DNA of 64,000 nucleotides, from contig KV918876.1 in NCBI GenBank assembly GCA_002049455.2, forward strand, positions 1 through 64,000, given 5' to 3'. The translations under genes and the position numbers were made by a program. Positions 1-64,000 of this stretch are shown here, piece by piece (within the stretch, counting starts at the first letter, position 1; every line of letters starts with the position of its first letter). Source of the DNA: Porphyra umbilicalis. Its lineage: Eukaryota; Rhodophyta; Bangiophyceae; Bangiales; Bangiaceae. The notes under the pieces were generated by a model. That model saw nothing but the letters and a program-made list of their open reading frames with translations, had not been told where the DNA came from and made no database searches.

Positions 1-469
1 CCGCGCCCCGCGTCGGCCGAAGTGGAGTACGCGGGCGTGCCCTTCCTCGGCGGCTCGGAAATCGTCGACATCAACAACGCCAACGTGCGGGCGTACATGA
101 AGTACCCGGGCATGTACCCGACGCTGGCGGGGTTGATTGCCAAGCACGGGCCGTACGCCAAGGCGTCGGACGTGATGGACATCCCGGGGCTGACGGAGCA
201 GCAAAAGGCGACCCTGAAAAAGTATGAGGACAAGATGGTCGTGCTGCAGCCGGCGCCGGAATACGTACGCTGTGGGCGGGTCTAGCGCTGTGTGCGCTCG
301 CATCGTGGCTTCGAGTGGCGGCAAGGGTGGGATAGATGGGGGTTGGCTTGCCACACGGTGCAGCGGCTGGGGAGCCATGGAGACTAACCGATGCTACGCG
401 CGCCTCGTGGTGTGCTCGATTCTTGCGTCTGTATGGCACGTGTGACAGGAGCTGGACAAGATCAACAAC
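1..469 (+). CDS. psbU: Photosystem II 12 kDa extrinsic protein PsbU (3' part, one intron)
   Basis: PsbU binds the lumenal face of photosystem II and stabilises the oxygen-evolving complex. The gene enters from the left edge, so the targeting sequence and N-terminus are missing. The visible frame starts at base 1. It shows the helix-hairpin-helix-like core: VDINNANVRAYMKYPGMYP (bases 67-120), then HGPYAKASDV and IPGLTEQQK. Unspliced, the frame stops at 283-285, but the natural continuation lies after an intron at 265-448 (donor GTACGC, acceptor GACAG). Exon 449-469 adds ELDKINN, matching the family's C-terminal D-x-INN. A second GTACGC directly follows this exon, so a further intron and the last few residues are probably downstream; I could not place them. 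PsbU is known from cyanobacteria, red algae and red-derived plastids, which makes it the main lineage marker here. Confidence 0.88.
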
Positions 470-1961
470 GTACGCATCGTCTCCCAATGTGCACCGCTGT
501 GTCTCGACAGAGAAGTGCCTTACGGTTTGCTTGTTGCAACTGGGGGAGCAACTGTCAGACTGTCCAACTGACGCGTTTTCCTCCTCCTGTTTGTTGTTTT
601 GCTTTTGGTACATGGTTCTCTCTTCACGCAACTCCAGTTCCTGTACCAGTGAGAACGCTGTCCGGTTACTGAACCACGCCCGCAGAGGTGTTGGAAGCCG
701 CCCCCGATGGCGCCATCGGCGTTGGCATCTGCACTTCTCACCATGCCGTCAGGGTATCTCGTGGTGCGCACAAGTCACATGTAGCCGCTTTCGCATGGCT
801 TGTGGGGGGTCTTTGTTGGTTTGTGTTGAGACGGGTTGTCCACCTACATTGCTTTTCTCCTCTCTCGCCAAAAAGACGAAACGACAACCACCTGTCTGCG
901 CGACAGTTTCCTTTCATTCAGGCTCATGCTTCTAGTAGGGATCCATTCGTGTTCTCAACGCTCAGGCAGCCACGTTGCATGGAATGGATGGCCCTAGTCG
1001 ATTTGATGGTCACCCTCTAGGCCATTTGATTGGATGGTCCCATCTGCACGCCCAATCAAGAATATCCACGTTTCAGCATTCGATGGCTCACGATCGCTCT
1101 GGTCCAGATGGATTACACACGCAAGCGATTACAGATTCCGCAAAAAGCGTTTACAGATGCCTTCGGGGAACCCCCACTGTACAATATACACTCCACACCA
1201 AGGCCCAGTAATGGTCAGCAGCGCGCCTGCACTGCCTCTCCGCTGTCTTCCGTCGTTTCGACATCTTGTCATCTGGCCCCTCCGTCGGGCCTTTCACACC
1301 ACCACTTCATCGTCGTCACCGCACCGCCATACTCTCTCTTCGACGCGCGCGCCGCATCCGCTCCTTCTTCGGGCCCGCGCTCCGCATCCGCCCCTTTTTT
1401 TGCCCCCCGCCCTCCCCCTTTCTTTGCGCCCGCGCGCCGCATCTGCCCCATTCTTTGCCCCCCTCCCTCCCTCCATCCGCACGCCATGCAAGTCGCGCTG
1501 TACTGACGTTCGTTTTTTTCCTCCATGCGTTTCACGTCCTTCCCCGTTCCCCCCCCCGGCCCCTGCCGGTGTGTTTACTCATCTCTTGTTCATTTCTTGA
1601 GGCATCTGGCGGCCTCCGCTGTCGACCTCCCCCTGCGTGTGGCGGCGCGCCGGGTGCTGTCCTTGTTTGCTTTGCTGACCATTGCTTTATACTGAGAACC
1701 GTCCGACAAAAATGAAGATATCAAATGGGGACCGACAGTGGGGACGCGACAACTGGAGAAGAGAAAAAGACACAGCGACAACTGGGTAAGAACAAATGGA
1801 CCCAACGCAGTACACGTGGCACCTCTTGGACGGTGTGTCCGACGCGATCGAGGTGCCGCCACGTATTGACATGAAGGGGAAAACGTTCAGTGTGATACAG
1901 TCTACACACTACACAACACACACAAGCCACGACACGCACCTACATCAAGAGATATGTACTA
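470..1961. other. Non-coding stretch downstream of psbU
   Basis: No convincing gene is visible. Bases 470-1300 are of mixed composition and probably hold the psbU 3' end and UTR. Bases 1320-1600 are a C/T-rich low-complexity tract with loose repeats of GCGCGCCGCATC followed by T/C runs. Frames open here are compositional. Confidence 0.5.
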
Positions 1962-2351
1962 CTAGCGCTTCTCACCTCGAATACACGCAGCCTCAGTCTC
2001 ACTCCGAAGGAGCGAAGCCTCACGTACAACCATTGTGCGCAGTGCCTCACGCCGCGCAACCTCATCGGGGTCACCGCGCCCACGCTCTTGTTCGTACCAC
2101 GCGGGCCCCCCACCACCACCACCCCATTTGCCCCCGCCGCCGACGACTTTCTCATCCTTCTCAACCTTGACGTGTGCCCCAGGCTCAACCTTGACGGTAA
2201 ATCTCGTGAGGTTCTTCGCGATGGCCTCGGGAGATGACAGAGTGGGTGCCATTGGCTCGACCTTGAACTTCATAGTGTTCATACGCTGCAAGAACAACGG
2301 GTGCGCACGGGGAAAAGGAGCAGGCGTGCCTTTGGTGGTGTTTTTTCTCAC
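1962..2351 (-). CDS. Hypothetical 129-aa protein
   Basis: This frame has a less repetitive composition than its shadows. It contains two related segments, FKVEPMAPTLSSPEAIAKN and FTVKVEPGAHVKVEKDEK, then a glycine stretch and a charged C-terminus. I do not recognise a family. The first bases of the gene overlap the left edge of repeat-unit copy 1, so the duplication border may have cut or created it. It may not be translated. Confidence 0.28.
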   Translation of the reverse strand: MRKNTTKGTPAPFPRAHPLFLQRMNTMKFKVEPMAPTLSSPEAIAKNLTRFTVKVEPGAHVKVEKDEKVVGGGGKWGGGGGGPAWYEQERGRGDPDEVARREALRTMVVREASLLRSETEAACIRGEKR

Positions 2352-2807
2352 TACCTTAGCTCGAGCGCACGCGTGCCGGTGAGCGCGAGCACAGTCGTCC
2401 CGCCGGCGAGAATTGTGTCGAGAGTACAGGTCTTTCTCGTCTTCTTTCCCGTGCCCGGGGCTAGTCCCCGGGCGCGGGCTCTCTTATACGCTCTGAGCGG
2501 TGCCCGCTCCACTCGCCCACTCGGCACTCGGTTCGGCTGCTGGCCAAACGGTCCGGGTCCGCTGGGCAGCGCGCTAGCCACGCTGCCGCCCTTGTGCTAC
2601 AGTCGAACAGACGCGCCGACCCTGCCCCCTTCCGGCCGTACGCCGTCGTCGCATCGGGCCCGTCGCAGTGGTTCACCCATTCTGCACCTCTCCGCCGCCG
2701 CCGACGCCTCGGTCCTGCCTTTCGCTCCAAGTGCCGGCGCGCGGGCGCGGACCACTTGGGAGGTGCCCCCCCTGCGCCCGCGTGCCAACAGTGCTTCAGT
2801 GCATGTC

Positions 2808-2865
2808 GGAGCACCGCCAGGGATGGTGTCGCCCTCGGAGCACCGCCAGGGATGGTGTTGCCCTC
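2808..2865. repeat. 29-bp tandem pair, single in unit copy 2
   Basis: A 29-bp block beginning GGAGCACCGCCAGGG occurs twice here with one mismatch, but only once at the matching place in copy 2 (about 11418-11446). It is a copy-number difference between the two units. Confidence 0.8.
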
Positions 2866-2918
2866 CCCCGTGGTCCCCGCAAGGCAGAGGCCACGACGCG
2901 TCGGGTGCAAGAGGGTTA

Positions 2919-5072
2919 CTACTCCTGCCGGCGCCGCTGCGACGGACGTTCCTCGTCGCGGGACGCCCCCCGACCACCCGAGGAGCGGGCTCGGCCCCGC
3001 TCCGTTGTGGTCGACATCCGGGGCCCGCTGGCGCCCCCCCCAGGCGTCCCCATCTGCCCGGTGCACAGGCGCTCGACTTCGGCGTCCAGGGCCTGGCGGC
3101 CTACCTGCGGCCCGAGCGTCGTGCGAACCGCGTCAAGGAGCGTTTCGTACGCGACCTGGAGGGTGGCACCCTGCATGTCCCGCAGTGCCCGACGGAAGAC
3201 CGTCGCGTCGCGGCAGCGCATGTGCGCCAAAGCCAGGGCCAGGGTCTCGGGCGTCGCCGTCCGCGCGGCCCATGCCGCAGACTCCTCCTGTCGGATCGCG
3301 CGCACCGCCGCGACGACGCGCGCGGTGGACGCAAGGGGCTCCCGCGGGGGCTCTTGCGCGGCGTCCAGGACACCCCAAAGCGCCTCATCCTCCGACTATG
3401 GGACGACGGCCGCCGGGGCGTCCGCCGAAGGCGACGCGGGCGCCCTTGAATCGCCCGGGTGTGACGGGGTGGAGGGAGTCTGGGTCGTGGGGGGTGCCCG
3501 GTGGGACGCCAACTGGGCCGCGCTACGCTGGGACCTCGCTGCCGGGGAGCCGCCGTCGGGGCTTGGCGGTGGGGACGTCCGCTCCGCCGGCGACCCGGAT
3601 GCCGACGCCGAGCACGCTCGCGGGGGCACACCGGATGCCCCCGGACTCGGTGGTGCACGGAGTGGGCTCTCAGGCGTACGGCGCGACACCGCGGGAAAAT
3701 CCCCGGCGGGGTGGAGAAGCTCGAACGCGTAGACCATCTCGGGTGCGTAGGCGACACGGATGGCTGCGACCGAACCGTCCGGGAACCGTTTCGTAACGTC
3801 AGACTGGTGCACCTCCTCCCACGGGACGAGGGGTAGGCCCTGCCGCGCGGCTGCAAAACAAAGGGGCCACGAGGGATCGGCCACCCCAGTGCCGAGCGCG
3901 TTCAAGGGGATGCGCGTGATGAGGTGTGGCAACTCACCCGACAGCCGGTACATGAGCTGTCGTACACGTAACTCTGCAAACCAGGTGGCGGCCACCTTCG
4001 CCACGAGTTCAGCGAGCAGTGTGTGCCGTAAGGGGCGCTTGCGTGCCACAAGCGCGCCCCGAAAGTATGTGACGACCAGCGGCCACGTGGGTGCCAACGA
4101 GAAGGGCAGTTCACGGAAGATGTCGGGTACCTCCGGCAGCCAGCGGCGCATCGTTTCCTGTGAAGCGCCTTTGAAGAAGGAGCTCGCCCAGGGGGGGCAA
4201 ATGAAGCCCTGGCGGGCGACCTGGCACGTCGCCTCCTGCACGGCGCGCCCGGGGGGGGCGGTTGACGGGACGAGGTGACCCTCACCCTGACACACAAACT
4301 CCTCCCAATTGAACCACGCCTCCGCGTCCTCCGTCTGCGGGTCGTCCGCGTGCTGCGATAGGAGCATCTGCACCGACAAGATGTAGGACTCGTCCGCGGG
4401 TGCGAGTAGCCAAGGCAGCTCACTCTCAAAGACGCCCACCCGGTCCGCGTAGACGGCTGTAGGCCACGCCCGCCGCAAGCGGGCGAACGCCTTCGCAGCC
4501 ACGACGACGTCCACACGGTCGCGGTCCATGCACCGCAGGGTGTTGAACGAGCCCCACCGGGCGAAGCGGAAAAACACGTCGGGGAGGTGTTCTTTCTCCG
4601 GGTGGCAGAGGACCTCGTTGCAAAACACGAGCACCTCGAGTGTTGTCCGATGATGGCCGCGTGGACCGGTGACCGGGTCGCCATGAAAGTCGCCCAGCGG
4701 TCGCGCAGAAGCTGCGCGATCGCCCGTCTTGAAGACTTCCACGAACCCGCACGGGGTGCCCCACTGCCGGAGGCGCATACGCGCAATAGTAGTCACGCGG
4801 TTGGTGTAGGCGACTGCCCGCACCTTTGCCTCCGCCTTGGCACGACTGTGCTCCTGATGGGGCATGCCGTCGAGGTCGAACGGGGTCCAGCGGCGTAGGT
4901 CCGCATCGTCCATCGCACCGTCCATCGCGGCCCGACCCCGGGGTGGTGTGACGGTCGCCGCCGCCGTGGGTGTCGACCAACCCGAGAGAACGTGTACTCC
5001 CAAGGCTCCGGCACGCGCCGATAAAGTCGCTCGTGCGACTTGGGGGGCGCCGGGTGACAGGGACAGGGACAC
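2919..5072 (-). CDS. Unknown unit protein A, copy 1
   Basis: The longest uninterrupted frame runs 5072-3396 (558 aa). It looks like real protein: a conserved-looking core (for example WTPFDLDGMPHQEHSRAKAE, LVFCNEVLCHPEKEHLPDVF, FARWGSFNTLRCMDRDRVDV) followed by a Pro/Ser-rich tail from about residue 460. A second helical segment in another frame, around 3400-2930 (SEDEALWGVLDAAQ, TVFRRALRDMQGATLQVAYE), probably belongs to the same protein and is separated by a one-base shift next to a G run near 3490 or at 3400-3410. I recognise no family or catalytic motif. It is transcribed away from the iteron array at 5267-5363 and diverges from the plus-strand gene at 5813. It may be the main protein of the repeat unit. 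Confidence 0.55.
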
Positions 5073-5266
5073 GCTGGCTGGCTGGCACCAACCGGGGACC
5101 CGTTTGGAACTGGCAACGGGGATTTTGCGCGCGAGAACGAATGATCGGGTCTGGGAAACGCTCTCAGTAGGTCACAGTAGTTCCCAGTTGCCCACAACAG
5201 ATACTTTGAAATCGATGTGAACGCCAATCCCTCTGTTGGTCGATAGAAGTTTATTTCGACAGAAAG

Positions 5267-5363
5267 ACCGACACTTTAACCCAGTGAGAGACACTTTAAC
5301 CCGGTGATCGACACTTTAACCCAATGGACGACACTTTATCCCAGTGACCGACACGTTAACCGA
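5267..5363. repeat. Iteron array A
   Basis: Five spaced copies of a ~20-bp unit close to GACACTTTAACCCAGTGAYC lie between the divergent genes of unit copy 1. A conserved flank containing ACCGAACTTGAAG and CCACTTTGAAAGTGTATTT follows. The same array and flank recur at 13838-13936 and, diverged, at 10377-10456 and 19176-19276. Position and regular spacing suggest a binding array for a regulator or transposase. Confidence 0.85.
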
Positions 5364-5405
5364 TGTTACCGAACTTGAAGCGGGGTGTAGACCACTTTGA
5401 AAGTG

Positions 5406-5413
5406 TATTTAAG
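5406..5413 (+). promoter_or_regulatory. TATA-like element of the unit
   Basis: TATTTAAG follows iteron array A within a block conserved in copies A, C and D (also 13977-13984 and 19316-19323). It is a plausible TATA box for plus-strand transcription towards the gene at 5813. This is inferred from sequence and position only. Confidence 0.4.
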
Positions 5414-5812
5414 ACTCGATGGGCGGCTGCTGTTTAATTGACACGACTCGACGCAACTACCCATCCGACGGCAGCAACATTCAGAAACGGGAAGCCCAAC
5501 AGCCCGGCGGGAATTTGATCCTCGTTGTCCAGGTCACAGGCTTTTTGTCTGTGTCGGGCGCTGGGCATCGTTTTGCTTGGCGGATGGTTGCGGTGTGTTG
5601 GTCTGTCCCCTCGGCGCGCTCGGCGGGCAGCCTGGCTGTGCGTTCACGCCGACCCCCGCTCGACCCCCTTGACGCGTGCGCCCGGTCGAGGGGCGGTTTT
5701 CTGGGCGCCCGCCCCCGGTCTGTGGACCCCCTCGGCGCGTGCGCCCAACCCCCCCCCCCCCCCCACTCCTCTCTACACCTCTTGTCCTCCACCTCCGTCG
5801 TCGCCGCACGGC

Positions 5813-6172
5813 ATGGAGGCCCAGCGTCTGGCGGCGCATGTCGTTCGCTTCCCTGGCCGGCCTGCAGCGGCTGCTGCCGAAGTCGTGGACGCCTTCCTGG
5901 ACTTTCTACACCGCGAGTACCCGCTGGCGGCGTGCCATCCGCTGGCATCGGAGCGCACGCGGGTGGGGATGATGGACCATCTGATGACAATGGGCGTTGT
6001 CATTCCCATGATCTTTGACCCTGACGAGCTGGGTAGGGAGCTTGCCCCCTTTTACGACGGCGTCTTGGACGCGGCCGGTATACGTTCGGCTCTAGGTACC
6101 TGGGTGCTGCACGAGCAGATGGAGAGTGGGCAGCGTGTTGGGTGGGTGCCGCGCGCCGTTGGGCTGATGTAA
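5813..6172 (+). CDS. Unknown unit protein B, copy 1 (119 aa)
   Basis: Starting at the ATG after a C14-15 run, this frame encodes a compact, probably helical protein: MEAQRLAAHVVRFPGRPAAA, then VVDAFLDFLHREYPLAACHP and MGVVIPMIFDPDELGRELA. It ends with GLM-stop. Copy 2 at 14383 keeps the same sequence but lacks this stop. Longer upstream extensions run into low-complexity sequence, so I take the ATG at 5813. No family recognised. It diverges from protein A across the iteron array. Confidence 0.5.
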   Translation: MEAQRLAAHVVRFPGRPAAAAAEVVDAFLDFLHREYPLAACHPLASERTRVGMMDHLMTMGVVIPMIFDPDELGRELAPFYDGVLDAAGIRSALGTWVLHEQMESGQRVGWVPRAVGLM

Positions 6173-6616
6173 AGAACTGTGTGTGTGCCCCGTGTGTGTG
6201 CCCCCATCCTGTCTGGACTCTGATCTGGTCTCTTCTCGTGTGCTCCTGTACGTCCACCCACCGCACCGTCGAGGCAGGCGGCAGGATGGAGGTGATGATA
6301 GATGCGAGTCGATACCAGGCCCTGTGTGTCACACCACGTGACAATTTGAGGTGAGGAGACGACGTGTAGGCCGTACGCCCCGCTCCCCTTTTCCGTGCGG
6401 CACTTGGGTGTGCTTTTGCACGTCCTCTGGTGCCCGTGCACCCATGTGGACTGCCGCCGCCTTTGTTGCTAACAGCCCGTGGAACAGCACGAGGGCCCAA
6501 CTGACGAGCAGACTCCGAGGGTATGCCACTCGACACAGATGGAAATGCGTGACCACGAAGCGAAGCACGAAAGCCCCCCCGCTTATTTTAGGAGCGGCAC
6601 TGGCGCCACAAACTCA

Positions 6617-6925
6617 TCAAGCGTCCCACGCATAGAGGGCATTGGGGTAGAAGCACACGGCCTTGTGGTCCTCGAGGGGTACACCCAGCGCAGCCGGCAC
6701 GGCGACGTAACCAAGGTGCGTGGCCAGGGCCCCAAAGTCGGAAACGACCTGTTCCGTTGTCCTCGGTACCGAGGTTGGCACAGAGCACCGCGACACGTCT
6801 GAGGCCCCGTCTTGTACGTGCCATCGCAGGTGCGTGCAGTCGCGGACTTGCGGCGGGCACTGCAGCTCCTTAGACACAGGCTGCAGCAGGCCGTGGTGGG
6901 TCTCGGCGTGAGGCGCGTCCGCCAC
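6617..6925 (-). CDS. Possible 102-aa remnant in the unit
   Basis: A minus-strand frame with protein-like sequence (TTEQVVSDFGALATHLGYV, then VPLEDHKAVCFYPNALYAWD at the C-terminus). It is in phase with the acidic repeat frame at 7138-6947, from which one TAA separates it; copy 2 has the same TAA. In the diverged third piece (19.3-19.8 kb) the junction has no stop there, so the two parts may once have been one protein. The function is unknown and the frame may be dead. Confidence 0.25.
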   Translation of the reverse strand: MADAPHAETHHGLLQPVSKELQCPPQVRDCTHLRWHVQDGASDVSRCSVPTSVPRTTEQVVSDFGALATHLGYVAVPAALGVPLEDHKAVCFYPNALYAWDA

Positions 6926-6974
6926 CGAGCACCCGAATGTCGGTGTTTAGTCGTCCCTGAGACGCCCCGTCCTC

Positions 6975-7140
6975 TCGGATTCCTCATTGTCCTCTTCGTC
7001 CTCATTGTCCTTATTGTCTTTGTTGTCCTCATTGTCCTCATTGGCCTCAATGTCCTCATCGTCATCATTGTCCTCATTGTCCTCATTGTCCTCATTGTCC
7101 TCATTGTCCTCATTGGCCCTTTTCTTCATTTTCCTCATTG
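6975..7140. repeat. 9-bp microsatellite TCCTCATTG (copy 1)
   Basis: Imperfect tandem copies of TCCTCATTG, each one period of 9 bp. Because 9 is divisible by 3, every frame stays open: the minus strand reads an acidic (Asn-Glu-Asp)n tract starting MRKMKKR at 7138, the plus strand a Leu/Ser-rich one. The tract recurs at 15537-15690 and in decayed form at 19617-19745. Confidence 0.9.
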
Positions 7141-7666
7141 TCCTTTTAGTTCAGTATCCCCATTGTCCTCATTGTCTGTTTTGTCAGGCTGTGCAGGCGA
7201 CATCGACCGCCGCCACCGCCAATCAGTCGCCGCCGCCTGCTCCATCCAGTGGTTTTCCTTTTTCGCACTGGCATGACGTGATAGAGGACGCCACAGACAC
7301 CTTTGGTCCACCAAGCCCGCGCCACCGCGCGATATCTTTCCGCGAGAACGAATCATTTTGAAACATGACAATGTCACCCCCTTGTCCCAGTCACTCACAG
7401 GCCGATGTCTTCGATATTGGGAAGTGGGCCAAACCTGACAATGTCACCATCTGCTCCTGCAAGCTACAAGGAAGGGTGCCGCTCGAAAATATTTTGGCAA
7501 GCTTGGAATCACTCGAAACGACTCCAGGTCAGAGAGGCTGCCGCACCCTGCGCCTCGAGAGCGTGCATCGGAACTGATCCCACTCGCCGTTGCGTGCCTC
7601 ACTTCGAACCAACCCCATCCCCGTACGTCTTCTCTTCCATCCCCCCGTCACTGTCTCTCTTTAGCG

Positions 7667-8911
7667 ATGGCTGTTTCGGGCGCCGAGCGCAATCGGAAGT
7701 ACAAGGAGCGGAAGCGCCTGGGCTTAGGGCCCGCTCCGCGTGGAGCCCCGCGCATATCCACCACGACCGAGGAGCGAGCGGTCGCTCTCGCCGCTGGTCG
7801 GGTCTACAAGCAGCGGAGTCGGGCCGCCAGGCGGGGGTGCACCTCCCCCCTGAATGCCCCCCGCGTCTCGACCGGGTGCCGCCCCATCACACCAGGCAAC
7901 GCTGGCAGCGGGCCTGCGGCTGGGGGTGTACTAGCCGCGTCCAACGACGCTACCGCTGCTCAAGCTGATGACGCAGTTGCCGAGCGCGATGATTGTCTCC
8001 TACCCGCGGCTCGCCCCCCTTCTGATCCCCCTTTACTGCCTTTGGGTGATTCTTATCTGCATGTGTTTGGTGAGGACCGCGAAGAGCTTCAGAGCAGCTT
8101 GGTCCGAAGCGCGGACGCTGAGTCTTGCGCCGATCGGGGCGCAGCCGCGATGCGGGCGTCAACCTGGGCGGTGGGAAGCCCTTTGGAGCTGGCGCGTCGT
8201 GCGTTGAGCATTGGTGGACAGGGTCACTGGATGTTCTCGCTGGGTATCTCGCGGTCTTTGACGGCCAACGTCCAAGCTGAGATGCGGGCTCTCGCTGGGT
8301 CGGGGCTCGTCACGACCATCTTCAACTCGACAAGCGTGAGGGCTATTGTCGCACAGGGACGGTCAGCGGACCGAGGCCGCGGCATGGTGCACCTGTGCGA
8401 CGAAGCTGCAGCCGCGATTGGTGGCGCGCCCGGCCTCATGGCAATGGTTGCGGCGCTGTCAGGGCTCTCGTTTCTTGTTTCGACTTTGTTTGGTTGGACA
8501 TATGGCTACCACAGGCCTGCTGCATTGGTGTCTTCTCCGCGGGCCTGCCAGCAGCTCGCGCACACTGACGATCGACCACCGTTTGTGACAGCGGATCCCC
8601 CTCGGCTTCTTGGCGCTCTCTTGGCCGTAGGGCTGGACACACGCCTACGGCTGTGGCCCGACTCGCACCGAGTGGTGCGTGGGGGCTCCACCACCGGGGG
8701 AGGACCGGGGGTTCTCGTTGATGTCAACCCTTACGATTGTCTGGTTTTTCGTGGGGATTCTGTGCACTGTGGTGTGCGCAACAGCTCCCGTCTACATCAC
8801 TGCCGCATCCACGTGTATCTAATCGCTGCTGGGCATGAGACAGACGTCGACTTGGATGCAACCAACCCGCTGCCTCGCTGGGCGGGACCGCGCAGGGCGC
8901 GCAAGTGGTAG
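7667..8911 (+). CDS. Fe(II)/2-oxoglutarate oxygenase-like unit protein, copy 1 (414 aa)
   Basis: An uninterrupted 414-aa frame. The N-terminus is basic (AERNRKYKERKRL, residues 6-18), like short DNA-binding arms of transposon proteins. The C-terminal half has the layout of a double-stranded beta-helix oxygenase: H299-T-D301 (AHTDD) as the H-x-D iron ligands, H367 in DSVHCGV as the distal His and R380 in HHCRIHVYL at the right spacing for 2-oxoglutarate. A PDSH at 331-334 and GVLVDVNPYDCLVFRGDS fit the last strands. I infer an oxidising enzyme; the substrate (DNA base, protein or small molecule) cannot be read. Copy 2 is the same length with all these residues kept, so both copies could be active. 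The ATG at 7667 is the last before the basic arm and is shared by both copies. Confidence 0.6.
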   Translation: MAVSGAERNRKYKERKRLGLGPAPRGAPRISTTTEERAVALAAGRVYKQRSRAARRGCTSPLNAPRVSTGCRPITPGNAGSGPAAGGVLAASNDATAAQADDAVAERDDCLLPAARPPSDPPLLPLGDSYLHVFGEDREELQSSLVRSADAESCADRGAAAMRASTWAVGSPLELARRALSIGGQGHWMFSLGISRSLTANVQAEMRALAGSGLVTTIFNSTSVRAIVAQGRSADRGRGMVHLCDEAAAAIGGAPGLMAMVAALSGLSFLVSTLFGWTYGYHRPAALVSSPRACQQLAHTDDRPPFVTADPPRLLGALLAVGLDTRLRLWPDSHRVVRGGSTTGGGPGVLVDVNPYDCLVFRGDSVHCGVRNSSRLHHCRIHVYLIAAGHETDVDLDATNPLPRWAGPRRARKW

Positions 8912-9410
8912 CAAGGTACGTTCTCTCTGTCGTGGTCGCCTTGGTGGGCGAGTGGTGTGTGAGTGTGTGCGTTACTGTGATTGGTATGATGTCGTCCATA
9001 TGCTACGAGGAGGAAGACATGGCACGCATCTGTGCCAGGATCCACAGTGGGTACATGAGAACTGACGTCACGGGGCTTGGTCTACGACATCGGCGCCCTG
9101 CACCACTGTGCGCGGCAGCCACCTTCCCTCGTTTATCAGCGTGTGTTTTTTATTGCGACCTCGTCCTGTTCTGTGTTTCTCTGCTCCCCCTGGACAGCCT
9201 GGACAGGAGGACCCGACCAAATAAGAATGCCGGCAGACAGTTTGGGCGCCAGGTCGTGGGCCGCCGTGGCCGGGAGGGTGCCTATCACGACGTCATTTGC
9301 CGGAAAGGGGGTGGCGCAGCGGGCGTGCGCAGTCGTTATGTCAGGATAAACGACAGCAGTGGGCCGGGAAAGGCACTAGACCAACCCCAAATACAGTCAG
9401 CGTCTCCAGC
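8912..9410. other. Intergenic part of unit copy 1
   Basis: No gene is visible between the oxygenase-like gene and the Nup155-like fragment. The matching stretch in copy 2 is 17459-17957 and is near-identical. It presumably holds the 3' UTR of the oxygenase gene. Confidence 0.4.
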
Positions 9411-9677
9411 ATGACATTTCTCGTCCACGAATGCACCGGCGGCGACGCCCCGTCGACCGCCGCCGCCGCCGCCGCCGACGGCGACGGCGGCCACGACGCG
9501 GACCACCCGCCGTGATGCCTCGCAGCCCGCATCGCGCACCTGTCGCTCGGAGTCCACGCGGCGGCGGCGGCGGTGGGAGGCGACCCCGGCGGTGGGGCGG
9601 CCCGCGCTGACTTTGTGGCGTCCCCGCCGGGCGCAGCCGTCGCGGCGGTGGCGGCGAAGCTCATCGCCGCCCCTCGA
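9411..9677 (+). pseudogene. Start of Nup155-like fragment, cut at an assembly N
   Basis: Bases 9411-9677 match 17958-18222, the start of the Nup155-like frame described there, including the same in-frame TGA (9513-9515). The match stops at CTCGAC, directly before the N at 9679, and unrelated sequence follows. The truncation may therefore be an assembly join and not biology. Confidence 0.5.
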
Positions 9678-9678
9678 C

Positions 9679-9679
9679 N
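9679..9679. other. Ambiguous base / assembly junction
   Basis: This is the only N I noticed in the window. It lies exactly where the homology between the two unit copies ends, which suggests a contig join. Confidence 0.8.
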
Positions 9680-9860
9680 GAGAAGCACATGGTTGCTTCG
9701 CGGCGGGGTCACGACCGAGGCGGATGAGCGCCACCTCCACGGCCTCGTAGAAGTCGACACGCTGTACGACGACGCCATTCGTCCCGACGATCTAGACTGG
9801 CCGAGCAAGGTAGTGAGGGGCGCCTCCAGTTGGACACACCCTCAGGTGTGGGCGGGGGCA

Positions 9861-9895
<35 letters not shown>

Positions 9896-10028
9896 GAGGG
9901 AAGGATGGGGTGAGAGTGCCAGTTGTTGTAAAGGCAGCAAAGCGGGGGGGTTGAGCGGAACGACAGCCAACCACCCGGTTGCAGCCGGAGCAACCGTGTC
10001 AGCAGCTCGTGCGACGCAGCGTGTGATG
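9680..10028. other. Unplaced sequence with a 34-nt poly-G tract
   Basis: No gene. Bases 9861-9894 are an uninterrupted run of 34 G, the longest in the window. The short stretch 9690-9830 has some protein-like character on the plus strand (EADERHLHGLVEVDTLYDDA) but no start or context. Confidence 0.45.
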
Positions 10029-10163
10029 TACAGCCGTTCTCTCAAAAACCTCGCACGCCGGACTGTTGCACCGCTCTGACAAAGCGGCCGCTGCGACCTC
10101 GTGAAGGCCGATTTGTCAGATGGTGCAACAGCGGGCGTGCGAGATTTTGAGAGAACGGCTGTA
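10029..10163. repeat. Long inverted repeat (foldback element)
   Basis: Two arms of about 52-55 bp (10029-10083 and 10112-10163) are near-perfect reverse complements with a handful of mismatches, separated by a 28-bp loop. The ends read TACAGCCGTTCTCTCAAAA and its complement. It could be a foldback MITE; no clear target duplication is visible. Confidence 0.8.
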
Positions 10164-10376
10164 TTTGGTGACGCGGGTGGGGGCGCGCCCGCCCCTCGGT
10201 GAACGTGGCGGCGCCCGGTGCGTCCGTGCGGCCGGCGCGCCGGCACGCGCCACACGGGCCGGGAATGAGGTACTTCAGCTCGACATTTACGAATGATCAG
10301 ATACTTTCCGTACATCGTTTCATCCGTCCTACGACTGAGTGAGAAGTGGGTTCACACAACTGTATTTCGACAGAAA

Positions 10377-10456
10377 GACCAACACTTTAACCCAGTGATC
10401 GACACTTTAACCCAATGACCGACACTTTAACCCAGTGGTCGACACTTTAGCCCATG
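10377..10456. repeat. Iteron array B
   Basis: Four copies of the ~20-bp GACACTTTAACCCAGTG unit with diverged downstream flank (CATGGTACCGAGCTTCAGG). It lies outside the two complete units, just left of copy 2, and may mark the edge of another, lost unit. The rest of 10164-10910 shows no gene. Confidence 0.75.
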
Positions 10457-11532
10457 GTACCGAGCTTCAGGTGGATAGCAGGCCACTTCGAATGTGTATT
10501 CACACGTCGTCGTCATCCGTAAATGTCACGCCCCTCGTGCCCGGCGCACTACCCCTAAGTACGAATTGCGTACCGTACACGATTCTGGGGGCCCCGAGCA
10601 GAACGGCACCACCTCCCATCTCCCCAATGGTGGTGTTCAAGCAGCTGACGCTACCACCGAGGCCGTTGAGTGGTGCCGGGGGGCGCGTGCGACCACCCGG
10701 CGGCAAGCGTACAGGCGACCGTTGCGGCTGCACGGTGCATGCAAGGCCGCGGCCTTGCCGTGCGGCTAAGCGGTCGCCAGCGCTGCCCCATCATGGTGAC
10801 GGGGGGGGGAAGCGCCTGCCTGGCGGGTTGACGTGGCGGCGCACGGGGACACGCACACGCCGTCGCGGCCGCTCCGCGGTGAATTCAATGGCGCGGGAAG
10901 ACGGAGCCACACGGGTGCGCACGGGGAAAAGGAGCAGGCGTGCCTTTGGTGGTGTTTTTTCTCACTACCTTAGCTCGAGCGCACGCTGCGGTGAGCGCGA
11001 GCACAGTCGTCCCGCGGCGAGAATTGTGTCGAGAGTACAGGTCTTTCTCGTCTTCTTTCCCGTGCCCGGGGCTAGTCCCCGGGCGCGGGCTCTCTTATAC
11101 GCTCTGAGCGGTGCCCGCTCCACTCGCCCACTCGTCACTCGGTTCGGCTGCTGGCCAAACGGTCCGGGTCCGTTGGGCAGCGCGCTAGCCACGCTGCCGC
11201 CCTTGTGCTACAGTCGAACAGACGCGCCGCCCCTGCCCCCTTCCGGCCGTACGCCGTCGTCGCATCGGCCCGTCGCAGTGGTTCACCCATTCTGCACCTC
11301 TCCGCCGCCGCCGACGCCTCGGTCCTGCCTTTCGCTCCAAGTGCCGGCGCGCGGGCGCGGACCACTTGGGAGGTGCCCCCCCTGCGCCCGCGTGCCAACA
11401 GTGCTTCACTGCATGTCGGAGCACCGCCAGGGATGGTGTCGCCCTCCCCGTGGTCCCCGCAAGGCAGAGGCCACGACGCGTCGGGTGCAAGAGGGTTACT
11501 ACTCCTGCCGGCGCCGCTGCGACGGACGTTCC

Positions 11533-13660
11533 TCGTCGCGGGACGCCCCCCGACCACCCGAGGAGCGGGCTCGGCCCCGCTCCGTTGTGGTCGACATCCG
11601 GGCCCGCTGGCGCCCCCCCCAGGCGTCCCCATCTGCCCGGTGCACAGGCGCTCGACTTCGGCGTCCAGGGCCTGGCGGCCTACCTGCGGCCCGAACGTCG
11701 TGCGAACCGCGTCAAGGAGCGTTTCGTACGCGACCTGGAGGGTGGCACCCTGCATGTCCCGCAGTGCCCGACGGAAGACCGTCGCGTCGCGGCAGCGCAT
11801 GTGCGCCAAAGCCAGGGCCAGGGTCTCGGGCGGCGCCGTCCGCGCGGCCCATGCCGCAGACTCCTCCTGACGGATCGCGCGCACCGCCGCGACGACGCGC
11901 GCGGTGGACGCAAGGGGCTCCCGCGGGGGCTCTTGCGCGGCGTCCAGGACACCCCAAAGCGCCTCATCCTCCGACAATGGACGACGGCCGCCGGGGCGTC
12001 CGCCGAAGGCGACGCGGGCGCCCTTGAATCGCCCGGGTGTGACGGGGTGGAGGGAGTCTTGGTCGTGGGGGTGCCCGGTGGGACGCCGACTGGGCCGCGC
12101 TACGCTGGGACCTCGCTGCCGGGGAGCCGCCGTCGGGGCTTGGCGGTGGGGACGTCCGCTCCGCCGGCGACCCGGGTGCCGACGCCGAGCACGCTCGCGG
12201 GGGCACACCGGATGCCCCCGGACTCGGTGGTGCACGGAGTGGGCTCTCAGGCGTACGGCGCGACACCGCGGGAAAATCCCCGGCGGGGTGGAGAAGCTCG
12301 AACGCGTAGACCATCTCGGGTGCGTAGGCGACACGGATGGCTGCGACCGAACCGTCCGGGAACCGGTTCGTAACGTCCGACTGGTGCACCTCCTCCCACG
12401 GGACGAGGGGTAGGCCCTGCCGCGCGGCTGGCAAAACACAGGGGCCACGAGGGATCGGCCACCCCAGTGCCGAGCACGTTCAAGGGGATGCGCGTGATGA
12501 GGTGTGGCAACTCACCCGGCAGCCGGTACATGAGCTGTCGTACACGTAACTCTGCAAACCAGGTGGCGGCCACCTTCGCCACGAGTTCAGCGAGCAGTGT
12601 GTGCCGTAAGGGGCGCTTGCGTGCCACAAGCGCGCCCCGAAAGTATGTGACGACCAGCGGCCACGTGGGCGCCAACGAGAAGGGCAGTTCACGAAGATGT
12701 CGGGTACCTCCGGCAGCCAGCGGCGCATCGTTTCCGGTGAAGCGTCTTTGAAGAAGGAGCTCGCCCAGGGGGGGCAAATGAAGCCCTGGCGGGCGACCTG
12801 GCACGTCGCCTCCTGCACGGCGCGCCCGGGGGGGGCGGTTGACGGGACGAGGTGACCCTCACCCTGACACACAAACTCCTCCCAATTGAACCACGCCTCC
12901 GCGTCCTCCGTCTGCGGGTCGTCCGCGTGCTGCGATAGGAGCATCTGCACCGACAAGATGTAGGACTCGTCCGCGGTGCGAGTAGCCAAGGCAGCTCACT
13001 CTCAAAGACGCCCACCCGGTCCGCGTAGACGGCTGTAGGCCACGCCCGCCGCAAGCGGGCAAACGCCTTCGCAGCCACGACGACGTCCACACGGTCGCGG
13101 TCCATGCACCGCAGGGTGTTGAACGAGCCCCACCGGGCGAAGCGGAAAAACACGTCGGGGAGGTGTTCTTTCTCCGGGTGGCAGAGGACCTCGTTGCAAA
13201 ACACGAGCACCTCGAGTGTTGTCCGATGATGGCCGCGTGGACCGGTGACCGGGTCGCCATGAAAGTCGCCCAGCGGTCGCGCAGAAGCTGCGCGATCGCC
13301 CGTCTTGAAGACGTCCACGAACCCGCACGGGGTGCCCCACTGCCGGAGGCGCATACGCGCAATAGCAGTCACGCGGTTGGTGTAGGCGACTGCCCGCACC
13401 TTTGCCTCCGCCTTGGCACGACTGTGCTCCTGATGGGCATGCCGTCGAGGTCGAACGGGGTCCAGCGGCGTAGGTCCGCATCGTCCATCGCACCGTCCAT
13501 CGCGGCCCGACCCCGGGGTTGTGACGGTCGCCGCCGCCGTGGGTGTCGACCAACCCGAAAGAACGTGTACTCCCAAGGCTCCGGCACGCGCCGATAAAGT
13601 CGCTCGTGCGACTTGGGGGGCGCCGGGTGACAGGGACAGGGACACCTGGCTCGCTGGCAC
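11533..13660 (-). pseudogene. Unknown unit protein A, copy 2 (frameshifted)
   Basis: This is the same protein as at 2919-5072, but the frame is broken at several points relative to copy 1. One base is missing near 13436 (GATGGG versus GATGGGG), near 12976 (CGCGG versus CGCGGG) and near 12693 (CACGAAG versus CACGGAAG), the G run near 12067 has five bases instead of six, and there is a two-base difference near 13518. Here the 3' part, including SEDEALWGVLDAAQ and VFRRALRDMQ, reads in one long frame (11135-12448). Either this copy is decaying or these are homopolymer errors. Confidence 0.55.
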
Positions 13661-13837
13661 CAGCCGGGGACCCGTTTGGAACTGGCAACGGGGATTTTGC
13701 GCGCGAGAACGAATGATCGGGTCTGGGAAACGATCTCAGTAGGTCACAGTAGTTCCCAGTTGCCCACAACAGATACTTTGAATCAATGTAAACGCCAATC
13801 CCTCTGTTGGTCGATAGAAGTTTATTTCGACAGAAAG

Positions 13838-13936
13838 ACCGACACTTTAACCCAGTGAGAGACACTTTAACCCGGTGATCGACACTTTAACCCAATGGAC
13901 GACACTTTAACCCAGTGACCGACACGTTAACCGATG
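13838..13936. repeat. Iteron array C
   Basis: This is the counterpart in unit copy 2 of array A, with five ~20-bp units and the same conserved downstream flank with TATTTAAG at 13977-13984. It lies between protein A (minus) and protein B (plus). Confidence 0.85.
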
Positions 13937-14382
13937 TTACCGAACTTGAAGCGGGGTGTAGACCACTTTGAAAGTGTATTTAAGACTCGATGGGCGGCTG
14001 CTGTTCAATTGACACGACTCGACGCAACTACCGATCCGACGGCAGCAACATTCAGAAACGGGAAGCCCAACAGCCCGGCGGGAGTTTGATCCTCGTTGTC
14101 GAGGTCACAGCTTTTTGTCTGTGTCGTGCGCTGGGCATCGTCTTGCTTGGCGGATGGTTGCGGTGTGTTGGTCTGTCCCCTCGGCGCGCGCGGCGGGCAG
14201 CCTGGCTGTGCGTTCACGCCGACCCCCGCTGGACCCCCTTGACGCGTGCGCCCGGTCGAGGGGCGGTTTTCTGGGCGCCCGCCCCCGGTCTGTGGACCCC
14301 CTCGGCGCGTGCGCCCAACCCCCCCCCCCCCCCCACTCCTCTCTACACCTCTTGTCCTCCACCCCCGTCGTCGCCGCACGGC

Positions 14383-14898
14383 ATGGAGGCCCGGCGTCTG
14401 GCGGCGCATGTCGTTCGCTTCCCTGGCCGGCCTGCAGCGGCTGCTGCCGAAGTCGTGGACGCCTTCCTGGACTTTGTACACCGCGAGTACCCGCTGGCGG
14501 CGTGCCATCCGCTGGCATCGGAGCGCACGCGGGTGGGGATGATGGACCATCTAATGACAATGGGCGTTGTCATTCCCATGATCTTTGACCCTGACGAGCT
14601 GGGTAGGGAGCTTGCCCCCTTTTACGACGGCGTCTTGGACGCGGCCGGTATACGTTCGGCTGTAGGTAGCTGGGTGCTGCACGAGCAGATTCAGAGTGGG
14701 CACCGTGTTGGATGGGTGCCGCGCGCCGTTGGGCTGATGAAAAGAACTGCGTGTGTGCCCCCGTCCTATCTAGACTCTGATCTGGTCTCTTCTCGTGTGC
14801 TCCTGTACGTCCACCCACCGCACCGTCGAGGCAGGCGGCAGGATGGAGGCGATGATAGATGCGCGACGATACCAGGCCCTGTGTGTCACAGCACGTGA
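14383..14898 (+). CDS. Unknown unit protein B, copy 2 (extended)
   Basis: The first ~119 residues match the protein at 5813-6172. Here the terminal GLM is followed by AAA instead of a stop (copy 1 reads ATG TAA), so the frame runs on to 14898 for 171 aa through sequence that is non-coding in copy 1. The extension looks accidental. Confidence 0.42.
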   Translation: MEARRLAAHVVRFPGRPAAAAAEVVDAFLDFVHREYPLAACHPLASERTRVGMMDHLMTMGVVIPMIFDPDELGRELAPFYDGVLDAAGIRSAVGSWVLHEQIQSGHRVGWVPRAVGLMKRTACVPPSYLDSDLVSSRVLLYVHPPHRRGRRQDGGDDRCATIPGPVCHST

Positions 14899-15536
14899 CA
14901 ATTTGAGGTGAGGAGACGACGTGTAGGCCGTACGCCCCGCTCCCCTTTTCCGTGCGGCACTTGGGTGTGCTTTTGCACGTCCTCTGGTGCCCGTGCACCC
15001 ATGTGGACTGCCGCCGCCTTTGTTGCTAACAGTCCGTGGAACAGCACGAGGGCCCAACTGACGAACAGACTCCGAGGGTATGCCACTCGACACAGATGGA
15101 AATGCGTGACCGCGAAGCGAAGAACGAAAGCCCCCCCGCTTATTTTAGGAGCAACACTGGCGCCACAAACTCATCAAGCGTCCCACGCATAGAGGGCTTT
15201 GGGGTAGAAGCACACGGCCTTGTGGTCCTCGAGGGGTACACCCAGCGCAGCCGGCACGGCGACGTAACCAAGGCGCGTGGCCAGGGCCCCAAAGTCGAAA
15301 ACGACCTGTTCCGTTGTCCTCGGTACCGAGGTTGGTACAGAGCACCGCGACACGTCTGATGCCCCGTCTTGCACGTGTCATCGCAGGTGCGTGCAGTCGC
15401 GGACTTGCGGCGGGCACTGCAGCTCCTTAGACACAAGCTGCAGCAGGCCGTGGTGGGTCTCGGCGTGAGGCGCGTCCGCCACCGAGCACCCGAATGTCGG
15501 TGTTTAGTCGTCCGTGAGACGCCCCGTCCTCTCGGA

Positions 15537-15690
15537 TTCCTCATTGTCCTCATTGTCCTTATTGTCCTTATTGTCCTCATTGTCCTCATTGTCCTCATTG
15601 TCCGCATTGTCCTCATTGTCCTCATTGTCCTCATTGTCCTCATTGGCCTCATTGTCCTCATTGTCCCTTTTCTTCATTTTCCTCATTGTC
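15537..15690. repeat. 9-bp microsatellite TCCTCATTG (copy 2)
   Basis: Same tract as at 6975-7140 with a different order of variant units (for example one TCCGCATTG). The minus-strand acidic frame (MRKMKKR at its start, 15686-15504) is open here too. Confidence 0.88.
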
Positions 15691-16213
15691 CTTTTAGTTC
15701 AGTATCCCCATTGTCCTCATTGTCTGTTTTGTCAGGCTGTGCAGGCGACATCGACCGCCGCCACCGCCAATCAGTCGCCGCCGCCTGCTCCATCCAGTGG
15801 TTTTCCTTTTTCGCACTGGCATGACGTGATAGAGGACGCCACAGACACCTTTGGTCCACCAAGCCCGCGCCACCGCGCGATATCTTTCCGCGAGAACGAA
15901 TCATTTTGAAACATGACAATGTCACCCCCTTGTCCCAGTCACTCACAGGCCGATGTCTTCGATATTGGGAAGTGCGCCAAACCTGACAATGTCACCATCT
16001 GCTCCTGCAAGCTACAAGGAAGGGTGCCGCTCGAAAATATTTTGGCAAGCTTGGGATCACTCGAAACGACTCCAGGTCAGAGAGGCTGCCGCACCCTGTC
16101 CTCGAGAGCGTGCATCGGAACTGATCCCACTCGCCGTTGCGTGCCTCACTTCGAACCAACCCCATCCCCGGACGTCTTCTCTTCCATCCCCCCGTCACTG
16201 TCTCTCTTTGGCG

Positions 16214-17458
16214 ATGGCTGTTTCGGGCGCCGAGCGCAATCGGAAGTACAAGGAGCGGAAGCGCCTCGGCTTAGGGCCCGCTCCGCATGGAGCCCCGCGC
16301 ATATCCACCACGACCGAGGAGCGAGCGGTCGCTCTCGCCGCTGGTCGGGACTACAAGCAGCGGAGGTGCGCCACCAGGCGGGGGTGCACCTCCCCCCTGA
16401 ATGCCCCCCGCGTCTCGACCGGGTGCCGCCCCATCACACCAGGCAACGCTGGCAGCGGGCCTGCGGCTGGGGGTGTACTAGCCGCGTCCAACGACGCTAC
16501 CGCTGCTCAAGCTGATGACGCAATTGCCGAGCGCGATGATTGTCTCATACCCGCGGCTCGCCCCCCTTCTGATCCCCCTTTACTGCCTTTGGGTGATTCT
16601 TATCTGCATGTGTTTGGTGAGGACCGCGAAAAGCTTCAGAGCAGCTTGGTCCGAAGCTCGGTTGCTGAGTCTTGCGCCGATCGGGGTGCAGCCGCGATGC
16701 GGGCGTCAACCTGGGCGGTGGGGGGCCCATTGGAGCTGGCGCGTCGTGCGTTGAGTATTGGTGGACAGGGTCACTGGATGTTCTCGCTGGGTATCTTGCG
16801 GTCTTTGACGGCCAACGTCCAAGCTGAGATGCGGGCTCTCGCTGGGTCGGGGCTCGTCACGACCATCTTCAACTCGACAAGCGTGAGGGCTATTGTCGCA
16901 CAGGGACGGTCAGCGGACCGAGGCCGCGGCATGGTGCACCTGTGCGACGAAGCTGCAGCCGCAATTGGTGGCGCGCCCGGCCTCATGGCAATGGTTGCGA
17001 AGCTGTCAGGGCTCTCGTTTCTTGTTTCGACTTCGTTTGGTTGGACATATGGCTACCACAGGCCTGCTGCATTGGTGTCTTCTCTGCGGGCCTGCCAGCA
17101 GCTCGCGCACACTGACGATCGACCACCGTTTGTGACAGCGGATCCCCCTCGGCTTCTTGGCGCTCTCTTGGCCGTAGGGCCGGACACACGCCTACGGCTA
17201 TGGCCTGACTCGCACCGAATGGTGCGTGGGGGCTCCACCACTGGGGGAGGACCGGGGGTTCTCGTTGATGTCAACCCTTATGATTGTCTGGTTTTTCGTG
17301 GGGATTCTGTGCACTGTGGTGTGCGCAACAGCTCCCGTCTACATCACTGCCGCATCCACGTGTATCTAATCGCTGCTGGGCATGAGACAGACGTCGACTT
17401 GGATGCAACCAACCCGCTGCCTCGCTGGGCGGGACCGCGCAGGGCGCGCAAGTGGTAG
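16214..17458 (+). CDS. Fe(II)/2-oxoglutarate oxygenase-like unit protein, copy 2 (414 aa)
   Basis: This copy is full length and uninterrupted like copy 1 at 7667. It has the same basic N-terminal arm and keeps every expected ligand: AHTDD, DSVHCGV and HHCRIHVYL. Differences are scattered single residues, mainly in the N-terminal and middle parts. An open frame continues upstream to 15953, but the ATG at 16214 matches copy 1. The fact that this gene stays open while neighbouring protein A has several shifts may indicate selection, or simply fewer homopolymers. Confidence 0.6.
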   Translation: MAVSGAERNRKYKERKRLGLGPAPHGAPRISTTTEERAVALAAGRDYKQRRCATRRGCTSPLNAPRVSTGCRPITPGNAGSGPAAGGVLAASNDATAAQADDAIAERDDCLIPAARPPSDPPLLPLGDSYLHVFGEDREKLQSSLVRSSVAESCADRGAAAMRASTWAVGGPLELARRALSIGGQGHWMFSLGILRSLTANVQAEMRALAGSGLVTTIFNSTSVRAIVAQGRSADRGRGMVHLCDEAAAAIGGAPGLMAMVAKLSGLSFLVSTSFGWTYGYHRPAALVSSLRACQQLAHTDDRPPFVTADPPRLLGALLAVGPDTRLRLWPDSHRMVRGGSTTGGGPGVLVDVNPYDCLVFRGDSVHCGVRNSSRLHHCRIHVYLIAAGHETDVDLDATNPLPRWAGPRRARKW

Positions 17459-17957
17459 CAAGGTACGTTCTCTCTGTCGTGGTCGCCTTGGTGGGCGAGT
17501 GGTGTGTGAGTGTGTGCGTTGCTGTGATTGGTATGATGTCGTCCATATGCTGCGAGGAGGAAGACATGGCACGCATCTGTGCCAGGATCCACAGTGGGTA
17601 CATGAGAACTGACGTCACGGGGCTCGGTCTACGACATCGGCGCCCTGCACCACTGTGCGCGGCAGCCACCTTCCCTCGTTTATCAGCGTGTGTTTTTTAT
17701 TGCGACATCGTCCTGTTTTGTGTTTCTCTGCTCCCCCTGGACAGCCTGGACAGGAGGACCCGACCAAATAAGAATGCCGGCAGACAGTTTGGGCGCCAGG
17801 TCGTGGGCCGCCGTGGCCGGGAGGGTGCTTATCACGACGTCATTTGCCGGAAAGGGGGTGGCGCAGCGGGCGTGCGTAGTCGTTATGTCAGCATAAACGA
17901 CAGCGGCGGGCCGGCAAAGGCACTAGACCAACCCCAAATACAGTCAGCGTCCCCAGC

Positions 17958-18749
17958 ATGACATTTCTCGTCCACGAATGCACCGGCGGCGCCACCCCGT
18001 CGACCGCCGCCGCCGCCGCCGCCGACGGCGACGGCGGCCACGACGCGGACCACCCGCCGTGATGCCTCGCAGCCCGCATCGCGCACCTGTCGCTCCGAGT
18101 CCACGCGGCGGCGGCGGCGGTGGGTGGCGGCCCCGGCGGTGCGGCGGCCCGCGCTGACTTTGTGGCGTCCCCGCCGGGCGCTGCCGTCGCGGCGGTGGCG
18201 GCGAAGCTCATCGCCGCCCTCGACGTGGCCGCAGGAAAGATGCGCCTGCGGATGGCGCTGCTGCGGCGTGCGGCGGCGGGTTGGGGGGCGGCGGCGGCGG
18301 TTGCGACAGCCACCAGCGGCAGCGCCGATACGTCCTGGTCCGACGGCGCCGCGGCGGTGGCGGCGGCGCTTGACGGCCGCGTCTTCGACCTGTCGACGCT
18401 CTTCCACGCCTGCATCACCCCGTGGGCGCTGCCGCGGTCGGCGATCGCGGCACTCCTCGTTGCAGGCGCGCCAACCGAGCGGTCGGTCGTCGGGGCAATG
18501 TGGGCCGACCTTTCGGACCGCCTGCCGGTCGCGTCGGGCGTGGACGATAGGGAGCAGCTGGCGGGGGCGGGCACCACCATATCGGCGGTCGCCGCCTCCC
18601 GCTTCACCTCCCTCGCGGCGCACGCGAGGGCGGGGGGGGGCGGCGGCGGTGGGGGCGGGTGGTCCCCCACCGCTGCAGTGCGGCCCATCGAGGTCGCCAC
18701 CGCCGCCGCCGCGCCGGCGTGTGCGTATGGGGCGGCGGCGGGGGGGTAG
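17958..18749 (+). pseudogene. Nucleoporin Nup155/Nup170-like C-terminal fragment
   Basis: After one in-frame TGA at 18060-18062 the frame continues ARIAHLSLRVHAA, AAKLIAALDVAAGKMRLRMA and FDLSTLFHACITPWALPRSA, then a VVGAMWADL segment. This series resembles the C-terminal helices of Nup155 (R-I-x-x-L-S, L-D-V-A, D-L-x-x-L-F...P...L, W-x-x-L). Nup155 is a scaffold nucleoporin of the inner ring of the nuclear pore. Nothing upstream resembles the N-terminal propeller, so this is a fragment or a 3' exon; the preceding CCCCAG could be a splice acceptor. The TGA is present in both copies. The assignment rests on pattern memory and is tentative. Confidence 0.38.
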
Positions 18750-19170
18750 TGGGGCCGTTTTTGGAATGCAACGGACCTTTGTCCAAATAACCGAGGCTGA
18801 CGATCATACGAGCGGCTTCTATACGGCTGTCGGAACGCGTCGGGTGTTGTAAGCGTCTACAGGGAATTCACAAAAGCGCACAAAGGTGGGGAAGTACAAG
18901 CACAACGGACACGGTGGGAGACTTGGGATGGCCAGGGGGAGGGACAGAGTGGAATGCTGAAGGCGCTGGGGAGCAGCGACCTAGAGTGCGTGCATGTGCC
19001 GGAGCGCCGGTCGTCGTTGCCTTGTCGCACCAACAACCACACGGCAGCATCTCCTCGTCTCAAGAGTTGATAGTGCAATTTGGGTACACAACTACGCGTA
19101 TGATCCGGAGACGACAGAGGCGCCACCAAACTGACCGCCCACCACCAGACATAACCCCGCTGCCGACGAC
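18750..19170. other. Intergenic, nothing recognised
   Basis: Mixed-composition sequence between the Nup155-like fragment and the third unit remnant. No gene, RNA or repeat recognised. Confidence 0.4.
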
Positions 19171-19760
19171 CCGATGATCGACACTTTCACCCAGTGATCG
19201 ACACTTTCACGCAGTGACCGACACTTGACCCCAGAGATTGACACTTTAACCCAGTGATCAACACTTTGACCGATGGTACCGAACTTGAGGCAGGTTGTAG
19301 ACCACTTTGAAATTGTATTTAAGACTGCGCGGGCGGCTGCTTTTCAATTGGCGCGACTCGACGCAACTACCGATTCGACGGCAGCAACCGCGACGGTGTC
19401 GCCTGGCGAGTCGGCGCTCTCACACTCGTGCCCGGCGGTGGTGGTGGTGGAGACGCGCACGTCATGTTGATGGGTGTCGGTGGGTGTCGGTGGGTGTCGG
19501 TGGGTGTCGGTTGCTGTCGGTGGGTGTTGGCGTGGGGCCCTTCCGCCACCGAGCGCCCGAATGCCGGTGTTCGGTCGTTCCCGAGACGGCCGCCCCGTAC
19601 ACTCGGATGCCGCAATGTCCTCATTGTCCCCATTATCCTCCTTGTCCTCCTTGTCCGTTTTCTTCAATTTCCTCATTGTCCTCATTGTCTGTTTCCTCAT
19701 TGTCCACATTGTCCTGGTGTTCCTCATCGTCTTCATTGTCCCCGCACCCCCCCCCCCTCA
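19171..19760. repeat. Third, decayed piece of the repeat unit
   Basis: It contains iteron array D (19176-19276, with variant units such as GACACTTTCACCCAGTGATC), the conserved flank with TATTTAAG at 19316, a stretch matching the unit around CCGCCACCGAGC and CCGAATG, and a degenerate TCCTCATTG tract (19617-19745). The parts between them in the full unit are deleted. It is clearly older than the two full copies. Short GGGTGTCGGT repeats at 19467-19530 are private to it. Confidence 0.75.
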
Positions 19761-20641
19761 CCAGGTATGGTGGGGGGTCTGTAGTGCAGCGGCGCCACCC
19801 AGGCGACCGACACCAGCCGTGTTGGTCCAAATTCTCACCCCACACGACCGACCACCCCCACCGCCACGACGACTCGTGCGGCCGGGTTTCATCCATGTCG
19901 GCGCGTTCAACACCAGGAAGGAGGGGGTGTTTCGGCAAGGTGGTCGCACGCCCCGGTGGGATGGGCGTGGGGTCGTCGCAGCGCTGTGGCTGGGCCCATC
20001 TGTCGGACCCGTGGGACCTGTATGGCGCGCATGTGCTCTATGCGGCGACGCCGCCGCACCGCAGCGGTCGGCAAGACGTCGTCCAGGCGTCTCCATGCTG
20101 GCCAACGGTGGCGTTCAACGCGCCACACCCCTTCTGTCCGTGACACGCCCGCGCGTATGACGTCACAATCTTCCACACACCACCCCCGCGGAGGGGGGGG
20201 GGGGGGGGGCGGGAGGGGGGACTCGCGGTGCCCGTTCGTCCGTAAATTGTCTGCTCTCGCCGTCGGGTGCCGACCCACCGGGTGCCGACCCGCCGGCCCA
20301 CCGCCGAGCTTCTCCCACGGCCGCCGGTGCCCGCATGGCGGCCTGTGGGTACACCCACCTGCACGAGGCGGCGGCGGCATGGCGCGTGAAGCCGAGGAAA
20401 GAGGAGAGCGCGGCGGGAGTGCCTGCACGCACGAGCCGGCGGCGGCGTGGCGCGTGGAGCCGAAAAGGCAAAAAAAAAAGAAGGAGAGCGCGGCGGGAGT
20501 GCCTGCACGCGAGGGTGTGTTTGTGTCGTGCGCTCGGCCGGCCCGCAACCAGCTCCTAGACTGTATCGCAGGATGGTGTGGTCCCGCCCGTGTCGTGTGG
20601 CGGTCCGCGGCAAGCCAGCCACCGCTACCCGTGCCGTTTAC
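19761..20641. other. Intergenic with short tandem duplications
   Basis: No gene recognised. A block of about 70-75 bp containing GGAGAGCGCGGCGGGAGTGC and TGCACGC is repeated at about 20368-20436 and 20437-20511, the second carrying an A10 insertion. Two copies of a GGGTGCCGACCC motif lie near 20265-20295. This is probably the 5' flank of the Fanzor element. Confidence 0.4.
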
Positions 20642-20649
20642 TATAAAAG
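20642..20649 (+). promoter_or_regulatory. TATA box of the Fanzor gene
   Basis: TATAAAAG lies 160 bp before the chosen Fanzor ATG at 20802. A start site about 30 bp downstream would exclude the in-frame ATG near 20654 and favour 20802, which also has a better context (GCCATGG). Confidence 0.5.
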
Positions 20650-21599
20650 GTGTGATGGGTGCTGGCGCCGTGCACAACCATGCGCCCACAGGCCTGGCCG
20701 CCGTGCCGCCCCGCGCCGACACCCCCAGCGGGCGGCAAGGGCGCGCCACCGCCTTGAGGACGTCAAGCCCCCCGCCCGCCCGTGTGCGCTCGTCCCCCGC
20801 CATGGACGACCGTTCGTCGACCGACGAGGAGGAGGCGCCCGGTACGTCGACAGCGCTTCGGGCGCGTCGCAGCGGCCACTGTCCCACGACGCGGCGCCCC
20901 ACGACGACCACCAGTTTGGCGACAGCGCCGCCCCGCGAGGCGACGGCGAGCGGCAACGACAATGGGGACAATGGCGGGGGTGTGGCTGGGCCTGTGGGCG
21001 CAGACCTCGACGACGACGACGAGGTCACGCGCCTCGGTACGGCCGGCGAGGACGCGGCAATCAAGGCGGGTGGCCACCTCGACAGCGCGCGGCAGAGTGC
21101 GGCGTCTGCCGTGCGGTCGGCGACGGTGGAGGTTGCCGCCGCCGTCGCCGCGTGTGAGGCGGCCGGTGATGCGGGGCCGGTGGCTAGCTTGCGTGCCGCG
21201 AGTGCCCTCCTGTCCAAGCGCCTCGCATCAAAACCGGTGCACGCGCGAAGTGCCGTGCTGCAAGCCGTCGCCGCGGTGACGGTGCCGCCGCCCCGGCCAC
21301 CCGCACCAGACGAAGGTGACGAGGGCGCCGCGGCGACCCCCGCCAATGCCGACACAAGAGCCGACGCCTCCGCACGGGTGGTGTGCAGGCGCCTGTGCGC
21401 GCGAGCGCGTCACGCGGCGGGCAGCGTCTTGTCGGCGGTCAAGGGCCTGATCCCCATGGTGCAGCCCGACGCGGGGGACCACGCAGGCGACGACGATGGC
21501 CACGGCAATGGTGGCGACGCTGGCGCCACGGCGCGCGGCGGCGGCGGCACGCGTGGCCGCCAGCGTCGATGCGGCGGCTGCGGGGCGACGGGGCACAAT

Positions 21600-21607
21600 G
21601 TGAAAAC
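21600..21607. repeat. Target-site duplication, left
   Basis: GTGAAAAC, repeated exactly at 23704-23711 on the other side of the hAT-type element. It fits the nTnnnnAn target preference of hAT transposons. Confidence 0.9.
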
Positions 21608-23703
21608 CAGGCCCTACCATGGGTATCGATTTTGGTCGTGGATATTTTCCATCCGAACATCTTGGGACAGAGTATTTTCGCTCTTTCAGACACGCAACGT
21701 GAGTATTGGTATATGAAATATCCAAGGATGTGGGTATCTGATACTCACTCATCACATATAATCTTGAGGCGGGGCTACTTTGCGAAATGGGCGATCACTT
21801 CTTGTCGAGATCTGACCTGGACGATTTCTATGATTTTGGACATCATCGCAAGCGCTCGGCGAACGCGGGGATTGGTCGTGCTGACAGACTAGAGGGACAG
21901 CCTCGTACCGTGAAGCCTTCGTGATGTGGCCCATCACAGTTGCCCTGACCACGTCGATGTACCAAGACCCTCTGCAAAGATGGCTGTTGCACCGAACGAG
22001 GGCAGAGAGTGGGGATGTGTGTCCAGGGCGCGCCGCAGCATCCAAGGAAGAGTCTCGCAGCGCGTCCCGGGGGGAGGCAGCCTTTATCAAAATCCGAAAT
22101 GGTTGGTCGCCGTGAGGGGGGGACGTGGTATGCCGACGTTGGAACGTGATTCTCGGCCGGGAACGAGCCGAAGGCAATTCCGGGCACGTGCGTGCAATAC
22201 CCTGGACTTCAAGGCGGTGGCGCGCTCGGCGACGCATCGACACCGGGAACTCGGTCCGGCTCCATAGCCGCGAGCGCGCGCCGGGGCACGTACAGCCACG
22301 TTGCCGTGGCGGGCGGTGCAAGGTCCGGGTAGACGGGTGCCGCCGCCGCCACCGCAGCGGCGGCGGCCCACCGGCGTCGCGCGATGCCCACGGGAGGGGC
22401 CGTCACTCCGCCGCGCAGCACATCTGCGCATGGCGGACGGGGTGGTCAACACGGCGCACGAACGGGCGGGTGGGACCGACCGCGCGCGACGAGGCGCCTC
22501 TTACCGCGCCACCCGATGGCGTCAAAGACCGCTGAAGAGCCGCCGCAGCAAAATCCGGCGCGCAGACACGATCACCCGCGGGTCCTCATGGGCGCGTAGA
22601 ACCCCGGAAGTCTCTGCGCGTGGGTTCCGGGCGCCACTCTGGTCGGTGGGGGGGGGCAGGGGGGCAGGGGCCGTCCGGGCCCTGTGTCTTATGTAATATG
22701 ACAGTCCTTCTCTGCTACGTATCTCCATTCTCCGTTAGCGTCATTGCGAGTCTTCGAATGCTGACGCGCCCTCAGATCACTGAGGACACGAATGCAAACT
22801 GCCACCTCTGAAACGGAGAGCAAGTCTCCTGATCGAAGTAACTGTGAGCATCACTACACTTTGAGAGAATCCTGTCCTCAAGGCCGGAACATTTAGCAAT
22901 CTGTTGCACAAGGGGGTGGAGGGGTCGACCGCTCGAAGGACAGGGGTCAGGGCTGCTGACCAGGCGTGGCAGACAGAGGCCAAAAAGACGGGCAAGACAA
23001 TGTAAAGGACGCAAGAAAGAAGAAGCAATACGCATTTTCGGAGAGAGGCCACTGCGCAGGCGCGAACATAAAAGAAGGAGGGGACAGCTGCCGGTGAGCG
23101 ACCTGGGGGCGAGCCAGCCGCGGCTTCGAGGGCGACAGGCACCACCCGAGATCTAGCATTCAGAAGTGCGGATGGCACCCACTTCTTTGTGCTGACAATT
23201 GGCGCTCAGTCTGCTTGAGCTCACGCGACATACCGTACCGCAGCCTCAGCACATTGTTCGTGTCCTGATGTGGAGCATGACGGGTGCAGAGCAGAGTGGA
23301 CCTGATGAAGTATTTCGCGCCGACATCCCAGGCGTCCTTGTTCAAACTGATGCTGGACATAGCCCGCGGAGGGAGCCGTGATAGCAATCAGAGCTTTGAT
23401 TGGCCGAGCTGTGTGTCTCACAGAGCTGTACTCCCATGCGGCCACTTTCTAAGCCCCAGTTTCGAGCGATTCGCTTGACCAGACAGCGAGGATGTTTGCA
23501 GCTTCGCGGCGCGTTGATCTGTAGGACTGTAAGCTTCTTCTTACACGAGAGATACTCATTTCTGGATGTCGCATGAGTATTTTCTTGTATGCGTTCCCAA
23601 TCATGGGTGTAATCGCCCACATGCTACTGGCTTTTGAGTATGGGTCCCGATACCTAAATACTCATGGGTATACTCAATCAACAAATACCCATGGTAGGGC
23701 CTG
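21608..23703. mobile_element. Non-autonomous hAT-type DNA transposon (2096 bp)
   Basis: The ends are perfect 19-bp inverted repeats: CAGGCCCTACCATGGGTAT at 21608-21626 and its reverse complement at 23685-23703. Flanking 8-bp copies of GTGAAAAC are the target duplication. Eight-base duplications and a CAG-start terminus point to the hAT superfamily. Near both ends, TGAGTAT/ATACTCA-like motifs cluster in both orientations, like transposase-binding subterminal repeats. The interior is less GC-rich than the neighbourhood and has only short frames with no transposase motif, so mobility would depend on a transposase elsewhere. The insertion splits the Fanzor gene. Confidence 0.9.
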
Positions 23704-23711
23704 GTGAAAAC
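23704..23711. repeat. Target-site duplication, right
   Basis: Second GTGAAAAC, partner of 21600-21607. Fusing across one copy regenerates the codons V-K-T-C of the zinc knuckle. Confidence 0.9.
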
Positions 23712-26700
23712 GTGTCCGGCTGACGCTGCCACCAAGGCGGCGCACGCGGAGCGTGGCGAGGCGGCCAAGGCGGCCAAGGGCGCCAAGGCCGGCAGCGGAA
23801 ACAACAAGTGCAGTGCGTGCCACGCGCGTGGCCACACCCGGGCCAGCGCTGTGTGTCCGCTGCGAGCCATCGCCCACGGCTGGTCGGGCCACAATGCAGA
23901 CCGCGGGCGCGACTTGGGGTGCGTCGACCAGCACCGCATGACGGGGGAGGTGACGACGACCGTTTCCGTGTCGGTCGACCGGTTTTTTGGTGTCCGACGA
24001 CGGCTGGCGCCAGGGCGGCCGGCAAACTCTTTGCCCCCGACGGGGCGCCCGCCTACGACGTCGGGCCGGCGCGCGCCGACGGGGACCGCCGCCGCTGTCG
24101 CAAACGCTGCCGCGGGGGCGGCCGCGCTGACCGAGTTGGCCACGGCACAGACAAAGCATCTGCGGCTCGTGTCCATTGTCATGGACGGCACGATGCGGTA
24201 CCTGCTCGAGCGCGTCGATGGTGGTGGCGGCGGTCAGGGTGCGGGCGGGGGCGGCGGCGGTGGCGGCGGCCACCGCCGGCGCACGCTCGACGAGTTTATC
24301 GCGGCCGTGCCGGCGTCGCTGACAAGCAACCACGGGCTTGCCTGGAAGCAGGTCGCTTCGACCGTCTCTTGTCGCGGCGTCGGTGCGTTTGGCGGCGCCC
24401 CTCGGCGGGCGTGCGTCGATTACTCGGGTAGAGGCGCACGCGTCAAGCCCCGCGGGGACATCAAGGCCGCCGCCCAAGGCGACGGCGACTACTCTGCCTT
24501 TGTGGCGGCGTCGGCGGCGGTGGCAGACGCGGTGACCGAGCCAAGCCAGTTGCCGTGCAGCACGCTGCTGCCGAGTCCGGGCGACACGTTTGGTTGGGCC
24601 GCCGTGGCGACGGCTTTTGAAAACCACTATATGACGCTCGTCACGTCGGCGGTCAAGACCATTGCCAAGTGCATCGTCCACGACGTCTACCCGCAGGCCC
24701 CCGGCGGTCTCGACGGACAGCGCCGCGCGGCACTGATTGCGGCCCTCGTTGCCGGCCTGCAAGCCGCCGACGGCACGCGCCCGCCGTCGTTCAAGTGGCC
24801 GGCGGGCAAAGTGTCTGCGGCGGATGGGGCTGCCATGGCGACCGGGGCCACGCTGGCGTACGACACTGTGCTCGTCTACGCCGGTGGTGACGGTAGGCGG
24901 CGCTGTCTCCTCCAGCTCGACACGTCGGCTCTGCGACAGCGGCCGCTGCACGTCTACCCGCTGCTCCACTATGCCCAGCTGTTGTGCATCCGTGCCGGCA
25001 TCGAGGCGACTGACACGTCACCCGGCCGAGCCGCCACGTGCACCGCGTACGAGCGTGTCGGCGGCGCGCTGCTCCGCCGGCGCCTGGCGTCCGCCGGGGT
25101 GTCGCTGCCAGCGTCGACAACCGACGGGCTGTTCATTCAAACGCTGCTCCGCCGCGCGCGCATTGTCGGCTCCAAGACGGTGGTCGGGCCCTCCATCGTG
25201 TCGGACGGTGTCGGCGTGCACTTTACGATACGGCACCCCGCAACCGCCGCGTCGACGGCGGCCGCTCGGCAGGCGCGTCGTAAGGCTGCCAGTGACAGTC
25301 GTGGGGGGGGGGGGGGCCCACCGAGACGGCGAGCGTGCGGACGCAGCTTGACCGCATGGCGTTTTCGCCCGACGTCGTCAAGGAGCTGACGTTTGTTGGA
25401 TGGGACCCGGGCGTCGCGTCGATTGTCGCTGCCTACTGCCCCGGGGCGGTGCCATTTGTTCAGTCACCTGCGCCGCACCTGCACGCGTATCGGGCGTACC
25501 GGGCGCTGCGGATTGCGGGCGACGCGCTCGCGCGGGCGGCCATGGCCGCGACCGCCGCCGCTGAGTGCCGCGTGCGGCGGGGTGGTCGGGTTTTGCCGAC
25601 CGTCGACGCGCTACACGCCAAGTTGGCTGACGTTGCGCGCGCGGCCAAGGCCACCGCGGCGGGCCTTCCCGTCGGCGGCGGTGACGCGGTGAGCCAGACG
25701 ACCAAAAAGCGCGGCCGTGGCGCGCTCGGCGCGTCGACCGGGGCGGCGGCATCTGCCCCAAAGCGGACTCGTACAGATCTGGTGGGCCTGCCGGCGGCCA
25801 CGCCCGCGGCACAAGCGTCTTTGCCCCCTTTGGAGCACGCATCGACAGTGCCGGCAGACGCGGTGGACCCCCCCCCCGCCAAGCGCCGGCGGTACAAGCA
25901 GCCGGCCTTTGGCGACGAGTGGCTGACCCCGATTCAACGGCAAGAGGTGGCCCGCAAGCGGGCGACGAGCGCCCCCGGCCGCCGCCGGGCCATCCTCACG
26001 CGCATGCGCGCCACCGCGCACGCCACGATCAATGGCGGCAACGTCCAACCGTGGCACCTGTCCAACCACGTGTGTGTGTGGGTGGGCGAGGCGGCCCTAT
26101 TCAAAGAGGCGGCGCACGCGACGGCGGCTGTCACGGCCAAGACAGAAGCGGCGGCGCACGCAGAGGCGGCATGGCGTGCAGTGTCGGTCGACAGTGGGGC
26201 ACACGCCGCGTGCGTCGTGCAGCGCGCGGCGCAGGACAAGCGCCAGACGGCGGCGGCATTGCGCACGGCAGAGCGAGTGGCGGCTGCGGCGGCCGCTGCT
26301 GCACCCGCTGCGCCCCCGCAGCTCGGCGCGCCCGGCACGTCGCTGCCGTCGGCCGACCGCTTGCGCGTGTTGTGTGCCGCACTCAAACGTGCGGCCGCCG
26401 CCGGAGCGCGCCGGCGCGTGCGCGTCCCGCCCACTGGTGCGACGCTGGTCGTCTCCAAAGGCGCGTACCGCGAGGCGACGGGCGCCGGTATGACGAGGCG
26501 CGCCGAGGCGGCAGCGGTGGCGGAGTGGGCGGCGGCACACCCAGGCGTGCCGCGCGAGTCACTGACGGCCGGGTGCTCCCTCAAGGTCACGACGTGGGGC
26601 GCGTGGGTGGTGGCGGCCACTGTGCGCATTGCGCGCACCTACACAGACGCCTATCAGGCGGCGTACGCGGCGGCCGCGACGTACGGTCAACGCAAGGCGC

Positions 26701-27687
26701 GGCTACACGCCCTCATCCAGCGCAACCGATACGCGGCGGTGCTGGCGCGCCGCTTGACGGGCGGTTTGCTGCGGCGCACGGTGGACGGTACCAAGGCGGT
26801 TTTGGCGATTGGGCGGTGTCGGCCGCGCGCCGGCAGCGTCGACCTCGTGCGGCGCATGGCCAAACACGTGCACGTCGTGTACGTGAACGAGCACAATACG
26901 AGCCTGACGTGTGCAGAGTGCGGCCACGGCTTGTGCAACACGTACGTGTCGCCCGACTCGCCGGTCGACCTGACACCCCTCAAGGCGGCAAGCAGTTACG
27001 CACATCGCGCGTCGGCGTCGGCGGCCAAGCGCGCCTCGCCCCTCCGCGGCGGCCGGCGCGCGCGTCGGGGTGTGACGACCGGCAGTCGGTCGGGCCCACG
27101 CGACGGTGCGGCTGCCCAGCGCGCCAAGGAGCACGCAGAGGCGGTGCGGACAAAGGTGCTGCAGGCGATTGCGGCTCACGGCAAGTGGGCGTTTGGGACC
27201 GACCCGCTGGCGCTGTTGGGGGTCAAGCTGTGTACCAACGTCGCCTGCCCGGCTTCGTACGTCGGGCGAGACACCAACGCGGCGCGCAACATGTCCAAGA
27301 TTGCCATCAAGAGCATGCAGGGTCGGAGCATCTACCCCCACCTCCGGGGGTACACCGTGTCACGCGCGCCACCCCAGGAAGACCCTGTACAGGCGGTGAG
27401 GCACGCGGCTGCGATCGACGCAAGTACCTACGAGACCGGCTACGGGTGGACGCGGTGTTCACCCACGTCGTGGGAGCGTTGGCGCCGACCTGTCGTCGCC
27501 GACGCGCCGGTCGCGGAGGCGGGGACGGCCCCCACGGCCGTGCCAGTGGCGGCGCCAACGGTGCGGGTAGAGGCGCTGGGTGTGGTGGCAGACGGGGCGC
27601 ACGACGCAGCTGCTGCGTCGGCAAGCGGTGACCTGGCGACGAGTAACGTCGGCCAGATGGCTGCTGCCAGCCCCGCGCCAGCCGTGG

Positions 27688-27766
27688 GGCACAGCCACTC
27701 GTCTCCGAGCCGCCTCGAGCGGGTAATCGTAGACTGTTCACCAGGTTCATCTCGTGGGGTGTGAAT
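27688..27766. repeat. 79-bp direct repeat, left copy (Fanzor 3' end)
   Basis: Identical over 79 bp to 35908-35986. It covers the last ~25 Fanzor codons and the TGA stop at 27762-27764. The two copies bracket the retrotransposon and are best read as its target-site duplication. Confidence 0.9.
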
Positions 27767-27830
27767 TGGGTGCTGCTCATCAGGCCCGGACCTAATGTCC
27801 GATAACTACGAAATGAGGCCGAGGCCCCAC

Positions 27831-30800
27831 TCAACCGGAAACTCGGGCCAAAGCAGTTGGGGCGTCCAAAGTGGCCCGCCCCCTCGCGTCACACCTCGAA
27901 AAACCCTCACAAAGCATGCGCGCGTTATAGCGCCAAATGATAGCGGACGCGTCCGTAAGCAGCGACGCGAGCGCGCGCGAGCGCCCCGGACCACCGACGG
28001 CCGTTCGCAAAAAGTCCGCGGACGCGGGGCCCACGCGGCCGAATACCTCCCACACCAGTGGGGTGAAGACAGCGGGCGGGTCGGCGGCGGGGAGGCGCGG
28101 CGCGTACTTGCGCACCTTGCGCGCCTCGCGCCCCACCGCCGCCACAGCCACGGAAGGCCGGGCGACCACGTCCGCGACGACCTTGTCGGTGAAGACCGAC
28201 GCGACAGCGACGTCGCCCCATACCACCCCCCCGGTCTGCACGCGCACCGCCCGCACGTCCGGGCGAAGCGTCTCAGTGCCGGCACTGAAAAGCGCCGACG
28301 ACGCCTCCACCACGACGTCCCGCCAATGCGGGTGCGCGCGCAGCGCGTCCGCCGTCCGCGCCACCAGCGCGTTGTGGCGAAACGTGGCATTCGAGATGCA
28401 CGAGGCGGCGCTGCACGCCACCAGGAAGTGGACGCCGTACGCGTCCACCGCCGCGCCGCACGCGCACCGGCGCGCCACCGCTGTCCGCGCGACAGGGGGT
28501 ACGCCAAGCCAGAGGCGGGTAGCCATCCGCATGGCCCTCCCGCCCATGGCGCCGGCAGGGCGGCCGGGTGCCGGCAACGCCGACAGCCACAGGCCCGCGC
28601 CCGCCCCGTGTCAGGCGGCGAGCCGCGCAAGGTCGGCATTGTCCGTCAGCGAGGCCCGCAGCCGCTCCAGCGCGGCGAGGTGCACGGGCCCCGCCAGGTC
28701 CCTCTGGGACGGGGCCCGCGCCCCCCCGAGCAGCCGCGCCCAACTCAGCCGAGTCCCCCCCGCGACGCGGAGTAGGCCGGTCGCCGCGATATGGGCGTCG
28801 GCAGGGGGGGCAAGGAGGTCGGGGGCGGTTGGGGGGGGTGCGGGCGCCGCGCCGCACGCGGCGTTCAGGCGGCCACGGCCGCCAGAAGGCCCGGGAGGAT
28901 GGGGAGGCGCCGCCCCGACGGCGTCGCGTCGGCCGCCGGTAGAGCGCCAGCGGCACCAGCAGCAGCCGCGGCGCCCGCAGGAGGGGCGCCCGGCCACGCC
29001 CGGGTGTCAACCTGGGCGCCGGCAGGCGCCGCAGGACCCACCGGGTCGGTGTCCTGCAGGGCACCAGCCAGGTTGGCCAACGCCGGCGCCGCCGCCCTGT
29101 GGCAGTGCACGGCGGCGTCCGCCCAGGACGCCACGACAGCCGCCGTCGCCACACGCGAACGATCGCCAACGCCCAGCCCCCCCATACGAACGGGCAGCGC
29201 GGCGCGCTCGAGCAGCGCCGCGCGCACCTCAGCGCCGTCCGTCGCGTCGCACAGAAGGGAGAGCACCGTCCGACGTACGTCCGCGTCGACGACGGCGGCC
29301 AACGTGGCGCCCGCGTCGGGGGGGAGAGACCGCAGCGCGTACGTCACGCGCGGCCCGGCGCACAGGCGGAGGAGGAGCAGCTTGGTCTGCAGCTCCTCCT
29401 CCGGCAGGGCGACAATCGCCGCCACCCCCGCCGCGTGCTCGGCCGCCATGGCCGAGACGCGCGCCGCCACGAAATCGCGGTTGCCGACAGGGATAGAAAA
29501 TTGCACCACCCCCTCCGACCGCCACTGGGCTGTCAGGTCGGGCGGCGCCGCGGGTGCGCCTGGCGACCACGCCACGCACTTGGTGGGCGACAGCTCCGCG
29601 TCGACGAGCGCCCCAACCCGCGCCGCCGACGCCATCACCCCGCCGAGCCCAGCCACGGGCCCCACCGCGCGCACGTCATCGTGAAATACGTCGATGGCGT
29701 GCGCGGGGTGGAGGCGTGCCAGGCGCAGAAGCACGAGCATTAGAGCCGCGGCGTGGAGAAAGGGCCCCAACGGGTCCCCCTGCTGCGTCCCCCGCTCGAC
29801 GGTGAGCACCCGTCGAGCGGGGGGGGGGGCACCCACTGGGGCGGGTGGGCGTTGTCGTCCTCGCCGACTAGGCCGGGGGGGTCCTCGTCGCCCACTCCAC
29901 TGTCGCCGCCGTCGCCCGCCCCGCCCTGGCCGTCGCGGCCGTCGCCGTCGCCGGCACCGTCGCCGCCGCGCCGCGCCGCCGCCCACCCGTACACCGCCGG
30001 CGGAGCGCCGCCGTACGTCGCCGCCACGTGCGGCGTCAAGGACGGAAAGGCGCGGTCGATGAACGCCCGCGCCGCCGCGCGGGAGATCAGGTTGAACGCG
30101 TTTTTGTAGTCCAGCAGCAGCACCCCCTCCTCCGGCGCCGCCTCCAGCTGGGCCTCCAACGCGTGCAAGAGGCGCTCGCACGCGTTGGGAACGCCAATGC
30201 CCAGCGGCAGCGAAGCCATCAGCGCGGCCGCCGACGCGCGGAGGTCGCGCGCCAGCGACCCCGCAACGAGCTTGCGCAGTGTCTCCGGCATCCCAATTGG
30301 GCGGAGCCTGGGCACCCCGTCAGCGTCGGGCGCCTCCGGCTTCACGAGCAGCAGCAGCTCCGCGCCCGCCAGCGCGTGACTCGCCACCGCGGGCACCACC
30401 GTTGTCGCCGCCGCGGTTGCCAACAGCCGCACGACCCCCACCAGCGCGTCGCGCCCGTCCTCCGCCAGCGCCGACAGGTGCTCCATCCGGAGGCCGGACG
30501 GACCCGGGGCGGAGCCGCGCGCGGCAGACCGGATGGTCGCCACCACCGTCGCCGCCGACAAGCCCAGCGGGGCACCCGCGGCCACGCCGTGCGCGGCGGC
30601 GGCGTCGAGCTCAGGGCTAAACTCGGCCTCGACCGACGCGTTCGTCGCCAGCCCCGGCGTGGCGCGCGGGAAGAGCCGCCGCGCCGCCTGCCAGACGGCG
30701 CCCGTGTGGGGTGCGACCGGCGCCCCTTGCAGGGTGCGCGCCGCGGCGCTGAGGCGGCCGCGCCACACTTGGCGGAGCGCCCGCCGCTGCACGCGTGTCA

Positions 30801-32653
30801 CGCGCGGCCGGGCGCTCGTCGGGCGGACGGGGCCGCCCGGCCCAACCCGCGGGGAGGGGAGGGGGCAGCCGGCGAGTCGGGCGGGGGGGGGGGGAAGGGG
30901 GGAGCGGGTGTGGGGGAGGCGACGCGGGTGGCGCCCCGGCCGCGGGCGTGGGGGCCGTACCCTCAGACTGGGGCGGCTCGCGCCACACACCGACATTGCG
31001 GTCGCGCAACGCGGCCGCAAAGTCCCCGTCGAGCAGCGCGGACACGCGCACCGCGTGACTCAGCGGCGCGGGACCCTCCCCCCTGCCCCGCGCGCGCGCG
31101 GGGACGTGGAACAGAAGGGAGGGGAGGTTCATCACCCACAGCCACGCGGTGGCGTTGCCCGGCTCGCGCCGCACCCAGGAGAGCGCGTCGGCACCCAGCT
31201 GCCGCCACGCGGGCAGCAGAGAAGCTGCGACGTGGTCGGCGGTGCGCGCGCCGGACGCCACCAGCGCCGCCCATGAGTCGGGGGTTGGGGCCTGCAGCAG
31301 CAGAAAAGCCCCGCGCCGCCGCGCCCACTCGCTCGGCTCAGCCGAAAACATTGTTTGGGCTGGGGGGGAAGGGGGGGCGGTGGTGCCAGCTGCCGCCCCG
31401 TCGACGGCGGCGCCGCCCACAGCCGGGTGCGCGTCGTCGCCGACGTTGGGCAGGAAGCCCCCCGCGTCGCCCGCCGGCGGCGGCGGCAGGTCGGCCTCCG
31501 CGTCAGGCTCGCGCGGTGGCCGCTCGTCGCACCGCGCCTCGTGCCTCGACAGCGAGGTGCACCGCCGCCAGTCGACGACAGTGCGGTATGGGCGACCGCA
31601 GTAGCGGCACCCGGCCAACCGCAGCGCGCGGACCCACTCCGCCGGCACCGCCGCCAGCTTGTGCGACCGCGCCAGGTGCGCCGGCAGCGTGCGCGGCGTC
31701 ACGGCGCCGCGAAACGTGGTGGTGCAACCACCCACCACGCAGCACGTGCGCGTCGCCCAGCTGGCCAGGTCGGCCGCCGTCGCCGGTGCCGCACCCGCCG
31801 CGGTGGTTGCCGCCACAGCCGCCGCACGACCACCCCCCCCCTGCAGCAGCCGGTGCGACGGGCAGTTGGGCTCGTGCGAGCGCAGGGGGCGATGCCCGGA
31901 CGCCGTCCGCACCACCGAAAACAGGCGGTGGCAGTGCCGGCAGCCCCCCAGCTGCGCCTCCGCGAGGCGCTCGGGCGGCACGTCCACCGCCGTGTGCGCC
32001 GAGCGCAGGTGCTCGACGAACGCGTCGCCCTCCCCCACGGCCGCACCACAGCTGAGCAGCGGGCAGACGCCCAGGGGCGAGGCCGCTCCAACAGCCGCAC
32101 CAGACCCGCCGTCCACAGCAGGAGCGGGCGGCGGCGCGGCAACGGCCGACGCGGCCGCGGCGCTACCCACCGCCAGCGAGCTCGCAATCTCGCGGGCCGC
32201 CAGCGCGGCGGCAGGCGCGCCCGGGCGCGGAGCACACCCCGCCTCGTGCTCCGCCAGCGCCATGCGCGCGGTCGTCGACCGACCGAAAGGAAGCAGGGCG
32301 CCGCAGTGGCGGCAGCCGCGCAGCCGGTTGGCCGACAGCACCGACGCCGGCACGTCAGCGGCCTTGTGGGCGTCGCGCAGGTGAGCGCGGACGCCGAGCC
32401 ACAGCGGGTTGCCCGCGGCGGTCGCGCCACAGCTCGCGACCGGGCAGCGGTGCCCATCGGCCGCGGCAGCCCCACCAGCCGACGAGGCCAGCGGGGGGGG
32501 GGGAACACGAACGAGCAGAAGGAGTGCCGGGGGGAGGGGGGAGGACAGAAGCGCCAGAGGAAGTAGAGCGGGCGGGGGGGGGGGGGGCAAAGGCGAGGTC
32601 ACCCGCGCCGGACGGCGCGAGGGACAGGCCACGAGGGGCAGGGGGACAGTCAC
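27831..32653 (-). CDS. Retrotransposon RT-endonuclease polyprotein (frameshifted)
   Basis: In the first frame (32653-30900) three related ~70-aa modules pair a C-x4-C...H finger with a C-x2-C...H-x4-C finger at residues 70-140, 197-264 and 305-375. A frame change at the G run near 30890 leads to the RT: GSAPGPSGLRMEHL, KPEAPDADGVPRLRPIGMPE and LLDYKNAFNLISR with the first catalytic Asp. A change at the G run near 29820 gives RGTQQGDPLGP and FHDDV, the YxDD-type active site. A last change near 28800-28900 gives the C-terminal domain: CACGAAVDAYGVHFLVAC (CCHC, C-x-C-x9-H-x4-C), RHNALV, RPDV, GDVAV and REARKVRKY, which match the order of motifs in an R2-type PD-(D/E)XK endonuclease. All key residues are present, so the protein could be active if the shifts are sequencing errors. 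Confidence 0.82.
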
Positions 32654-32703
32654 TGTCGTCGGGGGAGGTGGTCAAACCGTCTGAGTACACCGGCCGGGAA
32701 CGG

Positions 32704-35700
32704 TCAGTCCTGTGATTGCGGGGGGGGGCTGCGCCCCGCCGCCTCGCCAGGCCGCGCCGCCCTACCGGGCGCGGCAGCCGACCCACCCCCGGGAGGGGCA
32801 GCGAGTCGCCGCCAGATGAACTCATTTGGCGGCGGCGTCGCTAACGGGGGGGAGGCAGCAGGCGGCGCGACCGCCGGCGCGGTGACGCGAGCCCCGTGCT
32901 CGTATGGTGGCGACACGGCCACAGCCGCACGCGCGTGCGCGTTGGACGCGGAGCAGAGGGCGCTCGCGGCACGCCAACCTTCAGGTTGGGGCGCCGCGGG
33001 AACCCCCTCCCCGACATCTGACTCGCTGGACACGCGTAGGGGACTCGGCACGCTGGCAGCAGCGTGCGCCGCTGCCGGCGACGCAGCGATGACCGGCCCC
33101 GCAGCAACGCCGGCCACGTGCGGCGGCGCCACAGCGGCAGCGCGCAGCCAGGCACCGCGCGTCCGTCCGGCAATGCCGACAGGCGGCGCGCCGCCCGCAC
33201 AGGCGAGGCGATGCCCCGACGCGGAGTCAGGCGGCGCCCGCACGCGCCGCTTAGCGGCGGGCGTCGGTGGGGGAGCGCGCGCACCAGGGCAGGCGCGCTC
33301 AGGGCCGCCCCCCCCCCACGGCGCAGTCGTCCCTCCCCACGTCGGGGGGAAGGCGCACCATCGCGGCGGCAGCGGCGTCGGCGCCGGCAGCAGCGGCGAC
33401 AGCGCGCGCGGCGGCGCCCCGCGCACGTCGGGCGATGCCCGCGAGGGCGGTCGCCCGCAGGCGGCGCGCGACGGCACCGGCGCGTCGTGGGCGGCCACGA
33501 TGCGCGCGGCCGCCCGCTGCAACCCACGCGCGGTCCTCAGGGCGACGTCCGACTCGGCGTCGAGTCGCCCCTTGGGCGACGGCGACGTCGGGGGGCGGGC
33601 AGAGCCGGCGACGACACCGCCAAGTCCGTGTTGCCGTGGCGGCGGCCGACGCGGCGACGCGCACGCCGCGCGCCTCCGCCGCATCTGCGCGCGCCTCCGC
33701 GGCGGCCGGATCGAGGCGAAGCGGTGGGCGGCCGCGTCAGCGGCCTCCGCCACCGCGCCGTCGGCGACGCGGAACAGCGCCGCCGCCAGCGTCAAAGCGC
33801 CCACAGCGCCGCCCGGCACGCGCCGGACAGCCGCGGCGACCGCGTCGGCCAACGGGGGGAGCGAGGCAGCAGTGCCCGCCGACACGCCGCATCCACCACC
33901 CCGCCCGCCGCAGCCATATGGCGGGCGGCCGCGAGCGAACTGCGGTCCCGCGCGCCAGGGGCGTCGGGGGGTCCGCCGCAATGCGGGGGCTGGTGGGGGG
34001 CGTGCTGCGGCCGCCGGGCGAGGCGGACACAGCAAAATTTCTGCCCGCCGGGGCGAGGCGCGATCCGATCCGGGGGGGGGTCGGTCGCCGTCGTGGCGAC
34101 CACCCGCATCCCGATCCCGGATGCGGGATCGACTGCGTCCCCGTCGGCGCGAGAATTTCCTCGGCCGCCGCGTCATCTTCGGCGGCGGCCGAAAACGTGG
34201 GGGGGGTGGGCGGCAATACCGAAATTTCCGACTGTACGGCAGAAACCGACGCGGGGGTCGAAGCCGCCGGCTGGGAATTTTCGTCTCCCGGCCGGTCGGC
34301 GTCGACCGCCTCCGCGGCCGCCCCCCCTGGGGCGGAACCAGGCGGGCGCCGTCGCCCCGCACCGGGCGGCGCCGCGACGCGGGCGTCGGCCCAGCGGCCG
34401 CCGCCGCGGGGGCACCGCACGGCCGCCCACGCCACCACCAGCACCCAGCTGCTGCACGTACGGGGCGAGCTCCCGGTGCAGCAGCGGGCGGAGGGCGTCC
34501 CGGTGGGCGGGCGGCATGCCCACCCGCTCGTCCAGCGACGCGAGCTTGGCGCGGCGGCGCGCCACGAAAAACGCGCGCGCCACCTCGCGCGCCGCCTCCG
34601 CCGACAGCCCGCGTCGGCGCGGGGCCCCAGCAGCGACGGCGAGAGGGGGTCGACCCCCGCACGAGCGTTAGCGTGGCGGCGGCGGGCGACAGCGCCACCG
34701 CCGCCTCAAACGCATCGGCGTGCTGCGCCAGCAGGCGCACCTCTGCGAGGTCGCCGGCGCGGTCCACGTCGACGACCGCCCGCTTGGGCAGCCCCGTGGC
34801 TCCCGACAGCAGCTCACGCAGCCGCCAGGTGCGCGACTCGCGGGCGACGCCGCGGACGTAGACCGTCCGCAGCGTCACCGGCGGGGGCGACCCGGCGGCG
34901 AGGCGGCGCAGCGCGGCGCCCGCGGCGGTCGCGCGGGCGAGCCGAGCAGCCGCCGCCGCGGCAGCGTCGCCGTCCTTGGCCTTGTTGTCGCCGCCGGGGC
35001 AGCGGCGGCCACCGCCACAGCGTCCTTGGTCTGGCCGCCGCGCGGCGGCGGCCGCCGGCCGCCGGTCACGGCCGCAGGGGCAGCCCCACGCCCGCCGACC
35101 ACCGCGTCGGCCCATGTCGCGGGGCGCGGGCGGGGGGCAGCGCGCGGAACCGTCGCAGGCGCGGCGACGGCGTCCTGGGCAGCCGCCGCCGGGGCGGCCG
35201 GCAGCGGGGGGGGGGGGACCCGCGGGCACCGACGTTGGCGGCGCCGGCGGGGGGCCCGGCGACTTGGTCGACGGCGGCGGGGGCGGCGGCGGCAGCAGCC
35301 GCAGCCGCCACCGCGGGGGGGGAGCGCAAAAACCGCGAGGGGGGAGAGGCCGGCGTCGGCGCCGGCGCCGGTGGGAGCAGCGGCGAGCAGGTGAGCAGCC
35401 ACCGTCGCGGCGGCGGCACGGCGGCGCGCCGCGCGGCGGGCCTTGCGGCCGCGGCGGCCGGGCGGCAGCGGGAAGGTTCCCCGTCGATGGGGGGGGGGGG
35501 GCACCAGCAGCAGGAGCGGGGGGAGCCGGGGGCGACGGGGCGGGGGGGCGGGGCGGTCAGCGGCGGGGGTGGGGGAGCACGCGGGGGTGGGGGGGATAGC
35601 AGCGCCGGCTAAGCCGCTAATAGCGATTAGCGGCGCCGCGCCAGCCAATGAAAAGCGAGAATCGTAAATTGGACCATCCCCAGCCAATCGATCCTCTGTC

Positions 35701-35882
35701 AGATGCGCAACTGTCAGCAGCAGCAGCGTTCGCTTCGACGCCGCCGTCGCGTTCACGGCGACGGCGTCGAGCAACGCCGCGATCGCGCGCGTCGTCGCGG
35801 CGACGGCGGCGGCCCCCCCGGCCGCCGCCGCGTCCATCGCCGCCGCGCCGCCGCGGGGGGGGTGCCCGGACCCCCAACGCAC
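32704..35882 (-). CDS. Retrotransposon 5' coding region (ORF1-like, RRM-like domain)
   Basis: The frame opening at 35882 begins with a helical stretch (AIAALLDAVAVNATAASKRT, then LLTVAHLTEDRLAGDGPIYD). After frame changes in long G runs comes TLRTVYVRGVARESRTWRLR followed by ELLSGATGLPKRAVVDVDRA (about 34890-34770), which reads like a beta-alpha-beta RNA-recognition-type fold seen in many ORF1 proteins. A further segment near 34450-34590 (ARAFFVARRRAKLASLDERV) is basic and helical. The remainder is Pro/Arg/Ala-rich. I infer the nucleic-acid-binding ORF1, but cannot tell whether it is separate from, or fused to, the RT protein. Confidence 0.5.
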
Positions 35883-35907
35883 CCCTCCGCCACGTCACCG
35901 TCTCCCC

Positions 35908-35986
35908 GGCACAGCCACTCGTCTCCGAGCCGCCTCGAGCGGGTAATCGTAGACTGTTCACCAGGTTCATCTCGTGGGGTGTGAAT
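35908..35986. repeat. 79-bp direct repeat, right copy
   Basis: Exact partner of 27688-27766, at an offset of 8220. It carries a second copy of the Fanzor C-terminal codons and stop (35982-35984), now detached from the gene. Confidence 0.9.
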
Positions 35987-35987
35987 A

Positions 35988-36020
35988 GGGAGCTTCGCTC
36001 CTCACCTCTTCCAGAGGTGA
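35988..36020 (+). ncRNA. Candidate Fanzor guide-RNA (omega-RNA) scaffold
   Basis: Directly after the right copy of the Fanzor stop are two stem-loops in a row: GGAGC-TTC-GCTCC (35989-36001) and TCACCTCT-TCC-AGAGGTGA (36002-36020). In TnpB/Fanzor systems the guide RNA scaffold overlaps or follows the 3' end of the nuclease gene up to the element's right end. Before the retrotransposon inserted, these hairpins would have followed the Fanzor stop at once. The structure is visible; the role is inferred. Confidence 0.4.
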
Positions 36021-36811
36021 CTACTGGTTGCGTCTAGAAATGTATTTTCCTTACGCCCGAGATGAATCAGTAGTCTCTTTGTCAGGAACAAACTGTATTT
36101 CAGGCGCCAGTGTGCGTCCAACAGTTCTCTTGTGTTCGATATGTTGTAGTTTCGTGGATTCGACTGGCGATCACACATTGAGACAGTGAGCCCGGTCCAA
36201 TGTATGGATCAAAATGTAGCTGGAATTTAGAAATAGTGAATCGACGTCCAAAGCTGATGTTTGCGTGGCACAGAGAAATACCGGACTGACTTCTCACAAG
36301 CGGTCACTGTCTGCCCGATTGATCCAACTTTGGCCGCAACCTTGCCGATGGATCTGGCCGCGCGATGGAGACCCTCGGCCAAGCTGTGCCACGTTGGCCG
36401 TCTGGATCGTCCGAGCCGTTGGTGGAACGACGCAATATGACACGGATACTGAACCGCCCCGATGAATCGACGCAGGCGTCGTCCCCTGTCGACTACGCCA
36501 CAGACGGCCTCCCGGTGTGATCCGTGAAGCGCGGGGTGAACGGCGCGACTCGGACCCCGTCCGGCGTGTGCCGCCCTCAATTGGGGCCCCGCGTGCCGCC
36601 GGCGACCAACAGCAGAGCGACACCCGAGCGCCGCCGTCGGCCGCGCCGGTCCCCACACACAGCAGCCCTTGGGTGTCGCCGCCCGCCGGTGGTCCATGAC
36701 GGGCACATAAGCGCCGCCGTGCGTCGGCGTGCACGGTTCTCCAACGCCCCCCAGTTACCATCCGTGTGTCGCCCGTCCACACGCTTGCCATCCACAACCT
36801 CTTCCACTACC
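36021..36811. other. Non-coding; likely end of the Fanzor element and 5' flank of next gene
   Basis: Bases 36021-36500 are AT-richer than the surroundings with no frame of interest; the right edge of the Fanzor element should lie here, but I could not find its terminus. From about 36530 the sequence turns GC-rich and probably holds the 5' region of the secreted-protein gene. Confidence 0.4.
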
Positions 36812-37204
36812 ATGGCGCGCTTTACCCTCCCCCTGCTGGTCCTGCTCGTCGCCGCCTTGGTGCCCCTGGTGGCGTCGGCGTCGCCTGCCTCGGACGTGCT
36901 CTCCTCTGTCGCCCGCACGCACGGGGGCCCCCACGACGTGTCCACTGTCAAGGCGGGCACGTGCGGCGGCTATGTCAAGTGTGGCAAGAACACGGTCAAG
37001 AACACGGTCAAGAACTCCCGCTATTGCTACTTCAAGTTGAAGACGAAGCCGTCTCCGGCCAAGGGCGACAGCAAGCGGAACTGCAAGAGAGCGCCGTACA
37101 GCTGCAAGCGCGTCGCGAGCCCGTGTAACGGCTGGTACAAGTGCAAGTGTGACGAGTGCTCGACGGTGAAGACCGAGGTCGACCGCTGGTGCCTGAAGAA
37201 GTGA
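36812..37204 (+). CDS. Small secreted Cys/Lys-rich protein (130 aa)
   Basis: The frame starts at an ATG in good context (ACCATGGC). A clear signal peptide follows: MARF, a hydrophobic core of Leu/Val/Ala to about residue 23 and a likely cleavage after ASA. The mature part has ten cysteines and about twenty lysines, with clusters such as YVKCGKN, YCYFK, NCKRAPYSCK and YKCKCDEC. Ten cysteines would allow five disulfides. A 12-bp block is tandemly repeated (KNTVKNTVKN). I recognise no family; a cell-wall, adhesion or defence peptide is possible but unsupported. Upstream in-frame codons give a Pro/Arg-rich extension that would bury the signal peptide, so 36812 is the better start. Confidence 0.65.
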   Translation: MARFTLPLLVLLVAALVPLVASASPASDVLSSVARTHGGPHDVSTVKAGTCGGYVKCGKNTVKNTVKNSRYCYFKLKTKPSPAKGDSKRNCKRAPYSCKRVASPCNGWYKCKCDECSTVKTEVDRWCLKK

Positions 37205-37632
37205 GGAGTGGGCAGGCCGGCGTGTCTTTGTGTTTAACTGGTGGGGCGAGTCCAATACATTTTAGCACACGCTGAGATTGTCGGCTGTAGTGCATCGTTG
37301 CCTACGTGGGCCCCTGCTTGTCCACCTGGTGGCAAGACAATTGCATACCATCACTGGAGAAAGACGCAGCGGAAAGATCAAGTCACCTCTTGCGGCCACA
37401 TCCCACATCACACCATACACATGTGCATGCAAAACAGCGTCGCGCAGATGAACAATCGCCTCGGGTCCTTTGACAAGAAGCACGCGAGGGCCACTGGACG
37501 GCACCCTCTGACGGTCCAGATAGTGACACAAGTAATGTGAAACGCATCGGTTGATTGATTGCTCAAGGTCAAGATGTACAGTACATACATGGTCGTGTCC
37601 CCCTACCCACCCCTTTGCCCCCCCTGCGAGCC
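37205..37632. other. Intergenic between convergent genes
   Basis: Lower-GC sequence between the secreted-protein gene and the STEAP-like gene, which end towards each other. It should hold both 3' UTRs. Nothing else seen. Confidence 0.4.
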
Positions 37633-39371
37633 TCACTTGGCCCGCACATGGCGCACGGCCAGCGACAGCGGGGGCACCTTGAACGCCAACATCAACGTTG
37701 CCGACAGGGCCAACACGGAAAACGCCAAAAACACCGTCTGCACGGGGTTGGCATCGTCGTGCTGCGTGTAAAACTTGACGAGCACGCCCACGTGCGTCAG
37801 CGTCAGCCCCATCGTCACCAACCCCAAAAACGAAAACACAAACCGGAACTCGGCCCACGACAGCCCCGCCGCCGTTGCGGGACTCGACGCTGCCGCCAAC
37901 ACCCAGTAGCACCCGAGTGCGAGCACCCCCGCCGCCCAATACAGGTAGTGGTCGTACAGCGGCGTAAAGCTGGCCGAGGCGCGCGTGAAGCCATTCGAAG
38001 CGGCCGCCACGCTGTGCACGGCCGCAAACCAAAAGCCCGTCAACCCGAGCTGCTTGCGCGAGCCGAGCCACGCGGCGAGCCACCCGGGGAACGGGTGGCG
38101 CCCCCGCCGCGCCAGCTGCACGGCCGCCGCGACGCTGCCCGGGAGGAAGGTGACGGCGAGGAGGAGGGCGCCCATGTCCCCCCACGGCACGAGGAGCCAC
38201 GCCCACCACACGTTGGCGTGGTCCTGCTCCCCAAACGCGTAGTAGCGCGACGCCCAGTAGACGCTCCACGCGAGGAGGAGGCCCGCCGCAAAGGTGACGG
38301 CGCCGACCCAGCCGTCGAAAAAGCGGTGCACGGCGCGCTCAGCGGTCCGCGCCGCGTGGAGCCCCCCCGCGTCGAGCGCGTCATAGCCGAGGCGGCGGGC
38401 CAGGGACAGCACCGCCGTCTTGGCCGCCCCGTCGTGCCCCGCCGCAGAGACGAGCGGCGGCGGCGTGCGCGCCGACGGCTCGTCGAGCGCATACGCGGGC
38501 ACATTGTTGAAAGCCTTGACGACGTGGCAGCGGGGGATGCCCGCCGCCGCCACGGCGGCGGCCAGCGCCTCGGCGGTCGACGGCGGCGGGGTGCCGTCGG
38601 CGGCGGCGGCGGGCGCGGCAGCGTCGCCCCACCCGCCCCGGCTGCCGGCGCGACCGCGCTTGCGGAGCAGCCCGCACAGCGTCGACGCCACCGACGGGGT
38701 CGGCGGGTTGGCCACATCCACAAGCACCTTGTCGGCGAGCGCGTGCGCGTGCTTCCTCACAAAAGTCCCGTGCGCGGCGGCGGGGATGGCGAGGACGACC
38801 AAGTCGGCGGCTGCCAAGGCGCCGGCGTGCGACAGCACCGCGCAGGGGGTGGCCCACGACGGCTGGTGGGCGCCGTCGGGGGGGGACCGCGAGCCAAGGA
38901 CCGCGGGGATGCCGCACGCGGTGACCTTGCGCGCAAAGGAGCAGCCGTACGCGCCATTGCCTGTGGGGTGCGTCGTCGAGGGAAACACCAAACCACACCG
39001 ATACGGCGGCACGAGGCACGCGTCGCATCCCACACGGACCGGCCCGTTGGTTAGCCGCTGGCAAAGTGAGCCGCGCGCAAGCGCGCGCACGTCCCCACCA
39101 CACGACCCCCCCCGCCTTTTTTCCACGTGACTGAGCCCCTCCCCCCCCTACCCCACCCCCCCCCCAGGCAACAGTCCTCGGGCCCACCGCACGTACCAAT
39201 AACGGCCACGGCCACGTCGTCTGGCAGCCCCATCTCCAGCGCCACCGCCGGCGCCTTGAGTTTCCCCTCTGCCTCTGTCATCCCCGGGCTGCTGCCGCCG
39301 CTGCTGCTGCCACTACTAGCACCGCTGACCGCGACATCGGCGGCCGCGCCATTCCCCACAACCGTCGCCAT
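37633..39371 (-). CDS. STEAP-like metalloreductase (two exons)
   Basis: STEAP proteins reduce Fe(III)/Cu(II) across membranes using NADPH, FAD and heme. Exon 1 is 39371-39197, the intron 39196-38961 (donor GTACGT, acceptor CAG) and exon 2 38960-37633. Spliced length is 1503 nt, exactly 500 codons plus stop. The splice rebuilds the nucleotide-binding motif VAVIG-NGAYG (G59-x-G61-x-x-G64), followed by LGSR, VVLAIPAAAHG, LVDVANP and VVKAFNNV, as in F420-dependent oxidoreductase-type domains. The C-terminal half has six membrane segments with SRKQLGLTGFWFAAVHS, the STEAP hallmark R-K-Q-L-G plus a heme-ligand His, and a second His in LTLTHVGV. The Rossmann domain has a Gly/Pro-rich insertion near residue 185. 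It is probably a plasma-membrane or vesicle iron/copper reductase. Confidence 0.85.
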
Positions 39372-40837
39372 GGTCCGTCCGCCCAGGCGCGCTGCGCGTC
39401 GGTGGTGGCACCCGCCCGCTCGCCCAACGCTGCGCCTCGTGGCCGCCGACGGGCGCGGGCGGTTGTGGGGGGAGGGGCGGCGGCGGCAGTTCCTGGCGCG
39501 GGCAGGAGCGCGACGGGGGTGCGGCGCGGGGCGGTCTGCGGCGAGCTGATGCGGCGCGCAGGCGGCAGAGGTAGAGCGGGGCTCCGCGTCGCACAAGAGG
39601 GTCGAGCCGGCAGCGCGCGGGGTGGACTGCGGCGGGGCGCGGGGCCAAACGCGGCTGCACGACAGTCCGCGGCTGCGACCGACGCGGCGTGACGGAGGGG
39701 GGGGGGGGGGGGTGTCAAGACGCCCGCCACGCCCCGCGACGGGTTGGAGGGCGGGGCGGGGGCCCCCCCCACCCCGCCCTGTGCCGCGCGGCACCCAGAC
39801 CGGGGGTCCCGGCGGCACGCACGCCCGACCCCCCCGCGCGCGGGCGGCCGTCACCAAGTCGGCGGCGCCGCGCGGCGGCGAGCGGCGCCGCGCCGACCCG
39901 CCGTGCCGGGCAGCGTGTCCCCAGTGGCGCCCGGGCAGCAGCGCCCGCCGCGCCCCGACACCGAGGCCGGGGGCACGCATCGGGGAGGTGCGGCGCGGCC
40001 GCCCGCGTGGCTCGCCGGCCGTCGCGGTCGCGGGGTGGATCACGCGGGCACCGGCGCGCCCCGACCACAGAGCAGCAGTCGGCGCTGGGTGGTTCCTCGG
40101 CACGTGGCTGTCTTCCTGCCGCCTGCGCATGCTTTTCATTGGTTCTTACAGATATCCACTCGTCCACGGTTCGTCGGTCATTTTTCTCTTTCGATGCGTT
40201 CGCAAGCACGGCGCTCATCGCCAAGGCCAGCATTCGATAGATGTCAAAATGAATCATATATGGTGACAATATCGTGTCTGACCGGAATGCTCGTCGATGG
40301 GGCTAGTTCAGAAAAAACTAGAAATATGCATGATTGCAGGGATTCACACCACTGGTCTCGTCCACCGCCAGCGCCTGCCAACCAGTCCACACTTTGGTTC
40401 CCTGGTGTATTGCGAATGTGACTTAACAGGGTCACGCACGCCCCGCCGCCGATTTTCTGGTGGCACTCGTCGGCCCACCGCAGCCGTCCGTTTGGTATGG
40501 CCTGGCCTGCTGCCGCCGTGCCCGCGGACGCCCGCCATGCCAGCAGCCCGCTGCGTCTGCAGCGACGCCAATGCCGCGCGTCCACCCCGGTGCCGTGCCG
40601 CGCCGCCCTGCGTCCCCGCGTGGCGTCGACGCCGGGCGTGTCCCGTTTGCGCCACCCCTGTCCCTGCGCCGCCCACCCGTCTTTCTTTCCCCTTCTCCCC
40701 ACACGTGGCGGAGCACGGCGGTGTCACGTCTGTCTGTTTTGATTTCTTCTAGCCCCAGCTTGGCGGCGGAACCTCTGCCACCCTCCAGCGACACCTGACC
40801 CCCCCCCCCCTCTCCCCCTTTCCGCCCCCCCCCCACC
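39372..40837. other. Intergenic between divergent STEAP-like and squalene monooxygenase genes
   Basis: Very GC-rich to about 40100, then an AT-richer island at 40110-40440, then GC-rich with long C runs. It serves as the common upstream region of two divergent genes. Open frames here are compositional. Confidence 0.45.
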
Positions 40838-42415
40838 ATGGTGGCAGCCGCGGCGCCCTCTCACCCCCCCCCCCCGACGCGCACCTCACGGGGGCGCGGA
40901 CCCCCCCCACGGCCCCCCTCGCCGCCGACGGCACGGTCGTCCACCCCCCCGGCGGCTACGACGTGATTGTTGTGGGCGCGGGCGTGGCGGGCGCGCCGCT
41001 GGCGGCGGTGCTCGCCGCCGACGGCCGCCGCGTCTTGTTAATCGAGCGGGACCTCGCCGAACCGGACCGCATCGTCGGGGAGCTGCTGCAGCCTGGGGGG
41101 GTGGCCGCGCTGCGGGCGCTCGGCCTCGGCGCCGCCGTCGACGGCATTGACGCGCAGGCCATACGGGGGTATGGCCTTTTCTTTGGCGACAAGCGCACGT
41201 GCGTCGATTATGTGGACGCGGCGGCGGCACTGCCGGCGGCGGGCGGCGGCGGCGGCGGCGGTGGCGGCGGCAAGGCGCCGCCCCCCGCCGACGTGGCCGG
41301 CCGCAGCTTCCACAATGGCCGCTTTGTGCGGCGCCTCCGCGAGTTGGCGGCGGCCACCCCCGGCGTGACGCTCGCGCGCGGCACCGTCACGTCGCTGGTG
41401 GAGGACCCGTCCACGGGCACCGTCACGGGCGTGGCGTTTCGCGACGGCCCCGCGGCGACGGCGCCGGTGCAAACGGCGTCGGCGGCGCTGACGATTGCGT
41501 GCGACGGCTGCTTTTCACGCCTCCGCGCGGCGGCCGTCCCCGCGTCTGACTGCACGCCGCCCATTGCCGTTGCGTCGCGCTTTGTCGGCCTCTTGTTGGC
41601 GGCGGGGGGCCTCCCCTACCCCGGCCACGGGCACGTGGTGCTCGCCGACCCCGCGCCGGTGCTCTTTTACCCCGTCTCCTCCACGGCCGTGCGGTGTTTG
41701 GTCGACGTGCCGCCGTCGGTCGGGGCGGCCGTCGACCTCGGCGCGCACATGGCGGGGGTGATTGCGCCGCAGCTGCCCGACGGGCTGCGCGCCCCGTTTG
41801 AGGCGGCCGTCGCCGCGGGCGGCTGGCGCACCATGCCCAACCGCACCATGGTCGCCGCGCCGGCGGTGCGGCCGGGGGCGCTCCTCCTCGGCGACGCCTT
41901 TAACATGCGGCACCCGCTGACGGGGGGGGGGATGACCGTGGCGCTGTCGGACGTGGGGCTCCTGCGGGCGGCACTCGCGGGCGTCCCCGACTTGACCGAC
42001 ACGGCCGCCGTCGGGGCGGCGCTCGGGGGCGTGGCCGCCGCGCGCAAGCCGCTGTCGTCGACCATCAACATTCTCGCCAACGCGCTCTACGCGGTGCTTT
42101 CTCCGGGGTCCGCGCCGAGCCGCGTTGCCATGCGCGCGGCGTGCTTTGACTACCTCGCGCGGGGGGGCGCTGCTCCACCGACCCGGTGGCGATGCTCGGC
42201 GGCCTGCGCCCGGCGCCCTACTTGCTCGTCGGCCACTTTTTCGGCGTGGCCGTGTATGGGTGCGGGCGGGAGGTGGTGATGGGGGGGGGGGTCGCCGCCG
42301 CCTGGCGCCTCTTCCGCGACGCGTTTAACATCGTCAAGCCGCTCATTGACGGGGAGGGCGTGACGGCGGTGCGGTGGATCCCGATTGCGCGCTTGGGGGG
42401 GGGGGCGGGGCATGA
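40838..42415 (+). CDS. SQE: Squalene monooxygenase (squalene epoxidase)
   Basis: Converts squalene to 2,3-oxidosqualene, the first oxygen-dependent step of sterol synthesis, at the ER. Visible are the FAD motif DVIVVGAGVAGAPLAAVLA, IERDLAEPDRIVGELLQPGG (the family signature), DGRRV, GHGHVVLADPAPVLFYPVSS, RCLVDVPP, NRTMVAAP and GDAFNMRHPLTGGGMTVALS, the second FAD motif. The C-terminus (AMLGGLRPAPYLLVGHFFGV, then AVYG) lies in another frame after a 7-G run near 42162. The likely start ATG at 40838 (CACCATGG) is separated from the core by a 12-C run (40864-40875) of the wrong length. An insertion of about 10 Gly lies after CVDYVDAAAALPAA. Start and end are approximate because of these shifts. 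The next gene is convergent. Confidence 0.9.
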
Positions 42416-42757
42416 CCGCCGGGGGGGGGGGGGGGGGGATGGGAGTGGAGACTGCTGTTGGCAAGGACGGGCTGGCGGTCGAACCGAGCACCGCGGGAGC
42501 CGTCCAACCTCTTTTTTTTTTTTTCGAGAGCCGCCCGCCACACGCGGGTGTGGCGCCCGCACCACGCGGCGGTTGTAGGTAGCGCCGGCACCTCAAGAGG
42601 CGGTTGGCCTCCCGTAGAGACCGAGGTAGGTGCCGCGCGGCACGTAAACGCCCCCTTTATGGCGCCACGCCCACCGCCACCTACCAGGTCCGTCGCGACC
42701 CCACGGCCGGCGGCCAGCACCGGCGGCGGGCGCCTGCCCCGCCACCCCCCTCTACTT

Positions 42758-43278
42758 TCAAAACAGCACCGCCGCCAGCACCGCCGCGACCACCGGCACG
42801 CTCACATTGTCATCGACGCCCTCCCACAGCTCGGCCGCCGCGCAGGCGACGCCCACAGCCAGCAGGCGGGCGGCCCCCCCCCCCCCCCCACCGCCCCCGC
42901 CAAGCCGAGCTCCGCGAGGATGCCCACACTCGCGAGCGCCCCCCCCCCACAAACGCGGCGGTGCCGACGGCGGTTTTCCCCCCCCCCCCCCGCCGGCGGG
43001 GCGGCGGGCGGCGAGGCGGGCCCACTCGGTGCCGCGCCCCCAGCGGCGGCCGAGCACCTCGGCCGCCCCGTCGCCGCCGACGAGCATGCCGAGCGCAACG
43101 CCCCCGGCGACGCTCGACCGCCACCCGCCGACGCAGACGAGCGCGAGGGTGACGACGTACGCGAGCGGGCCGCCGGCGGCTTCAGAGGCGGCGCCCGAGC
43201 GGGAGACGGCCGCCGCCAGGGCGTCGGCCGCCCCGGGGGGGGCCCCCGTCGACGGGGCGCCGCGGGGGGGTGGCGCCC

Positions 43279-43311
<33 letters not shown>

Positions 43312-43656
43312 CACCACCACCGCCGACCACCCCCCGCGGGTGCCGGCACCGGCAGACGCGTCGCCGCGGCGGCGGCGCCCCGCGGCCGCGAGGGCAATGG
43401 CAAACGCGACGGGCACCGCCGCGGCGACGAGCCGCGCCGCCGGGTGGGGCGAGTAGAGCCCCCACGTGGCGACAAACGCCGGGGCGGTGCCAAAGTGGAC
43501 GGCCTTGCGGGCGGCGGGCCCCGAGAGGGCGCCCCCCCGCCGCGCGGCGGCGGCAACGCCGACCGCCGCCGCGGCGGCGGCCGCCGACGCGGATGCAACA
43601 ACCGCGTCGGCGGCGAGGGGGGGGAGGGCGGGGAGGGCGGCGGCGAGGGGTGTCAA
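42758..43656 (-). CDS. Phytol/dolichol kinase-like membrane protein (frameshifted)
   Basis: Reading from 43656, a hydrophobic N-terminus leads to RKAVHFGTAPAFVATWGLYS, the start of the phytol/dolichol kinase and phosphatidate cytidylyltransferase fold. After a frame change in the Gly-coding run near 43265-43320 come LAYVVTLALVCVGGWRSSVA, VGGDGAAEVLGRRWGRGTEW (a GDG...GRR core as in VTE5-type kinases), GKTAVGTAAFVGGGALASVG (again shifted) and the last helix VDDNVSVPVVAAVLAAVLF before the stop at 42758. Phytol kinase recycles chlorophyll phytol for tocopherol synthesis in plastids; dolichol or farnesol kinase activity is equally possible. Several long G runs break the frame; the motifs occur in the right order. 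Confidence 0.65.
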
Positions 43657-43708
43657 CGCGGCGAGGGGGGGGGGGGGGGGGGCGCCCGCCCCGTCGGCAC
43701 TGGCGGGT

Positions 43709-43739
<31 letters not shown>

Positions 43740-44751
43740 GACCAGCGGCCGGCGGCCGCCGCGGAGGGGGGGCGCGGGAGCCCCGACAAAGGCGCCCATG
43801 GGCGACGAAAAAGGGGGGAGAGGTACGGCAGTGGGCACGAGGAGGGGGGGGGGACGGCGCGAACGGCGGGGGGGGGGGGGGGCGTCGGGGCGGGGCGGCC
43901 GGCGCGGGCCACGCCGCCCGCCCGATAGACGCGCGCGTGTGGTGGCGGGCGGGGGATTTGGCACGGGCGGATCTGGCGGGGTGTCATGGGGTGTGGAGGG
44001 TGCGACGGCGGCGACCGGTGCGGATCGCGCCCCCCAGTGCGCCGACGGGGGCACGCGCGCGGGGGTGGCGGCCGCAGGCGGTCGGCCACGGGGACCTGTG
44101 GCGCGCCGTCGCGCGCCGTGGGGGGGGCTGACGCCGCTGTTCCCGCCAGCCCCCCGCCCATGGCCATGGACGGGGGCGTGGGCGGCTGCGCCCGCTGGTG
44201 CGGGGGACACCCGTGGGGGCGGCAGGGGAGCAAGGAAACAAGCACAGCTACAAGACTACAAAGCGCCACCCGCCCGACACCCCGGCGCGGCTGGACCGCC
44301 GCCCACGGTGCAAGCCGCCCCCGCCCGCGCGGTCGGCCGCCGCCCCCTGCCGTCCGAGCGCGGGCGGCCGACGCGCGTCGGCGGGGGCGACGGCCGGCGA
44401 GCCACCGACGGCGCCGCCCTGCGCGGCGAGGGGGTCCCGCAAGGGCGCCCACCGCCGCGGCGGCGGGCGGCGTCGAGCCACAGACGCGCCGCCCACCGAG
44501 GGGGGACGCCGCGCGTGCCCGCACGGCCGCCGTGATGCGCGTCGGGTCACCGCGGCACCGGCTGCGCCGCCGTGACCGGCCACCACCCGCCACCACAGGG
44601 GGACGACCCCGCCCGGCGCCGCCGAGGCAAACCCATTGGCGCGCCGCCGCCCCCGCGGGCACAAGAAAAGTCAAGGCAAAAGAACAACGATCCCCCCGCC
44701 CCCGCCCCCCGGCCGGCAAGGGCGTGTGGCGACGGCACCCGGCCCCCCCGC
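43657..44751. other. Intergenic, dominated by G/C runs
   Basis: This stretch lies between two minus-strand genes and has many G runs of 8-22. It includes the 3' flank of the malonyl-CoA decarboxylase gene and the promoter side of the kinase-like gene. No other gene is recognised, although compositional frames span it. Confidence 0.45.
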
Positions 44752-46817
44752 TCAAACGGTGTACAGTTCGGTCTTGCGCTCGCCCTTGGCGGCGGCGGCG
44801 GCGGCGGTGGGGTCTCCCCCCCCCCCCCCCCCCCGCCCCCACGGCCACCGCCTCGGCCGACGGGGACACGGCCGCGGCGCGGGCGGCTTGCACCTCCCGC
44901 TCCGCCACCGCCGCCGCCGCCCGCACGTCCGCCGTCGACACGACAATCCCCCGCACGTACCGCCCCGCGTTGCTGTCCGCCTGCCCGAGCACGTACCGGT
45001 AGTTGACCATGACGCCGTGGCTCTCGGCCTCGCGGCTCGCCGAGGCGTCCGCGTCGGCATTGACGCGCGCGACGGACGCGCCGTTGCGGAGGTGAAAGTG
45101 GGCGACGGCGTCGAGGGCGCCGCCGCGGCGCTTGGCGTGGAGGAGGTACCGCGCCGCGTGGCGGTGGAGGAAGGCGGGCCGCTCCCGCGACCCGGCGGGC
45201 GGCGGCGGCAGGTGCTGGGAGCGGAGGTAGGCGGCAAAGCCGGGCATGGGCGACAGCGTCACGACTTGGCGGATGGCCGACTTGACGCCGAGGAGGGTGC
45301 CCGACGCGCCCACCACCCCGAGCTCCGCCGCCACGACGCGGCGGATGACGTCGCCGCCGAGTTCCATCCCCGCCAAGCCCGCCTCGCAGCCGACGACCGA
45401 GTAAAAGGCGAGCGTGTCGAGCATCTTGTGCATGTCGTCGCCGCCCGCCGACGCGGGCGCGTCGGCAAACACGTCCTCCACGGTGGCGGGCATCTTGGAA
45501 CAGTAGGCGACTTCGACAAAAACGAGCGGCACGCCCTCCATCCCCGCGTGCATCAGCGCATACGCGCGGATGCGCGGGTGCTGCAGGCGCGCGTAGAGGC
45601 CCTCCATGCCCGACCGCACCGGCTGCGGGGAAGAGGCCGCCGAGACGGTGGCCAGCCGCTGCAGCAGCGCCGCGGGCGACGCGGGCGTCACCGCCGACAG
45701 GGAGAGGCTCCCCGCCGACAACCACATGCGGAGGGCGGCCGTGACTTCGGTGCAAAAGGCGCGGAGCGGGGGCGTCAGCGCCTCCCGCGGCGCCGACAGG
45801 ATGTCCGCGCGGAGGTTGATGAGGAAGGCCAACCCGCCGGGCGCCGACACGAGGCGCGTCAGCAGCGTCGTGTAGGAGGGGGACAGCGCAATGCGCGCCG
45901 CGCGTTCGGCGTTGCGCACGCGCTCGCGGAGGACGCTCGCCTCGGACGGCGACACGGTCGGCGACGCGCCGCCGCCGCCGCCGTCGCCACCGTCGCCGCC
46001 GCCACCGCCGGTCGACGCGGACGCTGCCGCCACCCCCGCCCCCGCCCCCTCCGCCGCGTCCATCGCCGCCACGAGGCGCCCCGCCGCCGCCCGCACGTCC
46101 GCCGCCACGGGCCGCAAATCCTCTGCCACCACCGCCAAAACGCCGAGCCGATCGCCCGCCGGCAGGAGCTTGTACCCCCCAATGATGTCCCCCACCAGGC
46201 GCGCCGACAGGGCGTCATCGGGCAGGCGCCCGCGCGACGCGGTCGCCGCCAGCGGCGGCTGCGTCGACGTCGGCGACGCCGACGCGGCAGCGACGCGGCG
46301 GAGGAGCGCCCGCACCCGCGCGCACACCGCATCGTGTGCGGGCGTGGAGGGCACGAGCGGGGGGGGGCCGCCGCCGCCGCCGCCGCCGCCGTCGACGCAG
46401 TCGGCGGGCCGGGGGGAGGGACGGGGGGGGGGGGCGCGCCACCCCCCCCCCGCCCGCCCGCCCGCCACCCCCGCCGTCGCGGCGGCGCCAGCAAACCCGG
46501 GCAGGGGCGACGGCGACACGGCGGCGGCGGCGAGCTCCAACTCGGCCAACACCGAGGGGGGGGGGGGGGGCCGGGGGGACCGCCAACCCCGCCCGCTCCG
46601 TGGCGCGCTGCCAGTAGCCGCCGAGGAGGCGGGCGCGCCAGTCGCCGCCGGGCGTCGGCGGGGGGGGGGGGGGGGGGTCGCCGTCGGAGGGGGCGGGGGG
46701 GGGACGTGGGGGGGGAGGGGGGGGGTGGAGGGGGGGGTGCGCCGACGACAAGAACCGCCGCAGCGGCAACGTCACCGCCGCGCGCCGCAGCGGAAACGTC
46801 ACCGCCGCCCGCCGCAT
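44752..46817 (-). CDS. MLYCD: Malonyl-CoA decarboxylase with presequence
   Basis: Decarboxylates malonyl-CoA to acetyl-CoA, controlling fatty-acid synthesis versus oxidation. The ATG at 46817 opens with a repeated arginine-rich helix (RRAAVTFPL then RRAAVTLPL, RRFLSS), a typical mitochondrial presequence. GDWRARLLGGYWQRATERAG then starts the helical domain. The frame changes in the G run at 46557-46570. The catalytic domain follows: EVAYCSKMPATVEDVF, FYSVVGCEAGLAGMELG, VVTLSPMPGFAAYLR, HAARYLLHAKRRGGALDAVA, HFHLRNGASVARVN (with the His used as catalytic base) and HGVMVNYRYVL. A second shift at 44815-44835 gives the terminus ERKTELYTV, without a peroxisomal SKL. The usual YSIS-x-TQ motif reads YSVVGCE here. 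About 688 residues, longer than animal enzymes because of Gly/Ala inserts. Confidence 0.88.
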
Positions 46818-49391
46818 CGTGGCGGGGCGTCGGCGGCGGCGGGGGACAATGCCGGCGGGCGGCGGGGGCGTGACCGCCGACGCTGCGCAAGCGGCGAGCC
46901 GACGCTGTGCCCGTGGCGGGCCGACGCTGTGCCCGTGGCGGGCCGAGCCGACGCGACGCCCTCGGCGGCCCGACGCGGACGGCGTGCGCGCACGCGCCGA
47001 CGGGGACCGCACGCGGCGACGGCACACTGGCGGCAGCGGCGACGCACGGCGGGCGGGGGGCTCGACGGAGCGGGGACGCCCGCACGCTTGGCGGCGGCGG
47101 TGGAGGGGGGCGGGGGAGGTGACGAGGTCACCCACGGGCGTGGGGGGGGGGGGGGTGACGAGGTCGGTCACGGGCGTGGGGGGGGGGGGGAGTGAGGACG
47201 TTGGCCACGGGCGGCGGCGGCCGCGGCGCGGCCAGACGGCCGAGATGGGCGGCGGCCGGCGCCGGGGGCGCAGAGCGCGCGCGTGTCTCGGGGCGGCGCG
47301 CCGACCGGCCCGCTGCGCGCCGCATGCGGCGGTGGTGGGCGTCGGTGGGGCCCGCCCGCACGTGGCGGCGGCGCGGGGGTGGATCGGCCGCCCAGACGCG
47401 CGCGCGGTGGGTATGGTGCTGGAATTGACCCGCGTGGCGGCCGCCGCGATCCAATCGGCGGCGGCCACGCGACGGCAGGGCGGCGGGCCGCCAGCGGGGC
47501 GCGCGGCGCGCCCCAGCGGGGCTCGGACCCCCCCCCGAGGGAGGACCCCCGCTGATGCGGGGCTTGTTGGGACGAGGCGGCGGAGGTCGGAGGAGAGCAA
47601 GCCGCAGGGGGGGCTTTGAGGGGGAGCACTCGTGGAAAGCACCGTCGACGGGTGGCGGCGGGGGGGCCGTCGGGCACCCCTACCGCCGTCGCCGCCGCGA
47701 CACAACTTGTCCGTGGGTTGCCACGCATGTCATCATGTCGCTAACCCGCCCTGTGAAGCCGGCCTGCTCTTTGGCATCCCGTCCTGCCCACGCGGAGGAG
47801 GGCCTGGGATCGATGGGTCGGCCATGGGAGGTGGGGCTGCGGCTGTCGCTGGTGAGCGATGTCGGAACGTCTCTGCCCCACCTGCGATCGAGGCGGTCAA
47901 GGGCATTGTGCGTGTCGTACGGACGGTGCCCGAAAGCGTGCGTGCCTCGTGTTTTTGACGGCCGGGCGGTGATAGCACTCGCATCGTCTTGGATGCGAGG
48001 TTGGGCACGCATGCCGTGCTCTCATAATGGGACCGCACCGCCATGGCCTCGTTCCGCTCTCTATCCGCCAGGTGCCCAACGGTATGAGACGCTGATCCAC
48101 ACCCGACGCGGTGCGGTCCTCTCTAACAACAGCTGAAGCTTTCAAGCTTACCCGCAGCACCCCTGGTGCTCGCAGCGGAGCTGAGCCAGGCACAGAACGC
48201 AGCAATGTTGCGGAATGGGCGGGAGCGGCAGACGCGGGACGACCCCCGTCGCCCGCCGTTCGTGTGTCGGGCAGAGATGCGCGTCTGGCTTACCATCGCG
48301 CGTGGCCGGGGCGCGTGATCCGGCCGGACGTCGCCGTGAGGGCAGCCTGCTGACGGCGCTCCCTTCGTGCGGGTGGCGAGCAGCGGACGAATACTGTGTC
48401 GACGTGGCTATTGACGGCTCAGGGCGCACGATCCACAGAGGATCTGGCGATGGATGAGGGATGCACAGCTGGTTGCGACGCCATTAGCCGTCGCGCTGGT
48501 GCGGGCACAAGAAGTGCAAGACAGGCAACGCTCTCAGACAGAAGCGCCAAGGCCTCGGTCGTGCATGCGCGCCTCGTGGCTCTGCCAGCCCGCCCGCTTG
48601 GAAGTCGCGGCGGCGGCCGACACGCGGCCCGTTTTTTGGCTGTGGATGTGCAGTTTTTGCTCCTGGCCAGGGCCGAGGCTCCAACCAGGGAATGCGCCAT
48701 CATGCCGGGTGCATGAACAGAGAGCCAGGAGGTGCGATCCACCAGAATAGGAGAAAAAACAGAGGGAAGAACTCAGGCGGGAGCGGGGCCCACCAGCGCT
48801 CTTTTGGTGCCACACGAAACGCGCTTGGCCCCAACTGAGCGGCCCTTCTACGCCAGACAGGACGCAGGGCCAGCTTCACGCCCCCACTGCCCGCTGATTG
48901 GCGGCCCCATCTGATGCGGGCCCCGCCCGAGGCGTTGCGGCAGTGCCGCAGCCAGCCGTCCGGCCTGTGTGGTGGATCTGAGCTCCTGCCCGCACCGTCA
49001 TTGTCGCCAACCCTGCCGGGGAGATGAGTCTTGTACGCTCTGACGACCTGTGAGATGGTAGACGCAGCAAGAGTGAGGCGTGGGAGAAGGAAGGAGGTCC
49101 AAACCAACGTCACAACGATGGAGGGGCCACCAACATGCCAACCGCGCGGTGCCTCCACCCGGGCCGAGGCCGCGACGACTGTCGCGGTCGCGGGGCTGCT
49201 TGCTTGCCGTCTATTGGAGATGCCTGAACCCACTTGCCAAGCCACTCTTCCCCGCTCTCTTTTTCTCCCTAGCCATCCACGACACGGGCGGCCAGGGCAC
49301 TATTGACTGTCATTGCGGAGCGACCACGTCGTGCAAGCCGCCGCGGCGGCTCCCCACGGCTTCCCGCACGCCACGGACAGCAGCCTGCGCC
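46818..49391. other. Long intergenic stretch, nothing recognised
   Basis: Bases 46818-47650 are extremely GC-rich with repeats of GTGGCGGGCCGACGCTGTGC-like blocks (46900-46945) and GGGCGTGGGGGG runs. Bases 47650-49390 are less biased and hold frames up to about 190 aa on either strand, none with recognisable motifs. The promoter of the subtilisin-like gene should be near the right end. Confidence 0.4.
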
Positions 49392-50708
49392 ATGGCCCTC
49401 GTCTCCTGGCGTTCCTTCCCGGCGGCCGCGGTCCGCGCTGCCGCAGCTGTCGCTGCCGTCACCATTGCCATGGCAAGAGCGGTGCTCCCCCACGCAGCCG
49501 CCGCCGCGCCCACACCTGATCCCCCTCGCACCGCCATGTTCATCTTTGCCGTGCAACTCTCGTGCACCGCCGCGTGCTTTGACGAGGTTGTCGCCGACTA
49601 TGCGGCGGCGGGCTGCACGGGCGCACGTCTCTTCCTCTCCCTCAACATGTTTGCCGCCGCGTGCCCCGTGCCCAACTATGGGGGCGACACACGGGCGGCG
49701 GCGGGCGGGCGCGGGTCTGTTCGCACCTCGCGGCGCCGCGCCCCGCCCGCCGTCGAGGCGTGGGCGCCCGACGAGGTGGTGCGCGTGTCGGCGCCAGCAC
49801 CGGTGCCGTCGCCGGCCGGCGAGGCCGTCGCCTCTCCCCCGGCCGGAGCCGTGGATTCGTGGGGCTTGGATCGGATTAACCAAGCGGCGCTCCCGCTCGA
49901 CGGCAATACCTCCACCAGCGGCTGCTACCCGGCGGCGGGCGCTGGCGTGCACGTTTTTGTACTCGATTCGGGGATCAACGACAAGCACGCGCAGTTGGCC
50001 CACTTAGGCGACCGCCTGACGGCCACGGTCGCGCCCGGCGCGCCCTTCCCCAACGGCACAGACGAGCTCGGCCACGGCACGCACGTCATTGGGACGATTG
50101 CGGGGGTCGACACGGGCGTCGCGCCCGGCGTCAATGTTACGTCCATCAAAACGCAGGGCGGCGCCGAAGACGGCTCCCTTATCGACCTCGTCCCGGGCAT
50201 CGACGCCGTCACGGGGTGGGCGGCGGCGAGCCCGACGACGCCGGTGCTGCTGTCCCTGTCGCTCGGCCTCGCGCGGCCGCCGTTTGGGCCCGACATGCTC
50301 GCCACGGCCGTCAACCGGGCGGCCGCGTCCGGGCTCCTCACCATCACGTCTGCGGGAAATGGTGGCGGCGACGCGTGCGGCGCCACGCCCGGGTGGGCGG
50401 CGGCGGCCATCAACGTGGCCGCCAGCAACCGGACCGACGGTCTCGCACCCTCCTCCAACAGGGGGCCGTGCGTCGACGTGGTGGCGCCCGGCTCAAACAT
50501 TGTCAGCGCCGACGCGCGCAGCGCGACGGCGCTCGTCGGGCGGACGGGTACGAGTATGGCGGCGCCGCACGTGACGGGGGTGGCGGCGCTGGTGCTTGGT
50601 GAGGCGGGAGGCCGCGTCACGCGGGGGGGGCTCCTCGACGCCATGACCGACGCGACTGCGGTGGTGGCGGGCTTTCCCCTCGCGTGGGCGAGCCCAGGCC
50701 GGTGCTAG
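49392..50708 (+). CDS. Secreted subtilisin-like serine protease (S8, proteinase K type)
   Basis: An uninterrupted 438-aa frame and one of the few intact host genes. The ATG at 49392 starts a hydrophobic signal peptide (to about residue 38, ending AAAAAP). A propeptide follows (EVVADYAAAGCTGARLFLSL fits an I9 inhibitor-like segment, shortened) up to about residue 150. The catalytic domain begins at SWGLDRINQ (156-164), as in proteinase K. Active-site residues are D192 (VLDSGIN), H228 (GHGTHV), oxyanion N323 (SAGNGGG) and S388 (GTSMAAPHVTGVAALVLG). It probably acts outside the cell or in vacuole/wall. The C-terminus ends soon after the catalytic helix, with no extra domain. Confidence 0.92.
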   Translation: MALVSWRSFPAAAVRAAAAVAAVTIAMARAVLPHAAAAAPTPDPPRTAMFIFAVQLSCTAACFDEVVADYAAAGCTGARLFLSLNMFAAACPVPNYGGDTRAAAGGRGSVRTSRRRAPPAVEAWAPDEVVRVSAPAPVPSPAGEAVASPPAGAVDSWGLDRINQAALPLDGNTSTSGCYPAAGAGVHVFVLDSGINDKHAQLAHLGDRLTATVAPGAPFPNGTDELGHGTHVIGTIAGVDTGVAPGVNVTSIKTQGGAEDGSLIDLVPGIDAVTGWAAASPTTPVLLSLSLGLARPPFGPDMLATAVNRAAASGLLTITSAGNGGGDACGATPGWAAAAINVAASNRTDGLAPSSNRGPCVDVVAPGSNIVSADARSATALVGRTGTSMAAPHVTGVAALVLGEAGGRVTRGGLLDAMTDATAVVAGFPLAWASPGRC

Positions 50709-51435
50709 GGGGGGGGGGCGCGTCGGTGGGGGGGGGGTCGCCCCCACCCCCGCCGTGCCGTGGGCCGGCGGCGTTGGCCGCCGGGCGCCGCCGTCTCGAC
50801 CGCGAGGGTGCTCCCGCCAGAGTGTCGTCGCGTCGTGCCAGTCTTTTCTGCCGACTTTTTTGGAGACTTTGACTGGTCAGTCTCTTTATTCGAAAATATT
50901 GCCAAAGGGATTTCGCGAACGCGCTTTCAGTCGAAAATGTGTGCATGTGTCCGCCGGATCCGCGGCGCCCACCCACCCAATGGCAACCAACCTGTGCACG
51001 CTCGGGGCACTGCACGGCCCACCCACGCGGCTGCCGCTCGCTTGCCGCCACCATCGCCGCCGCGCGCTCCAATGTGGCCTCTCCCGGTCATCCCCCGTCT
51101 CCGCCTCCCCGTACCCACGAGTGTACGTCTTGCTTCTTTTCCCACCCCCCCCCCCAGTTTCTTCCACCAGAACCTTGTGCCCCCACCCCCCCCACCTCTG
51201 CTGCCCGTACGACCGGCGTCTGATGCGCCGACCCGCGCCCGCCGCCTTTGTCGGACCGCCGCTGGCGCGTGCCGTCGTTGGGCGCCGACTGCCGACGGCG
51301 GTCCTTCCCTTCGGCCCCCTCCGTCCTCTCTTTGGAGGGGGTGCTACCGGCGGCGGCTACCGTGGCAGCCGCGTCCCCCGCCGTCAAGACCGGCGTTTGG
51401 GCACCCGACCGTTTCGGTCGACGCGGCCACCGACC
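50709..51435. other. Intergenic between tandem plus-strand genes
   Basis: Holds the 3' UTR of the protease gene (GC-rich, then a normal-composition stretch around 50820-51000) and the promoter side of the next gene. No gene recognised. Confidence 0.4.
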
Positions 51436-53205
51436 ATGGCGTCGGGTGGGAGGGAGCCAGAGCCGCCCCACCGCCCGACCATAAAGGCCCCACCGGTAGC
51501 GGCAGAGGCCAATGGCGGCGCGGCCGAGCACCCCACCCCACCCCCCCCACCCTCCTCCACCGCTGACGCTCCGTCGGACGCCCCCCCACCCCCCCCGATG
51601 CCGCGGCGGCGGCGCTCACCTGCGAGCGCGTCGTGGCCCTCCCCGCCGCTGACGCGGCGCCCGCGCCCACCGGCGGCGCCGTGGCGCGCCTCGCCGCCCA
51701 CGTGGCGGCGCTGCCGGCCGGGTGGCCGCGCCTCGCCTTTGGCGCCTACGCCCTCCAGCTGCTCGCCGCCGCCGCCGCGTCCACCGTCGCGTCCATCCCC
51801 CTCGGCGTCCGCCTGGCCGCGTGCCGGTGGGCGGCGGCGCGGCGCGGCGCCGCCGCCGCCGCCGCGACCGCCGCCGGCGACGCGGCGGGCGCGGCGGCGC
51901 CCGGCCTGCGCGTGACCACCGACGTGGCCTACGGGTCAGACGGCGCCCGTCAGCGCTACGACTGGTACACGCCCGGGGGTACCCCCCCGCCCCCCCCAGA
52001 CGGCCGCTGGCCGACCGTCGTCGTCTTTGTCCACGGGGGCGCGTGGGGTTCCGGCGACACCTGGCACTATGCGCTGCTGGCGGGGGCGGTCGTGGCGGCG
52101 ACGCGCCTCCCCGTTGCCATTGCCACGACGCGGGTGTGGCCGGCGGGGGGGATGGAGGCGCAAGCGGCCGACGTGGCGGCGCTGCTGCGGCACGTTGCCG
52201 CGGTGCGCCTCGTGCGCGGCGGCCGCACGGTGCTGTGGGGGCACAGCTCGGGCGCGCACGTGTGTGTGCTGGCGCTGCTGCGGGCGGCGGGGCTCGCCGA
52301 CGCGTCGGCGCGCGGGGCCGACGGCGCGGCCGCGGCGGGCGGGGGGGTGCCCCTGCCGGCCGCCTTTATCGGCGCCGCGGGGGTGTATGATGTGGGCGAC
52401 CACTACGCGTATGAGGCGTGGCGGGGAGTGTCAGAGGTGAGCACCATGAAGCCGGCGGCGGGGGGGCGGGGGGGGTTTGCCGCCCTCTCCCCGACGCGCC
52501 TGCTGCGCGACGCAGTGGTGGGGGGGGGGGGGGGGGGGGGGGGCAATGGCGCCGCGGCCAAGGGCGCTGCGGGCAATGGCGCCGCCGCCGCCGCGGCGAG
52601 TCGGGACGCGCACGTCGCCCCGCCGCCGCCGCCGCCACCCGACGCGGCGCTCGAGGCGGCGCTCCTCCGCGTCGACCTCGAGGGCGACGTCTTTGCGGCG
52701 CGCGCCGGCTACGGCCGCCCCCCCGCCGCGCCCCCCCCGGCGCCGCCACGCCCGGCGGGGGCGGGACCCCCCCACCCCCCCTCCCCGTCCCCCCCCGCCG
52801 ACGCCTCCCCCCTTTGTTCCTCCAATGCTCGGGCGCCGACGCGGTCGTGCCGTGGCACGCCACCGCCGCCTTTTTCCGCGCCGCCGCCGCCGCCGCGGCC
52901 GCGGCCGCGGCCGACGCGCCGCCGCCGTCTGGCGGCGGCGGCGCCCTTCCGCCCCCCCGGCTGCTGTTGTACGACGGCGTCGGCCACGCGGATTTCGTCA
53001 CGGACTTCATGACGGGGGGGGGGGGGCGCGACGATGTGTGGCGGCGGCTCGTGCCGCCGGCACTCGCGGGGTCTGAGGTGCGCGTGGGGGGGGGGGGGGG
53101 GGGGGGAGGGCGCCGCTGCCCCGCCACGTGCGCGACGTGCTGCGGGTGCTGGATGTGGTGGCTGCGGCTGGGGCGGGGGGGGGGGGGGGGGGGGGGGGGG
53201 ACTGA
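51436..53205 (+). CDS. Isoprenylcysteine methylesterase-like alpha/beta hydrolase (frameshifted)
   Basis: The ATG at 51436 opens a Pro-rich N-terminus. After a shift in the C runs near 51585 comes a membrane-prone helix, then the hydrolase fold: GSDGARQRYDWYTPGG, VVVFVHGGAWGSGDTWHYAL (HGGAW oxyanion motif), TTRVWPAGGMEAQAADVAAL, VLWGHSSGAHVCVLAL (nucleophile Ser in G-H-S-S-G) and ALSPTRLL. After another shift near 52750-52800 the remaining triad appears: CSGADAVVPWHATAAFF (Asp) and DGVGHADFVTDF (His). The order and spacing match plant ICME/ICMEL carboxylesterases, which remove methyl groups from prenylated proteins at the ER/Golgi. Runs of Gly/Ala are inserted between conserved blocks. The end is approximate. 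Confidence 0.8.
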
Positions 53206-54161
53206 CGGGAGCTTTGACGCTGCGTGGGCGGCGCCGAGGCGCTCATGGGGACGCCCGCGTAGGCGCGCGACCCCGTCCAAAGGCGGTCAGCGACGCAAAC
53301 GTAAACTGTACACGCTGACGCCCCGCCGGTCGACGCACCGCCACCACGTCAGCGGTACCCCTCCCCCCCGAGGGGACCCGCCACCCGCGCGCGCCCTGCC
53401 CCCCCCCCCCCCCCCCCCCCCCCCTCGGCCCCACTGCCGCCGTTCAACACACCCCACTCGGCACGTACGGCGGCAGCGGTGTGTGCACCGTTGCCACGCG
53501 CGGCGCGACCGCCACCCCCCGCCCGCGTCCACCACCCCGAGCCGCACGTACGCCGGTGCGGGGGCGGCGTCGCACACGGCGCGCCCGCGGAAAGCAACAC
53601 GCCTAGGCCGCCGTGGCCACCGCACAGCAGCCGGGGGTGCCGCGGGGGACGGGGAGGGGGGCGGCGGCGCGACCGCCGCGCGCGCACGCACAGCCGCCGC
53701 CGAGGGTGAGGGCCGACCGGGTGACGGCGGCGGGGGGAGCGGCGCCCGCGTCGGCGGGCGCGCCCGCCGCTGGCGCGAGGGCAGAGCGGATGAGCCGCGC
53801 GTCAATGCCATTCCGGAAAGTCGACGGTGCCCGCCGCTGCAGCGTCGTTGCCATTGCCACCGTCGTCGTTGCTGCTGCCGCTGCCGCGGCGGCAGCGGCA
53901 GCAGCCACCAGCCCGCGCACACGCACTGCGCGCCGTGCGGTGCCCGCGGCGGGCGCGAGGTCCCCCCACCCCAACGGCCGCAAGGGCGGCCGCCAGCACG
54001 TCTTGGTCCACCGCCGCCGCCCGCCCGCCTCGCGGCGCCACCACGTCCCCGGGCGCGGCCGAGCGCCGTCAGCGCGCCGCACACGATGACGACCCTCATG
54101 CGACAGGCCCGAGTCCGGCTTGGACTCTGACCTCGACTCTCACGTGTGATCCTGCCGTGGC
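53206..54161 (-). other. Possible unrecognised minus-strand gene
   Basis: A minus-strand reading starting near 54098 (MRVVIVCGALTALGR, then VDQDVLAAALAAVGVGG after a shift, later TFRNGIDARLIRSALAPAAG and VCDAAPAPAYVRLGVVDAGG) has more protein-like character than the other frames, but needs several shifts in homopolymers. I do not recognise it. Otherwise the stretch is G/C-run sequence. Confidence 0.25.
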
Positions 54162-55054
54162 TTGCGGTCGGGCTGCGCTGTGCTGCGCCTTGTGACTCGT
54201 TCATTCGGGCGCCCCCCCCTCCCGCCCACCCACTCGCGCGTCCGAGGCGGATTCATAAAGGGTTTGTGGCGAGTCCCCCGCGGCCTTGACGGCGACCCGC
54301 GCGCGAGGGAGCTCGGTCTGCCAAGACCGCCCGTCTCGGCCGACGCGGCCGCGCAACGCGCCTCGTGGGGGGGGAGCGCCGGCGAGACGGGCGGCACCGG
54401 CGAGACGGGTGGCGCCGGCGGGGGAGGTGGCGGTGGGGGGGTGGGTGTCGGCAGAGGCGGTGGTAGCGGCGGCGGCGATGCAAATGCCTGGATGCCGAGT
54501 GAGAGCGGGCCGAGCGGGGGTGGAGGCGGCAGCAGCGCTGCGGCGGTCGCGGGCGTCCGGGGGGGTTTTCCACTGGCCACCTGGCGTGTCATCTCATGTG
54601 CGCCGTCCCCCCGGCCGGCCGGCCGCCGGGCCGTTGTTCACACGTGCCTCGGCCGCCACCTGTACGTGGTGTGGGCGCACGGCACCCCCGGTGCGCCGGC
54701 GTCGGTCGACGCCTTCCGCAAGAAAACCCCGGCGGTCGTGCGCTTGGAGCGGGGCGCGTCCGACCTGCGCCGCGCCTCGCCAGCAGAGGCGGCCGCGGTG
54801 GGGGCGCCCGACCCCGATTGCCTGTTGTTAGTGCGAGGGGTGGAGCATAGAACTGCCCCCGGTGGCCCAGCCTTGTCGTTGGCCGTGACGCTGCTGTTAG
54901 AGGCCCCATCAGCAGACGTGGTCGACGCGTGGGCGGGGGCGGGGGCGGTCCTCCTCACCCCGTGGCCGTCGCTTTTATCGTCGGGGACTGGCGGGGGGAG
55001 CGACTCCGAGGCCGTGCGGGCGGCACTCCGGTCGGTGGTGCCGCCCCTGCCGCC

Positions 55055-56413
55055 CTACGGGAAAAACTTGCTGGATATCCAGCTTTTTTGGCCCCGGGAT
55101 CCCGGAAAAAGCCGGATCCGGTGGCCTTGAAGTCCATTTCGGTCGGAAACAGAGGCCGTTCGACTGATCCAGCGGCTCGCAGGAGCGGGCCAAACAGCAA
55201 GCATCATTCCAAGCCACCTGAGCGAGCCCCCACAATTGCAGCTGGTCAGAAAATCCAGGATCTCGGGCGGTCTGTCGCCCGACGCGCGCTGCACGTGAGG
55301 CGATCTTCCGCGCCGCAGTGTGTGGCCCAGATCGCCGGCGCTTGGGCAGCTTTCCCCCCCCAGACGCCCATTCCTGATGTGTGCCGCCCGCCCCCCCGTC
55401 GTTTAACCAGATCGGCTGCTTCGGCGGCGTTGCGACGGAGCTTGGTCTTTCCCTCCCCCCCTCGCGCACACCTGTTGTCCCCGTCCTTGCCGTTGTCCCA
55501 GGCACGTATCCCCCCCCCCTTGCTTCCTTGGAGCGTGCCCTATGTGAAGGTATGTGGACGCATGCGAGGCGTCTTGCTGTGATTTTTTTTATGCCAACCT
55601 TTGAGCTGGATATGTTCGGGGGGACGGGAGGGGGGGACGGGAGAGAGGCGCGGGAGAAGTACGAGGGAGGTGGAAGAGGAGAGGGGATGGAGACAGGGGA
55701 CGGGGGCATCTCTCGCTGCGCCGCGTCCGCACTATCGGCGTACAGCCGGACGCCGCCCCCGCAACCTCTCCCGTCGGATTGGCCCATTTGGACGCCGCCG
55801 TCACGACCACCCGCTTCACGACCACCCAGATCCCTCTCCGTTGGAGGGGTGAGTAAGTGGGGAGTGTCCGACTGCCGGGTTGTTTTATCTGAACTGGCCA
55901 CTGACCTGTACACGCCGCTCTGCTCTTGGCTCTGTTTCTGCACCTTATTCTGTGCTATGGTGTTGACCGTATGTTCCTGTACTTTTTCTGTCTACATCTG
56001 TCTGCTCTTGTGCCTTGCCTTTTCTTTGCAGGGGGGGGAAGCGGGCGGGGGCTCGGGGCGTTCGAGCCGCTCGCTTCACGGGCTCATGTTAAATTCCACT
56101 TGCTTGATTGCACTTGACTGTAGGTTCACATGGCAGCACTAATAAATACCATTCAAATCAACTACTATAAGCAACAGTGTCAGAGGACGCAGAGAACCAA
56201 TCATGTGTGTGCATACAGTGAAGTGAGGAGCGTTGTGAGCCAACCAAAGTGCAACCTGATCCAGGTTTTTTCCTGGATCCTTGACGACGGGAGGGCCCCC
56301 GCGACCGGAATACGGCGGGTCAACTTTGAGCCTACAGACGGAAATATTTCTCCTGTGAGTGTCAGATCGGCGCTTTTTAAAGTGGCTGGATATCCAGGAA
56401 ATTTTTCCCGTAG
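55055..56413. mobile_element. Inverted-repeat DNA element (1359 bp) inserted in a gene
   Basis: The ends are 28-bp inverted repeats starting CTACGGGAAAAA and containing CTGGATATCCAG, with a few mismatches near the middle. GCC flanks both ends (55052-55054 and 56414-56416), a possible 3-bp target duplication. A second weaker pair of motifs near the ends (CGGATCCGG / CCTGGATCC) may be subterminal sites. The interior has a non-GC-extreme composition and no transposase motif, so it is non-autonomous. A 3-bp duplication would fit CACTA or PIF/Harbinger types; the terminus does not decide. Confidence 0.7.
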
Positions 56414-57028
56414 GCCCGCCCGCCGCCACCGCGGGGGCGCCCGGCACCCAGTGGCGGCACCACCTCTTGACCGCCGCCCACTGGTTGCAACCTTCGACGC
56501 CCGTCGTGGCGGCCGCTGCCAAGACCTTTCGTGCGGGCGGCGACGCGGCAGACGCGGTCCTCCCCGTACCGCTGGTGGGGACGGCGCTGCGCCTCGGGCT
56601 ATTCGTCATCCAAGCCGCGGCGCTGGCCGTCTTATCGTCTGAACATGCTGACCTCCGGGCGGCCGCCACCGATCAGTGTGCAGCGGTGGCACACCAGCTC
56701 CTCAACCGGGTCGTCGAAGCACTGGCCGGGGAACTGACAGCTTTTTCATCGGCGCAGGGGGGTGGTCTACAATGGTCGCGCTGTGGCCTTGCTGAGGTCT
56801 CGCTGTGGTCACTGCGAGGCCTCGCAGTGGTCGCGCGACGGCCTCGTTGAGCAGCTGTGTCGGCTGATGGGGCGGGTGGAGGGGGTTTTGGCGGCTGTGG
56901 AAGACACTTTTTTTGCGTCGCCGCTCAAGACCGTGCTCCTCGACGGCGTCGTGCGGGGGTGGGGGGAGCAACTGGACCAGCTTGATGGGGAGCTGATTGC
57001 ACTCGTCGCACAAGGCGCCATCGGCGAC

Positions 57029-57118
57029 GCGATCGACCGCGTGGAGAAAAAGCTGGACGCGGTCGACCGCGTGGAGAAAAAGCTGGACGCGGTCGACCGC
57101 GTGGAGAAGAAACTGTCC
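57029..57118 (+). repeat. 30-bp in-frame tandem repeat (3 copies)
   Basis: Three copies of a 30-bp block encode AIDRVEKKLD / AVDRVEKKLD / AVDRVEKKLS inside the unknown protein. Charge pattern and heptad-like spacing suggest a short coiled coil. Confidence 0.85.
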
Positions 57119-58029
57119 TTCGTGCGGCGGGCGCTTTTAAGGTCCGCGTCGGAGTGGCCCCGCCACATCCCTTGTGAGCGCCGCTCGCTCGCGCCCCCGC
57201 CCGGCGTCGCCGGCAGGCCAGAGGTGGCCGCCGCGATGCGCGAGCAAGACGTCAGCAGTGGCAAAGGCACGTCGGGCCGGCGCGCCGGCACGGACGAGGC
57301 GAACAGCTCTCACGTGGGTGGGGGCTGCCGCCGTGCCGGCGACAGCAGAGACGTGGACAGTACTTTGGAGGACGACGCGTCGACCATCGGCAGCCGCCAC
57401 GACTTGACCGAGGGGGAGGAGAGCAACGGAGAGGAGAACCACGACGACGGCGGGTCTGTAGTGTCGTTGGGGGTCGCTTCCCACTCGCGACAGTCCGCGT
57501 CTGAGAGCAGCGGCCAGTCTGGGCGCTCCCGCGACGGCGGCACGAGGTTGGCGGCGAGCGCCTCTGGGCAATCGGTGGACACCAACGTCCCCGCACCCCC
57601 CCCCTCGCCTCGGCGCCCTCCCCCCTCGCCTCGGCGCCCCCTCCCCTTGCCCCGTCGCCCCCCTCCCTCGTCCGCGCGCCCACCCCCTCGGCGCACATCC
57701 TCTCCCCCGCCGAAGTCAAGATGAACATCGCTCTCGACGAGGTGCCGCGCTGCTTTTTAGTCGTCTCTTCCGTCGCCCGCGCGGTGGCGTTTGCCGCCCC
57801 TGGCGCCGTATACGGCGACGACATCTACTGCGTCGTCACGCCCATACGGCTGACGGGGAAGACGCCCAACGGTGGCGGCCACGTCGCAGTCATTTCTGAA
57901 GAAAGCCTCAAGCTGAGGGCGCTGGCATCGTTGGTGCGGCCGATGCTGCCAGTCCGGTTCTACATCGTCGAGGACCTCCCGCCGGACGTGACGCGTGAGG
58001 AGCTGTGCAAGGCGCTGCTGGCGGAATAA

Positions 58030-58519
58030 GACATCAGTTTGGAGGACGAGTGCGGGCGGCGCGGGTGGCGTTTGTGGGCGCCTCCCGGCAGCGGCTGTGG
58101 TTGCCCATCGAGGGGTGGTTTTGAAGCGCGGCGGGGGGGGGGAGGGCTCCCCCTGTGTGCTGGCGAGCAGAACCCTGTAAGTGCGAAAGAGCAAGGGTTC
58201 CTGTAAAAAGAGTGAGGGGCGCAGAGCATGAAATGGTAGCACAGCTGAGGTCAGTGACCAAAGGTCGACGTCGGCTACGTCGAGTTGCCGACTACGGGCG
58301 TTGTCCAGGTCGCCGGGGGCCCGGAGCCCTCGTCGCCGGTCCCCCCGCCCGACTTCTGTGCGGACCCCGCCCCCGTGGTGGCCCTCGTCGCCCCCGCCCC
58401 GCTGCCCGCGCTCCCCCGCGCGGCGCCGGGCCTTCCCAGGGAGGGGGGGTGTGTCCCTTCTGGTTGTGCGGGACCCGCCAGCGTGGACGCCACCAGCGTA
58501 CTTCCGCCGACGGCCCACG
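58030..58519. other. Intergenic between convergent genes
   Basis: Contains the 3' ends of the unknown protein gene and the Myb-like gene. No other gene is seen; long frames here are antisense shadows. Confidence 0.4.
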
Positions 58520-60071
58520 CTAGGGCGCCGACGAGCGCGTGCGCATGTACTCGCGGCGCGCCTTTTCGGCGGCCGGCACGGTCAGGGCGAGCTTCCGCGC
58601 CTTGCTCTTGAGCCCCTTTTCGTTGCGCCCCGCCAAGCGCCCCGCAATCGACGCCCAGCGCCCCCACCCCCCCCCCCACACGAGGTGCTCGAGGAGTAAC
58701 GCCACCTCGGACGGGTGCCACAGGCGCGCCACGCCCGGCGTGGCGGGCGGACACCCGCCCTTGGCGCGCGCCCACGCGCCCGCCACGTGCCTGTCGGTGG
58801 CGGCGAGCGCCACCGCCGCCGCGCGGATGGCGGTGGGGGTGCGCGGCACGGAAAAGGCGTCGGTGAGGAAGGGCCACAGGCCCCACCCGCCGCTGCACAC
58901 AAAGGTGGAGAGGCGGTCGAGGTCGGCGGGTGTCCACCCGCGCGTCGCGACCGGGGAGGGGGCGGGTTTGGGCGGCGGGGGGGAGGGGGCGCTGCCGTCG
59001 GTGCCGACGCGGCCGCCGCCGCGGCCGCCGCCGCCGCCCGCGTCGTCGCGCTCCCGCCTGCGGTGGGTGGTGGGGTGCTCGCCGACGCGGGGACGCCGGT
59101 GGCGGCGACGACCGTGCGGGTCGACTGCCGCGCTCCGCCACGGTCGGGGGGGGGGTCGGTCGGGGACGCGTTGGCCCGTCGGGGGCTCTTGCGCGTCGCC
59201 GCGACGGGCGCTTGGGCGGTCCGCTTCTCCGCCGAGGGGCCCCCAGCGGAAGCGCGCCGCGGGCGTCTGGCCGACGTGCGACGAGCGGGTGTGGTCGGCC
59301 CCGAGTCGGAAGCGGGGTCGACCGCCCCGTGGCTGTTGCCCGCCGCCCCGTCGCTGTTGCCCGCCGCCCCGTCGCTGCTGCCCGATGCCCCGTCGCCGCC
59401 GCCACCCCCCGGTGTCACCACACCAATGTGATTGTCGGTTGCCGCGCCGCCAGTGCCACCTCCCGCCGCACCATGGCCAGACTCGACGTTTGCGGCGCCC
59501 CCGCCGCCACTGCTTGGTCCGCCAGTGCCACCCCCGTGGCTTGCCGTGGCCGTCGCATCTCCTCCTCCCCTGCCGCCCAACACCGTCGGCGTCGACACGG
59601 CCGCCGACATGGCACGAGCTGCATACACGGCCGCCGACACGGCGTGGGCGTCGGCAGTGCCGGGCACCACCGACACGTCCCGCAGGCTGTACGCCCCCCA
59701 CTCGTCTGGGTCACGCTGGAGCACCCCGTCCGTCACCAGGTGGGAAAAGCACGCCATCACCGCAAGGCGCAACGCGTCGACCACGTGGCCGACGGGGAGC
59801 ACCGGCGTCGCAGACGCGGCCGCCGGTACTGGCGCCGCGTTGGGGGGGGGGCGGCCGCCCGGGCGGCGGCGTTGGCCCACTTGACCGTCTCCTCGGCGGC
59901 CGCCAGCGGCCACGCGTCGGTGGCGAGGGGGCGGCGGGGGAGGGAGAGGGCGGCGGTCGGGGGGCTTCCCACCACCGCGCCTTGGAGCTTGAGGGCGGCC
60001 AGGAGGGACAACACGGAGCGACGGAGAGCATCCAGGGGGGCGGCACCGGGGGGGGGGGGGGGGGGCGACAT
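58520..60071 (-). CDS. Myb/SANT-like domain protein (frameshifted)
   Basis: The ATG at 60071 starts MSPPPPPP, then LDALRRSVLSLLAALKLQGA. After a shift in the G run near 59840-59850 follow VGHVVDALRLAVMACFSHLV and VLQRDPDEWGAYSLRDVSVV, a long Ser/Gly/Ala linker with basic patches (ARRTSARRPRRAS), and after a shift near 58970-58980 the C-terminal region. That region has two tryptophan-rich helical repeats: WTPADLDRLSTFVCSGGWGL (then W-P-F) and WHPSEVALLLEHLVWGGGWG (then RWASIAGRLAGRNEKGLKSK). They resemble Myb/SANT modules with W-x-P-x-(D/E)-x-x-x-L and a third-helix R-x-x-x-x-L/K pattern. A nuclear DNA- or chromatin-binding role is likely. The basic KARKLAL...KARREYMRTR tail may be a nuclear signal. 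Confidence 0.6.
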
Positions 60072-61099
60072 GCTGGGGGGGTGGGGTGTCGATGGCGGCG
60101 GGCACAACGTGCAGACGGAGGCGTCAAAGGAGGCAAAACGCAAGGTCGAGCAAATGAGGCGACGGAGGCAGCCGCTCAAACAGCTCGGTGGCCGTCCAGG
60201 GGCCCCCCGGGTGCGACGGTTGGTTTGACGCTTGGAGCAAGCCGCCTTAACATTGACGCGCACAGCACGTTGTCAAATTGGGTCACGGAGAACTTAAAAT
60301 ATATGCGAACCGTGAGAGGTCGTGAGAGAAATGTTTTTCCATGCAGCAAACCTCGTGACACCATCCTCGCAAATGTCGCTGTGTCGATCTCTAAAAGGCT
60401 CTGTCTGAGAAGGCTTTCTGACACCCCCAGAGACCTTCTTACCCCACCCACCTGGTCACCCCTACCCATGTGCGTACTCGTCTACTCCCAATAGCTGCGG
60501 GCACCGCCCAACCACGGACACTTGTGCTTGCCTCCTTTCCTGTCCTCTCCCACTCCTTTCTCCTGCTGGCAGGGGGGGGGGGGCGAGGGGGGCTGCACAT
60601 ACATGCCGAGGGGTCGGGGAGGATGGGGGCGCAAACGGTGTCGCTAGAGTGGGACGGCTGCTGGCATTGCCGTGCAGAGCTCTGGCAGGGTCATGGGGCA
60701 GGTCCTCCTTGCGCGATCAAACGGCACCCTTCACACCCAGTTCAAGGCAGACTTGGCGTACACAGTATGCATTCTTGCGGGCACATGGAGACCTCTGCTC
60801 GGACGCCTCACCGTCGTAGCTTGTGTCAGCCAGACTTTGTTCAGTACCTGTTGGCATGATAGTCTGCTACCAATGGGGACCCAGGATGCGCCCCCGGTCA
60901 ACCGGGCAGCCAACCAGCGGGCTGGAAAACGTCAAGCCTTGTGCTTGGGGATAGCGGGGCGATTAGTAATAATTCGAAGTGCTGGGCGGCGCCAATGCGC
61001 GCCCTCGGCATGTGTGCAGGTGACTGCCATGCTGCCCCCAGCCCCGCTCCTGGCTGCCGCCCAAGTGCACAAGTGCTGCCAACATCCCCGCTCGCTCTC
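60072..61099. other. Intergenic, nothing recognised
   Basis: GC drops from about 60230 onwards. It holds the upstream region of the Myb-like gene and mixed sequence with an 11-G run near 60575. No gene identified. Confidence 0.4.
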
Positions 61100-61235
61100 C
61101 TGGCCGACCGCTCGGCCCACCCTCCTGGCGGACCGCCCCGCCCACCCTCTGGTCGACCGCCCCACCCACCCTCCTGGCCGGAAGCCCCGGCCACCCTCTG
61201 TTCGATCGCCCCGCCCACCCTCCTGCCGACCGCCC
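61100..61235. repeat. Minisatellite, ~27-bp imperfect repeats
   Basis: About five imperfect copies of a CCACCCTCCTGGCCGACCGC-like block, including variants with CTCTGGTCGACCG and CTCTGTTCGATCG. Confidence 0.7.
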
Positions 61236-62243
61236 TCGTTCCTGTCGTATTCTTATCTGCATCCCCTCCATCCCACGCATTCTCTCCAGCTCGCACGGGG
61301 GCGGGGGGGAGTCACTCTACGACGGGCCGGACGACGTTTGCAGTCGCTGGACTAGTGGTGGTGGCGATTGGGTGGGGATCCACACTGGCGCAGTGTGGAT
61401 AGTGTGACGCGCGCGGTGGGTGGGTGGTGGATGGGTTGGATGAACTGACCACGTACTTCTTTTTCGTGTTCGCTCGCCCGTCCCCCATGTATCCTTACCA
61501 TGCATATGTGCGATGGCTTCCTCTTTCTTGGCTTCTGTTTCTTTGCAAACCAATGGGTGTTGCTGACATCGAAGTCGAGTAACTTGTGTCATACGCACAT
61601 GCATGCGTGGTGTCCGCGAGTCGCTGACATGGTGAGCTTGCTGTTGTCCGGTGGCCTGTAGCTCTGTCAGAGTTTGCGGCTGTGTGCAGTTAGCTACATG
61701 TCTGCGTGACTCTGTAGCACACCGTGGCTTTCTTATCGATTTCGTGTCTGCTCTGCCACCCGTGCCCGCGCCGAGCAACAATAAAGCGACCGTGTCTTTC
61801 AATGCATCTTTGGCATGTATCCTCAATGCTGGCCGGTGTCACATCCTTTCCTCCGTCAGGGTCTTGCTCCACTTCTTCCCCGAGACCTCCGAGGGATCAT
61901 TGCGGCGAGTCTCGCAACATATGTCTCGAAGGATGTGAACTTCTCCTTAAAGATTGGGCAAAGAGGAGTTATGTACTCATTTTCGATCTCTCTCTGAACG
62001 CAAAGGGGTCGAGCAGCAATACGGTTCGGCCTTGTTGCAGATACCTTGGAACCTGACACGAGATTTCATCAACGCGCTGTGCGGAGGCGTGGCCCGTGAC
62101 GAGCACCGGCAGAGTGGTCTGGGGTCGACCCCTTCAATCTCCATTTGGGAGGGCCCAGTGCAAGCGTTGTCCAGATCCTCTATCGCCACCGGCTCTGGTG
62201 TTTCACTTTTTTTCGGAAATGCAACGTGGTACATGTGCATTGC
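61236..62243. other. AT-richer flank, possible unknown coding remnant
   Basis: A plus-strand frame around 61845-61995 reads RQGLAPLLPRDLRGIIAASL and VSKDVNFSLKIGQRGVMYSF, protein-like but short and without recognised motifs. No start, splice or domain evidence supports a full gene. Confidence 0.25.
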
Positions 62244-62251
62244 CCCAGCGG

Positions 62252-62971
62252 TAAGCTTGTACTTCACGCCCTTGACGTGATTGGGAAGTCACGTTTTACG
62301 TGATTACATACATGTACGTTTTTTAACGTGATCACTCATCACGCCCAAGCTAAATAGGGCGTGAACTGGGGCGTGATCTCATAGAATAATTACGCCTGTG
62401 ACGAACTTAACATTGTGCAATCAAATGCACTGGAGACGTTGGCCGGGGCGTCCTGCTGCGGCCCAAGACGATCAGCCCGCTGGCCCTCGCACGTCGCCCC
62501 AAACGCCACGGGTTTGGCCCCCTCCCAGACGGGTGCTCCTCCCACTTTTTCTGCGTCAGTGGCGGCGGCTCCGACGGCAGCTTCTGCTTCTGCAGCTGCC
62601 GCAGTTGTACAGCGGCGGTGGTGCCGAGACTGCCTGGCCGCCGTCCGTCTTCTTACTCCCCTCCCCTCCCGCCCGTGGGGCGAAGCCACGCGTCTTCCTC
62701 TTTAACATGTTTGACATTGAGTCGTACTTGCAGGATGCCGAGGCAGCCTTCGGTCTATGATTGATTGGTTTTGTAGAGCCCCGAAGCAGGTCACAATGAT
62801 CGCCGCCCGTATGAAGGGGGTGCTACAGGAGTAAGTAGATTTGTGAACTGTGGGTGCTACCTTTGCGTGTTCACGCCCCCCAAAGGGCGTGATTAGGGCA
62901 TGATCGGGCGTGATCGGGCGTGACACGCCCACACGCCCGGGTTTGAGGGCATGAAATATCCTACAAGCCTA
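62252..62971. mobile_element. Small non-autonomous DNA transposon (720 bp)
   Basis: Short imperfect inverted ends (TAAGCTTGTA on the left, TAGGCTTGTA as reverse complement of the right) are flanked by an exact 8-bp direct repeat CCCAGCGG (62244-62251 and 62972-62979). Both ends carry several copies of GGGCGTGA/TCACGCCC in either orientation, as expected for subterminal transposase sites. The middle (62400-62760) is GC-richer with an open frame of unknown meaning. An 8-bp duplication suggests a hAT relative, but the target does not fit the usual hAT preference. Confidence 0.6.
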
Positions 62972-62979
62972 CCCAGCGG

Positions 62980-64000
62980 TGCGCTGTTCTCCGTCAGGGC
63001 GCAGTGGCAAGCCTTCGACGGCGACGAAAGAGTGAGGAGCGATCGTGTCGCGACGTTGGCAGTTGATTCTTGGTGGTGGTGTCGCACCCCCCTCAATGAG
63101 GCTGCGACGGGGGGGTTGCCTTTGGATCACGACCAAAGCACGAGTGACCACTCAAGTTCCTGCACGTTGCTGCACATGTTTCAGCGGTGGCTCGGAGGGT
63201 TCAATTGATTGATGGCATTCACTTTAAGGTCGGTGCTTGACAGCATCCATCCCGAGCTGTGACCAAAATCTAGGCAGGCTGATCTCAGTGGAAGCTCACG
63301 GAGAGCGGTGGGGACGAGGGGCGGGGACGCGAGCGGTGCGAGCCCATCGACCTCGCCCAGCCTTGTCTTGCTGCTGGCCCGCAACGACGCGTCAGGGGCC
63401 CCGACTCGGAGTGCGGCGCCCACACTTGTTCTGCATTGAGGCGCGGCGGATGCGGCGCCTGGCCTCCAGGCGGATCCCACGTGTGCCTCTGCCGGAAGGG
63501 CCCCTCCCATACGTCGGGAAGCACCACTGGATGAGTCGCCTGGGACAGGCATGCGGCAACTGCATCGTCGGGCACGACTTCGGGATGTGGTGGCGATGGA
63601 AAAAACAAACAACGAAGCACTGGACCACGGGGCTAAAGAAAAGCCGGTCCAATGTGGCACTGTGGCACCCGGGCGCAACGGGGTTGGCTAGCAACGAGCA
63701 TCCGCAACATGTGCAGCTGTTCATCTGGACTACGCGTCTCTCCCCTTCTTTGTGGCCTTTCTTACGCCCTCCACGACCATGCGAGTGCAAAAGTGTTCCT
63801 AACCAAACGCGACCAACAACTCGCTCGCCGTCACTACCGCGCCCGACGAGCGCCTATACGCTCTACCCGCAACGCATTGACGTCGGGCATGAGTCGAGCC
63901 AGATGAATCGACTTTGACCACAGGGCCAGCTCCGAGCGGCTGTCGCCAAAGCGTGTGGCGAGCGGGGCCCAGTTGCCCCATCCATCCTCATGCAGCAACA
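62980..64000. other. Right-hand edge, nothing recognised
   Basis: A plus-strand frame right after the element reads SGALFSVRAQWQAFDGDERV and DSWWWCRTPLNEAATGG to 63208, somewhat protein-like, without known motifs. The remainder to the end of the window shows no gene I can support. Confidence 0.3.

Follow-up and report, generated by a model that had tools for sequence, protein, structure and literature searches.

Fanzor proteins carry a DPG at RuvC-I as a hallmark (PMC10711439), and their published motif is given as D-X(125,275)-[TS][TS]XX-[C4]-X(5,50)-RD (PMC3627910). The guide RNAs described for known Fz1 proteins are 75-150 nt long (PMC11423790), and the role of Fanzors for their host transposons is discussed as an open question (PMC10432273). 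Among the Fanzor-less Helitron relatives of the Chlamydomonas Fanzor elements, target duplications are rare (1 in 200 for Helitron-1N1_CRe). The locus described here lies in a 64,000-nt stretch of Porphyra umbilicalis DNA (the window), in which positions 20802-27764 were confirmed to hold a single damaged member of a Fanzor family, as an earlier note on this DNA had observed.

The coding sequence of the window copy is spread over three pieces of the forward strand. The N-terminal piece (20802-21607) has the acidic start MDDRSSTDEEEAPGTST, shares its start region with another copy, L036, and ends within knuckle 1, which begins at 21570 and is interrupted by an insert upstream of its final Cys. 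The middle piece (23704-25310) contains knuckle 2 (23809-23856) and the SDGVGV segment (25201-25218) and is collinear with residues 308-819 of L036; judged by position, it contains a putative REC/WED-like region. The third piece (25296-27764) encodes the RuvC domain and zinc ribbon, with GWDPG at 25398-25412, NEHNTS at 26886-26903 (displaced Glu at 26889), CAEC from 26910, CTNVAC at 27231-27248, GRDTNAARN at 27264-27290, and the stop codon of the RuvC frame at 27762-27764. All motifs named in the earlier note are present at these sites, and the catalytic triad is retained, as it had claimed. When the window open frames of at least 150 aa were searched for the pattern DPG, E-x6-CxxC and C..C..D, one of the 225 matched (25296-27761), whereas none of 20000 residue shuffles of that frame did. 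In the 84-Mb genome, a plastid-like contig of which bears phycobilisome genes, the TNB zinc-ribbon profile gave 49 matches at E ≤ 0.05, and 32 at E ≤ 0.001 that were marked as over the cut-off; the window copy's own match (E 0.009) is under the curated cut-off and not among these 32. Long spurious frames are common here, with 77 ORFs of at least 80 aa in 18000-31000, and an Ala/Arg-rich frame in GC-rich DNA might mimic a zinc ribbon by chance. The shuffle result and the codon-level selection described below already contradict this explanation, the 49 genome matches also argue against it, and we assign it a negligible probability.

Nine copies, chosen from 22 for having GWDP and GRD.NAA in one frame, were aligned; given this choice, only the G of DPG is an independent test. 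DPG, the displaced glutamate, the split zinc ribbon, and RuvC-III do not vary among the nine, and nor do the three catalytic acidic residues and the four zinc Cys. The displaced Glu stands six residues ahead of the first CxxC (E1370-x6-C1377 in L036; 9 of 9), the second zinc pair is CxxxxC rather than CxxC, and the RuvC-III Asp lies eight residues past the last zinc Cys (C1489 to D1497 in L036), again in every aligned copy. All elements of the published Fanzor motif occur in order, with a D-to-TS spacing of 497 residues compared with the range of 125-275. When the third piece was compared with profiles, PF07282 (OrfB zinc ribbon/TNB) aligned with an E-value of 2.1e-4, but at 21.8 bits the score is under the 26.3 cut-off, and TNB scores were under the curated cut-off in all three proteins scanned. 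A Cas12f profile aligned weakly over the RuvC-II to RuvC-III end (E 0.037 and 0.032). No sequence match was found to solved Fanzor or TnpB proteins, with the profile search at E ≤ 10 returning three unrelated chains, and AlphaFold2 models built on shallow alignments had pLDDT values of 31-32 (RuvC half of 779 aa, 11 sequences; 1130 aa, 14 sequences). Taken by motif, the hallmarks in the nine aligned copies support the assignment of the protein as a eukaryotic Fanzor. Its domain order would begin with an acidic N-terminus and a pair of CCHC knuckles, and a middle part would lead on to RuvC-I; a long insertion would separate this from RuvC-II, which bears the displaced glutamate and is followed by a stretched zinc ribbon and then by RuvC-III. 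The very large insertions in RuvC and zinc ribbon, the weak profile scores, and the absence of a sequence match to solved Fanzors would also suit a derived Fanzor that is no longer an RNA-guided nuclease and acts as a DNA-binding accessory of transposition. We judge this quite improbable in view of the invariant acidic residues and zinc Cys, a low dN (0.031) around RuvC-II and the ribbon, and the triad kept even in the window copy.

The Fanzor family includes cleaner copies elsewhere in the genome, as the earlier note had anticipated. A genome search for uninterrupted copies identified L036 (contig C56) and L009 (contig C3), which belong to two subfamilies and encode the whole protein, 1636 aa or more, in a single open frame. 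A single frame spans both complete knuckles in nine of the 22 copies (L014, L016, L017, L018, L022, L025, L026, L028, and L036), so that pieces 20802-21607 and 23712-25310 do adjoin elsewhere, and the knuckle pair and the length of ~1600 aa are features of the family beyond the broken window copy. Neither of the two outcomes that the earlier note had named as speaking against its reading was seen. The breaks between the pieces have separate causes, an insert and a frame change. Single-stranded nucleic acid, be it guide RNA, the protein's own mRNA or a transposition intermediate, is the probable ligand of the knuckles. Coding constraint was observed between the subfamilies, with a dN/dS of 0.35 over 1649 codons for L009 versus L036 and of 0.31-0.33 across the N-terminus and knuckles. 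Within subfamilies, dN and dS are nearer each other, the pattern of decaying copies, and one copy (L079) has lost zinc cysteines. Protein searches recovered five relatives that are 75-86% identical, and one scan of viral contigs confirmed no relatives there.

The window copy is disrupted three times: it has taken up an insert of 2.1 kb, changes frame at a G-run ahead of RuvC-I, and carries an element of 8.1 kb within its tail. The foreign insert (21608-23703, 2096 bp) has inverted ends CAGGCCCTACCATGGGTAT and an 8-bp target duplication GTGAAAAC at 21600-21607 and 23704-23711, and on these grounds is presumably hAT-like. Pieces 2 and 3 switch frame at or just before the G-run (25303-25316), which is read through in 11 copies and associated with a frame change in six; in another five, one of the two motifs on which the scoring relied is absent. 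A programmed frameshift was considered and rejected because the run varies in length among copies and 11 read through it; slippage or assembly error suffices as an explanation. The 8.1-kb element (27783-35907, reverse strand) is flanked by a duplication, ~95 bp long, of Fanzor 3' sequence. One of its ORFs has finger-like Cys/His repeats and others resemble reverse transcriptase by eye only, with no Pfam RT match in the ORFs of this element. The compound of the reversed 8.1-kb element and Fanzor tail was found repeatedly, with differing flanks. Beyond it, the Fanzor element resumes with its detached 3' end (35908-36027, forward strand), in which the ORF end is repeated, followed by the stop, hairpins at 35988-36001 and 36003-36019, and ACTACTGG. 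The extent of 20802-27764 first given for the element is too small, as sister-copy homology reaches back at least to 18757 and the 3' terminus is at 36027 (18757-36027, forward strand). No 5' end was found; a candidate at TGGCAGGGTGCCATATAACC was rejected because, among 20 places listed, 19 (all but C3) have similar sequence extending further upstream. The window contains no Rfam match.

The 3' terminus is sharp and Helitron-like, consisting of hairpins, ACTA, CTGG, and then T. Its 26 nt occur in 67 copies in the genome (backward-pattern control, 0), and T is the next base in 20 of 20 tail-bearing rows; L027 has a CTGA variant, and one exceptional end, on C82, is CTGA followed by G. Hairpin, ACTA, and CTGG agree with the 3' hairpin and CTRR of Helitrons, and insertion between A and T was found in all five short copies with duplications; CTGG abutting T together with an A-T site is described as a Helitron signature (PMC3627910). 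No RepHel gene was found near the ends: of 28 RepHel-type genome matches, a single one sits on the same contig as one of the 67 ends, at a distance of 111 kb, and a RepHel partner with diverged ends is possible. We consider it likely that the family is a Helitron-like transposon that carries the gene for a giant nuclease of Fanzor1 type, with a guide predicted to start at the 3' flank.

Among eight short 5'-truncated copies, four have target duplications of 12-18 bp that lie no more than 2 nt from the junction; another has an 11-bp duplication set off by 133 bp. The five duplications (11, 12, 14, 14, and 18 bp) all follow T(T/G)A, which is TTA in four cases and TGA in one, while mismatched pairs used as a control gave at most 5 nt (56 pairs). 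The other three short copies (L068, L071, and L076) have no duplication, and of 31 ends scanned, the sequence for most of which lacked the 5' ends, only L043 has one. Filler DNA was observed in L069. The short leftover copies may be a record of where the Fanzor acted. They may instead stem from LINE-type target-primed reverse transcription, in which a genomic LINE recognises the hairpin tail and the Fanzor is a passenger. Such a process predicts copies that share a fixed 3' end, are strongly truncated on the 5' side, and vary in their target duplications, and a fixed 3' stem-loop end, truncation down to 26-34 bp, and 11-18-bp duplications were indeed seen in a genome with abundant RT genes (847 candidates, 150 scored). 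A weak argument against it is that the nearest RT to any of the 67 ends, among the 150 scored of 847, is 34.6 kb away; moreover, the recurring compound of reversed 8.1-kb element and Fanzor tail would require very long RNAs, and the terminus and insertion site carry the Helitron signature. We regard the LINE explanation as possible but rather unlikely.

If the TnpB/Fanzor rule applies to the Helitron-like Fanzor element (PMC10432273), the guide of the window copy would start in the 3' flank at 36028-36047 (forward strand). The last 79 nt have a predicted fold of -30.6 kcal/mol (z -2.2), a value matched by 6 of 200 shuffles. The tails of L028, a diverged copy, have at most a slight folding advantage over shuffles (z -0.4 and -1.5). 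No covariation was found, and the variants of the terminal hairpin look one-sided by eye. Synonymous divergence over the last 60 codons is 0.025 within subfamily A, 0.029 within B, and 0.024 between A and B (row 1516-1600 was ignored, since one copy in it, probably L014, is out of register). Low divergence at the 3' end was dropped as proof of a guide RNA, since similar values within and between subfamilies make recent exchange equally likely. In the mechanism we propose, the hairpin end would be transcribed as the guide RNA scaffold, the host flank just beyond the terminus would serve as guide, and T(T/G)A would be the target-adjacent motif; the nuclease would cut the empty site, and repair would restore or keep the element. 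The 5'-truncated copies could further be scars of Fanzor-guided homing. In the empty allele, a guide from the 3' flank of a copy would pair with the sequence that follows T(T/G)A, and the Fanzor would cleave about 11-18 nt downstream. The distal end would then use the element-bearing chromosome as template, copying through the 3' flank and on into the 3' end of the element. Early arrest of synthesis and joining to the proximal end would then yield a truncated element with a flanking duplication spanning exactly from target-adjacent motif to cut. In four Fanzors that have been tested, cleavage occurs 9 to 21 nt away from the motif (PMC10432273), a range that covers the five duplications of 11-18 bp. 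We hold this idea tentatively and think it unlikely; if true, it would also account for the filler DNA in L069 and for the Chlamydomonas Fanzor elements, and would be genomic evidence on the role of Fanzors for their transposons. Cutting of empty sites is testable by comparing strains of one alga, because this family combines numerous copies, short ones with target duplications among them, with a sharp 3' terminus, a predicted position of the guide, and a proposed target-adjacent motif.

The Porphyra protein extends the range of Fanzors by being more than twice the usual length and by its zinc-knuckle pair and large RuvC and zinc-ribbon insertions; no report of a Fanzor with a zinc knuckle was found in the open-licence literature searched. 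The Fanzor1 elements CRe-1, 2, and 3 of Chlamydomonas reinhardtii, described as non-autonomous Helitron2 elements, resemble the family in occurring in an alga in many copies with Helitron-type ends, in keeping the 3' end in almost all copies with 5' truncation, in having target duplications of ~7-19 bp that directly follow a T-rich motif, and in short captured sequences at some 5' junctions (PMC3627910). They differ in inserting after TTTT, whereas the Porphyra family shows CTGG before T and T(T/G)A before T, and in having 5-10 exons rather than one open frame with knuckles. Their full-length copies are described without duplications (PMC3627910); duplications were scored here in short copies. 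A related Helitron exists for CRe-1, 2, and 3 but none was identified for the Porphyra family among the 28 RepHel-type matches checked. CMe-1A of Cyanidioschyzon merolae is also a red-algal Fanzor element, with ~150 copies, but its total of ~3 kb is too short for a 1636-aa protein (PMC3627910). SpuFz1, GtFz1, and PpFz1 likewise have a RuvC domain with displaced Glu and a C4 zinc finger in the NUC domain, and their guide RNA comes from the 3' end, where the Porphyra family has a candidate. The target-adjacent motif TTAAN of GtFz1 may be compared with the proposed T(T/G)A. Most Fz1 proteins are described as 600-700 aa long, compared with 1636 or more here; the RuvC insertion of PpFz1 is ~100 aa, and 495 residues separate the RuvC-I Asp from the Glu in the Porphyra protein versus 158 in SpuFz1 (D383, E541) (PMC10432273, PMC11423790).

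The Fanzor of the window is encoded, as one protein, by open frames at 20802–27764 on the forward strand that fall into three pieces (20802–21607, 23704–25310, and 25296–27764). All five motifs that had earlier been assigned by eye to the third piece (GWDPG, VNEHNTSLTC, CAEC, CTNVAC, and GRDTNAARN) were located there, and the SDGVGV segment of the second piece is a putative Fanzor WED motif. A pattern built from published Fanzor hallmarks matched one of the 225 open frames of at least 150 amino acids in the window and none of 20,000 shuffles of that frame. In a Pfam search, piece 3 matched the Cas12f1-like TNB zinc-ribbon domain (PF07282; E 2.1e-4) at a score (21.8 bits) below the curated cut-off of 26.3; piece 2 gave a weak zinc knuckle match (E 0.0055), also under the cut-off. 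A Cas12f profile aligned weakly over residues 1363–1511 (E 0.037), and a sequence search against solved Fanzors returned no match.

The window copy is interrupted at three points. A 2096-bp insert (21608–23703) lies inside the first zinc knuckle and separates its last Cys from the remainder. The insert has inverted ends CAGGCCCTACCATGGGTAT and an 8-bp duplication GTGAAAAC, signs that suggest a hAT-like element. Its inner part (22176–22885) is approximately 82% similar to a repeat at locus L017 that also occurs at L013, L019, and L041. The frame then shifts at or directly before a G-run at 25303–25316. The longest G-run in the linker preceding RuvC-I varies from 5 to 17 between copies, and among the 22 copies compared in detail (20 loci, the copy L036, and the window) the frame changes between SDGVGV and GWDPG in six and remains unchanged in 11. 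Lastly, the Fanzor tail is split by a reversed element of approximately 8.1 kb (27783–35907, reverse strand), flanked by a duplication of approximately 95 bp of the Fanzor end. This element contains a finger-like ORF at 30617–32653; its other ORFs appear reverse-transcriptase-like by eye, and Pfam gave no reverse transcriptase match in the element's ORFs. A 4.3-kb stretch on contig C38, leading from the Fanzor gene end into the reversed element, matches the window at 95%, and five loci (L047, L070, L073, L075, and L078) have the same junction with the Fanzor tail and different flanks. The spacing from profile match to tail agrees on contigs C38 and C447 and is approximately 17 kb on C55 and C288.

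The host genome (83.8 Mb, 665 contigs) was searched with the TNB profile, resulting in at least 32 places at E ≤ 0.001 and at least 49 at E ≤ 0.05 (54 candidates scored), the latter set including the window copy's own match (E 0.009). Ten of 11 phycobilisome matches are located on contig C665, which is probably the plastid; these genes, the G+C content of the window (57–80%), and the transposons together point to a red-algal host. Intact Fanzor copies are present elsewhere in the genome: the whole protein is open in L009 (contig C3, 1921 codons) and L036 (contig C56, 1660 codons; 1636 amino acids from the ATG equivalent to the window start). GWDP and GRD.NAA share a single frame in 9/22 copies. 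Knuckle 1 (CX2CX4HX4C) and knuckle 2 (CX2CX4HX6C) are each complete in 14 of the 22, and both stand in one frame in nine, so the proposed CCHC pair and the joining of pieces 1 and 2 hold in other copies. In some copies without complete knuckles the region is absent or lies in other frames, and knuckle 2 of L009 no longer has its first Cys. Neither knuckle had a Pfam match above the cut-off.

The copies form two subfamilies that are approximately 83% alike. Subfamily A consists of L009 and most other copies, 93–97% alike to L009 (86–88% for L011, L027, and L028), and subfamily B of the window copy, L015, L017, L018, and L036, approximately 96–97% alike over the main stretch. Between L009 and L036, dN/dS is 0.35 (Nei-Gojobori, 1649 codons), with 0.33 at the N-terminus, 0.31 in the knuckles, 0.28 in the middle, and 0.18 directly before RuvC-II; over the final 85 codons it is 0.6–1.1, with a dS of just 0.04–0.05. 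Given these low ratios, the long frame, knuckles included, was selected as protein between the subfamilies. Within either subfamily dN and dS are nearer each other, as expected of copies decaying after insertion. Between the subfamilies (L036 and L009), dS over the last 400 codons falls from the 0.76 of the N-terminus to 0.04 at the gene end, suggesting that the 3' ends were either exchanged recently or constrained as nucleic acid.

Directly after the gene, 20 of the 22 copies have two hairpins, ACTACTGG, and then T; in the other two (the window gene and L015) the 3' end is interrupted. The first hairpin has diverged in L027 and L028, and L027 ends in CTGA. The 26-nt terminus occurs 67 times in the genome with up to three mismatches (backward control, 0), with a profile match within 1.5 kb for 34, and a 15-nt terminus search found 84 places, one with G replacing T. 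As RNA, the last 79 nt are predicted to adopt a compact branched fold, with an energy of -30.6 kcal/mol and a z of -2.2; the tail of the diverged copy L028 is unremarkable (z -0.4 and -1.5). Because the available text of PMC10432273 describes a GtFz1 guide RNA overlapping 17 codons of its own gene, and that of PMC11423790 gives guide lengths of 75–150 nt, this 3' end is a reasonable candidate for a guide-RNA scaffold.

A 5' junction was available for eight 5'-truncated elements (L043 and seven of 12 others; four of the other five enter the reversed element and L077 extends beyond the sequence compared). Exact duplications of 14, 14, 18, and 12 bp lie within 2 nt of the junction in L043, L067, L072, and L074, and L069 has an 11-bp duplication with 133 bp of other DNA intervening; none was found at the junctions of L068, L071, and L076. 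The longest chance match among 56 mismatched flank pairs was 5. An earlier scan of 31 ends, most without the 5' end in hand, had found a duplication in L043 only. All five duplications start after an A–T boundary (TTA four times, TGA once). The coding frame, the motifs, the terminus, the truncation, and the duplications are all observed; beyond these, a guide could be made from the host 3' flank of the element, T(T/G)A would then act as the target-adjacent motif, and Fanzor would cut the empty site. In the available text of PMC10432273, GtFz1 uses a TTAAN motif and cuts 14–17 nt away, SpuFz1 cuts at 16–17 and 20–21, MmeFz2 at 17–18 and 9–14, and NlovFz2 at 19; duplications of 11–18 bp are compatible with Fanzor's own cut and also with other mechanisms. 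The terminus is Helitron-like, and a Helitron as carrier is unproven: of 28 RepHel (Helitron protein) matches, just one is on the same contig as a terminus, at a distance of 111 kb, and upstream regions differ between copy groups. In the set L049–L066, a sequence with the end CATATAACCGGATATTGACTGTA precedes several Fanzor copies and also occurs at places, such as L056, L057, and L060–L065, that have different DNA beyond it, as would the terminus of a separate repeat family.

Judged by its motifs and by the selection on it, this family is a true, unusual Fanzor, of which the window copy is broken. In the available text of PMC10711439, Fanzors are separated from most TnpBs by a RuvC-I DPG and by a Glu placed six residues ahead of the first CxxC. 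Both are present in all nine aligned copies (one further copy, L079, has lost zinc cysteines), and the RuvC-III Asp lies eight residues past the last zinc Cys. The family departs from the published pattern in two ways: its zinc ribbon is divided by approximately 100 residues, with CxxxxC as the second half, and 497 residues lie between RuvC-I and the TS motif, against 125–275 in the Fanzor motif of PMC3627910. The short copies share their truncation and duplication geometry with the Chlamydomonas Fanzor elements, read as one-ended rolling-circle transposition in the portion of PMC3627910 available.
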